In this document: positions 1-41,550 of the stretch, one piece after another
Layout of the letters: each line of letters starts with the position of its first letter
Numbering within the stretch: position 1 is the stretch's first letter
IMG/VR virus record: IMGVR_UViG_3300025669_000082
Span: 1 to 41,550 of that record
Reading direction: 5' to 3' (one strand)
Source: a virus
Length of the DNA stretch: 41,550 nt
Notes under the pieces: model-generated
The model's input: only the letters and a program-made list of their open reading frames with translations
What the model was told of the DNA's origin: nothing
Database searches by the model: none
Translations under genes and position numbers: made by a program

Positions 1-35
1 TATAATGTGGTGTTGGTTAATGAGAGAGATACAGA
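1..35 (+). repeat. 35-base direct repeat, copy 1
   Basis: Identical to 40008-40042 and encodes YNVVLVNERDT in the same frame. A third, slightly diverged copy is at 41437-41471 (differences only in the first 15 bases). Confidence 0.9.
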
Positions 36-81
36 CGAAGCTAATCACAATAATAAAGCTTATAGAAAGGATATATTATGA
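1..81 (+). CDS. 3' end of small early protein (left contig edge)
   Basis: Open from base 1 in frame, stop TGA at 79-81. It encodes the tail YNVVLVNERDTDEANHN... ending KAYRKDIL. From base 16 it is identical to the end of the gene at 41335-41517. Bases 1-15 instead match the gene at 39867-40055, in the same frame. The first codons are therefore a hybrid of two early genes. This is either a recombinant or an assembly join. Confidence 0.6.
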   Translation, partial: YNVVLVNERDTDEANHNNKAYRKDIL

Positions 82-114
82 TGAACTATATTGCTATTGC
101 AAACGATGCACATG
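16..114 (+). repeat. Terminal direct repeat, left copy (99 bases)
   Basis: Bases 16-114 are identical to 41452-41550. This is the usual sign of a circular or circularly permuted genome, or of a true terminal repeat. The length could simply be an assembler overlap. Confidence 0.9.
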
Positions 115-257
115 TATTTGAACCCACCATATTTAGAGCTGAAGACATAACAGACGCTAGGCATTGGGTCATTAATCATCTTGATTGCTCCAAAACATGG
201 CATATCTTACATATATCAACCCGTTATGTAAACCTACTAGATCCAACAAAGAAATAG
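78..257 (+). CDS. Hypothetical early protein, 59 aa
   Basis: ATG at 78 overlaps the stop of the preceding gene (ATGA), stop TAG at 255-257. The product starts MMNYIAIANDAHVF and is not recognised. Its first residues (MMNY) resemble those of the gene at 38829. It is the last gene of the early rightward cluster before the gene-free stretch. AAAGGAT just upstream is a plausible ribosome-binding site. No membrane segment or metal motif is visible. Confidence 0.65.
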   Translation: MMNYIAIANDAHVFEPTIFRAEDITDARHWVINHLDCSKTWHILHISTRYVNLLDPTKK

Positions 258-292
258 GTACTAGATAGGGTAGGGTTTAGTCATAACGTGGC

Positions 293-326
293 GTGGTGGT
301 GCCTTTACGGGACGATTAAGGGCATT
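293..326 (+). ncRNA. Structured intergenic element, copy 1
   Basis: GGTGGTGCC is followed by a loop and then GATTAAGGGCAT. TGCC-TT (300-306) can pair with AAGGGCA (318-324). It matches the pattern GTGGTG-n-CC...GAWTAAG...CAT seen at 16455 and, inverted, at 37611. It is the weakest-matching copy but the stem is clear. Confidence 0.35.
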
Positions 327-910
327 CCTGAAGGGGTTACTAGGGTCATAGTTAATAAGCTAGTGGACTAGTTATTGTTACTAATGGCTAGTGAGTAGTG
401 TTATATCTGCAAACCATTGATATTAGGTCAATAGTGTACAATAATATGTATAGAGTAATGAACATAGAACTATAACAGACTAGAGAGTATAAGAGCAATA
501 CATACTATAAGAGAATAGAAGTGTGCTAATTCAATTTCGTATCCTTTACAAGTATTCATTCAATTACACTCATATTAGCCTAAGGGTTGATCAGATATAA
601 CCCTAAGCATGTCCTGGTGTGCCCGTGACGCCGTGTTCATGCCTCGCTACATACATATATACATACTATATAGTATACAGTATACACATTATAATATTAT
701 AACATGTTATATCTACTAACCCTTATAATAATACCCTATACTACCTATGGTAATAGTATACCCTATACACTACCTACCATATACCCTATATGTATATACT
801 AATAACATACTATAGTAATAACATAATAACATATATACATATAGTATATGGCATAATACATGCATATGCATATACCATACCAACTACCCCCCCTTACCCC
901 ACATACTTAA

Positions 911-944
911 GGGGTGGGGTGTGAGTGACTAATATTACCACCCC
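911..944 (+). terminator. G/C hairpin upstream of the terS promoter
   Basis: GGGGTGG (911-917) pairs perfectly with CCACCCC (938-944) across a 20-base loop. A competing pairing of the same G-run with CCCC at 897-900 is possible. It could insulate the early rightward transcript from the late promoter at 1008. No U-tract follows, so termination is uncertain. Confidence 0.3.
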
Positions 945-1007
945 TACCCCATACGCAAAGAGAACCCCCTTTTATATTTTCCATATATTTTTCCCATTTT
1001 CCCCATA

Positions 1008-1037
1008 TTGACACTTTACATCATTATATGATATAAT
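1008..1037 (+). promoter_or_regulatory. Promoter P1 (terS), consensus with extended -10
   Basis: TTGACA at 1008-1013, an 18-base spacer, TATAAT at 1032-1037, with TG at 1029-1030 (extended -10). It shares ATGATATAATCT with the promoter at 1615. The terS ATG lies only 9 bases past the -10, so the message may be leaderless. Confidence 0.85.
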
Positions 1038-1045
1038 CTTAATAT

Positions 1046-1474
1046 ATGGTAAAGAAACCCACTAAACGTTTATCCCTAAAACAACAACAATTCGTAGATG
1101 CCTATGTAGCCAATGGAGGTGATGCCACAAATGCAGCCCTAGTAGCCTATGACACAGCCAGTAAATCAAGCGCAGCAAACATCGGTAGACAGAACCTAGA
1201 CAAACCCTACATAAAAGACATAATAGATGCCAAAGTATCAGATCTAAAAGATGGTACCCTAGACACACTAAAGAAAAAGGATCTAATGGGAATAGCCCTA
1301 GACACAGCACATAGTGACATGATGGACGATGACCCCAGAGTAAGAGAAGGTGCCCGTAAATACATCTTAGAAGTAGCCAAATTCCTATCAGACACAGGAA
1401 AGAAAGTAATCAATGATAACCGTAAGCAAAACCTCGTTCTGCCAAAATGGAAGTCAGGTACAGGTAACTCTTAG
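1046..1474 (+). CDS. terS: Terminase small subunit
   Basis: 142 aa, resembling Terminase_2-type small subunits that recognise the packaging site on DNA and feed it to the large subunit. The N-terminal half (about residues 8-60: QQFVDAYVANGGDATNAAL, then a helix ending KPYIKDII) has the helix-turn-helix pattern of that family. The rest is helical and charged, as expected for the oligomerisation region. It is the first gene of the packaging/virion operon, followed by the large-subunit genes. There is no Shine-Dalgarno; with the promoter so close, translation is probably leaderless. Confidence 0.85.
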   Translation: MVKKPTKRLSLKQQQFVDAYVANGGDATNAALVAYDTASKSSAANIGRQNLDKPYIKDIIDAKVSDLKDGTLDTLKKKDLMGIALDTAHSDMMDDDPRVREGARKYILEVAKFLSDTGKKVINDNRKQNLVLPKWKSGTGNS

Positions 1475-1643
1475 TAAGCAGGAAATACTAAGCACCATCT
1501 CCCAATACCAAAGCTCCACTTACAGAGAAACATTCGATATTCCAACATACATCAATGAATTGGAGTACCTATCAGAAGACTCTCATGGATACTCTATACT
1601 AGATATAAATAATATTGACAATAGTGACCTAGATATGATATAA
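1413..1643 (+). CDS. Hypothetical protein overlapping terS
   Basis: 76 aa, ATG at 1413 in the +1 frame relative to terS, overlapping its last 62 bases. AGGAAAG about 11 bases upstream could serve as ribosome-binding site. The product is polar (SKQEILSTISQYQSST; C-terminus rich in Asn/Asp/Ile) and not recognised. Its 3' end contains the promoter at 1615-1644. It could be a small independent protein or a leftover of a longer small subunit in another frame. Confidence 0.5.
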   Translation: MITVSKTSFCQNGSQVQVTLSKQEILSTISQYQSSTYRETFDIPTYINELEYLSEDSHGYSILDINNIDNSDLDMI

Positions 1644-1644
1644 T
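1615..1644 (+). promoter_or_regulatory. Promoter P2 (terL), consensus with extended -10
   Basis: TTGACA at 1615-1620, an 18-base spacer, TATAAT at 1639-1644, TG at 1636-1637. The surrounding ATGATATAATCT is identical to P1. The predicted start near 1651 gives a short leader with AAGGG before the ATG at 1672. Confidence 0.8.
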
Positions 1645-1671
1645 CTATATGAAGGGTAATCTATTTAAAAT

Positions 1672-2706
1672 ATGTCATTTACCCCCAAGTTTAAAAAAGT
1701 CCTAGACGAACTAGATACAATGGCTGCCCGTAAGGAGCCTATTGACGTATTAAGAGCCTTTTTTAGAGACAAGATGATCGAGCTAGGACCCAAGGAACGC
1801 ATAAACAACCTCTACAAGATAAGACCCAAAAGAGCAGTCCCAGGTGAACGTAGCAGATACATCTCTTTCAGAATGAACAAGGTACAGGACCACTACTTCG
1901 ACAATAGACAGAATAGAGATTCCGTACTTAAAATGAGACAGATTGGCCTAACAACCCTTTCATGCATAATAGGACTAGATATGTGCCTATTTAACATGGG
2001 AAACAATGCCTGCATAATGGCCCATGTCCTACCCAATGTACGCAAGTACTTCAGAATAACAAAAAACGCCTTCATACAATTCCAAAAAGACTGGGGAACA
2101 CTTTACCCAGTAACAAACACAGTAGATAACGTAGCAGAACTACACATCGGAGAAACAGGCAGTATAATGATGGTAGCCACAGAAACCAAGGGCCTAACCT
2201 TGGATTTTTTACATATAGCAGAAGCAGCCTTTGTACCCAACAGTAGAATAGAAGAGTCAATAGAATCAGTCCCTCTCTCAGGCCACGTAATAATGGAATC
2301 AACTCCAGATGGAGCATCAGGCATATTCTATGACCACTGGAGCAGCTTCCTAACAGACCCAGAAAGCTCCCTATTTGAATGCCATTTCTACCCCTGGTGG
2401 TGGCATTACCCCGAGAAACAGGATATCCCTTATCTCAAAAGACCAAGAGTATTCGTAGCAACAGAACAAGAAGAAGAACTAATGAAGAAGTACGAACTAA
2501 CAGATGACCACATAATATGGCGCAGAAACAAAATAAGCGAATCAGGAAACAACGAATCAGAATTCCTAAAGAAATACCCCGAAGACCCCATAACCTGTTT
2601 CCTCTCTGGTGCCCACTCAGTATTCGATTCAGACACCACTAGAAGCCTCTGGATAAACGCCCATGACCCAGCTTTCAGAGGTGACCTAAGGATAGCAACA
2701 AAATGA
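1672..2706 (+). CDS. terL: Terminase large subunit, ATPase part (split TerL)
   Basis: 344 aa, the DNA-packaging motor. A degenerate Walker A reads MRQIGLTT around residues 88-95. Walker B with the catalytic acid is LDFLHIAE (Glu184), and the coupling motif is MESTPDGASG around 208-217. The usual C-terminal nuclease is missing: the frame stops at 2704-2706, and the nuclease begins in the -1 frame at the overlapping ATGA. Most phage TerL proteins are one chain of about 450-600 residues. Here the motor and nuclease are either two polypeptides or are joined by a frameshift at AAAA just before the stop. Confidence 0.9.
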   Translation: MSFTPKFKKVLDELDTMAARKEPIDVLRAFFRDKMIELGPKERINNLYKIRPKRAVPGERSRYISFRMNKVQDHYFDNRQNRDSVLKMRQIGLTTLSCIIGLDMCLFNMGNNACIMAHVLPNVRKYFRITKNAFIQFQKDWGTLYPVTNTVDNVAELHIGETGSIMMVATETKGLTLDFLHIAEAAFVPNSRIEESIESVPLSGHVIMESTPDGASGIFYDHWSSFLTDPESSLFECHFYPWWWHYPEKQDIPYLKRPRVFVATEQEEELMKKYELTDDHIIWRRNKISESGNNESEFLKKYPEDPITCFLSGAHSVFDSDTTRSLWINAHDPAFRGDLRIATK

Positions 2707-3398
2707 AAATAGAATTTGAAACAAGAGCTTTCAAAGGAAAAGACGAAGAATTCATGGGCTGGCGCATCTACCAAAAACCCAAACCCCTCCATAAATATGC
2801 CATAGGAGTAGATGTAGCAGAAGGAAAAGGAAAAGACGCCTCATGTGCCCAAGTAATAGATTGCAACACAGGAGAACTAGTAGCAAACTACTGGTCCCCA
2901 GCCATAGACGAAGACAACTACGCAGCAGAGATATACAAAGCAGGCTACTACTATAATAGAGCAAGAGTAATAGTCGAAGAAAACAACAGCGGCCACGCCG
3001 TAATAACAAATCTCTCAGGAGCATACTCCAATAGCCTCAGATACCCCTACCTATATAAAAGACTAGAATACGACCAATACACCAAGAAAAAGACAAAAAG
3101 AATAGGCTGGCGCACCACAGGAGGTAATAAAGGAATACTAATCTCAAACCTAAGAGCAGCCCTAAGAGATGGCGAACTAGTAGTAAGAGACAAACACACA
3201 ATAAATGAACTAAGTACCTTTGTAGTAGATGAAAAGACAGGCAAACTAGGAGCCAAAGGCAATGCAAGAGATGACAGAATAATGGCCTTAGCTTTAGCTT
3301 GGGAGCAACTACTAGTAACAAGAATAGCCAAACACAATTCCAAACATAGCTACAACGAAAAACAAGAGTATGACGAAACTACAGGATTCCCCATTTAA
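2703..3398 (+). CDS. terL: Terminase large subunit, nuclease part (split TerL)
   Basis: 231 aa with the RNase H-like headful nuclease domain that cuts concatemeric DNA. Visible acidic residues are Asp37 in GVDVAEG, Glu92/Glu93 in IVEENN, and Asp190/Asp191 in ARDDRIMALALAW. It starts at ATG 2703, overlapping the ATPase stop (ATGA), so re-initiation by the same ribosome is the simplest expression route. Residues 1-30 look like the linker normally found inside an intact TerL, which argues for a split of an ancestral single gene. Confidence 0.88.
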   Translation: MKIEFETRAFKGKDEEFMGWRIYQKPKPLHKYAIGVDVAEGKGKDASCAQVIDCNTGELVANYWSPAIDEDNYAAEIYKAGYYYNRARVIVEENNSGHAVITNLSGAYSNSLRYPYLYKRLEYDQYTKKKTKRIGWRTTGGNKGILISNLRAALRDGELVVRDKHTINELSTFVVDEKTGKLGAKGNARDDRIMALALAWEQLLVTRIAKHNSKHSYNEKQEYDETTGFPI

Positions 3399-3416
3399 GC
3401 ATATCCAAGGATATAC

Positions 3417-5285
3417 ATGAGCCGCCAATATAAAAAGTCTAAAAAAGCTGACAACGAGTGTAAAGAGTATATAATAGACCTCTTACACGACTCCGAAGAA
3501 TTCTACAGACCCCTAAGAAGAAAATGGAACACCTTTGAATACCTATACTCAAAAGGTGGAGCAAAGAGAAACACCCCCAGAGGCAGAGCAAACCTAATGC
3601 TCCCCCTAGCCTTCCAACAAATAGAACCCTTCGTAGACAACCTCTCAGAACTAATGTTCGGAGAAACCCCCTACATAGCCTACTCCCCCAGAACCAAAGG
3701 AGAAGAAGTAGTAGAATCAGCCCGTGACATATCCAAATTCACCCAATGGCAACTAGAAGTAGGAGACTTCTACCCCGAAATGCGTAAATACTTCAGAAAC
3801 CTAGGAAAACTAGGTAACTCAGTAATGAAAATAATCTGGGAAGAAGACACAATAGAAAGAGACCTAGACCCCGAAGAACTAGAATTCAACGAAGAAACAG
3901 GCGAAGCCAAATCCTTCACAAAAGAAGAACCAATGTTCGATGGCCCCAGATTCTACAACCTCTCCCTATTTGAATTCAGAATCCCCAAAGGAACCTCCCA
4001 CTGTGACATACAAAAGATGTCCTGGGTAGCCCACGAAGTATACAGAGAACCAGAAGACCTCCTAGACAACGAGAACTATTGGAGAGGCCACTCAGCAATA
4101 AAGAAAGCTCTAGGCAAAGACTACAAAAAAGAACTCCTATCAAGCAAAACAGTCCCAGCCATAAGACCAAATAATGACCACTCAAAAGAAGCAGCCCTAG
4201 CTCTCTACGACAGTACCTCCAAACTCCAAAACAAAAACCAAGGAAAATGGCGCGTAGTAGAATGGTGGGGCAGATACGATCTAGGCAACGGCTACAAAGA
4301 ACCCTGTCTAATAGTAATGGCTTACGCAGGAGACTCAGATCAAATTCTCCTAAGAAAAGACCCAAACCCCTTTAAATACAAATTCAAACCTTTCGTAATG
4401 TCCTATGACTACCCAATAGACGGCGAAGCCTACGGATATGGCGAATTAAACATGATTAAGGGCCTAATATCCGAATCAACAGCCCTAAGAAATGCCAGAC
4501 TAGACAGAACAAACCAATCACTAAATAGCATGTGGTTAGTAGACAGACAGTCAGGCATCAACACAAGAGAACTCTACACATGCCCAGACAAGGTAGTCCT
4601 AACAGATGATATGGACGGAATTCAGAAGTTAGAGAACTCAGGACCTACCGCAGCATCCGTAGAAGAAATAGGACATATAGACTACGACATCCAAACCACA
4701 ACAGCCATCATCAACCCAAGACAAGATGTATCTAACGTAGGAGCTGCCTTCGGTAGAACAGCCACGGGTATCAATTACCTTGCCTCTAGCACTGGACTAC
4801 GTGTCACATCCAAAGCAAAACTATTACAATATACCTTCATAAGACCACTAGCTAGAATACTACTTTGGTACAACAGACAATTCATAGGAGCTGGTCAAAA
4901 GGACCAACTAGAGTATAGAGTAACCGGAGATGAGGTAAACCCATTCAACACAATGGACTCAGTAGCTTTTATGGCAGATGTAGATTTTATACCTGAATCC
5001 ACCCCAATAAGAAAGACAGTAGCAGAACAAGCAGACTCCCTAAACTACATGTTACAAGTAATAGGACAAATAGAGAAAGTAAACCCAGGCATAGCAAACC
5101 TAAGAAAGATACTAACAAAATCATTCGAACTAAAAGGCTTCCCAAGACCAGAAGAATACGTAAACCCCGAAGGCCCAACAATGGTAGTCCAAACAGAAGA
5201 CGGACAACTAGTAGATGATAAAGGCCAACCAGTTCAAGTAATCCCAATAGAACAACTACAAGGTGAAGAGGGAGGACAACAATGA
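3417..5285 (+). CDS. Portal protein
   Basis: 622 aa, the size of podovirus (P22/T7-like) portal proteins, which form the dodecameric DNA channel at one capsid vertex. The charged N-terminus (YRPLRRKWNTFEYLYSKGG), a helical middle and an acidic Gln-rich C-terminus (IEQLQGEEGGQQ) fit, as does its place between terminase and scaffold genes. AAGGAT precedes the ATG. The next gene overlaps by ATGA. Codons are almost exclusively A- or C-ended. Confidence 0.85.
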   Translation: MSRQYKKSKKADNECKEYIIDLLHDSEEFYRPLRRKWNTFEYLYSKGGAKRNTPRGRANLMLPLAFQQIEPFVDNLSELMFGETPYIAYSPRTKGEEVVESARDISKFTQWQLEVGDFYPEMRKYFRNLGKLGNSVMKIIWEEDTIERDLDPEELEFNEETGEAKSFTKEEPMFDGPRFYNLSLFEFRIPKGTSHCDIQKMSWVAHEVYREPEDLLDNENYWRGHSAIKKALGKDYKKELLSSKTVPAIRPNNDHSKEAALALYDSTSKLQNKNQGKWRVVEWWGRYDLGNGYKEPCLIVMAYAGDSDQILLRKDPNPFKYKFKPFVMSYDYPIDGEAYGYGELNMIKGLISESTALRNARLDRTNQSLNSMWLVDRQSGINTRELYTCPDKVVLTDDMDGIQKLENSGPTAASVEEIGHIDYDIQTTTAIINPRQDVSNVGAAFGRTATGINYLASSTGLRVTSKAKLLQYTFIRPLARILLWYNRQFIGAGQKDQLEYRVTGDEVNPFNTMDSVAFMADVDFIPESTPIRKTVAEQADSLNYMLQVIGQIEKVNPGIANLRKILTKSFELKGFPRPEEYVNPEGPTMVVQTEDGQLVDDKGQPVQVIPIEQLQGEEGGQQ

Positions 5286-5581
5286 ACTCCAAAGAAAGCC
5301 TAGCCCTAGAAGCAAGAAACTACGAACTCCTAGATGACCTAACAAAACATGCAGGCTGGAAAGTCCTCTTAGAACACCTAAACAAAGTAAAGAGTGTAAT
5401 AATAGACGCTCTCCTAAAAGAAAAAGACCACTCAAAGATAAACATACTCCAAGAACGCTACAGAGCCTTCAGCAGCATAATAATGACAGTCCAATCATCA
5501 AAAGCAGTAAAAGACAAACTCCATCATGACATACAACTAATAATAGAAGACGAAAACAACATAAGAGAATTTGACATATAA
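5282..5581 (+). CDS. Hypothetical protein, coiled-coil-like
   Basis: 99 aa, ATG overlapping the portal stop (ATGA), with GGGAGG inside the portal gene as ribosome-binding site. The product is almost entirely predicted helix, rich in Lys, Leu and Glu (LEARNYELLDDLTKHAGWK at the start). There is no recognised domain. Its location between portal and scaffold suggests a head-assembly helper, but this is positional inference only. Confidence 0.75.
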   Translation: MNSKESLALEARNYELLDDLTKHAGWKVLLEHLNKVKSVIIDALLKEKDHSKINILQERYRAFSSIIMTVQSSKAVKDKLHHDIQLIIEDENNIREFDI

Positions 5582-5595
5582 ACAAGGAGAAAAAG

Positions 5596-6426
5596 ATGAG
5601 TGATAACACGGAAAAGACGCTAGATGAACTTAGAGCCGCAATCGAACAAGACGCACCAGAGCAGGACTCTGCTACTGAAAACGATCTTGGAGATACGGGA
5701 ACTCAAGTTAACGCGGAATCCGACCTAGATGCCTCAGAAGAAGAGGAAACATCTAAATCAGCCTCACAAGACGACTCAAGTGAGGAAACTGATGACGAAC
5801 AATGGGTCGTACCAGGAAGGTTTAAAACCAACGAAGATGTCCTAGAAGGATACAGACAACTAGAATCCCACTCAGGCAGACAAAGCTCAGAAATCCAAAA
5901 GCTCCGCTCTTCCATAGACGAACCACCCCAACGTGGTGAATCCGAAGAAGAAAAGAATGCCCGCCTTAAAAGATTCGCAGACGAACTATCAAAAGACCCC
6001 GAAGCAGCAATAAACGCAAGAATCCGTAACGTAGTAGGAGAAGCAAAACAGGGTGCAAGAGCTAGTGAATTCAAAAGAGTTTACGAAGCTCGCATCGCCG
6101 ATACAAACAGCGACTTTGCAGAACTAGACCCAGTCATGGCCCAAATAGCAACAAAGTACGGAGACATGATAATGGAAAACGGAATGCAAAACGACCCCCG
6201 ACTCCTAGACATCTTACACCTTGCAGCCAGAGGCATAAAAGCCGAAGAAGCAGCCCAAAAGGCCAACGCCAAAGGCGTAGCCAAGGGAAAAGAAGTATCC
6301 AGACAAAAGAACAAAGCAAGACTAGAGACACCTTCAGGTAAAACCAAATCAAAGAAACTAGACACATCCAAAATGACTTCTGCTCAAATGAAGTCAGCCT
6401 TCGAGAAAGGCGACTTAGAATTTTAA
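5596..6426 (+). CDS. Capsid scaffold protein
   Basis: 276 aa, immediately upstream of the major capsid gene and behind AAGGAG. The first about 75 residues are strongly acidic (Glu/Asp/Ser runs, DASEEEETSKSASQDDSSEE). They are followed by VVPGRFKTNEDVLEGYRQLE, a helical middle, and a basic C-terminus rich in Lys. This is the layout of internal scaffolding proteins, whose basic C-terminal helix binds capsid protein and which leave before DNA enters. Assigned from composition and gene order rather than from a conserved motif. Confidence 0.75.
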   Translation: MSDNTEKTLDELRAAIEQDAPEQDSATENDLGDTGTQVNAESDLDASEEEETSKSASQDDSSEETDDEQWVVPGRFKTNEDVLEGYRQLESHSGRQSSEIQKLRSSIDEPPQRGESEEEKNARLKRFADELSKDPEAAINARIRNVVGEAKQGARASEFKRVYEARIADTNSDFAELDPVMAQIATKYGDMIMENGMQNDPRLLDILHLAARGIKAEEAAQKANAKGVAKGKEVSRQKNKARLETPSGKTKSKKLDTSKMTSAQMKSAFEKGDLEF

Positions 6427-6448
6427 GCAGTGATTAAAGGAGTAACAT

Positions 6449-7435
6449 ATGATTAGCGCAGGATTCGCAGAAACAACCAGCACTTTAAGTGATAACTTAC
6501 ACAGTTATTACTTCAAACTGCTCTTAGAAAGTGCAGAAAAACAACTCAAACTAGTACCCTTAGGACAAAAGCTTCTTCACCCACGTAGAACAGGTAAAGA
6601 TAGCTACAAACTAAGGTACGGCAACATTGCTGATGATGTATCAGAACTCAGTGAAGGCGTAACCCCAACCGCCAGCACAATTGATACTAACAAATATACA
6701 GTATCCATGAAACAGTATGGTAAGTATATTGCAGTATCAGACTTCCTAAGTGCAACAGCAATAGATCCAGTACTAGAAGACATCTCCAGCAGACTTGGCT
6801 ACCATTCAGCCAAATCAGCAGATTCCATAGTCCGTGACGTAATAATCGCTGGCGCAACAACCAACATCCAATATGTCGGTTCAGGAATCGCAGCAGACAA
6901 TACCGTAACAGCAGCAGATGTATTCGTAGCTCAAGATGCTATTAAAGCTGTAAGAGTACTCAAAATGCAAGATTCTCCCGCTAGAGATGATGGCAATTAT
7001 ATCTGGGTAGTCCACGGTGGTATCAGTATGGACATCCAAAGCGACACATCCGCAGGAAGCTTCATCGAACTCAACAAGTACGTAGCAGGAATGGCCGACA
7101 AAGTCATGAAAGGTGAGATCGGTAGAGTCTACGGAGCAAGAGTCGTAGAATCAAATAACATCAGTTCAGTAGACAACACTAGTTCCATTGCTGTCTATAG
7201 ATCCTTGATGTTAGCCAAAGACCCATTCATCTTCACCTCATTTGATTCCGACTTCATTCAGATGAAGGTCAAACAGCTAGGCAGCGCAGGAACAGCAGAT
7301 CCTTTGGATCAGATTGCAACTTGTGGTTACAAGATGCAGTTCGGCTGTACCTATGTTGGTGGCTCTTTCAGCAACCACGAAGGCGCAAGCCCAGAGCTTG
7401 CCATTCAGATTCGTGGGGCTGTGACTGGAGGTTAA
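6449..7435 (+). CDS. Major capsid protein, N4-gp56-like
   Basis: 328 aa. The pattern LLESAEKQLKLVPLGQK, followed by a basic GKDSYKLRYG strand, ISVSMKQYGKYIAVSDF-like strands (here TVSMKQYGKYIAVSDFLS) and conserved SRLGYHSAKSADSIVRD, matches the N4-gp56 family of HK97-fold capsid proteins. AAAGGAG precedes the start. Codons are more mixed than in neighbours, consistent with high expression. A long hairpin follows the stop. Confidence 0.85.
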   Translation: MISAGFAETTSTLSDNLHSYYFKLLLESAEKQLKLVPLGQKLLHPRRTGKDSYKLRYGNIADDVSELSEGVTPTASTIDTNKYTVSMKQYGKYIAVSDFLSATAIDPVLEDISSRLGYHSAKSADSIVRDVIIAGATTNIQYVGSGIAADNTVTAADVFVAQDAIKAVRVLKMQDSPARDDGNYIWVVHGGISMDIQSDTSAGSFIELNKYVAGMADKVMKGEIGRVYGARVVESNNISSVDNTSSIAVYRSLMLAKDPFIFTSFDSDFIQMKVKQLGSAGTADPLDQIATCGYKMQFGCTYVGGSFSNHEGASPELAIQIRGAVTGG

Positions 7436-7442
7436 GTTAGAC

Positions 7443-7482
7443 ATTTAAGGCTGGGACCACTAAAATGGTCCCTCCCTTAAAT
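7443..7482 (+). terminator. Long hairpin after the capsid gene
   Basis: ATTTAAGG (7443-7450) pairs with CCTTAAAT (7475-7482), and inside it GGGACCA (7453-7459) pairs with TGGTCCC (7466-7472). That makes 15 pairs with one 2x2 internal loop. No U-tract follows. It could be a partial terminator or a 3' stabiliser that sets capsid mRNA above downstream genes. Confidence 0.65.
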
Positions 7483-7498
7483 ACCTAAAGGAAACTCA

Positions 7499-7912
7499 AT
7501 GCATATAATGAACTTCAGACACTACATTAGAAAATGTAACCCAGACATATTTGTAGATACGAACCATAGGGCTTACCCCTTCGGGGACGTAGAACATCCC
7601 ACCAGTGGCATGTACGTCACGAATAAGGAGGATACTAAGTTCCTTATGGGAGTATCAGCCGATGATGTACCTGAGTACACCCTAGCAAGCATAGACGTCT
7701 CAGAACTAAAAGAGCATGAATTAAAGAATCTAGAAGATACAGGTATAGACCTAGCAAATGAAAGAATAATATGGAGAGGTTGGAGAGCAATAATGAACAA
7801 CCTCATACGACAAGGTTACATAGAAAAGAAGAAAGCAGAAAAGGTATTTAATACCTATTTTGAACCCCAAAGAATACAGCTACCAAGACAGTACATAAAC
7901 AAGGAGATATAA
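7499..7912 (+). CDS. Hypothetical virion-module protein, 137 aa
   Basis: Starts at ATG 7499 behind AAAGGA; a second in-frame ATG lies 9 bases on. The N-terminus is Cys/His/Tyr-rich (HYIRKCNPDIFVDTNHRAY), the middle acidic and the C-terminus basic. It is unrecognised. Position just after the capsid gene suggests a head or neck accessory protein. Confidence 0.75.
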   Translation: MHIMNFRHYIRKCNPDIFVDTNHRAYPFGDVEHPTSGMYVTNKEDTKFLMGVSADDVPEYTLASIDVSELKEHELKNLEDTGIDLANERIIWRGWRAIMNNLIRQGYIEKKKAEKVFNTYFEPQRIQLPRQYINKEI

Positions 7913-7914
7913 AA

Positions 7915-9069
7915 ATGGCTTTTAACTCAAAAGACGACGTAGCCCTATCCATATCGGATGTTCAAATAGGTGCTGTAGAAGGTAAGGACGGAGTATCAGA
8001 CAGTAGATGGCTTATATCTGCCGCCAACACAGCAAGAGCAGTAGGAGACATGGTACTAGCTGTACAAGTACTAGACGAAACAGGAGCAGTCCTATCAGCA
8101 GGCGGGGCAGCATCAACAATTGCCGACGGAGCAGACGTAACCCAAGGTGCCAAAGCTGATAACAAAGCCTCCACCACAGACGCAACTCCCATAAGCATTG
8201 TAAGCATCCTAAAACAACTCTCCTACATGGCCCAGAACCCAGCGTCTAGGGCTGTTACTGGAACTTTTTTCCAAGTTACGCAGCCTATAAGCCTAGCTTC
8301 AGCACAAGTAGCATCAGGAGCATTTGCATCAGGTGCCTTGGCAACTGGCTCAATAGCAGCAGGTGCGGTAGCAGCGGGGGCTTTCGTATCAGGTTCTATC
8401 CTAGATGGAGCCATAGCAACAATGGGTGCATTAGCAGATGCAGCAGTCACAGCTACAGATACCACAGAGGTATCGGTTATCTCCCTATTAAAACAAATAT
8501 CTAAAATGGAGCAATCTCCTGCAACGAGAGCTGTTACTGTCATAGATGGCGGTGACATAACTCAAGGTGCTAAGGCAGACGCTAAAAACTCAGCTACGGA
8601 CACAACCGCAATAAGCATCATGCAAGTCCTAAAACAGATCTCATTCTCCATGCAAGCCAATAGTGGCAATACTGAAATAATGGATGATTGGGATGATGGA
8701 GACAAATGCAGAATAACCCCCGTAGCAACAGCAGTAGTAACCTACGGTTCAGACACCCTATTCGATAATGATGCTGATAACACTGCCCAACAGTTAAAAG
8801 CATCTTCAGGAAACTTATATAAATTAGACGTATACAATAGCAATGCCACAGTATCATTCATACAACTATTTGATCTAGCAGTAGGAGATGTAACAGTAGG
8901 CACCACAGTCCCAAAGTACGTAGTAATGATACCAGCCCAAGGCGCAGCCAGCATAGACTTCAACATACCAATGTCCTTCTCAACAGCAATAACATACGCA
9001 GCAGCAACCACACCCACAGGCAACGGTGACCCCACAGTAGGTTTAAGTTTTAGCGCAATATATAAATAA
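7915..9069 (+). CDS. Repeat-containing virion surface protein
   Basis: 384 aa. Three related units at about residues 71-114, 170-207 and 211-247 share the pattern TQGAKAD-x-K-x-S-x-TD followed by a helix ISI...LKQIS. Between the first two is a low-complexity Ala/Gly/Ser stretch (ASGAFASGALATGS) with five-residue periodicity. The C-terminal about 120 residues look like a beta-rich head. TQGAKAD-type units occur in phage head-fibre or decoration proteins, so a capsid surface role is likely but unproven. AAGGAG precedes the start. Confidence 0.7.
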   Translation: MAFNSKDDVALSISDVQIGAVEGKDGVSDSRWLISAANTARAVGDMVLAVQVLDETGAVLSAGGAASTIADGADVTQGAKADNKASTTDATPISIVSILKQLSYMAQNPASRAVTGTFFQVTQPISLASAQVASGAFASGALATGSIAAGAVAAGAFVSGSILDGAIATMGALADAAVTATDTTEVSVISLLKQISKMEQSPATRAVTVIDGGDITQGAKADAKNSATDTTAISIMQVLKQISFSMQANSGNTEIMDDWDDGDKCRITPVATAVVTYGSDTLFDNDADNTAQQLKASSGNLYKLDVYNSNATVSFIQLFDLAVGDVTVGTTVPKYVVMIPAQGAASIDFNIPMSFSTAITYAAATTPTGNGDPTVGLSFSAIYK

Positions 9070-9077
9070 GGCCCATT

Positions 9078-9173
9078 ATGTCAGGATTCTCCACATATGT
9101 CCCCTTACCAGAGGTAGGTACATCAACAGCAGGCAAATCAATAAAAGTAGGGCTAGAAATTCAAGAAATATAA
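9078..9173 (+). CDS. Short hypothetical peptide, 31 aa
   Basis: ATG at 9078 with AAGG six bases upstream, stop TAA 9171-9173. The product begins MSGFSTYVPLPEVG and ends KVGLEIQEI. It sits in the gap between two surface-protein genes, and its first four residues match those of the next gene (MSGF). Confidence 0.45.
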   Translation: MSGFSTYVPLPEVGTSTAGKSIKVGLEIQEI

Positions 9174-9194
9174 TAACAAACAAGGAGAATTAAC

Positions 9195-10160
9195 ATGTCA
9201 GGCTTCTACTACGATACAACTACCCCAACCCCAACATTCAGTTGGGCCTTAGCAGCCGGTACTTTAACCGTATCAGCTGAAGGTATCTCTAAGATGACCA
9301 TGGAGAAACAAGGCTCCCCAGGAGAAAAGATAGAACTAGACATATCAGGTATGTCATGGACTATCGACGATGACAACGGCTCTGACGAGTTCGTAGGACG
9401 TATGGGAACCACTGCTTCTAGAGCATGGGGTGATGCCATGCCTTACTTTGTATATCTTATTAACTACGACAATACTCCAGGTAATGTACGTATGGGTATC
9501 TCAAGAGACCCCACAGCAAGAGTAACCCCAGCCTCAACAGACGGCATAGGCAGTAATGGAGGAGGAGCAGCAGCTACCCCAGCCCAAACTAACTTCTTTG
9601 TAGCCTATACTAATAACACCACCCTTAACTCCAAACCCTGCAAACTTATTGATGTAGGTCTATCAGCTATCTGTGATGATTCAGCGGGTGGTATATGGAC
9701 CTTCACTGCTCCAGCAGCAGGTGATTGTCTAGAAAACACCTTCTCTACTGAATGGACATTTCCACTAGGACAGAACGGCAATGAAGCTGGCAAATATTAT
9801 AACACCGCTACGCCAACTACGAACCTAGCTTTTGCCGACTATGCTGCTGAATATAGACTACAACGCAACGGCAGAATAAACTACCGAGTCACTCTTAGCA
9901 ATCAATCAGCAGCAGGGAATAGAACTGAAGAACTACACCTGTTTTTGCCAGCCGTACCTGTAACCGGAACCCTAATGCAATCACATGGTGCTGTAAGGGC
10001 AAGAATAACCAATACTTATATGTTTACCGATATGTCCCAATACCAAACAAATGCTTATGCTAACATTGGAAAAGTAGCTTCAACTGGTGGGTATACCGAT
10101 GCCGATTTCTCAGGTGCCAGTGATTATGTCTTTGGGGAAATAGAGTACACTGCATTCTAA
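9195..10160 (+). CDS. Hypothetical structural protein, 321 aa
   Basis: Beta-rich, Gly/Thr/Asn-rich protein with few charged helices (starts MSGFYYDTTTPTPTFSWALA). A Gly-rich linker near residue 120 (GIGSNGGGAAATP) separates two halves. No family recognised. Strong AAGGAG and placement after the repeat protein support a decoration or fibre role. It is followed directly by a membrane protein and a rhomboid protease. Confidence 0.7.
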   Translation: MSGFYYDTTTPTPTFSWALAAGTLTVSAEGISKMTMEKQGSPGEKIELDISGMSWTIDDDNGSDEFVGRMGTTASRAWGDAMPYFVYLINYDNTPGNVRMGISRDPTARVTPASTDGIGSNGGGAAATPAQTNFFVAYTNNTTLNSKPCKLIDVGLSAICDDSAGGIWTFTAPAAGDCLENTFSTEWTFPLGQNGNEAGKYYNTATPTTNLAFADYAAEYRLQRNGRINYRVTLSNQSAAGNRTEELHLFLPAVPVTGTLMQSHGAVRARITNTYMFTDMSQYQTNAYANIGKVASTGGYTDADFSGASDYVFGEIEYTAF

Positions 10161-10170
10161 AGGACCTTAT

Positions 10171-10545
10171 ATGACAACATACATAGAACGCCTTATAAGG
10201 TGGATCTACCCTAAAGGTAACTGGGGAAGAGAGAACCCTGTCTCAGGAAAGCAATCATGGCTTTGGGGACAGATGTGGGTACATCTCTTCATTGGGGTAT
10301 GCTCACCCCTTATAGCACTACCAATCGTCGCGTGGTGGCCCTTGTGTGGCCTCTCAATAGCATTCCTTATCGGCCTTATAACCCCTTTATGGAGAGAATT
10401 CCACGTTGATAAGCACCCCTTTAAGGATCTTTACGTAGATACTCCTGAGGGCATAGACTGTAGAAGTGATATATTGAGTTGTTGGGTGGGTAGTGTGTTA
10501 GTTCTAATACCAATGAGTATTATGTGCATATTGATGGGGATATAG
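10171..10545 (+). CDS. Membrane protein next to the rhomboid protease
   Basis: 124 aa with two or three hydrophobic segments: about residues 29-46 and 48-62 (separated by AWWPLCG) and about 105-124 (SVLVLIPMSIMCILMGI). Between them is a soluble loop with His/Asp/Cys (REFHVDKHPFKDLYVDT). AAAGGA precedes the start. The rhomboid gene begins two bases after the stop, so the two are almost certainly co-expressed. It could be a substrate or partner of that protease, or an unrelated envelope protein. Confidence 0.75.
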   Translation: MTTYIERLIRWIYPKGNWGRENPVSGKQSWLWGQMWVHLFIGVCSPLIALPIVAWWPLCGLSIAFLIGLITPLWREFHVDKHPFKDLYVDTPEGIDCRSDILSCWVGSVLVLIPMSIMCILMGI

Positions 10546-10546
10546 T

Positions 10547-11158
10547 ATGATACTAAAAAGAATAAATAACGCCGTACAGGGCATCCTCAGGACTCTCAGG
10601 GGCATGTTTAGCAAGGACATCCTACCAGCAAAGTATGTACCAATGACACAGGTACTAATACTGATAAACGTCCTAATATATGTACTACAGACCTTAAACC
10701 CTGATGTAACAGCCACATTCGTAATGCGAAGCAATGTATGGTATTCATACCTCACTGGATGCTTCCTACATGGTAGTATGAGACATTTAATGGGTAATAT
10801 GCTGTTCCTGTCATTTATCTTCCCCCCAATAGAAAAGAAATACGGAAGTAGATTCATATTCCTAGCATATTGTATAACAGGCATATTCGGAAGTGCCCTA
10901 TTCGCATACTTCCTCCCTCATGCCACAGCACTAGGAGCAAGTGGCAGCATATTCGGATTAATGCTAATATGGATATTCCACAACCTAATGGAAGGTAGAA
11001 TACTCCTAGTATTCCCAGCTCTATTCTACTTCATGATGGAAGGTGTAAGATCAGGATATGGCCTAGTAGTACCTGATGGAATAGCTCACTTAGGACACTA
11101 CGGCAGTGGTTTGGGAGCCTTCTTCTTAATTCCCTATATGATATGGAAAAGGAAATAA
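10547..11158 (+). CDS. Rhomboid-family intramembrane serine protease
   Basis: 203 aa with about six hydrophobic segments and all hallmark rhomboid motifs. HGSMRHLMGN (His75, His80, Asn84) has the same spacing as His145/His150/Asn154 of E. coli GlpG. GASGSIFG holds the likely catalytic Ser132, and AHLGH holds His181. Rhomboids cleave transmembrane helices inside the bilayer using this Ser-His pair. Length and motif spacing indicate an intact enzyme, not a relic. GGGGAT precedes the ATG. Its place between surface-protein and head-tail adaptor genes is unusual. Possible roles are cutting a host membrane protein, processing the neighbouring membrane protein, or excluding other phages; none is shown by sequence. 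Confidence 0.9.
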   Translation: MILKRINNAVQGILRTLRGMFSKDILPAKYVPMTQVLILINVLIYVLQTLNPDVTATFVMRSNVWYSYLTGCFLHGSMRHLMGNMLFLSFIFPPIEKKYGSRFIFLAYCITGIFGSALFAYFLPHATALGASGSIFGLMLIWIFHNLMEGRILLVFPALFYFMMEGVRSGYGLVVPDGIAHLGHYGSGLGAFFLIPYMIWKRK

Positions 11159-11159
11159 C

Positions 11160-11873
11160 ATGGCCCTTACAAGACTTCAACTTAAAAACACAATAGCAAT
11201 ATCCCTAGAAAGACCAGACGACACAGCCTTCCTAACCTTCCTAGATGGCAGAATAGATCAAATGCTATTCTTCCTATTCGACATGCACGACTGGAACTGG
11301 AAACATAAAGATGGAGCTTTCAACACCGTAGCCACCACAGAAGCCTATGATCTATCCTCAACCAGCACAGACATAAGATCCTCCCAAGACTTAGAAGTAC
11401 TATGGGACTCCACAAACAAAAGATTCATAAACAAAGTAGAACTACGTACAGTTCGTAAACAATACCCAGAAGGCTCCCAAGCAGGCAAACCAACTAGATA
11501 TGCTCCTTGGGGAAGTAAAGAGATATATCTAGATAACATCCCAGATGACACATATGCAATGAAATACCTGTACCTAGCCAAAGCCACCCTACCAACCGCA
11601 GACGGTGATGACCTAGAAACAGTATGTGGAGTACCAGACTACTGCCACTACCTACTAGAGAAACTAGTACTAGCAGAAGCAATGATAATAGATAACGATA
11701 GTCGCAGAGACAATCTCCTAATAGAAATAAATAAAATATGGAAAGTAAAAGCAGTAAATGCCGACATGAAACATTTAGAATCCACAGCAAGATTTAAATT
11801 CTGGGCAGAAGAAATACAACCACAAGGAACCACCTACGATGATTATCTAAGGCATGTATGGTGGGATGAATGA
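11160..11873 (+). CDS. Head-to-tail adaptor protein (P22 gp4-like)
   Basis: 237 aa. It opens with ALTRLQLKNTIAISLERPDD, then an aromatic segment (FLFDMHDWNWKHKDG), a beta region with YDLSSTSTDIRSSQDLEVLW, and a C-terminal helical bundle. This is the arrangement of podovirus adaptor/tail accessory proteins that sit under the portal and extend the channel. The start has AAAGGA and is one base after the rhomboid stop. Assigned from overall pattern and position. Confidence 0.65.
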   Translation: MALTRLQLKNTIAISLERPDDTAFLTFLDGRIDQMLFFLFDMHDWNWKHKDGAFNTVATTEAYDLSSTSTDIRSSQDLEVLWDSTNKRFINKVELRTVRKQYPEGSQAGKPTRYAPWGSKEIYLDNIPDDTYAMKYLYLAKATLPTADGDDLETVCGVPDYCHYLLEKLVLAEAMIIDNDSRRDNLLIEINKIWKVKAVNADMKHLESTARFKFWAEEIQPQGTTYDDYLRHVWWDE

Positions 11874-11921
11874 TAGCAACACACTAACAACATTAAATTT
11901 TAGGGATGACAACATACATAT

Positions 11922-13841
11922 ATGCCAACCATAGCCAGACAATACATACCACAAAGAAGCTTTGAGAATGGAGTAGATAACACTACCCCAATAGAATCTC
12001 CTGAGATAAAGAATACTCTCTCAGAGTGTCTAAATGGTATAATATCAGGTTCAGACATAATAAAGACAAGACCAGGATTTACCGAAATAACAGCAACTAA
12101 ATCAGGATATATTATAAGAGAAGGGATAGAATACTCTAAATCAGATGGCACCAAAGAACAGCTAGTATATTTAGAAGCTACAGTCCCAACAGGCACTAGT
12201 GGAATACTAGCAAGGGTTGTATCTGACACTCTAGTAGACATAACAACAGGCTTACCAGATGGAATAAAACCATGCCTAATACAAGCAGGAACCTTACTAT
12301 TCATATTCACAGGAGAGACAGACCTAATATACGATGGATCAACAACTAGACAAATAGGAATAACAGAACCATCAGTAGCCCCATCAAAACATTCCCTAAC
12401 CTCAGGAAACCTAAACGATGGTGGTTTCTATGTCTACGTATATAAATACCGTAACTCAGTAACAGGAGCACAATCATCCCCAAGCCTCCCATCAGGAACA
12501 ATAACAGCAGGAACCCAAGCACTAGGAACCAATGGCATTAAAATACACCTAACCCCAGGTGACTCATCATTAGCTGATAAGATAGACATATACCGCACAA
12601 CAAGCGGAGGAACCATATACTTCTTTGAAGGCTCCGTAGACATTGATGATACAACATATACTTCCCAAACAACAGATACAGGTTTAGGCTCCCAACTAGA
12701 ACTAGATGACTCAAGACTCCCCGAAGCAGCCCAATTCGCAGTACTAACAGATAACCGCTTATTCGTAGGAGGCTTCAAATCCAACAAAAGTCGCATCCAA
12801 TACTCAAAGATCGGCATAAACGGTTCAATGTTTGAATCATTCCAAATATCAGACATAATAGACTGCAACGCAAACGATGGTGAAATACTAACAGGCTTAG
12901 GAAAACTAGGAACCAAAGTAGGTGTACTAAAACAAACAAAAGCAGGCAAAATACTAACCCTAGAAGCATCCCTCGGAGGCTTAGAAACAGGTGGATCACG
13001 TAAATACATCTACAAAGAACTAAGCGATAAATGCACCACAACCAACCACCACACCATATTCACACTAGGCGATAACATGGGCTGGCTAGGCAGAGACAAC
13101 ATATACATAACAGATGGCTTTGACATAAAACCAATAGCCAACAGAATACGAAACACCGTAAGATCACTAAACCACAACCAAGCATATAAGTTCAGTGCCT
13201 ACGAATATATCTACACCCAACAATTAATATTATCAGTAGTACGTAGTGGACAAACAGAACCAGACTACCAACTAGTATGCCACTATGGACATGCAGCAAA
13301 CCTAGCATGGACAATGTTCGGACCAGGCCCCAACAGCAGCACCCACCCAGGACTACCAATGAGCTGCATATGGTCAGCCACAATAAACAACCTAATAGAA
13401 CCCTACTTCGGCAGTAGTAACAACAATGGCAAAGTATACCAATACGCTCTAGGCATAAACGATGACACAGACCCCATATACTTCCTAATAAAAGACCAAT
13501 GGGAAGCAGGCAAAGATGCAATGGGAAAGAAGTCATTCCAATCCATCAAATACCTAGCCACAACCCAAGCAGCTTCCCCAAACAACACCCTAACAAACAC
13601 CTGGGAAGAAGACGGAAAAGAACTAATAGTAAAATCAGAAGTAGCCACAATAGCCGTAGCCACCAAATGGGACGCTGAAAAGTGGGGCACTTTCACCTGG
13701 GCAGGCAAAGGCTACTCCCTAATAAAGTTCTTCCCAAACAGAAAAGCCTACATAGGAAGATTCGGCTGTTACAACAGCACAGTAGATTGCCCAATATCAA
13801 TAAAATCAATGAGACTCCTATACAGACCAATGTCAGAATAA
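11922..13841 (+). CDS. Tail stabilisation/hub protein (P22 gp10-like)
   Basis: 639 aa, beginning ARQYIPQRSFENGVDNTTP, with repeated blades such as GTLLFIFTGETDLIYDGSTT and VLTDNRLFVGGFKSNKSRIQYS. Such beta-propeller-like proteins plug the tail below the adaptor in P22-type podoviruses. It lies directly after the adaptor gene, as in that group. AGGG is 16 bases upstream, an unusually long spacing; an out-of-frame ATG at 11906 follows that AGGG, so the start context is weak. Codon use is heavily A/C-ended. Confidence 0.65.
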   Translation: MPTIARQYIPQRSFENGVDNTTPIESPEIKNTLSECLNGIISGSDIIKTRPGFTEITATKSGYIIREGIEYSKSDGTKEQLVYLEATVPTGTSGILARVVSDTLVDITTGLPDGIKPCLIQAGTLLFIFTGETDLIYDGSTTRQIGITEPSVAPSKHSLTSGNLNDGGFYVYVYKYRNSVTGAQSSPSLPSGTITAGTQALGTNGIKIHLTPGDSSLADKIDIYRTTSGGTIYFFEGSVDIDDTTYTSQTTDTGLGSQLELDDSRLPEAAQFAVLTDNRLFVGGFKSNKSRIQYSKIGINGSMFESFQISDIIDCNANDGEILTGLGKLGTKVGVLKQTKAGKILTLEASLGGLETGGSRKYIYKELSDKCTTTNHHTIFTLGDNMGWLGRDNIYITDGFDIKPIANRIRNTVRSLNHNQAYKFSAYEYIYTQQLILSVVRSGQTEPDYQLVCHYGHAANLAWTMFGPGPNSSTHPGLPMSCIWSATINNLIEPYFGSSNNNGKVYQYALGINDDTDPIYFLIKDQWEAGKDAMGKKSFQSIKYLATTQAASPNNTLTNTWEEDGKELIVKSEVATIAVATKWDAEKWGTFTWAGKGYSLIKFFPNRKAYIGRFGCYNSTVDCPISIKSMRLLYRPMSE

Positions 13842-13845
13842 ACAT

Positions 13846-15423
13846 ATGCGCCCAATAATAGAAACAATAAAATCAGACAAAGTAATAGATGAAAACTTTG
13901 AGAACATAAAGAACACTCTATGCGGTAATGTATCATTAGATAACATGGCAATAAGAATCATAGAAGGAGTAACCCAAGACGCAGATCTACAAAATCTAGT
14001 AATACATTCAGGCCAATCAAGACCCGTAGGCTACTTCCCCTTAATAGGTGATGTATACGTACAAGAAATAAGTGACAAATACATAGACATACGAAGTACA
14101 AAACCCCAAGTAGCTTACAAAATACTAGTAATGTTCGGCCCCCAAATAACCAATGCCACCCTAAAAGAAGTTGGAGGCCCAAACTACAAAACAACCGAAG
14201 AACTAGCAACCGAAATAACCGAAGCAGAAATATCCTACATAGAGCAAATAGAAATACAATACAAACCATTAGCATTACAAATGGCAATCTACCCAAACCC
14301 CTGCATAGATACCAACGAACTAAACACCAACATAAACAGAGTAATAGCAGGTTCAGAAAGCTATTACATAATGCTCGAAGATCATCCATACATATACAGA
14401 ATAAACAAAACAACAAACGTAGTAGACTACATAGACTTCAGTGCCTTAGTTGGAGCAGGTAACTTAACAGCAATGAGAGAATACGGAACAAACCTATACG
14501 TAGCAGGTAGATATGATGGAGCACCAGCAGACATAGCCAACGTATGGGTAATAGATTCAACTACCTTTGCCATAACTGACACCTACTATGTATACCCAGC
14601 AAGTAGTCGTCAAGGCCCAGTAGACATATACATAAACGATGACTATGTATTTTGTTCGTATAAAGCCACCAATAGTAGAAATGCATATATAAGTAGATAC
14701 AACATATCAACTGCTGCCATAGCAGACATAGGTATATTAGATGCAGGACTTGGAGAAACCACAGAACCAGGAAACCTAATGTTCGTAGCAGGAGATGCTA
14801 CCAATGTACTAGCAGTAATAATGGACACCCTATGGGTAGTAGTAGATAACAGTAATGATACTTCAGCAGCAATATGTAGAATAGAAATACGAAACCCCCA
14901 CACAGGGGCAGACATGTTTTCACACACCTACACAGGAACCAACACAGCAGCCTTTGAAGCACGAGCAGGTGTAGCAGTAGGGACCAAACTATACATACCA
15001 GTAAAATACTCAGTAAATCACCAATCAAACGGAGGATTATCATCATATGCAACAGGACTAGTAACCCTAGAAGCCCATGATTCAGCATCCCCCTATGCAG
15101 TAACCCTTACACCACTAGGCATTGACTGGAACTGTAAAATGACAGACACCATACTAGCAGACAATACCGACTACATATACCTAGTAGCTCCCCACTTCAC
15201 CACAGGTGTAACAACAGTAGTAAGATATGAACCAAGCTCAGGCGAAGCAATAACATTCTTTGTACCAATCCACTCAACAGGTGACGGAGAAAACAACTTA
15301 TACTCATTTGCATTCATAGAAAGTGATGGAGCAATACGCTTCTTTAGAAATACATCAGATGTAGGACCTGATTACAGTAACTTCACAGTAGCAACCGTAG
15401 ACTTCAGTGACTACGATGAATAA
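13846..15423 (+). CDS. Tail protein with beta-propeller-like C-terminal part
   Basis: 525 aa. Residues 1-170 are mixed alpha/beta (IETIKSDKVIDENFENIK). The rest has repeated strands such as NLYVAGRYDGAPADIANVW, VFCSYKATNSRNAYISRY and LYIPVKYSVNHQSNGG, suggesting a propeller. It starts four bases after the hub gene with no clear Shine-Dalgarno, so translational coupling is likely. Possibly a tail needle-side or fibre-base protein; no specific family recognised. Confidence 0.6.
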   Translation: MRPIIETIKSDKVIDENFENIKNTLCGNVSLDNMAIRIIEGVTQDADLQNLVIHSGQSRPVGYFPLIGDVYVQEISDKYIDIRSTKPQVAYKILVMFGPQITNATLKEVGGPNYKTTEELATEITEAEISYIEQIEIQYKPLALQMAIYPNPCIDTNELNTNINRVIAGSESYYIMLEDHPYIYRINKTTNVVDYIDFSALVGAGNLTAMREYGTNLYVAGRYDGAPADIANVWVIDSTTFAITDTYYVYPASSRQGPVDIYINDDYVFCSYKATNSRNAYISRYNISTAAIADIGILDAGLGETTEPGNLMFVAGDATNVLAVIMDTLWVVVDNSNDTSAAICRIEIRNPHTGADMFSHTYTGTNTAAFEARAGVAVGTKLYIPVKYSVNHQSNGGLSSYATGLVTLEAHDSASPYAVTLTPLGIDWNCKMTDTILADNTDYIYLVAPHFTTGVTTVVRYEPSSGEAITFFVPIHSTGDGENNLYSFAFIESDGAIRFFRNTSDVGPDYSNFTVATVDFSDYDE

Positions 15424-15435
15424 AGGATAATAACT

Positions 15436-16431
15436 ATGGCCTTTTCATACTCAAACTCAGACAGCTTATTTGACAACGACACAGCCGATGCAGATGGTGC
15501 AGTGGTTCTAGCAAGATATGATGATCTCAAAACATGGTTAAATGGCAGTAATACAGGCCCAAGTAATGTTGATCTGACAGCCACATATGCTTGGACAGGC
15601 AAACACACATACGTGGTAACTGATATATCTAACCACAATAGAAGCCTAACAGTATCAGGAGTAATGGGAGCAAACAAATACGGAGACTACATAACAAGTG
15701 CAGCAGCCCAAATAAACGCCCCCCTAATATACAGAAACCTATCCAATGCCTCCAGCTCAGTCTCAGTAGAAGAACTAGTAAACGCAGGAACAGGAGACAC
15801 CCACAAAGTAACCAATAGTAATACAGGAGCTTGCTACCACGCAGTAACAACTTCCACAGGCAGCCCTTATGAAGCAACCATAAGAACACTAGCAGATCTA
15901 ACTGCCCCCCTAACAAGCAAAGTAATAACAACCCCAATAACCGTATCAAACAGCGACACAGAAACCGTAGTAACAGGCTCCACAATAACCCTCCCAGCAG
16001 ACTTCCTAAAAGCAGGCTCAACAATAAAAGGCTCCTTCTACGGCCTAATGGGAACCCCCGCAGCAGCCACAGCAACCATCCAGATAGAAGTAAAATACGG
16101 AGGAACAGGTGGAGTAGTCCTCCTAGACACCGGAGTAATAACCCCAACAGCAAGCCTAGTAAACTCCCAAATAAAACTAGACTTCCTCCTAACATGCATA
16201 ACCACAGGAGTAACAGGCACAATAGAAGCCCAAGGCCAAGTATCCTGGAACAGCAACACAGCCCCAGCAAACAGAGGAATGGGCACAGGAGCCACAGGCA
16301 TTGCCAACAGCGCAGCCATAGTAATAGACACCACCCTATCCAAAGACCTAGTACTAACCCTAACATGGGGAACAGCCGTAGCAGATTGCAGCATAACCAT
16401 AAGAAATGGCATAATGGAACTAAAGAGGTAG
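15436..16431 (+). CDS. Tail fibre- or spike-like protein
   Basis: 331 aa, Thr/Ser/Ala/Gly-rich, almost all predicted beta. The first about 70 residues (FSYSNSDSLFDNDTADADGA) resemble a virion-attachment segment. The C-terminal about 150 residues (from SKVITTPITVSNSDTETVV to IRNGIMELKR) resemble a beta-sandwich tip of the kind found on phage fibres. AAAGGAT precedes the start. It is the last large gene before the structured element and the acetyltransferase. Confidence 0.6.
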   Translation: MAFSYSNSDSLFDNDTADADGAVVLARYDDLKTWLNGSNTGPSNVDLTATYAWTGKHTYVVTDISNHNRSLTVSGVMGANKYGDYITSAAAQINAPLIYRNLSNASSSVSVEELVNAGTGDTHKVTNSNTGACYHAVTTSTGSPYEATIRTLADLTAPLTSKVITTPITVSNSDTETVVTGSTITLPADFLKAGSTIKGSFYGLMGTPAAATATIQIEVKYGGTGGVVLLDTGVITPTASLVNSQIKLDFLLTCITTGVTGTIEAQGQVSWNSNTAPANRGMGTGATGIANSAAIVIDTTLSKDLVLTLTWGTAVADCSITIRNGIMELKR

Positions 16432-16454
16432 TTACCCCCACCCAGACATAGAAC

Positions 16455-16496
16455 GTCCAGTGGTGACCCCCTAGCTCTCGAATAAGAGGCATATAA
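16455..16496 (+). ncRNA. Structured intergenic element, copy 2
   Basis: GTCCAGTGGTGA (16455-16466) is identical to 22037-22048. It is followed by CCCCCT, CTCTCGAATAAGAG and CATATAAAC. The distal part matches the inverse of 37578-37611 (CAGTGGTGnCCCCCT...GAATAAG...CATAT). It lies in the gap before the GNAT gene. The conserved paired arms and loop suggest RNA structure. Confidence 0.45.
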
Positions 16497-16519
16497 ACAA
16501 GACCAACGGAGACAAGACA

Positions 16520-17101
16520 ATGGACAACAATACACTACTAAAAGGCACCTCAGTACAGTTACTTCCATTTGAAACAAAACATTGGTCAGACATAGCCAGA
16601 TGGTTCTATGATAAAGACTACAAAGAATTCTTTAGACAATTCACCAAAGTACTTACCGAAGAAGACTTCCAGAACTACCCCAAAGCAGTGGGTGGAACAA
16701 TATTCATGGTCCACTCATTACTAGACAACAACATAATAGGCTTAGTCCAAGTTATACCTTGCTTTAAAAAGAACAAAGGAGCATATATAGGAGTAATAAT
16801 AGACAAAGCCTCCCAAAAGAAACACCTCCCATCAGAAGTAATGTTAATACTATTAGATCACCTATTCAATAGGGACGGATATAACAAAGTAGTAATCGAA
16901 ATACTAGAATCAAACGAAGGTCTAAAAAGAGTACTAGAAAAGACAGGCTTCTACAAAGAAGGCAAATTACTACAAGAATGCTTCATGGATGGTAGATTCA
17001 GAAATGAACTAAGATATTCAATGAGCAATTACTATTTCAACAAATTCAAATCAAAACTTGAACAGGAGTACAAACAATGGGCGCATTCATTAAAGAAATA
17101 G
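16520..17101 (+). CDS. GNAT-family N-acetyltransferase
   Basis: 193 aa resembling RimJ/RimL-type GNAT enzymes, which move an acetyl group from acetyl-CoA to an amine. Visible: an early strand VQLLPFETKHWSDIARWF, the acetyl-CoA-binding region about residues 90-125 (GVIIDKASQKKHLPSEVML), and the C-terminal NEGLKRVLEKTGFYKEGKL typical of this fold. GGAG precedes the start. It sits among virion genes, so it may modify a virion protein or a host target; substrate unknown. It overlaps the next gene by 25 bases. Confidence 0.8.
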   Translation: MDNNTLLKGTSVQLLPFETKHWSDIARWFYDKDYKEFFRQFTKVLTEEDFQNYPKAVGGTIFMVHSLLDNNIIGLVQVIPCFKKNKGAYIGVIIDKASQKKHLPSEVMLILLDHLFNRDGYNKVVIEILESNEGLKRVLEKTGFYKEGKLLQECFMDGRFRNELRYSMSNYYFNKFKSKLEQEYKQWAHSLKK

Positions 17102-17415
17102 GTAAAATGGGAGCAATGGGAGCCGCTACAGCAGCAGGTGGCCCCGCAGCAGGTGCAGCCGTAGCAGGTGGAATGGGTGCACTAGGTGGTCTAAAAAGAG
17201 GAGGCACATTAGGAGACATGCTAATGGGCGGTGCCCAGAGTGCAGGTAGCGCATATCTAGGAGGCAAGTTAGCCCCAACCGTAGGTGCAAATGCCACAGG
17301 TCCCGTAGACGTAAGCCCAGCAATACAACCAACATATAATATGGCTTCTAATACCTTTGATAACCCTTCTCTATTAGATGCTCTAAAATTCAATATAAAT
17401 AATAGACCGTACTAA
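17077..17415 (+). CDS. Gly/Ala-rich small virion-module protein
   Basis: 112 aa, beginning inside the acetyltransferase gene with GGAG seven bases before the ATG. Residues 10-60 are Gly/Ala/Met-rich (GAMGAATAAGGPAAGAAVAGG), a composition common in small proteins ejected with phage DNA. The C-terminus is more ordinary (YNMASNTFDNPSLLDALKF). No family recognised. Confidence 0.65.
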   Translation: MGAFIKEIGKMGAMGAATAAGGPAAGAAVAGGMGALGGLKRGGTLGDMLMGGAQSAGSAYLGGKLAPTVGANATGPVDVSPAIQPTYNMASNTFDNPSLLDALKFNINNRPY

Positions 17416-17426
17416 GGAGAACTACT

Positions 17427-18035
17427 ATGGGTGGATCAACAAGTGAAAACTTTTCAAAAAAAGGTTCAGAAAATACCAGTAGTGGCTCTCGTCCCACAGG
17501 TATAGCACAATATGAATCCAATTTTGCACAAGACTATAAGAAGACATATGGTGACTACCAAAACCTAATGAATACCCCCTTAAACTTAAAGGAAGCACCC
17601 CTGTATTCAACACAACTAGATCCAGTGGTTCAAAATACCATATCTAAAGGTTTACAGGGAATTAAAGCCAAACAAGCCACACAAGGAAGACAGACAGCCA
17701 GTGCTTTAGGCACAGCAGGCTCAGGAAGCAATACTTCTCTAATAAACGTTCTAAATAGACAATCAGCCATTGCAGGAGCAGGAGCAGGCAATCAATTACA
17801 GGCTACAGGCTTAGAACAACAGAGACAATATGACATAGCAAGACAAGCAATGATAGCACAACAAAATCAATCACTCCTCCAAAAGAGACAACTAGGAATA
17901 CAAGGAATAGGACAGGGAGCAAGTTTACTCCAAAGATTAACTGAAATGGCAGGCGTAGCTAGAGGTGAAAAGAAGTGGAGTAAGAAAGACTATGAGGAAA
18001 GTGGTCAAACTACAGGTAGTAAATCATTCGTATAA
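17427..18035 (+). CDS. Putative internal virion protein (small)
   Basis: 202 aa with Gly/Ser-rich start (MGGSTSENFSKKGSENTSS) and a long Gln/Ala-rich helical body (IKAKQATQGRQTASALGTAG, QQRQYDIARQAMIAQQ). This resembles the smaller ejection proteins of podoviruses that leave the head with the DNA and line a channel through the cell wall. Position just before a larger helical protein and the transglycosylase protein supports it. AAGGAG precedes the start. Confidence 0.6.
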   Translation: MGGSTSENFSKKGSENTSSGSRPTGIAQYESNFAQDYKKTYGDYQNLMNTPLNLKEAPLYSTQLDPVVQNTISKGLQGIKAKQATQGRQTASALGTAGSGSNTSLINVLNRQSAIAGAGAGNQLQATGLEQQRQYDIARQAMIAQQNQSLLQKRQLGIQGIGQGASLLQRLTEMAGVARGEKKWSKKDYEESGQTTGSKSFV

Positions 18036-18044
18036 AGGATAACC

Positions 18045-19274
18045 ATGGCAGACTCAAACGATAAAAAATCCAAACCAGGTGGTAAGACAGGTGAATTACT
18101 ATTGGGAGTACTTGGAGCCTTAGGTGAAATAGCTGGTCCTCTAATTACAGGCCAAAGCATAGACTTTGGAGCACCCTTTAAAATGGGTAGCCAATACCTC
18201 CAAAATGAGAGAATGAACGAAGACCTCCAAAAAGCCTTAGGATCAAACCCTCATACCGCAGACATAGCAAATGAAGTACAGGGAGTAATAGACCAAGGTG
18301 GCATACCAGGCTTAATGGGACAGGGAGACACCCCAAACTTAGACCAAGTAGGCCAACCCTTACAACATCCAGATAGTAATGTGGCACAGCCCCAACAGCC
18401 AACAATGGAAGATGAAGAATATTATAAATCTCCAGAGTTTCTTCAAGAATTAACCAGATTAGGGAGAGGAGATATAGCAGAAAAGATACTAACAAGTAGA
18501 GCTTCCCAGAAGTCAGCAGACCCAATGTCAAGCATTTTAAAGTCATTACAGCTAAGAGACTATATGTCTCCCCAAGAAAAGATAGCAGCCAAAACAACAA
18601 GGGATCAAGAACTAGATGAAATGTATAGAAATAGATCAGACGACAGAATGGAAGAGCAAGCAAGAATAGGTAGAGAGAAATGGAAGGTAGGAGAAGAGAA
18701 AGCCCTAGTAGATGGTAGAGAAGCAATAAGCTCATTAAGCTTCTCCATAGACCAACTAAATGCAGGAGTAGAACAAAACGTCCTTTCAGCAGTAATGGGT
18801 AAATCTCCTGTATCAGCTAGAATAGGTCTTGCACTAGGCAACTACACAGAACCCCAACTACAACAAATGAGAGACATTAAGAAGATGGTAATGAAAGCCG
18901 TTAAAACCCAATCAGGTGTTCAATATGGCTTCAGAGAACTACAATGGATTAAATCAGCCCTCCCAAATGAATGGGATTCCCCTGAAATGCTAAACAGAGG
19001 CATGACCATGCTCTACAACAACACCCTCTGGAACCAATACGATAGAATAATGAACAAAGCTCATAAATCAGGCAATGCCGAAGTAGCCTCTAGAGAAGGC
19101 ATGTCCCCCGAACAAATGAAAGCCTACCAAATACTAAAAGCTCAATTAACCAAAAGAGCCACAAACAACAAATCAGAACTAGCAATATTCGCAGATCCAA
19201 AGAATGCAAAACTATTTGAATACCTAAACATGAGATTACTAGATAGCACCGATCTAAAACTAAAAGGTAAATAA
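18045..19274 (+). CDS. Putative internal virion/ejection protein
   Basis: 409 aa. After a charged N-terminus comes a hydrophobic Gly/Leu stretch at about 15-40 (GELLLGVLGALGEIAGPLI), then a long, mostly helical, charged body. This is the middle of three consecutive helical genes, the arrangement of P22 gp7/gp20/gp16 or T7 gp14-16. No enzymatic motif seen. Its stop overlaps the next start (TAATG), giving tight translational coupling. Confidence 0.6.
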   Translation: MADSNDKKSKPGGKTGELLLGVLGALGEIAGPLITGQSIDFGAPFKMGSQYLQNERMNEDLQKALGSNPHTADIANEVQGVIDQGGIPGLMGQGDTPNLDQVGQPLQHPDSNVAQPQQPTMEDEEYYKSPEFLQELTRLGRGDIAEKILTSRASQKSADPMSSILKSLQLRDYMSPQEKIAAKTTRDQELDEMYRNRSDDRMEEQARIGREKWKVGEEKALVDGREAISSLSFSIDQLNAGVEQNVLSAVMGKSPVSARIGLALGNYTEPQLQQMRDIKKMVMKAVKTQSGVQYGFRELQWIKSALPNEWDSPEMLNRGMTMLYNNTLWNQYDRIMNKAHKSGNAEVASREGMSPEQMKAYQILKAQLTKRATNNKSELAIFADPKNAKLFEYLNMRLLDSTDLKLKGK

Positions 19275-21091
19275 TGGACCCTTATTTGGAACAAATGGCA
19301 GTAGAATATGGAGTAGATGTAGAGGATACAGATACATCCCTACCCACTAGTCTACCTGAATCCTACAGTGACCCCGTCCTAAGACCTTCCCTAGCCCCAG
19401 CAGGTAGAGAACTAGAAGAATATCGTGTAAGATCAGCAGCCCAACAAATGGGAATGGACCCAGACATAGCAGCAGGTGTAGCCTTCCAAGAATCAAGATT
19501 CAATCCCAAAGCCAAATCCTCCACAGGTGTTAGAGGCACAATGCAAGTAACAAGATCCACAGCCAAGGGTTTAGGATATAATAGAGACATACCCGATGAG
19601 AACATAAGAGCAGGCATTGCCCTATTAAAAAAAGGAATGGATAAACACCCAAACGATCTAAACAAAGCCCTAAAGATATACCCTGCCCCCAAAGATAGAA
19701 AACACTGGATTCCTTCAGTACTAAGCCATTCAATGAGGTCCAAAGAGAATAGACGTAAAACAACCGAAGATATAACAGCCAACATACCAGATGATCTCTT
19801 TACAGTACCAGACCAACCCCTTCAGAACACCCCACCAGAAGCCACAGGAGCCTCACCACTGAACGTAGAGCCTCAAGGTGACCCTGGAACCATTGATAAA
19901 ATATTAAGCTACTTAAAGACCAAACCAACAGATGAATCAGGCAACCCAATAATGACCAAAGGTGTCATGGGCATGCCCTTAGAAAGACCTGCTCCAGGTA
20001 AGACTTTTGGTAGTGCAGCCACAGTAGCTTCAATGGGTTTAGGGGGAGCAGCCATAAAAGGTGGTATTGGTTTAGCGAGTAAAGTACCAGGTGTAGCAAA
20101 TGTATTAGCAAAAGGTGGTAAAGCAGCCACAGCAATTAAGACGGCAGTTACTTCCCTCTTTGGAGCAGGTAGTGGTGCAGGCATTGCTACAGTAGAAGGT
20201 AGACCAGAAGACGCAGCCACAGCAGCCATTATAGGTGGTAGTTTACCAATAGTAATGAGTAGTCTAGGTGCCGTAGTAAAGGGCTTTGCAAATAAAATGG
20301 GTGATACCTCAATAGGTAAAAAGGGTATTGGTAAGTGGATAAACAACACCTTCGGTAAAACCAAATCACTAGATTCCCTATCAAAGAAGAATGATAAAGT
20401 ATATCAACAGGTTGAAAAGAGACTACAAACCACCCTAGAGAAATATGATAACAGTTTAGGTCAATTAAAGATAGACAAAGCTAAACTAGCCACTAGGGTA
20501 GTTGGTAAGGGTAAAGTAGAAGAAAACATACTACACAGAGCTGCCAAGGATGTATTAGAAAATGAAGGCTCTCAAGAAGTGGCAGATACCTTAGTATATC
20601 TAGGAGACAAAGTAAACAGAGGAGACCCATTCACCCGTATAGAACTAAACCAAATGAAAAGAGCAATATATAAGTATGGTAACTCATGGACCAAAGCAGG
20701 AGCAGTAAAGAGCACTGAATTTAGTAAGAACACAGCCAAGGTAGCCAAATACCTTAAAAAGACAGTAGAAGACAATACAGATGATACAGTAAGAGCTTTA
20801 AACCAAGAAGAAGCTCAACACATGGCTCTAAGAGATGCCGTAAATAAAAAGATCGGAAAGAAACCTTCCGCATGGAGCACCATGACTAAAGTAGTACCAG
20901 CAATTACTGCTGGAGGTGCAGCATCAGCCGCCGGAGGCCCCGTAGCTGGAGGACTAGCCACAGCAGCCACCTTAGCAGGACAAACAGTACCAGGCTTCAC
21001 AGCAGCAGGCGCAGCAGGACAAGCAGCTCAAAACCCTGAACTACAGCGCATACTAAGTGTATTACTACCCCAATTCTTACAAGGAGAATAA
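19274..21091 (+). CDS. Internal virion protein with lytic transglycosylase domain
   Basis: 605 aa. Residues about 50-150 form a soluble-lytic-transglycosylase (SLT) domain: helix RVRSAAQQMGMDPDIAAGVA, catalytic Glu73 in FQESRFNPKAKS, and GVRGTMQV at 86-92. Such virion enzymes cut peptidoglycan during DNA entry. The middle and C-terminus contain Gly/Ala-rich hydrophobic stretches (for example GGAAIKGGIGLASKVPG and AITAGGAASAAGGPVAGG), suited to membrane insertion. Most probably the largest ejection protein. Confidence 0.8.
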   Translation: MDPYLEQMAVEYGVDVEDTDTSLPTSLPESYSDPVLRPSLAPAGRELEEYRVRSAAQQMGMDPDIAAGVAFQESRFNPKAKSSTGVRGTMQVTRSTAKGLGYNRDIPDENIRAGIALLKKGMDKHPNDLNKALKIYPAPKDRKHWIPSVLSHSMRSKENRRKTTEDITANIPDDLFTVPDQPLQNTPPEATGASPLNVEPQGDPGTIDKILSYLKTKPTDESGNPIMTKGVMGMPLERPAPGKTFGSAATVASMGLGGAAIKGGIGLASKVPGVANVLAKGGKAATAIKTAVTSLFGAGSGAGIATVEGRPEDAATAAIIGGSLPIVMSSLGAVVKGFANKMGDTSIGKKGIGKWINNTFGKTKSLDSLSKKNDKVYQQVEKRLQTTLEKYDNSLGQLKIDKAKLATRVVGKGKVEENILHRAAKDVLENEGSQEVADTLVYLGDKVNRGDPFTRIELNQMKRAIYKYGNSWTKAGAVKSTEFSKNTAKVAKYLKKTVEDNTDDTVRALNQEEAQHMALRDAVNKKIGKKPSAWSTMTKVVPAITAGGAASAAGGPVAGGLATAATLAGQTVPGFTAAGAAGQAAQNPELQRILSVLLPQFLQGE

Positions 21092-21092
21092 T

Positions 21093-21452
21093 ATGGCAGC
21101 ACCAACCCAGACTCATACCTACCCCCCACAATACCACGAAATGAGTGGTTCAGACATAGATGCTGGAAACTATGACATAACTCTTAGTTCTAGTCAATGT
21201 AACTTTGAAAAAGGATTCAGCATTCAAACAGGTACATTAACTGCAATGGATATTACAATTAGTGACAGCGTAGATGGTTCGGTATTTGTAGATAATACAG
21301 AAGACTATGCTGGTACAGATGTTAGTACTTTAGCTTCAGATAAGGTATATAAGTGTGATCTTAAAGCACCAGTAAAAGCAATTAGAATTAGGGCAGTACG
21401 AAGTAATGCAACCAATGCTGTTGATTTGAAAGTGCTTGCACCAAATCGCTAG
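21093..21452 (+). CDS. Small beta-rich virion protein
   Basis: 119 aa. I place the start at ATG 21093, directly behind AAGGAG, rather than at an in-frame ATG 36 bases earlier inside the upstream gene. Product begins MAAPTQTHTYPPQYHEMSG, then strands ending KAIRIRAVRSNATNAVDLKV. Its T-ended codons differ from the upstream genes. Possibly a minor fibre-tip or decoration protein; not recognised. Confidence 0.65.
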   Translation: MAAPTQTHTYPPQYHEMSGSDIDAGNYDITLSSSQCNFEKGFSIQTGTLTAMDITISDSVDGSVFVDNTEDYAGTDVSTLASDKVYKCDLKAPVKAIRIRAVRSNATNAVDLKVLAPNR

Positions 21453-21459
21453 GCTTAGT

Positions 21460-21487
21460 GTTAGAAAAAACGATCTCTTTTTCTGAC
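21460..21487 (+). terminator. Hairpin after 21452
   Basis: GTTAGAAAAA (21460-21469) pairs with TTTTTCTGAC (21478-21487) with one G-U pair. It lies in the 111-base gap before the endolysin. The T-run is in the stem rather than after it, so it may attenuate rather than fully terminate. Confidence 0.4.
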
Positions 21488-21563
21488 AAATGTAAGATAG
21501 ATGATAGAGACATTAAGTAGTTAAGTACCTACAATCAATAATACATTAAGGACTGCAAAACTG

Positions 21564-22016
21564 ATGATGTATTCAGAAGCATTTAAAGAAGCATTATTAT
21601 TTACACTAAGTTGGGAAGGTGGGTATGTAAACCATCCCAAGGATGGTGGAGGACCAACAAATAAAGGTATTACTCAAAGGGTATATAATACTTATCTACG
21701 TAAGAAGTATCAAGCACCAAGATTAGTTAGATTAATTACTGATCGAGAGGTGGCAGAGATATATCGTAAAGAGTATTGGGACTTAGCAGGTTGTGAGAGA
21801 TTAGCTCCCAAACTATCAATAGCAGTATTTGACTTTAGTGTCCACAGTGGAGTACCAAGGGCTGCAAGGTACCTAAGACTAGCCAACAATGACTTAGAAA
21901 AGTACCTAGATAAGAGGGAAGTATTCCTTAGAATCATTGCTAAGGGCAAGAACAGGGCCTTTCTAAAGGGTTGGTTAAATAGAATGAAAGCATTAAGGAA
22001 GTACTTAGAGGGGTAA
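21564..22016 (+). CDS. Endolysin, GH108-type N-acetylmuramidase
   Basis: 150 aa. The N-terminus FTLSWEGGYVNHPKDGGGPT contains the catalytic Glu18 motif (EGGY) and the substrate loop of glycoside hydrolase family 108. The C-terminal half (SIAVFDFSVHSGVPRAARYL) matches the accompanying peptidoglycan-binding_3-type region. It cleaves the glycan backbone at lysis. It has no signal peptide, so it needs a holin. AAGGA lies 11 bases before the start. Spanins are not nearby; they lie in the leftward operon. Confidence 0.88.
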   Translation: MMYSEAFKEALLFTLSWEGGYVNHPKDGGGPTNKGITQRVYNTYLRKKYQAPRLVRLITDREVAEIYRKEYWDLAGCERLAPKLSIAVFDFSVHSGVPRAARYLRLANNDLEKYLDKREVFLRIIAKGKNRAFLKGWLNRMKALRKYLEG

Positions 22017-22036
22017 GGTGGCCCAATTAGAATAAA

Positions 22037-22079
22037 GTCCAGTGGTGAGCCTGTGACGGACTCTCAGGGGTATTTAAAC
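22037..22079 (+). ncRNA. Structured intergenic element, copy 3
   Basis: GTCCAGTGGTGA is identical to 16455-16466. AGTCC (22036-22040) can pair with GGACT (22058-22062), and CCTG in the loop with CAGG at 22065-22068, giving a possible H-type pseudoknot. CAGGGG also lies where the ribosome-binding site of the next gene should be, so folding could control its translation. Confidence 0.45.
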
Positions 22080-22080
22080 G

Positions 22081-22215
22081 ATGGTTATTAGAGACAGGGT
22101 AAGGAAGTACAATAGATTTGATTTAAGATATATATTTGCAACCCTAATAGATGCTGTAGCATATACTTTCATGTTAATTGGTATGGTTGCTATTTTGTTA
22201 CAAATATTTAACTAA
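22081..22215 (+). CDS. Small membrane protein, holin candidate
   Basis: 44 aa: basic N-terminus (VIRDRVRKYNRFDLRY) followed by a single hydrophobic segment (FMLIGMVAILLQIF). It is directly downstream of the endolysin and separated from it by the structured element. Size and position suit a holin or holin-like protein, but one-segment peptides are hard to assign. Confidence 0.55.
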   Translation: MVIRDRVRKYNRFDLRYIFATLIDAVAYTFMLIGMVAILLQIFN

Positions 22216-22238
22216 GAATACATTGTGGAGGAGCTATA

Positions 22239-22931
22239 GTGGGTGGTGGTAACAACAATAAAAAAGGTTTAAACTCTAATCCTCTATCAGATAATTCTAA
22301 TGCCTCTAATTATGGTATGGGATATATCCCATCCCTTAGCCAGAATATGTCAGGCCCACTAGGTAATATGTTTGGATTCAGTAACGACAATAAGAGCAAT
22401 AGTGTGGGATATGTAGCTAGTGGGGGTGGTATCAATGAATTAGGTAATGATGCTATAGCGGCTGATCCCAGCCTAGCGTCTTTATTGGTTGCTGATATGG
22501 GTACTGGTTCAGACAGTTCTGGTGAAGGTGATATAGTAGACCAGTTTACGAAGATGATTAGACAGCCTTATCAGGGGGAGAGTAACTTCTTTAGTAGTAA
22601 TCCTGCTATCGCTGGAATGGCTACTGAAGATAATAAGATTATATTAAACCCCGCTTCAGGGTTAAACCCTACTGAAGAGAAGTCTGTTATTGCCAATGAG
22701 GGTATACGTATTGCTATGCGTAAGATGAATATTACACCTGACATTATGCCCACCACTGAACAGCTTAGGTCCTTTGTAGGTACTCCCTATGAAACAAACC
22801 TATCCGCTATGAAACAGACAATAATTGCTCGTATATTAAGTGGTGATCCTAGTGCAGGGGCTACACCGGAACAGAGAAGGATAGCTGATGGGATTATGCA
22901 GCAGATAACTGATTCTTATACAAGTAATTAA
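22239..22931 (+). CDS. Hypothetical protein, 230 aa, GTG start
   Basis: Starts at GTG 22239 with GGAGGAG at ideal spacing. The N-terminal about 100 residues are Gly/Asn/Ser-rich and probably disordered (MGGGNNNKKGLNSNPLSDN). A compact domain follows (IAGMATEDNKIILNPASGL to SVIANEGIRIAMRKMNI), then helices. MGGG/MGGS starts also occur in the gene at 17427. Function unknown; a virion or entry role is possible. Confidence 0.7.
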   Translation: MGGGNNNKKGLNSNPLSDNSNASNYGMGYIPSLSQNMSGPLGNMFGFSNDNKSNSVGYVASGGGINELGNDAIAADPSLASLLVADMGTGSDSSGEGDIVDQFTKMIRQPYQGESNFFSSNPAIAGMATEDNKIILNPASGLNPTEEKSVIANEGIRIAMRKMNITPDIMPTTEQLRSFVGTPYETNLSAMKQTIIARILSGDPSAGATPEQRRIADGIMQQITDSYTSN

Positions 22932-22950
22932 AGCTATACTGGGGGGTCAA

Positions 22951-23226
22951 ATGTGGTCAATATCTAACATATTAGGCATAATTGGAGCAGTCTTGGGTAG
23001 TGGAGCTTTGAGTTCCATTATTACAAACTGGTTCAATAAGCGTAAGGCTGGTGCTGATACAGATAGTGTAATAGTTAAAAATATTATGGATTGGGCTGTA
23101 GAATTGACTAGTAGGATAGATAAATTAGAAGTCCAATTAGTAGAGAAGGATAGACAAATAGATGAATTGGTGGAACAGGTACATAAACAAGATCTATTAA
23201 TACAGAAGTTACAGAAGGGGGAATAA
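22951..23226 (+). CDS. Membrane-anchored coiled-coil protein
   Basis: 91 aa: one hydrophobic segment at about residues 5-27 (SNILGIIGAVLGSGALSSII) followed by a charged heptad-like helix (LEVQLVEKDRQIDELVEQV). GGGGGG sits just before the ATG. The layout is found in small phage envelope or lysis proteins; holin or antiholin cannot be excluded. Confidence 0.65.
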   Translation: MWSISNILGIIGAVLGSGALSSIITNWFNKRKAGADTDSVIVKNIMDWAVELTSRIDKLEVQLVEKDRQIDELVEQVHKQDLLIQKLQKGE

Positions 23227-23227
23227 T

Positions 23228-23437
23228 ATGGCACGTAAGGAAAAAGATTCAAAAGGCTCAAAAAAGGCAGACCTCACATGGGAGGGTTTGGGCGAAAATA
23301 TGCGAAAAAGGGATAAACTTTATGGGGGTAGGGGTAAGGAAGCCTCTAAACTAAACCTCAATAAATCCGAAACAGAGAATTATATGTATGGTACCGATGA
23401 AGATAGAGAGTACTGGAAAAAACATCCGAAAAACTAA
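23228..23437 (+). CDS. Small basic hypothetical protein
   Basis: 69 aa, highly charged (MARKEKDSKGSKKADLTWEG... ending WKKHPKN), probably disordered, with AAGGGGG ahead of the ATG. It starts one base after the previous stop. Not recognised. Confidence 0.65.
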   Translation: MARKEKDSKGSKKADLTWEGLGENMRKRDKLYGGRGKEASKLNLNKSETENYMYGTDEDREYWKKHPKN

Positions 23438-23449
23438 ATGAATAACTAA

Positions 23450-23493
23450 GGAACTGAGTATATGGGTAGCTTAGGTTACTCCTCATTAGTTCC
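23450..23493 (+). terminator. Hairpin in the gap before the repeat-bearing tail gene
   Basis: GGAACT (23450-23455) plus GAG pairs with CTC plus AGTTCC (23488-23493), with inner pairing around GGTA/TTACTCC. No U-run follows. It could be a processing site or attenuator between operon segments. Confidence 0.4.
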
Positions 23494-23510
23494 ATGAAAG
23501 GAAGTACAAC

Positions 23511-24722
23511 ATGGCAGATTCAGAACGTAAACTGAGTAATCATGTATCCTCTGGCTTTATTGATGGTACAGGTTCCCTAATGAATGTCTTTTGTGGGTTT
23601 AAGCCTAAATCAGTATTCATAATGAATGTTGATGGTTTAATAAGGGCACATTGGGATGATCTCATGGATAATGACTCCATGATTAAGATTGTAGATGCTT
23701 CTGTAGCAGGTACAATTGCCGTAACTCCCCATGCTGATAGTGGTGGTGCTATCTCTGTAACCCCTCATGCAGATAGTGCAGGAGTAGTGGATGTAACACC
23801 CCATGCTGATTCAGCAGGAACTCCAGCTGAAGCAACACCAGCAACAGTAGCAAATGCAGTTAGTGATATAAGTGCAGCTTTTCTCCCTGATTACAACCCA
23901 ATTGTAAAACCAACAATAGCTCTCACACACAATGCTGATCCAGAAACCAACTTGGATGCTCTTCCATTGTTTGTAACAGAAGCTCTTGCTGGTGCATCAG
24001 AGAATTGTGGCATCTTGCAGAGTATCAACAATACTGCTGGTGATGTCCTTGGTGAAACTGCTGATGGCTCAGTATTTGGTGCTGCTGGTTCAGCTAGGTT
24101 CTGGGTGGCTTATAGTGCTGCTCCAACAGGTGTTCAGATTTATGTCAATGAATCAGCAGCTGATCAACTAGAGTGTGTTTCTCCATCAGAGGAAGATGTA
24201 GTGGTTCTCATGCCAATGGAGAATGCTGCTGGTGTTGGTAGTGCTTATGTTAAAGTACTAATCCATCATAATGTTGATGCTGCAACTGGTAAAGCTTTGA
24301 GCTTTGATGATAATGGTGCAGCAGATGCACAGCTTATCTATGTTGACACGGGCGCAGCGGGTAGCAACGTACCTCCTTCTGATGTTGTTGAAGCATTGTC
24401 AGGTGTTGGTGTTGGTGCAGCAGGTGGTTTTGGAGAAGCAGAAGCTCAGGTTGCAGTTGTTACACCAGGATCATATGATGCTCTTGCAAATCATAGTCAC
24501 GCTTCTACAGCAGCTATGAATACAACCCATAGCCATGCTTCAACAGCCGCTCTTGATTCTACTCATAGTCATGCTAGTACAGCAGTATTTAGTGGTACTG
24601 GTGGTGGAATGTCTGTAGTATCTAGTGATGGTGTTATACCATTGTTTAACGGTTTTAGCATTGGTGCTGATGCCGACCTTAACGTAAGTGATGAAGATAT
24701 TTACTGGGTAGCAATCAAGTAA
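23511..24722 (+). CDS. Putative receptor-binding/tail protein with inserted repeats
   Basis: 403 aa. The N-terminus (GFIDGTGSLMNVFCGFKPKS) and C-terminus (FNGFSIGADADLNVSDEDIY) match the first and second halves of the two small proteins encoded downstream, so one beta-domain has been opened by an insertion of roughly 300 residues. The insertion holds three VTPHADS units (about residues 70-105) and, near the end, three HSHASTA units at ten-residue spacing. His-x-His repeats occur at metal-binding tips of some fibres (T4 gp37). T-ended codons suggest separate ancestry. AAAGGAAG precedes the start. Confidence 0.65.
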   Translation: MADSERKLSNHVSSGFIDGTGSLMNVFCGFKPKSVFIMNVDGLIRAHWDDLMDNDSMIKIVDASVAGTIAVTPHADSGGAISVTPHADSAGVVDVTPHADSAGTPAEATPATVANAVSDISAAFLPDYNPIVKPTIALTHNADPETNLDALPLFVTEALAGASENCGILQSINNTAGDVLGETADGSVFGAAGSARFWVAYSAAPTGVQIYVNESAADQLECVSPSEEDVVVLMPMENAAGVGSAYVKVLIHHNVDAATGKALSFDDNGAADAQLIYVDTGAAGSNVPPSDVVEALSGVGVGAAGGFGEAEAQVAVVTPGSYDALANHSHASTAAMNTTHSHASTAALDSTHSHASTAVFSGTGGGMSVVSSDGVIPLFNGFSIGADADLNVSDEDIYWVAIK

Positions 24723-24734
24723 AGGAGAAATATA

Positions 24735-25031
24735 ATGTCTAAACCTTTTGAGAGTGCTGTAGGTAGCTTTACAGGTGATGGTACTTCACAGTCCATTACA
24801 CTAGGCTTTAAGCCAAAGTTCCTTGTACTCTTTAATCAAACAGATGGAACACAATTAACTTTCTATATGGATGGTATGGCTGATGGTAAGGCTGTCAGTA
24901 TGGTAAGTATAATTTCACTCATAGCTGCTAATGGTGTTACACTTAATGCCACTGGTTTTAGTCTAGGTAGTGACAATTCAGTAAACCAAACCCTCAAAGT
25001 ATTCAAATACTTTGCAATTAGTGGAAACTAA
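24735..25031 (+). CDS. Small beta-domain protein, paralogue A
   Basis: 98 aa: GSFTGDGTSQSITLGFKPKF, then FYMDGMADGKAV, then GFSLGSDNSVNQTLKVFKYF. The G-x-G..GFKPKF...GF-x-LG...N pattern is common in domains of phage tail fibres. AAAGGAG precedes the start. Similar throughout to the next gene, so a tandem duplication. Confidence 0.7.
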   Translation: MSKPFESAVGSFTGDGTSQSITLGFKPKFLVLFNQTDGTQLTFYMDGMADGKAVSMVSIISLIAANGVTLNATGFSLGSDNSVNQTLKVFKYFAISGN

Positions 25032-25043
25032 AGGAGAATAATT

Positions 25044-25340
25044 ATGCCTAAAGCATTTGAATGTAGTTCTGGATCTTATGAAGGTACAGGGGCAGCCCTA
25101 GTAGTTACATTGGGATTTAAACCAAACCTTCTAATGATTTTTAACCAAGAAGATGGAGATACGCTAGGTGTCTTTATCGATGGGATGACAGATGATACAG
25201 CATGTGTTGTTACCACAGCAGTGGCTCAAGATGCCGCAGATGCCATTACACTTAGTGCTACAGGGTTTGCCCTTGGTACAGGTGCTGAATTGAATGAAAG
25301 TGGTAAGACATTTAAGTATGTAGCTATTGGTGGTAACTAA
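25044..25340 (+). CDS. Small beta-domain protein, paralogue B
   Basis: 98 aa, same length and pattern as the preceding gene (GSYEGTGAALVVTLGFKPNL; GFALGTGAELNESGKTFKYV). AAAGGAG precedes the start. Last gene of the rightward late operon, 34 bases before the terminator. Confidence 0.7.
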   Translation: MPKAFECSSGSYEGTGAALVVTLGFKPNLLMIFNQEDGDTLGVFIDGMTDDTACVVTTAVAQDAADAITLSATGFALGTGAELNESGKTFKYVAIGGN

Positions 25341-25374
25341 GTATATACACTTGTCAACTACTGTAGATAAAACT

Positions 25375-25404
25375 ATACCCCCTTGGATTGCTCCTTGGGG
25401 GTAT
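25375..25404. terminator. Bidirectional terminator between converging operons
   Basis: ATACCCCC (25375-25382) pairs with GGGGGTAT (25397-25404) and is followed by TTTTA; on the other strand it is followed by A/T-rich sequence with TTTT. It stands exactly where the rightward late and leftward transcripts meet. Confidence 0.8.
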
Positions 25405-25422
25405 TTTACTATGGGGGTTTGA

Positions 25423-25704
25423 TTACTGCCTAGTCTCTATCTCATCACTATCCTCTAAGAATATTAGATACTCTTGGTCATAGTTTTCATCTTGTATCTT
25501 ACGTTGACAACTATCACAAATATAATAATCAAATACATCAGGGTCTAATCCTTTTATCTTTAAGTTTATTAGTTTGTATTTAATCTTTATGGATACATCA
25601 TTACCATATCGTGGAGTATAGCTAACATTATCAGTCAACCATAGGGCAGGTTCTCCACAGTCCATACATCTCAAGTAGCCTACTGGTAGTTCAGTACTCT
25701 TCAT
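25423..25704 (-). CDS. Small zinc-ribbon protein
   Basis: 93 aa with two Cys pairs, CMDCGEPALW near residue 13 and YICDSCQRK near residue 62, forming a likely four-Cys zinc site, and an acidic C-terminus. GGGGG lies before the start. Last gene of the leftward operon; function unknown. Confidence 0.7.
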   Translation of the reverse strand: MKSTELPVGYLRCMDCGEPALWLTDNVSYTPRYGNDVSIKIKYKLINLKIKGLDPDVFDYYICDSCQRKIQDENYDQEYLIFLEDSDEIETRQ

Positions 25705-25722
25705 ATTACCCCCAGGTTTAAA

Positions 25723-25791
25723 TTACTCATAGTTACCTTGTATGAATGCATATCCAATAAGTAACAACCAAAACATCATTAGTATACTCAT
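25723..25791 (-). CDS. 22-residue membrane peptide
   Basis: ATG overlaps the RuvC stop (ATGA). Sequence MSILMMFWLLLIGYAFIQ is a single hydrophobic segment, ending GNYE. The coupling to ruvC and the lack of other function for this gap support it, but it is very short. Confidence 0.4.
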   Translation of the reverse strand: MSILMMFWLLLIGYAFIQGNYE

Positions 25792-26309
25792 ATATCAAAC
25801 AAACCGCTCAAGGCTATTGCTATTGCATCTGTCTCATCCCATCGTTTGTCCTCAATTAGTTCTGTAATGAGTTCAGGGTTACTGACCTTTGCTTTCAATG
25901 CTTTTGCAACTTGTATCTTATCTGCTTTGCCTGATCCTGTAATTCTCTTCTTGATACTTGTGGGAGCTACATATAGTACTTTCGCTGTTCTACTACTCAT
26001 CTGACAAGCCACCATTATTGTGCCAATTAGTCTCTGATGTCTCTGATTGGCAGACTTTAGGGGCATTGTCCTTTTAACACCATTCTTTACATATTGTATG
26101 CCATGAAAGTATGTTTCTTCAACAGTAACTAGAGAAGGCTGAATCCTGGACACAACCCCAACAATGAACCCATATACTAGTGCCAGGAACTCTGGGAAGG
26201 GTACTTTAGCCTTCTGTTTGAGTGTTAGTGTTTCCACCACCTCACCCTCATCTAGTACTGCTACAGCCATTGGAGATGTGCTTGATCCAATATCTATTCC
26301 TACTATCAT
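25788..26309 (-). CDS. ruvC: RuvC-like Holliday junction resolvase
   Basis: 173 aa, the usual RuvC length. Acidic catalytic residues are in order: Asp6 in GIDIGSS, Glu64/65 in VTVEETYF, and Asp158/Asp161 in RWDETDAIAIAL. The ITGSGKADK segment before the last motif is typical of RuvC. It resolves branched DNA before packaging and would work with the phage RecA encoded upstream. Confidence 0.9.
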   Translation of the reverse strand: MIVGIDIGSSTSPMAVAVLDEGEVVETLTLKQKAKVPFPEFLALVYGFIVGVVSRIQPSLVTVEETYFHGIQYVKNGVKRTMPLKSANQRHQRLIGTIMVACQMSSRTAKVLYVAPTSIKKRITGSGKADKIQVAKALKAKVSNPELITELIEDKRWDETDAIAIALSGLFDI

Positions 26310-26312
26310 TAT

Positions 26313-26540
26313 CTACCTCTCTTCCATTAAATAAATAGCACCACATGGTAATCTATAACAATCCCAATTAGCATAATAGGGGTCCAGATACATCCTGTGT
26401 AACTTGTTAAACCCTTCATTACTCTTAACCCCAATAGCCCTAGTACCATCAGCACGGACTACCTTCTTAATATGTTTGGTTTCATATACCACCATACCCT
26501 CTTCTAATTTATAGTCTTTCTTATAGCTAGGTCTACTCAT
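26313..26540 (-). CDS. Hypothetical protein, 75 aa
   Basis: Starts at ATG 26540 overlapping the preceding stop (TAATG). Basic and tyrosine-rich (MSRPSYKKDYKLEEGMVVYE). Not recognised; no motifs. Confidence 0.65.
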   Translation of the reverse strand: MSRPSYKKDYKLEEGMVVYETKHIKKVVRADGTRAIGVKSNEGFNKLHRMYLDPYYANWDCYRLPCGAIYLMEER

Positions 26541-26731
26541 TAGTTTACCTTAGTTCCCTTCTTAGGCATATCCAGTACCACAAACTTGAGCTTAGAGGTC
26601 TGGTTGGTTAGATATTCAATCATTTCAATTAACTCCGATAAGTATACCCCATGTACATCCACATCAGCATTAAATCCCTTAGCTTGAGCTATAATACTAC
26701 ACAATATATCTTTAACAGACTCATTAGCCAT
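26540..26731 (-). CDS. Hypothetical protein, 63 aa
   Basis: I choose ATG 26731 (MANESVKDILCSI) because GAGAGGAG lies just upstream and overlaps the end of the preceding gene; a longer reading would overlap that gene by about 29 bases. Helical N-terminus, then VDVHGVYLSELIEMIEYL. Not recognised. Confidence 0.65.
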   Translation of the reverse strand: MANESVKDILCSIIAQAKGFNADVDVHGVYLSELIEMIEYLTNQTSKLKFVVLDMPKKGTKVN

Positions 26732-26735
26732 AGAA

Positions 26736-26960
26736 CTACTCCTCTCTACACTGCATCTTGTCAATAGGATCTACATCTAATATTACACCTGCATAGTCCT
26801 CTAGATTGCCACCCATACGTAGCATATTACCTACATCTGATATATAGATACCATGTCCACCATTCATTGCTCTTTTTATGTAGCAGGTACAACACTCCCA
26901 ATCGGTCTTACACCCAGTCTCTACTGTATCTCCACAATTCAAACATTTGGCTCTAGACAT
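26736..26960 (-). CDS. Small Cys-rich zinc-binding protein
   Basis: 74 aa with CLNCGDTVETGC and WECCTCYIK giving at least four suitably spaced Cys. Remainder mixed (GGHGIYISDVGNMLRMGG). GGATGTGAGG precedes the ATG. One of several small zinc-ribbon proteins in this operon. Confidence 0.7.
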   Translation of the reverse strand: MSRAKCLNCGDTVETGCKTDWECCTCYIKRAMNGGHGIYISDVGNMLRMGGNLEDYAGVILDVDPIDKMQCREE

Positions 26961-26994
26961 ACCTCACATCCTTTCTTACTAGATCGTTGAACCT

Positions 26995-27024
26995 TGGCCC
27001 CCTGACGGCCCTCTCATGGGGTGT
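26995..27024. ncRNA. Structured intergenic element, copy 4 (diverged)
   Basis: In the only gap of this part of the leftward operon. CCCC and GGGG arms flank a TGACGGCCCTCTCAT core. On the plus strand it aligns with 22050-22077 (GACGG..CTCTCA-GGGG). Its sense relative to copies 2 and 3 is opposite to the local transcript, so it may be a DNA-level palindrome rather than a conserved RNA. Confidence 0.3.
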
Positions 27025-27174
27025 TTAGATGGGTCTATTCAACAGCTCTTGTAGTAGTTTATAGATGTCTTTAATGGTTACATCCAATAGTTCCAAGAAA
27101 GCCTTGCCTTTAACATCTGGAGCTAGGTCTTTAAAGTTAACAGCAGGCTTTATCTGTTTATGTTTCTTCTTCAT
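27025..27174 (-). CDS. Small basic helical protein, 49 aa
   Basis: ATG overlaps the preceding stop (ATGA), AAAAGGATG upstream, stop TAA at 27025-27027. Begins MKKKHKQIKPAVNFKDL and ends in a helix (DIYKLLQELLNRPI). Unrecognised; coupling and ribosome-binding site support expression. Confidence 0.6.
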   Translation of the reverse strand: MKKKHKQIKPAVNFKDLAPDVKGKAFLELLDVTIKDIYKLLQELLNRPI

Positions 27175-27410
27175 TGGTGGCATCCTTTTAGTTTTAAGTA
27201 CTCAATGTATTCCCAAGATCTAACATGGTTGCTAATTACTCGCTTTGTGTTGGGTTTATCTATTGTACCACCTGATACTTCCACAGATTCCATTGCTGGT
27301 TCTGGTAGGCAGTGGTGCTTTAGAGGAATGTACTGTTTGGCACAGCCTCCCAATAGTAATAGAAGTACCAGTATAATTAGAAAATACTTTACGATATATG
27401 TCCATGTCAT
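27171..27410 (-). CDS. Outer-membrane spanin candidate (Rz1-like lipoprotein)
   Basis: 79 aa: hydrophobic N-terminus (FLIILVLLLLLGGC) ending in a lipobox with Cys at about residue 23, then a short periplasmic part with Pro and Cys (HCLPEPAMESVEV). This is the layout of an o-spanin, which joins an inner-membrane spanin to fuse the two membranes at lysis. The i-spanin candidate is encoded just upstream. A full lipoprotein of another function is possible. Confidence 0.7.
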   Translation of the reverse strand: MTWTYIVKYFLIILVLLLLLGGCAKQYIPLKHHCLPEPAMESVEVSGGTIDKPNTKRVISNHVRSWEYIEYLKLKGCHQ

Positions 27411-27411
27411 G

Positions 27412-27504
27412 TTATCTACTTATCCCCCATATTACCACCACTGTAAGATCTATGAGTAACTTAATTGCTGTCCAGAATATACATATGGTTTTTATATCTG
27501 TCAT
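27412..27504 (-). CDS. 30-residue membrane peptide between the spanin genes
   Basis: ATG overlaps the i-spanin stop (ATGA); the o-spanin ATG follows one base after its stop. Sequence starts MTDIKTICIFWTAIKLLI and ends VVVIWGISR, one hydrophobic segment. The tight coupling suggests a lysis-related accessory such as a small holin or antiholin. Confidence 0.5.
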   Translation of the reverse strand: MTDIKTICIFWTAIKLLIDLTVVVIWGISR

Positions 27505-27791
27505 TTAAAACACTCCTTATCGAAGGGATTAGAGCTAAGTATGCAGCTTGCTTCCTTATCTGATAAAGATCTACTAACTCTATCCTTTAACTCACTACCT
27601 TTCCTGAATAACAACTCTACATCTTCCTCATGTTGTATCTGATACTCAACAATAACCCTATTCATCTTAGCCTCACAGGACTGCTTACCTTTGTTGTACA
27701 GATATATCCCAGATGATACTATAAGTAAGATACATGTCAAAGGCAACCAAGCTCTCTTCAAAAAGGCTATTACTGTTAGATAACCAATCAC
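27501..27791 (-). CDS. Inner-membrane spanin candidate (Rz-like)
   Basis: 96 aa, GTG start at 27791 behind GGAGG, overlapping the recA stop (GTGA). One N-terminal membrane segment (LPLTCILLIVSSGIYLY, about residues 16-33) is followed by a charged periplasmic helix (VEYQIQHEEDVELLFRKG) and Cys near the end. This is the i-spanin architecture, and it is adjacent to a lipoprotein gene. Confidence 0.65.
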   Translation of the reverse strand: MIGYLTVIAFLKRAWLPLTCILLIVSSGIYLYNKGKQSCEAKMNRVIVEYQIQHEEDVELLFRKGSELKDRVSRSLSDKEASCILSSNPFDKECFK

Positions 27792-28795
27792 TTGTCCTCC
27801 AGATTCTTATATACCATTTCAGTCAATCTATTATAAAACTCCCCATCTTCCTTACATTTAACCACTACTGACTTAATACCCTGCCCTACCTTCTCTTCTC
27901 CTAGATATGCCCAAGCACCACTCATAGTTACCAATCCCAATGCTTTTGCTGTATCTGCTAATTCTTGATACTTATCAAACCCCTTACCATATATAAGGCT
28001 AAACATGGCTTCTCTAAACGGAGGAGCTTTTTTATTCTTCTTTACCTTTACATTTATCTTCGAGCCTACTATTACATCACCTTCTTTAATCTTATCTCTA
28101 CTACGCACATCTAACCTGTATTTAGAATAGAACTTTAAAGCATTGCCTCCACTAGTGGTTTCAGGACTACCAAACATTACACCAATCTTCATTCTTATTT
28201 GGTTGATAAAGATAAGTAATACTTTATTCTTCTCTACAGCAGGAGATAACTTACGCATTGCTTGGCTCATCATCTTAGCCTGCTTACCCATATTACTATC
28301 TTGAAAGTCACCCTCCAAGACAGATCTAGGAACCAAAGCATCTACACTATCTACCACTATAACCTTGACCTTACCTGACTCTACTAACATCTCCACAATG
28401 CCCAATGCTTCTTCACCACAGTCTGGTTGTTTGAATAGTACTTTCTTAGTGTCAATACCATATGCTTCAGCCAAGTCTCTATCAAGTGCATGTTCCATAT
28501 CTATAAAGGCTACATTGTGTCCTAGCTTCTGAGCTTCAGCCATAATGAATAGAGCCATAGTGGTCTTACCACTAGATTCTGGTCCATATACTTCCATAAT
28601 ACTTCCAGTAGCCAATCCTCCATTACCCACTGCTAGATCTAAGCTTATGAGTCCTGTGGGGATTATCTCATTAGGGGTAATATGTGTACCTCCAAAGTAG
28701 GTAATCCCTGCTTCTGTCTTAGTACCGTAAGCTTTATTAATGGCAGCTATGGTGGTAGTTAGATCATTTGGATCTTTTATTTCATTATCAGCCAT
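27788..28795 (-). CDS. recA: RecA-type recombinase
   Basis: 335 aa, close to bacterial RecA in length. Walker A is GPESSGKT at 71-78; FIDMEHALD carries the catalytic Glu101 equivalent (E. coli Glu96); Walker B is VIVVDS with Asp149. FINQIRMKIGVMFG with TSGGNALKFYS matches the RecA L2 and following region. It drives strand exchange. Encoded between a polymerase gene and the spanin genes, upstream of RuvC, so the phage carries its own recombination core. Confidence 0.93.
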   Translation of the reverse strand: MADNEIKDPNDLTTTIAAINKAYGTKTEAGITYFGGTHITPNEIIPTGLISLDLAVGNGGLATGSIMEVYGPESSGKTTMALFIMAEAQKLGHNVAFIDMEHALDRDLAEAYGIDTKKVLFKQPDCGEEALGIVEMLVESGKVKVIVVDSVDALVPRSVLEGDFQDSNMGKQAKMMSQAMRKLSPAVEKNKVLLIFINQIRMKIGVMFGSPETTSGGNALKFYSKYRLDVRSRDKIKEGDVIVGSKINVKVKKNKKAPPFREAMFSLIYGKGFDKYQELADTAKALGLVTMSGAWAYLGEEKVGQGIKSVVVKCKEDGEFYNRLTEMVYKNLEDK

Positions 28796-28992
28796 TAGTA
28801 TCCTCTATTAATTAGACGTTTGGGTAGATGTTTCATTACTTTGTGGGTGAAGTAGATATATTTTAGTAATTTAGGGTCTATGAGTACCACCCTCCCATGT
28901 TCGTATACTTCCCGATTGTTGAATATGAGTAGTCTTGAATACCTTACTATTATATATCTAAACCTCCACCAATATTTAATAGCTTCTATCAT
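28795..28992 (-). CDS. Small aromatic/basic hypothetical protein, 65 aa
   Basis: Start set at ATG 28992, which overlaps the polymerase stop (TAATG) behind GGGGGG; a longer TTG start would lie inside the polymerase gene. Product MIEAIKYWWRFRYIIVRYS, rich in Tyr, Arg and Lys. Stop overlaps the recA start. Not recognised. Confidence 0.6.
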   Translation of the reverse strand: MIEAIKYWWRFRYIIVRYSRLLIFNNREVYEHGRVVLIDPKLLKYIYFTHKVMKHLPKRLINRGY

Positions 28993-30773
28993 TACTTTAC
29001 CCCCCAATTATCTCCTACCAGTATTTCCATGTCCATTGGAATACCATACTTCTTATGTATTGATTGTACCATATATTTATTGATTAAGTCATTAATTATT
29101 TTAGTATCCTCTGGTAAATGTTCTATCACAATCTCATCGTGTACTAGTAATAATAATCTTGCTTTTGGGGGTAGCTTAGGTACAATATTTAGCTGACTGA
29201 ACCCTATAAGGTCACTACCTGATCCCTGTACATATGCATTAATAGCTTTGTATCCCTTGTCTTGTGGGATATATATCTTCCTACCAAACCAAGTAGAAAT
29301 AAATCCACTATACTCAGCCTCATCCTTTAACTTATTGGCAAAGGCTTTAAGGTTTGGATACTTCTTATTAAATGCTCTCTTATATTTCTTACACTCATCC
29401 AAGGTTATATCTAATTGATGTTCTTTGGATAAGATATAATGTAGACTATTGCTACCTTGTCCATATATAGATGCTAAGAATAACTGCTTACCTACCTGTC
29501 TTTCTTTGGGGTAGCTAGCTTTAACCTGACTAGCCTCCACAGGTAGATTCATTAGATCCTTAGCAATTTGACTATACACATCAATACCATCTTTAAATGT
29601 TTGTACTAATCCTACTTCATTTGAATAAAAAGCAGCCAATCTCGCTTCAAGCTGTTTAGCATCTGCAACTGTAAACACATATCCTTCTCTAGGGATGAAA
29701 AGTCCACGTATTTCGCTCCCCTTAGGCACCTGCTGTAGATTAGGTTCAGCAGATGATAACCTGCCTGTACGAGTAGCCCATAGACGGAAATTAGTATGTA
29801 ATATATCATTGATCCTCATATCATCCCATTTACATAGGAAGTCTCTATATATTTTACGATCTTTCTTAAACTCAATTATCTGACCTATAATCTTATCGTG
29901 TTTATATTTATACAGTAGTTTTGAAGCAGTGGTACGTTTGCCTAGTCTATCTATTAACTCAATACCTTTAAGCTCAAGTAGTTTGGTCATATGTACATGA
30001 CTATTGGGATTGAATACTACCACACTATCCCTTACCTTCTGCTTCCTATTCTCTAATGTCTCTTCTTTCTTACCTGGTTTACATTTGGCTATTTTATCTA
30101 ATTTAAGATATTTAATGACTACCTCTAAAGCTTCCTTATTCTCAACATGGAAGTTATCAGACCATTTATCTAGTTTATCCTTATAGGATGCTTTTAGTTC
30201 TGTAAGCTTATCAACATCCAGTCTTATACCTGTTAACTCTACTTCTACTAATAATCTAGCTAGAGGCATTAATAATTTATAGTAGTAATCCCATAGTCCA
30301 TATCTAATTAACTTTTCTTTGTAGAACTCAAATAAATAATAAGTAACCCTACAGTCCATTAAGCAATGTTCTCTAATCTGATCATAGTCTGGGTGTTCCG
30401 TATTCCAATCTATCTTCCAACTACACTTAATACCTAGATCTCTGATAGCCAAATTATCTAAGGCTAGGGACTCTTGTAACTTACGTTCATCCAAATCATC
30501 TCTATAAGCTCTTTTAATATTATCTGCAAACTGTACCAAGCTTGCCATAAGAATAGTATCATGATGGTATGGTAAGTCTATACCTGCCTTCCTAGCAACC
30601 TTCACATCAAATGAACCATTATGCATTATTACTTCATAGCCCTCCAGATCAGGTAGTTCCTTACTAAACCCTATAACCTTCTGATCCTTGGAATAGTGAC
30701 CAATGCCAATAAGGCTACACTTGGCCCAATTCACACCCGTAGTCTCTAGATCAATAGCCATGTACTTACCCAT
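28992..30773 (-). CDS. Family A DNA polymerase with 3'-5' exonuclease
   Basis: 593 aa from ATG 30773 (MGKYMAIDLETTG), chosen because GGTGGAG sits eight bases upstream. N-terminal DnaQ-like exonuclease: AIDLETTG (Exo I), HNGSFDVKV (Exo II), HCLMDCRVTYYLF (Exo III). Polymerase motifs: A, VADAKQLEARLAAFYS; B, RQVGKQLFLASIYGQG; C, LLVHDEIVIEH. No 5'-3' exonuclease domain. This is the phage replicative polymerase. It follows a probable dNTP pyrophosphohydrolase gene. Confidence 0.95.
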   Translation of the reverse strand: MGKYMAIDLETTGVNWAKCSLIGIGHYSKDQKVIGFSKELPDLEGYEVIMHNGSFDVKVARKAGIDLPYHHDTILMASLVQFADNIKRAYRDDLDERKLQESLALDNLAIRDLGIKCSWKIDWNTEHPDYDQIREHCLMDCRVTYYLFEFYKEKLIRYGLWDYYYKLLMPLARLLVEVELTGIRLDVDKLTELKASYKDKLDKWSDNFHVENKEALEVVIKYLKLDKIAKCKPGKKEETLENRKQKVRDSVVVFNPNSHVHMTKLLELKGIELIDRLGKRTTASKLLYKYKHDKIIGQIIEFKKDRKIYRDFLCKWDDMRINDILHTNFRLWATRTGRLSSAEPNLQQVPKGSEIRGLFIPREGYVFTVADAKQLEARLAAFYSNEVGLVQTFKDGIDVYSQIAKDLMNLPVEASQVKASYPKERQVGKQLFLASIYGQGSNSLHYILSKEHQLDITLDECKKYKRAFNKKYPNLKAFANKLKDEAEYSGFISTWFGRKIYIPQDKGYKAINAYVQGSGSDLIGFSQLNIVPKLPPKARLLLLVHDEIVIEHLPEDTKIINDLINKYMVQSIHKKYGIPMDMEILVGDNWGVK

Positions 30774-31032
30774 TACTATTCTCCACCCCATCCAAGATTT
30801 CTCTTATTTTATTGTCAGTCTGTCCCTGAACCATTTTATTGTCAGAGCTACCCATAGCATATCCTGCATCAAACACCTCAGTATATGTCTCCTCCAACAA
30901 ACATAGTATCCTATACTCTTTAGTATGTGGGAGAAGCCGTAATAGATCTATAGCTGGATGGGCTAGTAACATCTGATAGTCTGCCTCTTCCCACTGTTTG
31001 ATCTGTTTCTTAGTAATTCGTTTTTGTTTCAT
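30766..31032 (-). CDS. Hypothetical protein, 88 aa
   Basis: Basic N-terminus (MKQKRITKKQIKQWEEADY), helical body with LLRLLPHTKEYRILCLL. Overlaps the preceding gene by ATGA-type coupling and the polymerase start by eight bases. Not recognised. Confidence 0.65.
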   Translation of the reverse strand: MKQKRITKKQIKQWEEADYQMLLAHPAIDLLRLLPHTKEYRILCLLEETYTEVFDAGYAMGSSDNKMVQGQTDNKIREILDGVENSNG

Positions 31033-31514
31033 TCTATCTCCCCCACATGTCTATGTATATCCTGTAGCATCTTATCCTCTTGAATAATCTCATATAACAT
31101 ACCCATAGCATTAAACATGACTGCACATAGTATCTCATCCATTGGTGTATCTGTGATCTCTTCCTTATTACGATGCTTTGTCCATAACTCCATTACATGT
31201 CTTAGTAATGACTTCATATACTGATCTTTGGGAATACCCTTCTGCCAATTATCTGATTCTCTATAACTACCATCCCTCATCTTTCTGTTCTTATTCATAT
31301 AATCTGCATAGGTATTAAGTACTTCTGGGGATAAGAACCCTTCAAAGTCTCTCTTACCTTCATCTGTATCCCTACTAGCTCCAGTTTTAAAGGTCCGTAC
31401 ACCCTTATTGGGTTTATCTTTCAGTGACGGGCATCCTGTGCAGCCTGAGGTGCATTCCTGACAGGGCTTCTTATCATTTTCCATACTCACATCTGTTGGG
31501 AATGTGTTAGACAT
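31029..31514 (-). CDS. Probable dATP/dGTP diphosphohydrolase-like protein (DUF5664-like)
   Basis: 161 aa. A Cys cluster near residue 18 (CQECTSGCTGC) precedes GASRDTDEGKRDFEGFLSPE, then NWQKGIPKDQYMKSLLRHVM and a C-terminal Asp/Glu-Asn helix (DEILCAVMFNAMG). This order resembles all-alpha MazG-like nucleotide pyrophosphohydrolases grouped as DUF5664, thought to hydrolyse dATP/dGTP. Adjacent to the polymerase, so a role in shaping the dNTP pool is plausible. No PurZ-like gene is present, so I do not infer 2-aminoadenine DNA. Confidence 0.55.
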   Translation of the reverse strand: MSNTFPTDVSMENDKKPCQECTSGCTGCPSLKDKPNKGVRTFKTGASRDTDEGKRDFEGFLSPEVLNTYADYMNKNRKMRDGSYRESDNWQKGIPKDQYMKSLLRHVMELWTKHRNKEEITDTPMDEILCAVMFNAMGMLYEIIQEDKMLQDIHRHVGEIE

Positions 31515-31744
31515 TAGCTTTCCCCCTTATCTCTATTAAACATACTTTGAGCATATCGTTCTATATCTGACTCCATCTCCAAAGCCTTTCCTCTAGCTAT
31601 ATCATTATCTTCCCTATGTGCCCATTCACCTGTAGTGGGATAATACCAGAATAGTACACCATCATATACGCCTCTCCATTCTATACCTACCCTATTGGCT
31701 TTGAGTGTATCCATTCGTTTTAATGTGCTTTTACTTGCTGGCAT
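31514..31744 (-). CDS. Hypothetical protein, 76 aa
   Basis: Basic start (MPASKSTLKRMDTLKANRVG), aromatic middle (GVLFWYYPTTGEWAH), acidic C-terminal helix. One-base overlap (TAATG) with the downstream gene. Not recognised. Confidence 0.65.
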   Translation of the reverse strand: MPASKSTLKRMDTLKANRVGIEWRGVYDGVLFWYYPTTGEWAHREDNDIARGKALEMESDIERYAQSMFNRDKGES

Positions 31745-31754
31745 TGTTGGTCCC

Positions 31755-32036
31755 CTATTTAAGTAGTTTATTATCTTTGAGTACCTGATATAAGCCTGCT
31801 TCTAGTGCTGTTATTTGTGTATGCTCCAGTCTTATCTCACATATACCATTAATGGCTTCTATTATTTCATGTATTAGGGTACTCTCTTGTAGTGCTTTTG
31901 GGATACTAGTGGATATATGTATAATAGAATTGGTTATGTCACATATCCCATATGAATCCATAGTATCTTTATTTGGATCTACCATTTTAACCTGAAATGT
32001 AAACCCTCCTATCTTTAGCTTCTTGGGTATCTTCAT
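31755..32036 (-). CDS. Small protein with zincin-like HEIIEAI motif
   Basis: 93 aa. STLIHEIIEAINGICEIRL followed by LEHTQITALEAGLYQVL resembles a family of short phage proteins with a partial metalloprotease helix: HExxE replaces HExxH, and a second His follows in LEHTQI. Metal binding is possible; protease activity is doubtful because the second motif His is missing. Confidence 0.55.
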   Translation of the reverse strand: MKIPKKLKIGGFTFQVKMVDPNKDTMDSYGICDITNSIIHISTSIPKALQESTLIHEIIEAINGICEIRLEHTQITALEAGLYQVLKDNKLLK

Positions 32037-32242
32037 ATGCTCTCCTCAACCTTTTGTAAGTACTTTATACAGACCTCCATACGTCCATCCATATGGTCTG
32101 GTTGTCCTTTGTGAGCTGGTTGTCCTCCAGCTAGGTTGTATACTACCCAGTATACTTCTCCCAGAGCTAGTTGGAAAGTACATTTACGCATGGCCTGGTT
32201 TATTATAATATCACACGTTTCTCTGTAGACAGATTCCTTCAT
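32033..32242 (-). CDS. Hypothetical protein, 69 aa
   Basis: Starts MKESVYRETCDIIINQAMRK, overlapping the sigma-like gene stop (ATGA). Mixed helical/polar; a His/Asp-rich segment (PAHKGQPDHMDG). Not recognised. Confidence 0.6.
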   Translation of the reverse strand: MKESVYRETCDIIINQAMRKCTFQLALGEVYWVVYNLAGGQPAHKGQPDHMDGRMEVCIKYLQKVEESI

Positions 32243-32700
32243 CTCTTCCTCCTAAGTAATTGGAATACTCTTTGTTTGGAGACTTTTAGTTCTTTGCCTA
32301 TCTCTACTAGTGTATGACCTTCCATTGTTCTAGTTACTACAAGCTTTTCTCTTACATCCATATTGTCTAGTTCACCTCTTACATATATCATTCCTTCTAC
32401 ATCATCAGATGATCCTTTATATTCTATATGGTCTGTAACACTGATTAACTTCCATTTTTGTTGCTTAGATATATAATCACATAACTTCCACTTTACACCC
32501 AAGGAGATGAGCTTCAGTAGCTCTTCAAAGGGTTTACCTGAGAATTTAAGTATTGTCTCCCAGGCCCCTAGATATGCTTCAGATAACAGTTCCTGCTTAG
32601 TGTACTCAGTGCAGTTAATACTATATCTTCTACCCCAATAATGAAGTATTCTTAACACCTCAGGAGTATCCATATATTTATGTAGTTCACATTGCATCAA
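32239..32700 (-). CDS. Sigma-factor-like protein (leftward operon)
   Basis: 153 aa. The N-terminal half has a sigma region 2-like helix (KQELLSEAYLGAWETILKF). The C-terminus has a helix-turn-helix like sigma region 4 (HTLVEIGKELKVSKQRVFQL). The size fits a minimal two-domain (ECF-like) sigma factor that would bind host RNA polymerase. It could redirect transcription to late promoters. A plain DNA-binding regulator derived from a sigma factor is the alternative. Confidence 0.65.
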   Translation of the reverse strand: MMQCELHKYMDTPEVLRILHYWGRRYSINCTEYTKQELLSEAYLGAWETILKFSGKPFEELLKLISLGVKWKLCDYISKQQKWKLISVTDHIEYKGSSDDVEGMIYVRGELDNMDVREKLVVTRTMEGHTLVEIGKELKVSKQRVFQLLRRKR

Positions 32701-32706
32701 ATACCC

Positions 32707-32907
32707 CTATGCTGGTGTGACAATTGACGGCTCCTTAGACTTTTCATATGCCTTAAAAGCATCATGAACCACTCTAAGATTACCAGTGTCTAGTGGTATG
32801 ATAGATAGATCCACCTGAAAGCCTGAATCCCCTAGTCCCTTATCCAACTTATCCATTACAAATGTGAAAAACTCCATTAATTCTACTTTGTCCTTAAATA
32901 CTATCAT
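32707..32907 (-). CDS. Hypothetical protein, 66 aa
   Basis: MIVFKDKVELMEFFTFVMDK start; overlaps the preceding stop (ATGA). Small mixed alpha/beta protein, not recognised. Confidence 0.6.
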   Translation of the reverse strand: MIVFKDKVELMEFFTFVMDKLDKGLGDSGFQVDLSIIPLDTGNLRVVHDAFKAYEKSKEPSIVTPA

Positions 32908-33350
32908 TTTATCCCTCTTCTCAATAATACTTCATTTATTAAACCCTCATCATCAAAATGTAGATAATCTTTTATCTCATCACCCATCTTCTTAAACTCC
33001 TCACTTATGAAGGCTTTAACCTTATCTACACGATACCCCTCAATGAAGGGCTGCTCGAATGGGCCTTTCCCTGATGCTAATATATCCTTTATCCCATCAA
33101 ACCTCTGCTCCCACTCGGGCACTACCTTATCTTTTATTAGCTCTCCACAAGCAGGACAGATATAGTGATCCTTTACATAACAAGGCTTTGTGCCATAGCC
33201 CACATCGTTCTTATGTCCACACTCTACCTTATCCTCATCAATAGCCATGATAGCATCTGCCATCTTATCATACATACACTCCATACAGCTCCACACCTTC
33301 TCATCTCGTATGTCGTCTATAACCTTCTTAATCTTATCTCTCTTATTCAT
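32904..33350 (-). CDS. Zinc-ribbon hypothetical protein, 148 aa
   Basis: Several Cys: CMECMYDK near residue 22, VECGHKNDVGYGTKPC, and YICPACGELIKD near residue 67. These probably form a zinc site between helical segments. Overlaps the preceding stop by ATGA. Function unknown. Confidence 0.65.
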   Translation of the reverse strand: MNKRDKIKKVIDDIRDEKVWSCMECMYDKMADAIMAIDEDKVECGHKNDVGYGTKPCYVKDHYICPACGELIKDKVVPEWEQRFDGIKDILASGKGPFEQPFIEGYRVDKVKAFISEEFKKMGDEIKDYLHFDDEGLINEVLLRRGIK

Positions 33351-33712
33351 AACCCCTCCTCGACCTTCATAGCTTTAAGACAGGCCTTCGTTATAGCGAG
33401 TGGGGCTGTGTCTGCCCTTTCGTCAAATATCTGGAAGCCATTAGTAAACAAAGCCTCTACAGGTGGAGGTTCCCCAACCCCTTCTCTACAGTATTGTAGG
33501 ATCAACTTCCACCCATCTTCCCTTATCTTCTCAACAAGCATCCAAGCATCAGCGATAGACTCACAGGGGTTGAAAGGCTGTCCATTAACCATAACCGATT
33601 CGCGCCATAGGTGACTGTCTGGTATGCCACAGCCAAAAATAGTATATTCAACCTTCATAACCTTCTTTGCTGCTAGCCTATTCAGTTGGTCGTTTGTTAG
33701 TTTATTAGCCAT
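33347..33712 (-). CDS. Phage ABA-sandwich-domain-like protein
   Basis: 121 aa from ATG 33712 with GAGG eight bases upstream. NPCESIADAWMLVEKIREDG and the C-terminal ADTAPLAITKACLKAM match the two conserved stretches of small phage proteins called ABA-sandwich domain proteins. Their function is unknown. Confidence 0.65.
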   Translation of the reverse strand: MANKLTNDQLNRLAAKKVMKVEYTIFGCGIPDSHLWRESVMVNGQPFNPCESIADAWMLVEKIREDGWKLILQYCREGVGEPPPVEALFTNGFQIFDERADTAPLAITKACLKAMKVEEGL

Positions 33713-33735
33713 CAATTTACCTCATGGTTCTATCA

Positions 33736-34143
33736 CTATCCTCGTTTGAGTCGTTTAAATAGTTCTAAGTCACCAATTGTCCACCACTTGTAATCTTTTA
33801 TATCTCCTTCTAATGGTGGTGGAATTAGTTTACCAGCTAGTGATAATATGCTATCTGGGTTGTCATCTACTATTATGTCTGGCTTATCAAATACTTGAGG
33901 TACTGATGCTTTGATCCATTTGTCTTGTTCAGGTAAATATACTTCCATCTCTATCATAAAGTACTTTAATAGATCGAATCTCTTTAATATCTTCATGGCA
34001 AACCCACCACCAGTATGGCTTCTACACTCTATTTCATACTTGTCTGCCCATATTTTAAGCTTATTCTCTACTCCAGGGAATAAGTTATGCTTCTCATCTA
34101 TGAGAGTACCATCAACATCTATCATTATTCTACGTACTGGCAT
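33736..34143 (-). CDS. HAD-superfamily phosphatase-like protein
   Basis: 135 aa. Motif I MIDVDGTLID has the nucleophile Asp9 and acid/base Asp11; motif II is probably RSHTGGG; the acidic motif IV is DIIVDDNPDS. There is no large cap, so a small HAD enzyme acting on a nucleotide or polynucleotide end is likely. Starts where the preceding gene ends (TAATG). Confidence 0.75.
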   Translation of the reverse strand: MPVRRIMIDVDGTLIDEKHNLFPGVENKLKIWADKYEIECRSHTGGGFAMKILKRFDLLKYFMIEMEVYLPEQDKWIKASVPQVFDKPDIIVDDNPDSILSLAGKLIPPPLEGDIKDYKWWTIGDLELFKRLKRG

Positions 34144-34517
34144 TAGGTATCCTCTGGGTTTGTATCTTTGAGTACACAGTAAGCTAGATAGTATTGATCA
34201 GCTTTTTCTACAAACTCTTCTTTACTCTCTTTGGTTTTATATTCTTTATTTCCGTGGACAGATAAATGACAATTAGCAGTGCCTCTACCACTCACAGTGT
34301 AGTGTCCACATACTGGTACTATTCTATGATCATTACCAGCTCTAGTTCTCTCAGTATCCACATGATGTGCTGTATTCCTACAGGGCTTATGGACATATTT
34401 ATCTGCATATTCATTATATATACTTCTCTCACCCACAGGAACATGTCCACAAAGCATGCATGGTAGTTGCTCTACGTACTCTTTATACTCCTTGTCAACT
34501 ATGCGTGGCTTTTTCAT
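34143..34517 (-). CDS. HNH/DUF968-like putative nuclease
   Basis: 124 aa with LPCMLCGHVPVGE, then NTAHHVDTERTRAGNDHRIV and PVCGHYTVSGRG...CHLSVHG. Cys pairs and the AHHV motif are arranged as in HNH-type and Ref-like recombination nucleases. Probably metal dependent and acting on DNA; activity not proven. Confidence 0.6.
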   Translation of the reverse strand: MKKPRIVDKEYKEYVEQLPCMLCGHVPVGERSIYNEYADKYVHKPCRNTAHHVDTERTRAGNDHRIVPVCGHYTVSGRGTANCHLSVHGNKEYKTKESKEEFVEKADQYYLAYCVLKDTNPEDT

Positions 34518-34531
34518 TATATCTTCCCAAG

Positions 34532-34762
34532 TTATTGTTTATCTACTTTCTTATAATAAGTGACATTACTTTGTACCAGACGCTCTACTAAACCCTGTTC
34601 TAGTAATCTAGCTAGTTTTCTTCTTACTGCCGAATCACCTGCTCCTACTTCCTTACATATCTCTTTTACAGATTGATAGCCATCAGGTATGCTTTTAGTG
34701 GTGCCTAGCACATCTTCCCAGGATAGCTCTATAACTTTAGACTTTTTAACATTATTCTTCAT
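34532..34762 (-). CDS. Winged helix-turn-helix protein
   Basis: 76 aa. SVKEICKEVGAGDSAVRRKLARLLEQGLVER is a clear helix-turn-helix with wing. Likely a phage transcription regulator; target unknown. Starts two bases after the metallophosphoesterase stop. Confidence 0.65.
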   Translation of the reverse strand: MKNNVKKSKVIELSWEDVLGTTKSIPDGYQSVKEICKEVGAGDSAVRRKLARLLEQGLVERLVQSNVTYYKKVDKQ

Positions 34763-34764
34763 AA

Positions 34765-35544
34765 TTACCTCTTTATACTTCTGTTCTTTATTTTAGCTGA
34801 ATAAAGTTGTTTCTCCCAATTCCAACCATCTTTCTCTGAGCCACAAACAGTAAGACGTACCATACCAATATCTATATGTCCACTACACTTCTCATCACCA
34901 TAGGGGGTACCATATGCTTGAAAACAAGGTAATACCATTGTAGTACCAAAGGCTGATTGATGTAGATCATAGTAGTGTACATGTGCAAATAGGGATAGAT
35001 CTGCTGCTTTATCTCCTGTTTGATATGCATTCAATACTTCCCACATATTTGCTCTACCTGCTGCTGTAGCCCTACCTGCTGGATTGTTACTACCACCTAT
35101 GAAGTGTCTAGCTTGTAATTTAAACCAGTTATTGATGGTTAAATTAAGCTTTCTTACATAAGTAGCCTTAATATTGCAATAATCATTAAGCATATCAGCT
35201 ATCTTCTGTTCACTAGGGACTATACCCACATGATAAGCTGTACCACTCACCAAGAATACTTCTTTGGCCTTTACCATCTTAATTAACTTTATAACATCCT
35301 TCTCTTGTTCTCTAATATCACCTTCAGTGAGTCCAGCACCTCCTGATTTACGCTGATCTCCGTCAATAGCATCACCATTGATTATAAGCATATCAGGTTC
35401 ACCATATAGTTTAAGACATTCCTTAAACTTACTAAGTAGTGCTTCCTGTACCTTATTTTTGGGGGTAGCAGATAAACCTGTTTCACTACCCACATGCCAA
35501 TCAGCAGTAAGTATTATTGATTTACTGTTTACTTGTTTTCGCAT
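34765..35544 (-). CDS. Metallophosphoesterase
   Basis: 259 aa, calcineurin-like fold. Metal ligands in order: Asp15 and His17 (ADWHVGS), Asp58 (INGDAIDGD), His105 (SGTAYH), His147, His188 and His190 (FAHVHYY). The middle motif is GTxYH where most relatives have GNH. In a replication operon it may be a nuclease or end-processing phosphatase. Its start overlaps the preceding small gene. Confidence 0.75.
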   Translation of the reverse strand: MRKQVNSKSIILTADWHVGSETGLSATPKNKVQEALLSKFKECLKLYGEPDMLIINGDAIDGDQRKSGGAGLTEGDIREQEKDVIKLIKMVKAKEVFLVSGTAYHVGIVPSEQKIADMLNDYCNIKATYVRKLNLTINNWFKLQARHFIGGSNNPAGRATAAGRANMWEVLNAYQTGDKAADLSLFAHVHYYDLHQSAFGTTMVLPCFQAYGTPYGDEKCSGHIDIGMVRLTVCGSEKDGWNWEKQLYSAKIKNRSIKR

Positions 35545-35702
35545 AGTTTACCTAACGTAGTAGTATTGATTACATTCTTAAAGGTCTCCAATACTGAATT
35601 ATTAAGCTCTGCTTCATCTATATTACACTGCTTTAGTTCATCTAAGATAAGATCTATCCTAGCCATGATATCTTCAGTAGCCTTCCAATTATCATTACTC
35701 AT
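35529..35702 (-). CDS. Small acidic protein, 57 aa
   Basis: ATG 35702 behind GGGAG; stop TAA at 35529-35531 overlaps the next gene by 16 bases. MSNDNWKATEDIMARIDLIL, then helices and KNVINTTTLGK. Unrecognised. Confidence 0.6.
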   Translation of the reverse strand: MSNDNWKATEDIMARIDLILDELKQCNIDEAELNNSVLETFKNVINTTTLGKLCENK

Positions 35703-35703
35703 A

Positions 35704-35862
35704 TTATTCTCCCATCACATTATATAAATCAATGGTAAATACATGTCCACAACCGATTATACCTCGTTCTTCTCCTTCTATCTCTATTCCAAAACATTCA
35801 CACTGTTCATCCTCACTAGTCACATTCCATACTAACCCACACTTAGGGCATGTACACTCCAT
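35704..35862 (-). CDS. Small zinc-ribbon protein, 52 aa
   Basis: ATG 35862 behind GGAGGG, stop TAA at 35704-35706. MECTCPKCGLVWNV and QCECFGIEI, later GCGH, give a likely zinc site. Three bases after the SSB-like stop. Unrecognised. Confidence 0.6.
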   Translation of the reverse strand: MECTCPKCGLVWNVTSEDEQCECFGIEIEGEERGIIGCGHVFTIDLYNVMGE

Positions 35863-35865
35863 GAC

Positions 35866-36405
35866 TTAGCCCTCCACTATATCTGTTCTATCTACAGCTT
35901 CGGTTGGTTCTTCGGTAGCGTCAAACTCTAAATCAAATGCTGTCATTGGTTCAATTGTACTAGCAATGTCTTTAAATGCCTTATGCTTTGGTTCTACGTT
36001 CTCTACTTTATACTGTGTTTCAAACTTCTCACCTGTACGTGTGATCTTCAATACTGCTGTTTTAAGATCACCACCATTTTCTTTAATATCTTTGAAGGTG
36101 TCTGTAAGGGCAAAGTACAGTCTAACTGACTCTGATTCAATCTTTTTAATTACTGGTTTGTCCATCTCATCAATGGTAAGGAAATTGGCTTTAAATTGGA
36201 TATTCTTCTTCATGCCCAACTTACATCTCTCACACTTGTCCTTACCTTCACAAGTAAATACTTTATCCCTACCTGCTTTATGTACCCATCTATTCGGCAC
36301 TGCTCCCAAAATTACTCCAGTCACTACTTCTTTGAAGTCTACTCTGTTAGGGTCTTTCGTGAATGCCTTTCGATCACCGATTCCTGTCACTTCTTCTAGT
36401 TTCAT
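35866..36405 (-). CDS. SSB-like protein from internal start
   Basis: 179 aa, same frame as the larger ORF. ATG 36405 has AAAGGAG at ideal spacing and a promoter at 36456-36427, all inside the nuclease coding region. The acidic C-terminus and Cys pair suggest a single-stranded DNA-binding protein (gp32/gp2.5-like role). The family assignment is weaker than the evidence for the internal start. Confidence 0.6.
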   Translation of the reverse strand: MKLEEVTGIGDRKAFTKDPNRVDFKEVVTGVILGAVPNRWVHKAGRDKVFTCEGKDKCERCKLGMKKNIQFKANFLTIDEMDKPVIKKIESESVRLYFALTDTFKDIKENGGDLKTAVLKITRTGEKFETQYKVENVEPKHKAFKDIASTIEPMTAFDLEFDATEEPTEAVDRTDIVEG

Positions 36406-37173
36406 ATTTGTTTCTCCTTTATGTAAGTTATACCACAATACGTAGTTCTTTGTCAATTCTTCTAAGGGCCACTTGTATTTGACACCTAAATCCTCTATGT
36501 CGCTAATTCTTCCTCTTAATAGATCATTGAAGAACATTCCTTTGAATATCTCTACTAATCCCAAAAACTTATTAAACATGTAGTCATGATGTACATACTT
36601 TAGATCAGTAATCTTACTACTTACCTTATCTATGTGTATGATACGTACTCTCTTAACATCAATTCCTTCTTGTTTAAGGGCTTCCATATAAGCCACTAGT
36701 CCCCATCCTTCTTCTTCATGTATTCTTCTAGCAGTCTTATAGTCCCATACTTCTATCTCTCCACCCACAGATACTAATAGATCAAATCTACCTGCATATT
36801 TATATACTGGATGTATTACTCCTCTCTCTATTTCTAGTATCTTTACTTCTCCTTCATTCATTGCTATTAATGCTACCTTAGAGATATAATTCTTTAATAT
36901 TTGAGCATGTCTAGCTTCTAGTTTGGGAGCTATCTTAAAATCTTCTCCTACCAGGCTCCTATTATACCTCTCTAGTACTGCATGTATATCAGTACCTAGT
37001 TGTCCTGCCTTTCTTAATCTTTGAGCTGATTTCTCATCTTTCTTGAAGTCTTTATATCTATATGTCTTTGCTATTGCTACTATGCTGGATACAGATATAT
37101 AAGGGTAAGCCTCACAATCAGGTAGATACCACCTCCTCTGTAGCTCATCTTTCCAAACTTTAAGAATGGTCAT
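35866..37173 (-). CDS. RecB/Cas4-type PD-(D/E)XK nuclease continuous with an SSB-like domain
   Basis: 435 aa in one frame. Residues 1-250 are a PD-(D/E)XK nuclease: GTDIHAVLERY (His64), YAGRFDLLV (Asp131), EVWDYKTA (Glu141, Asp144, Lys146). From residue 257 (MKLEEVTGIGDRK) the chain looks like a separate protein with a Cys motif (CEGKDKCERCKLG) and a very acidic tail (FDATEEPTEAVDRTD), as in phage single-stranded DNA-binding proteins. A consensus promoter, AAAGGAG and ATG lie just before residue 257, so the second domain is probably also made alone. Confidence 0.75.
   Translation of the reverse strand: MTILKVWKDELQRRWYLPDCEAYPYISVSSIVAIAKTYRYKDFKKDEKSAQRLRKAGQLGTDIHAVLERYNRSLVGEDFKIAPKLEARHAQILKNYISKVALIAMNEGEVKILEIERGVIHPVYKYAGRFDLLVSVGGEIEVWDYKTARRIHEEEGWGLVAYMEALKQEGIDVKRVRIIHIDKVSSKITDLKYVHHDYMFNKFLGLVEIFKGMFFNDLLRGRISDIEDLGVKYKWPLEELTKNYVLWYNLHKGETNMKLEEVTGIGDRKAFTKDPNRVDFKEVVTGVILGAVPNRWVHKAGRDKVFTCEGKDKCERCKLGMKKNIQFKANFLTIDEMDKPVIKKIESESVRLYFALTDTFKDIKENGGDLKTAVLKITRTGEKFETQYKVENVEPKHKAFKDIASTIEPMTAFDLEFDATEEPTEAVDRTDIVEG
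36427..36456 (-). promoter_or_regulatory. Internal promoter within the nuclease ORF
   Basis: On the minus strand: TTGACA (36456-36451), an 18-base spacer, TATAAC (36432-36427), with TG-n before the -10. About 20 bases downstream is AAAGGAG and then ATG 36405. The architecture equals the four other promoters of this genome. Confidence 0.7.
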
Positions 37174-37319
37174 TCCTCTTCCTCCTCTGTATCTTCCACA
37201 TACTCATCATGATCCATGTGATCTGCCATGTCTTCATCCCACATGCATTTAGCACCACAATCAGGACAATGAATTTGATTACCCATCCAACCACAGTTAG
37301 GACATTCCATACAGCTCAT
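37170..37319 (-). CDS. Small zinc-ribbon protein with acidic tail, 49 aa
   Basis: MSCMECPNCGWMGN and HCPDCGAKC give a four-Cys zinc ribbon; the C-terminus is YVEDTEEEEE. Both ends overlap neighbours by ATGA, so it is translationally coupled. Unrecognised. Confidence 0.65.
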   Translation of the reverse strand: MSCMECPNCGWMGNQIHCPDCGAKCMWDEDMADHMDHDEYVEDTEEEEE

Positions 37320-37549
37320 ATCTTATCCTCCCACTCTTTAAGAGCTTCTTCAGCTTTAGCTAATCTCTCAGCAGTTCTATCGTTCTTTAAGCATCCATTC
37401 AGTCTATCCACCACATCGCATAACTTCTCTATAGTAGTGCAGAGCCAAGCTATTTGAGCAGCATTTTCCTCATTCCAGTATTGGCCAACTGTAATCGCCT
37501 CATATGTTGACCCTATACCCTTAACCTTATCCCTTATCTTCTTGGTCAT
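37316..37549 (-). CDS. Hypothetical protein, 77 aa
   Basis: First sizeable gene of the leftward operon. AAGGAG precedes the start. MTKKIRDKVKGIGSTYEAIT, then a helical body with WNEENAAQIAWLCTTIEKL and charged end. Not recognised. Confidence 0.65.
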   Translation of the reverse strand: MTKKIRDKVKGIGSTYEAITVGQYWNEENAAQIAWLCTTIEKLCDVVDRLNGCLKNDRTAERLAKAEEALKEWEDKI

Positions 37550-37577
37550 GTAGTCTCCTTGCTGGGACTATCAGATA

Positions 37578-37611
37578 TGTCCCTTATTCGCTCTCCAGGG
37601 GGGCACCACTG
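37578..37611 (-). ncRNA. Structured leader element, copy 5
   Basis: On the minus strand CAGTGGTG (37611-37604), CCCCCC, TGGAGAGCGAATAAGGGACATAT. It shares CAGTGGTGnCCCCCT and GAATAAG with 16457-16486. GGGAC (37583-37579) also pairs with GTCCC at 37568-37564. It sits in the leader of the leftward operon, 30 bases before the first gene's start region. Confidence 0.45.
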
Positions 37612-37641
37612 CATTTAAATGTTAAAGAGGTACTCAGCCCC

Positions 37642-37710
37642 CTACTCTTTATGATTACAGTTCCTACAATACTTCCAAGCACGGATAAAGTACTCCACTA
37701 GCCCTACCAT
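37642..37710 (-). CDS. Possible 22-residue leader peptide
   Basis: ATG 37710 overlaps the stop of the preceding mini-ORF; GAAGGG is upstream. MVGLVEYFIRAWKYCRNCNH, ending KE. CxxC present. Too short to be sure. Confidence 0.25.
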   Translation of the reverse strand: MVGLVEYFIRAWKYCRNCNHKE

Positions 37711-37766
37711 ACATGCCCTTCAGACGCTCTGAGAACCTCACCACGAGACTTTATAGTCTTACCCAT
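37704..37766 (-). CDS. Possible 20-residue leader peptide
   Basis: ATG 37766 with AAGGGG and AAGGG upstream, about 50 bases after the leftward promoter start point. MGKTIKSRGEVLRASEG, ending HVW. Could be a leader ORF coupled to the next one. Confidence 0.25.
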   Translation of the reverse strand: MGKTIKSRGEVLRASEGHVW

Positions 37767-37823
37767 ACCCTTACCCCTTATTTAATGATTTCATACCTCT
37801 TTCTACATACCATACTTACTAGA

Positions 37824-37853
37824 ATTGTATCACATACTACCTAATAGTGTCAA
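37824..37853 (-). promoter_or_regulatory. Leftward early promoter
   Basis: Minus strand: TTGACA (37853-37848), an 18-base spacer, TACAAT (37829-37824), with TG-n before the -10. It is placed to transcribe the whole 37.77-25.42 kb operon. Confidence 0.75.
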
Positions 37854-37931
37854 ATACCCAAGGCATTGTCGTTATTTCTCGGATATTGTTAGATTTCTTG
37901 AAAATATGTGACCTAAGTCTCTTTTATTTCA

Positions 37932-37960
37932 AATATATAATATTAATGTTGGTATGTCAA
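37932..37960 (-). promoter_or_regulatory. Possible second leftward promoter
   Basis: Minus strand TTGACA (37960-37955), a 17-base spacer, TATATT (37937-37932). No extended -10 and a shorter spacer than the other five, so weaker support. Confidence 0.35.
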
Positions 37961-37984
37961 TTGCTATTGCATATGTCATGCCAA
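37949..37984. promoter_or_regulatory. Operator-like inverted repeat in the divergent control region
   Basis: TTGGTATG (37949-37956) and CATGCCAA (37977-37984) are inverted with one mismatch, about 50 bases upstream of the rightward promoter and 100 upstream of the leftward one. A regulator binding here could control both early units. Confidence 0.4.
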
Positions 37985-38036
37985 TAGTCTCTAAATTATA
38001 CCACTAATATTAAAGTATTGACCAATGTTTTTTATG

Positions 38037-38066
38037 TTGACATGCCCTCAATACCTATGATATATT
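38037..38066 (+). promoter_or_regulatory. Rightward early promoter
   Basis: TTGACA (38037-38042), an 18-base spacer, TATATT (38061-38066), TG at 38058-38059. ATGATATATTCT nearly equals the sequence at P1 and P2. AGGAGG follows for the first gene. Confidence 0.75.
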
Positions 38067-38085
38067 CTAATCAGGAGGTGGAAAT

Positions 38086-38277
38086 ATGAAACTGATCATC
38101 GACGTATCTTATGAGGTATTACACGGTGGACTAATTGACCTTGATGACTATTTGGAAGGGATAGTTGCTATTGGTTGCTATAATTATGAGTGGATTAGGA
38201 CTGAAAAGGGTTGGAACTATGTGAACATTGGAGAAGTATTAATCAATCGTAGTATAATGGAAAGGGCGTTATCATGA
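38086..38277 (+). CDS. Hypothetical early protein, 63 aa
   Basis: First gene of the early rightward cluster, behind AGGAGGTG. MKLIIDVSYEVLHGGLIDLD, aromatic middle (YNYEWIRTEKGWNYV). Overlaps the sigma gene by ATGA. Not recognised. Confidence 0.65.
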   Translation: MKLIIDVSYEVLHGGLIDLDDYLEGIVAIGCYNYEWIRTEKGWNYVNIGEVLINRSIMERALS

Positions 38278-38786
38278 CTAAAACTATGGCAACTAAGTTA
38301 ATAAAAGAAAACAGAGGACTAGTCGTATCGATAGCTAAGAGGTATACGCATCGTGGTTTGGAGATGGATGATCTTATCCAGGAAGGCTACATTGGTTTGC
38401 TATTGGCTCAGTCTAGATATAAAGATAATATGGGAACTAAGTTTAGTACCTATGCTAGTTATTGGATAAAGCAAACAATTGTAAGAGCTATTGAAAACAC
38501 CGGATCATTAATCAGGATTCCAAGTAATAGTACTGCTTCGGTACCTATTGCTGCTATCTATGATAATAATGATAGTTATGATATTACAAGTGAAGTTGAA
38601 AGTAATAATCTAATTGGTAAGATAAAAGAGATTATAGATAATCCAACGGATTTTAAGATATACTTGGACTATTATCTTAACGATCATTCTTTTAGAGCTA
38701 TTGGTAAAAAATATAACTTGTCACATGAAACTATTCGTGGTAAGGTTATATCTGCGCACAAACTAATAAAAGCAAAACTAACTTAA
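38274..38786 (+). CDS. Sigma-70-family transcription factor (early)
   Basis: 170 aa. Region 2 is clear: ENRGLVVSIAKRYTHRGLEM, DDLIQEGYIGLLLAQSRY, and the -10-melting helix KFSTYASYWIKQTIVRAIEN followed by IRIPSN. The C-terminus carries a helix-turn-helix like region 4 (FRAIGKKYNLSHETIRGKV). It would join host RNA polymerase core and alter promoter choice. As the second early gene it could act soon after infection. It is distinct from the sigma-like protein of the leftward operon. Confidence 0.85.
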   Translation: MTKTMATKLIKENRGLVVSIAKRYTHRGLEMDDLIQEGYIGLLLAQSRYKDNMGTKFSTYASYWIKQTIVRAIENTGSLIRIPSNSTASVPIAAIYDNNDSYDITSEVESNNLIGKIKEIIDNPTDFKIYLDYYLNDHSFRAIGKKYNLSHETIRGKVISAHKLIKAKLT

Positions 38787-38828
38787 ACTGTATAGGATAT
38801 AACCTTAAACGTAGTAGGAGGTATGATT

Positions 38829-39014
38829 ATGATGAACTATGGTAAAGATACAGACAATGGTTTTATAATAGGCTCTATGCGTGATATAGATAATAATGTT
38901 ATCTATCATATCATGTGGCTTGATAGTGGGGCCAGAACAAGTGGTTTTTATATTTATAGTGAAGCTAGGGCAGCTGCATTGCGTATATCGATGGTGGCTT
39001 GCAGGGGGGTGTGA
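38829..39014 (+). CDS. Hypothetical early protein, 61 aa
   Basis: AGGAGG at 38816-38821 is only one base before the ATG at 38823, so I take the in-frame ATG 38829 (MMNYGKDTDNGFIIGSMRD). MMNY also begins the product of the gene at 78. Not recognised. Confidence 0.6.
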   Translation: MMNYGKDTDNGFIIGSMRDIDNNVIYHIMWLDSGARTSGFYIYSEARAAALRISMVACRGV

Positions 39015-39015
39015 T

Positions 39016-39093
39016 ATGATGAAGGATATAATAGGAATGATATTGATAGGTGTTTTAGGGTATGTTATAGTTTGTTTATTGTTTATAATGTAG
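39016..39093 (+). CDS. 25-residue membrane peptide
   Basis: ATG 39016 two bases after the preceding stop, behind GGGGGG. MMKDIIGMILIGVLGYVIV, ending CLLFIM: one hydrophobic helix. Short but well placed. Confidence 0.45.
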   Translation: MMKDIIGMILIGVLGYVIVCLLFIM

Positions 39094-39114
39094 TATTAAA
39101 TAGGAGGTTATGTT

Positions 39115-39309
39115 ATGCCTAGAAAAGATTATATTAAGTTTGCTAGGGTATTAAATAAGAGATATGAAACGGCTCAACGAGTGAAGTGTGTTGACCTAGC
39201 TTATCTTATGGGTATGATTAACGAATTAACTTGCATACTTGCTGAGGACAATAAGAATTTTGATCATCAACGCTTTGAGGACGCTGTATATACCGGAAAG
39301 GGGTTATAA
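39115..39309 (+). CDS. Hypothetical early protein, 64 aa
   Basis: Behind AGGAGG. Basic start MPRKDYIKFARVLNKRYETA, helical, acidic end. Not recognised. Confidence 0.65.
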   Translation: MPRKDYIKFARVLNKRYETAQRVKCVDLAYLMGMINELTCILAEDNKNFDHQRFEDAVYTGKGL

Positions 39310-39310
39310 T

Positions 39311-39496
39311 ATGGATTATGATAAGAAAATAAGCAATTTGTGGGACTATCTGCTTTATGAAGATATTGCAACCGAAGAAGAATTGAAACTTGTTACTGAC
39401 ATAAATGGTTATAATGAAGAGTCGCTTAATAGTGTTTTATATTCTCGTACTGGTTATAGGAGTTTAGAGCAAATAGAGACTTTGGACGACGATTGA
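39311..39496 (+). CDS. Hypothetical acidic early protein, 61 aa
   Basis: Start at ATG 39311 behind AAAGGGG; a longer reading would lie inside the preceding gene. MDYDKKISNLWDYLLYEDIA, ending EQIETLDDD. Not recognised. Confidence 0.65.
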   Translation: MDYDKKISNLWDYLLYEDIATEEELKLVTDINGYNEESLNSVLYSRTGYRSLEQIETLDDD

Positions 39497-39530
39497 TAAT
39501 ACAATGCTATTAACTAAATGAGGTGATATT

Positions 39531-39722
39531 ATGAGAACAGCCAGACTTACAACGGATCAAGGGTCAACGTGGATAACTAGTATAAATGGAACAGATAGCG
39601 ATATAGTAAAGTATTTCCTTGGAAGACCCGCTAATTTCGGTGCATATGGCTCTGTTATTGACGATTCTTTAGTGGTAAAGGTGGAGATTGACGAGGTATC
39701 AACATACGAGGTGACTATATGA
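39531..39722 (+). CDS. Hypothetical early protein, 63 aa
   Basis: Behind GAGGTG. MRTARLTTDQGSTWITSING, beta-rich. Stop overlaps the next start (ATGA). Not recognised. Confidence 0.65.
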   Translation: MRTARLTTDQGSTWITSINGTDSDIVKYFLGRPANFGAYGSVIDDSLVVKVEIDEVSTYEVTI

Positions 39723-39832
39723 CTAGGATACGGAAAGAGATTAGATATAGTGGTGAATTGGTAGGCTATAAGCTCTATGCTGAAGGTGGTTTGTTCGGTT
39801 GCCTTACCTTTGTTGGTTATGAGTGGTTATAG
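39719..39832 (+). CDS. Hypothetical early protein, 37 aa
   Basis: ATG coupled to the preceding stop (ATGA), GAGGTG upstream. MTRIRKEIRYSGELVGYKLY, ending FVGYEWL. Not recognised. Confidence 0.5.
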   Translation: MTRIRKEIRYSGELVGYKLYAEGGLFGCLTFVGYEWL

Positions 39833-39866
39833 TTATACAATGTTATTAGATAAGGATGGTGATATT

Positions 39867-40055
39867 ATGGACTATTGTATTAAGTGTGGTAATAAGGTTG
39901 ATACTAGCTTGCTGATGATACGAGGTGCAGCTTGTCAGGAATGTCGCTCGTGTGGCTTCACGATGCCCGTGGAGTGGTTTAATCTTATGGATAGTAGTAT
40001 TGCTATGTATAATGTGGTGTTGGTTAATGAGAGAGATACAGATGATAATAGTTAG
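39867..40055 (+). CDS. Small zinc-ribbon early protein, 62 aa
   Basis: Start taken at ATG 39867 behind AAGGATGG; the upstream ATGs in frame overlap the previous gene. MDYCIKCGNKVD and CQECRSCGF give a zinc ribbon. The C-terminus MYNVVLVNERDTDDNS shares a 10-residue string with the gene at 41335. Confidence 0.65.
   Translation: MDYCIKCGNKVDTSLLMIRGAACQECRSCGFTMPVEWFNLMDSSIAMYNVVLVNERDTDDNS
40008..40042 (+). repeat. 35-base direct repeat, copy 2
   Basis: Identical to bases 1-35; encodes YNVVLVNERDT of the zinc-ribbon protein. Its last 20 bases are shared with 41452-41471. Confidence 0.9.
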
Positions 40056-40068
40056 TTAGGGGGTATAT

Positions 40069-40308
40069 ATGAAAATAACAGAACATGGGATAGTACTAGA
40101 AGGTGATGCATATAGGGTTAAGGTGATAGCAGAGGCAATAGCTGAATATATGGATAAGCATAGGATAGATGATACTACGTTAGGTGACTTTAGGTATAAC
40201 ATAGAGATTGCTTATCAAGAATACTATGGACTTGATAAGGATAATTGGGATTATGCTGATGAGGCTGAATATAACAATGATGCCTATAGAAAAGGGGATA
40301 TAAAATGA
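40069..40308 (+). CDS. Hypothetical acidic early protein, 79 aa
   Basis: Behind GGGGG. MKITEHGIVLEGDAYRVKVI; acidic end DEAEYNNDAYRKGDIK. The end resembles the tail of the protein encoded at 41335 (NNKAYRKDIL). Not recognised. Confidence 0.65.
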   Translation: MKITEHGIVLEGDAYRVKVIAEAIAEYMDKHRIDDTTLGDFRYNIEIAYQEYYGLDKDNWDYADEAEYNNDAYRKGDIK

Positions 40309-40496
40309 TAAAGGATAATAAGTTAGTAATTACGTGGTGTTTAGATGATGTCAGAGGTACTGCAAAGGAAATGGGGGTTTGTATAGACGATGCTCAGGCT
40401 GTCAAGGTGCTGGAGTATGTGGATAGATATATTGATTGTGAACTGGGTGTTACATGGCAAACTATTGAATGTGCTATTGAGGAGGTGCTATCGTGA
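40305..40496 (+). CDS. Hypothetical acidic early protein, 63 aa
   Basis: ATGA overlap with the preceding gene, AAAAGGGG upstream. MIKDNKLVITWCLDDVRGTA, small alpha/beta. Not recognised. Confidence 0.65.
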   Translation: MIKDNKLVITWCLDDVRGTAKEMGVCIDDAQAVKVLEYVDRYIDCELGVTWQTIECAIEEVLS

Positions 40497-40729
40497 TTGA
40501 GTCATGGCAGATAGCATATGATGGTAAAGAATGGGCGTGTGAGTTAGACTATACCGTAACAAGGTTAGACATTACAACGTGGCCTGATGGTCAACGTGGA
40601 GAACCTGAGCTGTATGTTGAGATAGATAGTGTAAGTGTTACTGATGAGGATGGTGAGGAAGCTAATGAGCATATTGCTCAGACTGTGTGTGATCTTGCTG
40701 AGCATAAGATATGGGAGGCTCTAAAATGA
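40493..40729 (+). CDS. Hypothetical acidic early protein, 78 aa
   Basis: GTG start overlapping the previous stop (GTGA), behind GAGGAGG. MIESWQIAYDGKEWACELDY; strongly acidic. Not recognised. Confidence 0.65.
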   Translation: MIESWQIAYDGKEWACELDYTVTRLDITTWPDGQRGEPELYVEIDSVSVTDEDGEEANEHIAQTVCDLAEHKIWEALK

Positions 40730-40875
40730 GTATAGAAAATGGGAAAGATCGTGATGAGGTTATTGACTTTCTATGTGAATGTGCGTATGATAGGGAGGAG
40801 TTAGTGGAAATGGGCGATGAGGAGTTAGATCAAAGGTGTTTTGATGAGTGTCATACAATAGCTGATTTTATATAA
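40726..40875 (+). CDS. Hypothetical acidic early protein, 49 aa
   Basis: ATG overlaps the previous stop (ATGA). MSIENGKDRDEVIDFLCECA; Cys-containing and acidic. Not recognised. Confidence 0.6.
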   Translation: MSIENGKDRDEVIDFLCECAYDREELVEMGDEELDQRCFDECHTIADFI

Positions 40876-40885
40876 CTGGGGGTTT

Positions 40886-41335
40886 ATGATGATGTCTAAA
40901 AAGAGGTTAGTGGGGAAGTCGAGTTCAGATGTAAAAGTCCCAGAGAGTATATTAGAGTCACAACAATATTTAACGCCAGAGCTTCCTAGTGAATTTAAGG
41001 TTGAATTGGATAAGTTTTTAAATAGTGAAAAACTTATTAATGATGCACCCAAACTTGGTGCTGGTAAAAAATATGAATTAGCAAGAAGGTCTCTTTCTAT
41101 CATGGGGGGGAATGATTTAACTCCTACTGCAAACAGAGCATTAAAAGAGATGAGCGACATATTGAGCATTAACCCCAATTTAATAACATCGGTTCCTGAG
41201 CCTAACATAAAACTAGTTCTTGAATTTATGAAGCAAAATAAAAATGATATTTATTTATATCTCACCGACATTTGGAACAAGGCAAATAAGAAAAAGAAAT
41301 CCCATGCGAAGGATTTCGATAAGGAGGATGTATAA
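40886..41335 (+). CDS. Hypothetical early protein, 149 aa
   Basis: Three consecutive start codons (40886, 40889, 40892) follow GGGGG; the exact start is open. Basic and polar, helical (KKRLVGKSSSDVKVPESIL; ends AKDFDKEDV). Its stop overlaps the next start (TAATG). Not recognised. Confidence 0.65.
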   Translation: MMMSKKRLVGKSSSDVKVPESILESQQYLTPELPSEFKVELDKFLNSEKLINDAPKLGAGKKYELARRSLSIMGGNDLTPTANRALKEMSDILSINPNLITSVPEPNIKLVLEFMKQNKNDIYLYLTDIWNKANKKKKSHAKDFDKEDV

Positions 41336-41517
41336 TGGAGAGCTTACCTAAGTATGATGATTATAAGGGTGCTAGTCCTATTGATGATGGGTTTATAGAG
41401 GTAAGTTCTTGTTATTACTGCGGTATTGAGGATAGTGATGATGTTGTGTTAGTTAATGAGAGAGATACAGACGAAGCTAATCACAATAATAAAGCTTATA
41501 GAAAGGATATATTATGA
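41335..41517 (+). CDS. Small early protein, mosaic tail, 60 aa
   Basis: Behind AAGGAGG. MESLPKYDDYKGASPIDDGF, then CYYCGIEDSD and VVLVNERDTDEANHNNKAYRKDIL in two parts: the first shared with the gene at 39867, the second similar to the end of the gene at 40069. A CxxC pair suggests half a zinc site. Confidence 0.65.
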   Translation: MESLPKYDDYKGASPIDDGFIEVSSCYYCGIEDSDDVVLVNERDTDEANHNNKAYRKDIL

Positions 41518-41550
41518 TGAACTATATTGCTATTGCAAACGATGCACATG
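41452..41550 (+). repeat. Terminal direct repeat, right copy (99 bases)
   Basis: Identical to 16-114, running to the last base of the window. Confidence 0.9.
41514..41550 (+). CDS. 5' end of the gene at 78-257 (cut by window edge)
   Basis: ATG 41514 overlaps the preceding stop. The first 12 codons are identical to those at 78-114; the gene continues there once the ends are joined. Confidence 0.7.
   Translation, partial: MMNYIAIANDAH

What the first reader, a model, noticed from the sequence alone, without database searches (positions are those of the whole stretch)
10547..11158. Intact rhomboid intramembrane protease inside a phage virion operon
All three rhomboid motif sets are present with near-GlpG spacing (His75/His80/Asn84, Ser132 in GASG, His181 in AHLGH) and about six membrane segments. 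It is two bases from a small membrane protein gene (10171-10545) and one base from the adaptor gene. A protease that cuts within membranes, made late with virion proteins, suggests cleavage of a host envelope protein, maturation of its neighbour, or exclusion of other phages. I know of no established role for rhomboids in podoviruses.
Basis: partly seen in the sequence, partly recalled or inferred. Interest (0 to 1): 0.88.

Follow-up and report, generated by a model that had tools for sequence, protein, structure and literature searches.

The report
Membrane-cutting protease carried by podovirus
A small virus of bacteria carries, among the genes for its shell and tail, an apparently intact enzyme that cuts other proteins inside membranes; such enzymes are nearly universal in cells but have no described role in phages, and this one is kept intact by three related virus lineages.

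Summary
Window 10547-11158 encodes a 203-aa rhomboid (Pfam Rhomboid, E 1e-20; confident AlphaFold2 model, VIA-align Z 19.6 to E. coli GlpG). The catalytic pair is Ser132/His184. His75, His80, Asn84 and Ser132 are also kept.

The gene lies between a small membrane-protein gene and an SU10-type adaptor gene. Three diverged lineages (rhomboids about 60-65% identical) keep that order and the catalytic residues. It occupies an accessory slot between head genes and adaptor: a more distant relative has an empty slot, another podovirus has glycosyltransferases there, and a phage sharing the membrane gene lacks any rhomboid on its 44-kb contig. Rhomboids also occur in unrelated phages, so a phage rhomboid is not unique; no paper found here gives one a function.

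Best reading: an active, late-made rhomboid in the host inner membrane, more likely cutting a host membrane protein than its neighbour. Identity is near certain; activity probable; the target is inferred only.

The parts
10547..11158 (+). rhomboid intramembrane serine protease, 203 aa, six predicted membrane segments
   Evidence: Pfam PF01694 E 1.3e-20; AlphaFold2 pLDDT 91.7; GlpG fold Z 19.6
10769..10798 (+). codons of His75, His80, Asn84 (GlpG His145, His150, Asn154; motif HxxxxHxxxN)
   Evidence: invariant in 80/80 cellular rhomboids and 3/3 phage lineages; aligned to GlpG
10940..10942 (+). codon of catalytic Ser132 in GASG (GlpG Ser201)
10171..10545 (+). small membrane protein, 124 aa, about three membrane segments; fast-evolving neighbour with conserved His38, Glu76, Asp80, Asp96, Asp100, Gly107
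   Evidence: no Pfam or PHROG match
7915..9069 (+). first ORF of the accessory slot, probable virion surface protein (inferred); absent from L112
9195..10160 (+). second ORF of the accessory slot, probable virion protein (inferred); shared with rhomboid-free G005 at 69%
7499..7912 (+). small ORF that marks the left edge of the slot; its L112 homologue lies 8 bases from the adaptor
11160..11873 (+). SU10-type adaptor, right edge of the slot
   Evidence: Pfam PF24175 E 1.1e-9

Best explanation
The gene makes a catalytically competent rhomboid serine protease (dyad Ser132/His184) that inserts into the host inner membrane. It is translated late, from the head-tail operon, and is carried in an accessory slot between the head genes and the adaptor gene. 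I propose that it cuts the membrane anchor of a host membrane protein late in infection, for example a receptor-linked or defence protein, or membrane proteins that would hinder assembly, superinfection control or lysis. Shown: family, fold, residues, synteny, accessory nature. Inferred from position: late expression. Inferred: activity, membrane location in infection, and the class of target.
For: Family and fold. All active-site residues kept in three diverged phage lineages and aligned with GlpG. Purifying selection: window versus L009 rhomboid pN 0.226, pS 0.518, dN/dS about 0.3. Gene order small membrane ORF - rhomboid - adaptor in all three lineages, with start/stop contact or overlap. 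Rhomboid identity (59-64%) is close to that of the adaptor (66-73%), so it has stayed with this clade while its upstream neighbours were replaced or diverged. Accessory slot: empty in L112, filled with glycosyltransferase and other modification genes in ctQWt234. In phages DLP3 and DLP5 the rhomboid also stands beside sugar- and envelope-type genes. Known bacterial rhomboids cut membrane proteins in quality control (PMC7232013, PMC7231995, abstracts).
Against: No activity, expression or target data. L112 and G005 lack it, although L112 is an 8-kb contig and neither record is shown to be complete. A late gene would be late for counter-defence. Sitting in an accessory slot does not reveal the target. 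The rhomboid fold also occurs in inactive members (iRhom, derlin) that bind without cutting; here the residues are intact, which argues against that reading.
Confidence: 0.5

Rival explanations
1. The rhomboid processes a phage membrane protein, most simply its upstream neighbour (10171-10545), or another phage-encoded single-span protein such as those at 22951-23226 or 27501-27791.
For: The neighbour precedes the rhomboid in 3 of 3 lineages, in near or overlapping reading frames. It keeps invariant His, Glu and Asp residues. The 22951 protein has one Gly/Ala/Ser-rich segment and is kept in the L009 phage at 73%.
Against: The neighbour is present without any rhomboid in G005, whose contig is 44 kb, is only 27-31% identical between rhomboid phages, and is predicted to span the membrane several times. 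No homologue of the 22951 protein was found in the parts of the L003/L004 phage read here.
Confidence: 0.25
2. The protein is a passenger gene, captured from a host and folded like a rhomboid, with no significant role in the infection cycle.
For: It lies in a variable slot that is empty or differently filled in relatives.
Against: Active-site residues and about 60% identity are kept over three lineages whose synonymous sites are far diverged, with dN/dS about 0.3 where it can be measured; a neutral gene would decay.
Confidence: 0.1
3. A non-proteolytic, iRhom- or derlin-like rhomboid that binds or moves membrane proteins without cutting them.
For: phmmer ranks the inactive rhomboids iRhom1 and iRhom2 above GlpG by sequence; the fold is shared with both groups.
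Against: Ser132, His184, His80, Asn84 and the GASG motif are all present and invariant in the clade.
Confidence: 0.08

Closest known systems
GlpG, E. coli / H. influenzae rhomboid protease
   Same: six-helix fold, Ser/His dyad, HxxxxHxxxN motif, Ser-His spacing
   Different: about 17% identity; no cytoplasmic domain of GlpG size; far below the GlpG equivalog cut-off (31.9 against 250 bits); phage-encoded
Cellular rhomboids of PF01694 (22-33% identical to the window's in alignment A5)
   Same: all catalytic residues
   Different: the podovirus copies form a separate, fully supported clade on a long branch; parent lineage not resolved
Rhomboids of other phages: DLP3 and DLP5 (Stenotrophomonas), a group of large tail-sheath phages (L121-L126, L136), BFVD entries including Podoviridae sp. 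ctsfx1 and Siphoviridae sp. ctLqe90
   Same: phage-borne rhomboid fold
   Different: other genomic settings where checked (beside sigma factor and HNH genes, or sugar genes); DLP copies have GASAG and lie on a very long branch
iRhom and derlins
   Same: fold
   Different: inactive (names; general knowledge); the catalytic residues are present here
Rhombosortase (TIGR03902)
   Same: weak profile match, E 3e-6
   Different: 27.3 bits against a cut-off of 84

Membership tests
Rhomboid superfamily (PF01694) | profile score above curated cut-off | tested here: met
   74.5 bits against 22.6
Rhomboid superfamily (PF01694) | six-helix rhomboid fold | tested here: met
Active rhomboid proteases (MEROPS S54, named from memory) | catalytic Ser in GxSG and His in the last membrane helix | tested here: met
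   Ser132, His184
Active rhomboid proteases (MEROPS S54, named from memory) | oxyanion-hole His and Asn (GlpG His150, Asn154) | tested here: met
   His80, Asn84
Active rhomboid proteases (MEROPS S54, named from memory) | intramembrane cleavage of a substrate | not testable with these tools
   needs a bench assay
GlpG equivalog (TIGR04239, PRK10907) | score above equivalog cut-off | tested here: not met
   31.9 against 250 and 24.5 against 335 bits
Rhombosortase (TIGR03902) | score above equivalog cut-off | tested here: not met
   27.3 against 84 bits
YfiM/DUF2279-like family, for the upstream membrane protein | profile similarity to E. coli YfiM | tested here: inconclusive
   hhalign E 0.075, probability 0.7%; no Pfam match

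The most novel reading that the evidence does not exclude
A podovirus clade uses its own rhomboid, made with its virion proteins, to cut a specific host membrane protein in every infection: phage-directed intramembrane proteolysis, for exclusion, counter-defence or lysis timing, of which no example is described in the papers found here.
Probability: 0.3. Interest if true: 0.8.

Novelty: new member of a known kind. Interest (0 to 1): 0.45.

Why it matters
Rhomboids are found in nearly all cells, yet a 2025 review of the family mentions neither phages nor viruses (PMC12615303). A phage clade that keeps an intact rhomboid next to its tail genes gives a small, testable case: one gene, one Ser132Ala change, and a membrane proteome to compare. 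If it has a host target, intramembrane proteolysis would join the known ways phages change the host envelope.

Tried and rejected
His181 as catalytic His: rejected. An early worry that L003 had lost the catalytic His (Tyr at the 181 column): dissolved, because Tyr is the commonest residue there in cellular rhomboids. Acinetobacter phage MD-2021a 'aarA' as a phage rhomboid: rejected, the contig carries chromosomal genes such as ppk, mtgA and oxyR. Membrane neighbour as YfiM/DUF2279-like, a resemblance recalled from memory (His...Glu..Asp...Asp..Gly): not significant; its model is too poor to use (pLDDT 64.9) and its fold search gave nothing significant. Origin of the phage rhomboid: not resolved; it groups with other viral-contig rhomboids at 92/85 support only, on long branches, and the cellular set was chosen by a sequence pattern, so it is biased. 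Paper searches for a phage rhomboid function: none found beyond the annotation of DLP3; the library holds open-licence papers only. Adaptor and membrane gene gave no match in 50,697 phage records. Promoter and terminator scan of 7300-12200 gave no more sites than shuffles, so no internal transcription start is claimed. Biopython's dN/dS routine failed on most pairs and was replaced by my own Nei-Gojobori count.

Full report
Setting. The window is a 41,550-base IMG/VR virus record. It encodes an SU10-type portal, major head protein, terminase pieces and SU10-type adaptor, a GH108 endolysin, an SLT-domain protein, DNA polymerase A, RecA and RuvC. It is a podovirus by gene content. The nearest GenBank head proteins are about 30-37% identical and include Bacillus podoviruses such as Pascal and Page. 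The adaptor and the small membrane protein have no match in 50,697 phage records.

The observation. The ORF at 10547-11158 is a rhomboid: Pfam E 1.3e-20, six hydrophobic segments, a confident AlphaFold2 model from 44 aligned sequences (pLDDT 91.7, pTM 0.85) and a GlpG fold (Foldseek; VIA-align Z 19.6, rmsd 2.8 over 167 residues). The spacing to its neighbours is as reported.

The correction. I aligned the three phage rhomboids with 80 cellular ones: His75, His80, Asn84 and Ser132 are invariant, the His184 column is His in all 78 that have a residue there, and the His181 column is mostly Tyr or Trp. An alignment that includes E. coli GlpG pairs His184 with His254, Ser132 with Ser201 and His181 with Asn251. 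The dyad is therefore Ser132/His184. This matters because one relative (L003) has Tyr at 181 and could have been misread as a dead enzyme.

Conservation. Relatives in viral contigs fall into three lineages: the window (with an identical fragment, L002), L009, and L003 with L004-L006, whose rhomboid genes are identical to that of L003. All hold a rhomboid, 59-64% identical to the window's (62-65% by tblastn), all between a small membrane ORF and the adaptor. In L009 the rhomboid start overlaps the membrane ORF. The window-L009 comparison gives pN 0.226 and pS 0.518, a dN/dS of about 0.3; other rhomboid pairs are too saturated at synonymous sites for a firm ratio.

An accessory slot. In L112, with head protein 60% and adaptor 55% identical, the homologue of the small ORF 7499-7912 ends 8 bases before the adaptor and the whole stretch 7915-11158 is missing. 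In podovirus ctQWt234 (head protein 24% identical) the corresponding place holds glycosyltransferase, methyltransferase and NodB-like genes. In G005 (43,985 bases) the second slot gene and the membrane gene are present at 69% and 59%, followed by a 320-aa ORF without a match to the window's adaptor, and no rhomboid is found anywhere on the contig. So the rhomboid is an accessory gene that has nevertheless been retained beside the adaptor in this clade, while its upstream neighbours were exchanged or diverged (membrane gene 27-31% between rhomboid phages).

Other phage rhomboids. A profile scan of viral contigs returned 25 further contigs with a rhomboid, nearly all with the catalytic residues; some may be cellular flanks or misassigned contigs and were not checked one by one. 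A checked group has a sigma factor and an HNH-type gene next to the rhomboid, with a tail-sheath gene nearby in L121 and L136; L138 and L143 carry topoisomerase II genes nearby. DLP3 and DLP5 carry an annotated rhomboid beside sugar-type genes, and BFVD lists several phage rhomboids. Phage rhomboids are thus recurrent. In a tree the podovirus clade is fully supported and falls with some of these viral ones at 92/85, on long branches, with a biased cellular sample, so I draw no conclusion on origin.

How it most likely works. Established knowledge: active rhomboids cut unstable transmembrane segments, and bacterial ones do so in membrane-protein quality control (PMC7232013; PMC7231995, abstracts). 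From the intact dyad I infer activity; from the operon I infer late synthesis; from membrane topology I infer inner-membrane location. I favour a host membrane protein as target over the adjacent membrane protein, because that protein exists without the rhomboid in G005 and has diverged strongly between rhomboid phages. This preference is weak: adjacency in 3 of 3 lineages could still reflect a functional pair. No sequence evidence here chooses between exclusion, counter-defence, clearing of membrane proteins and lysis timing.

Verdict. A real, probably active rhomboid in a podovirus virion operon; a new member of a known enzyme family in an unusual setting, with an unknown target.

Noticed in passing
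window 22951-23226: 91-aa late protein with one Gly/Ala/Ser-rich membrane segment and a coiled-coil-like tail, 73% identical in the L009 phage; a candidate lysis-module or rhomboid-substrate protein.
   Followed up: partly
window 27501-27791, minus strand: 96-aa protein with one N-terminal membrane segment and a charged tail, spanin-like in layout, lying next to recA on the minus strand.
   Followed up: no
window 1672-2706 and 2703-3398: Terminase large subunit appears as two ORFs; L010 and L011 also match the two pieces one after the other, so the layout may not be an error of this record alone.
   Followed up: partly
L003 5836-7104: The homologue of 9195-10160 is split in L003 by an ORF of about 105 aa between its two halves.
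   Followed up: no
window 16520-17101: GNAT acetyltransferase inside the virion operon, present in L003 at 58%; ctQWt234 has an annotated L7/L12 acetyltransferase in a similar place.
   Followed up: partly
CAKLQH020000010.1 (L113): The record named Acinetobacter phage MD-2021a carries ordinary chromosomal genes at this place, so its 'phage' rhomboid is most likely a mislabelled bacterial gene.
   Followed up: yes
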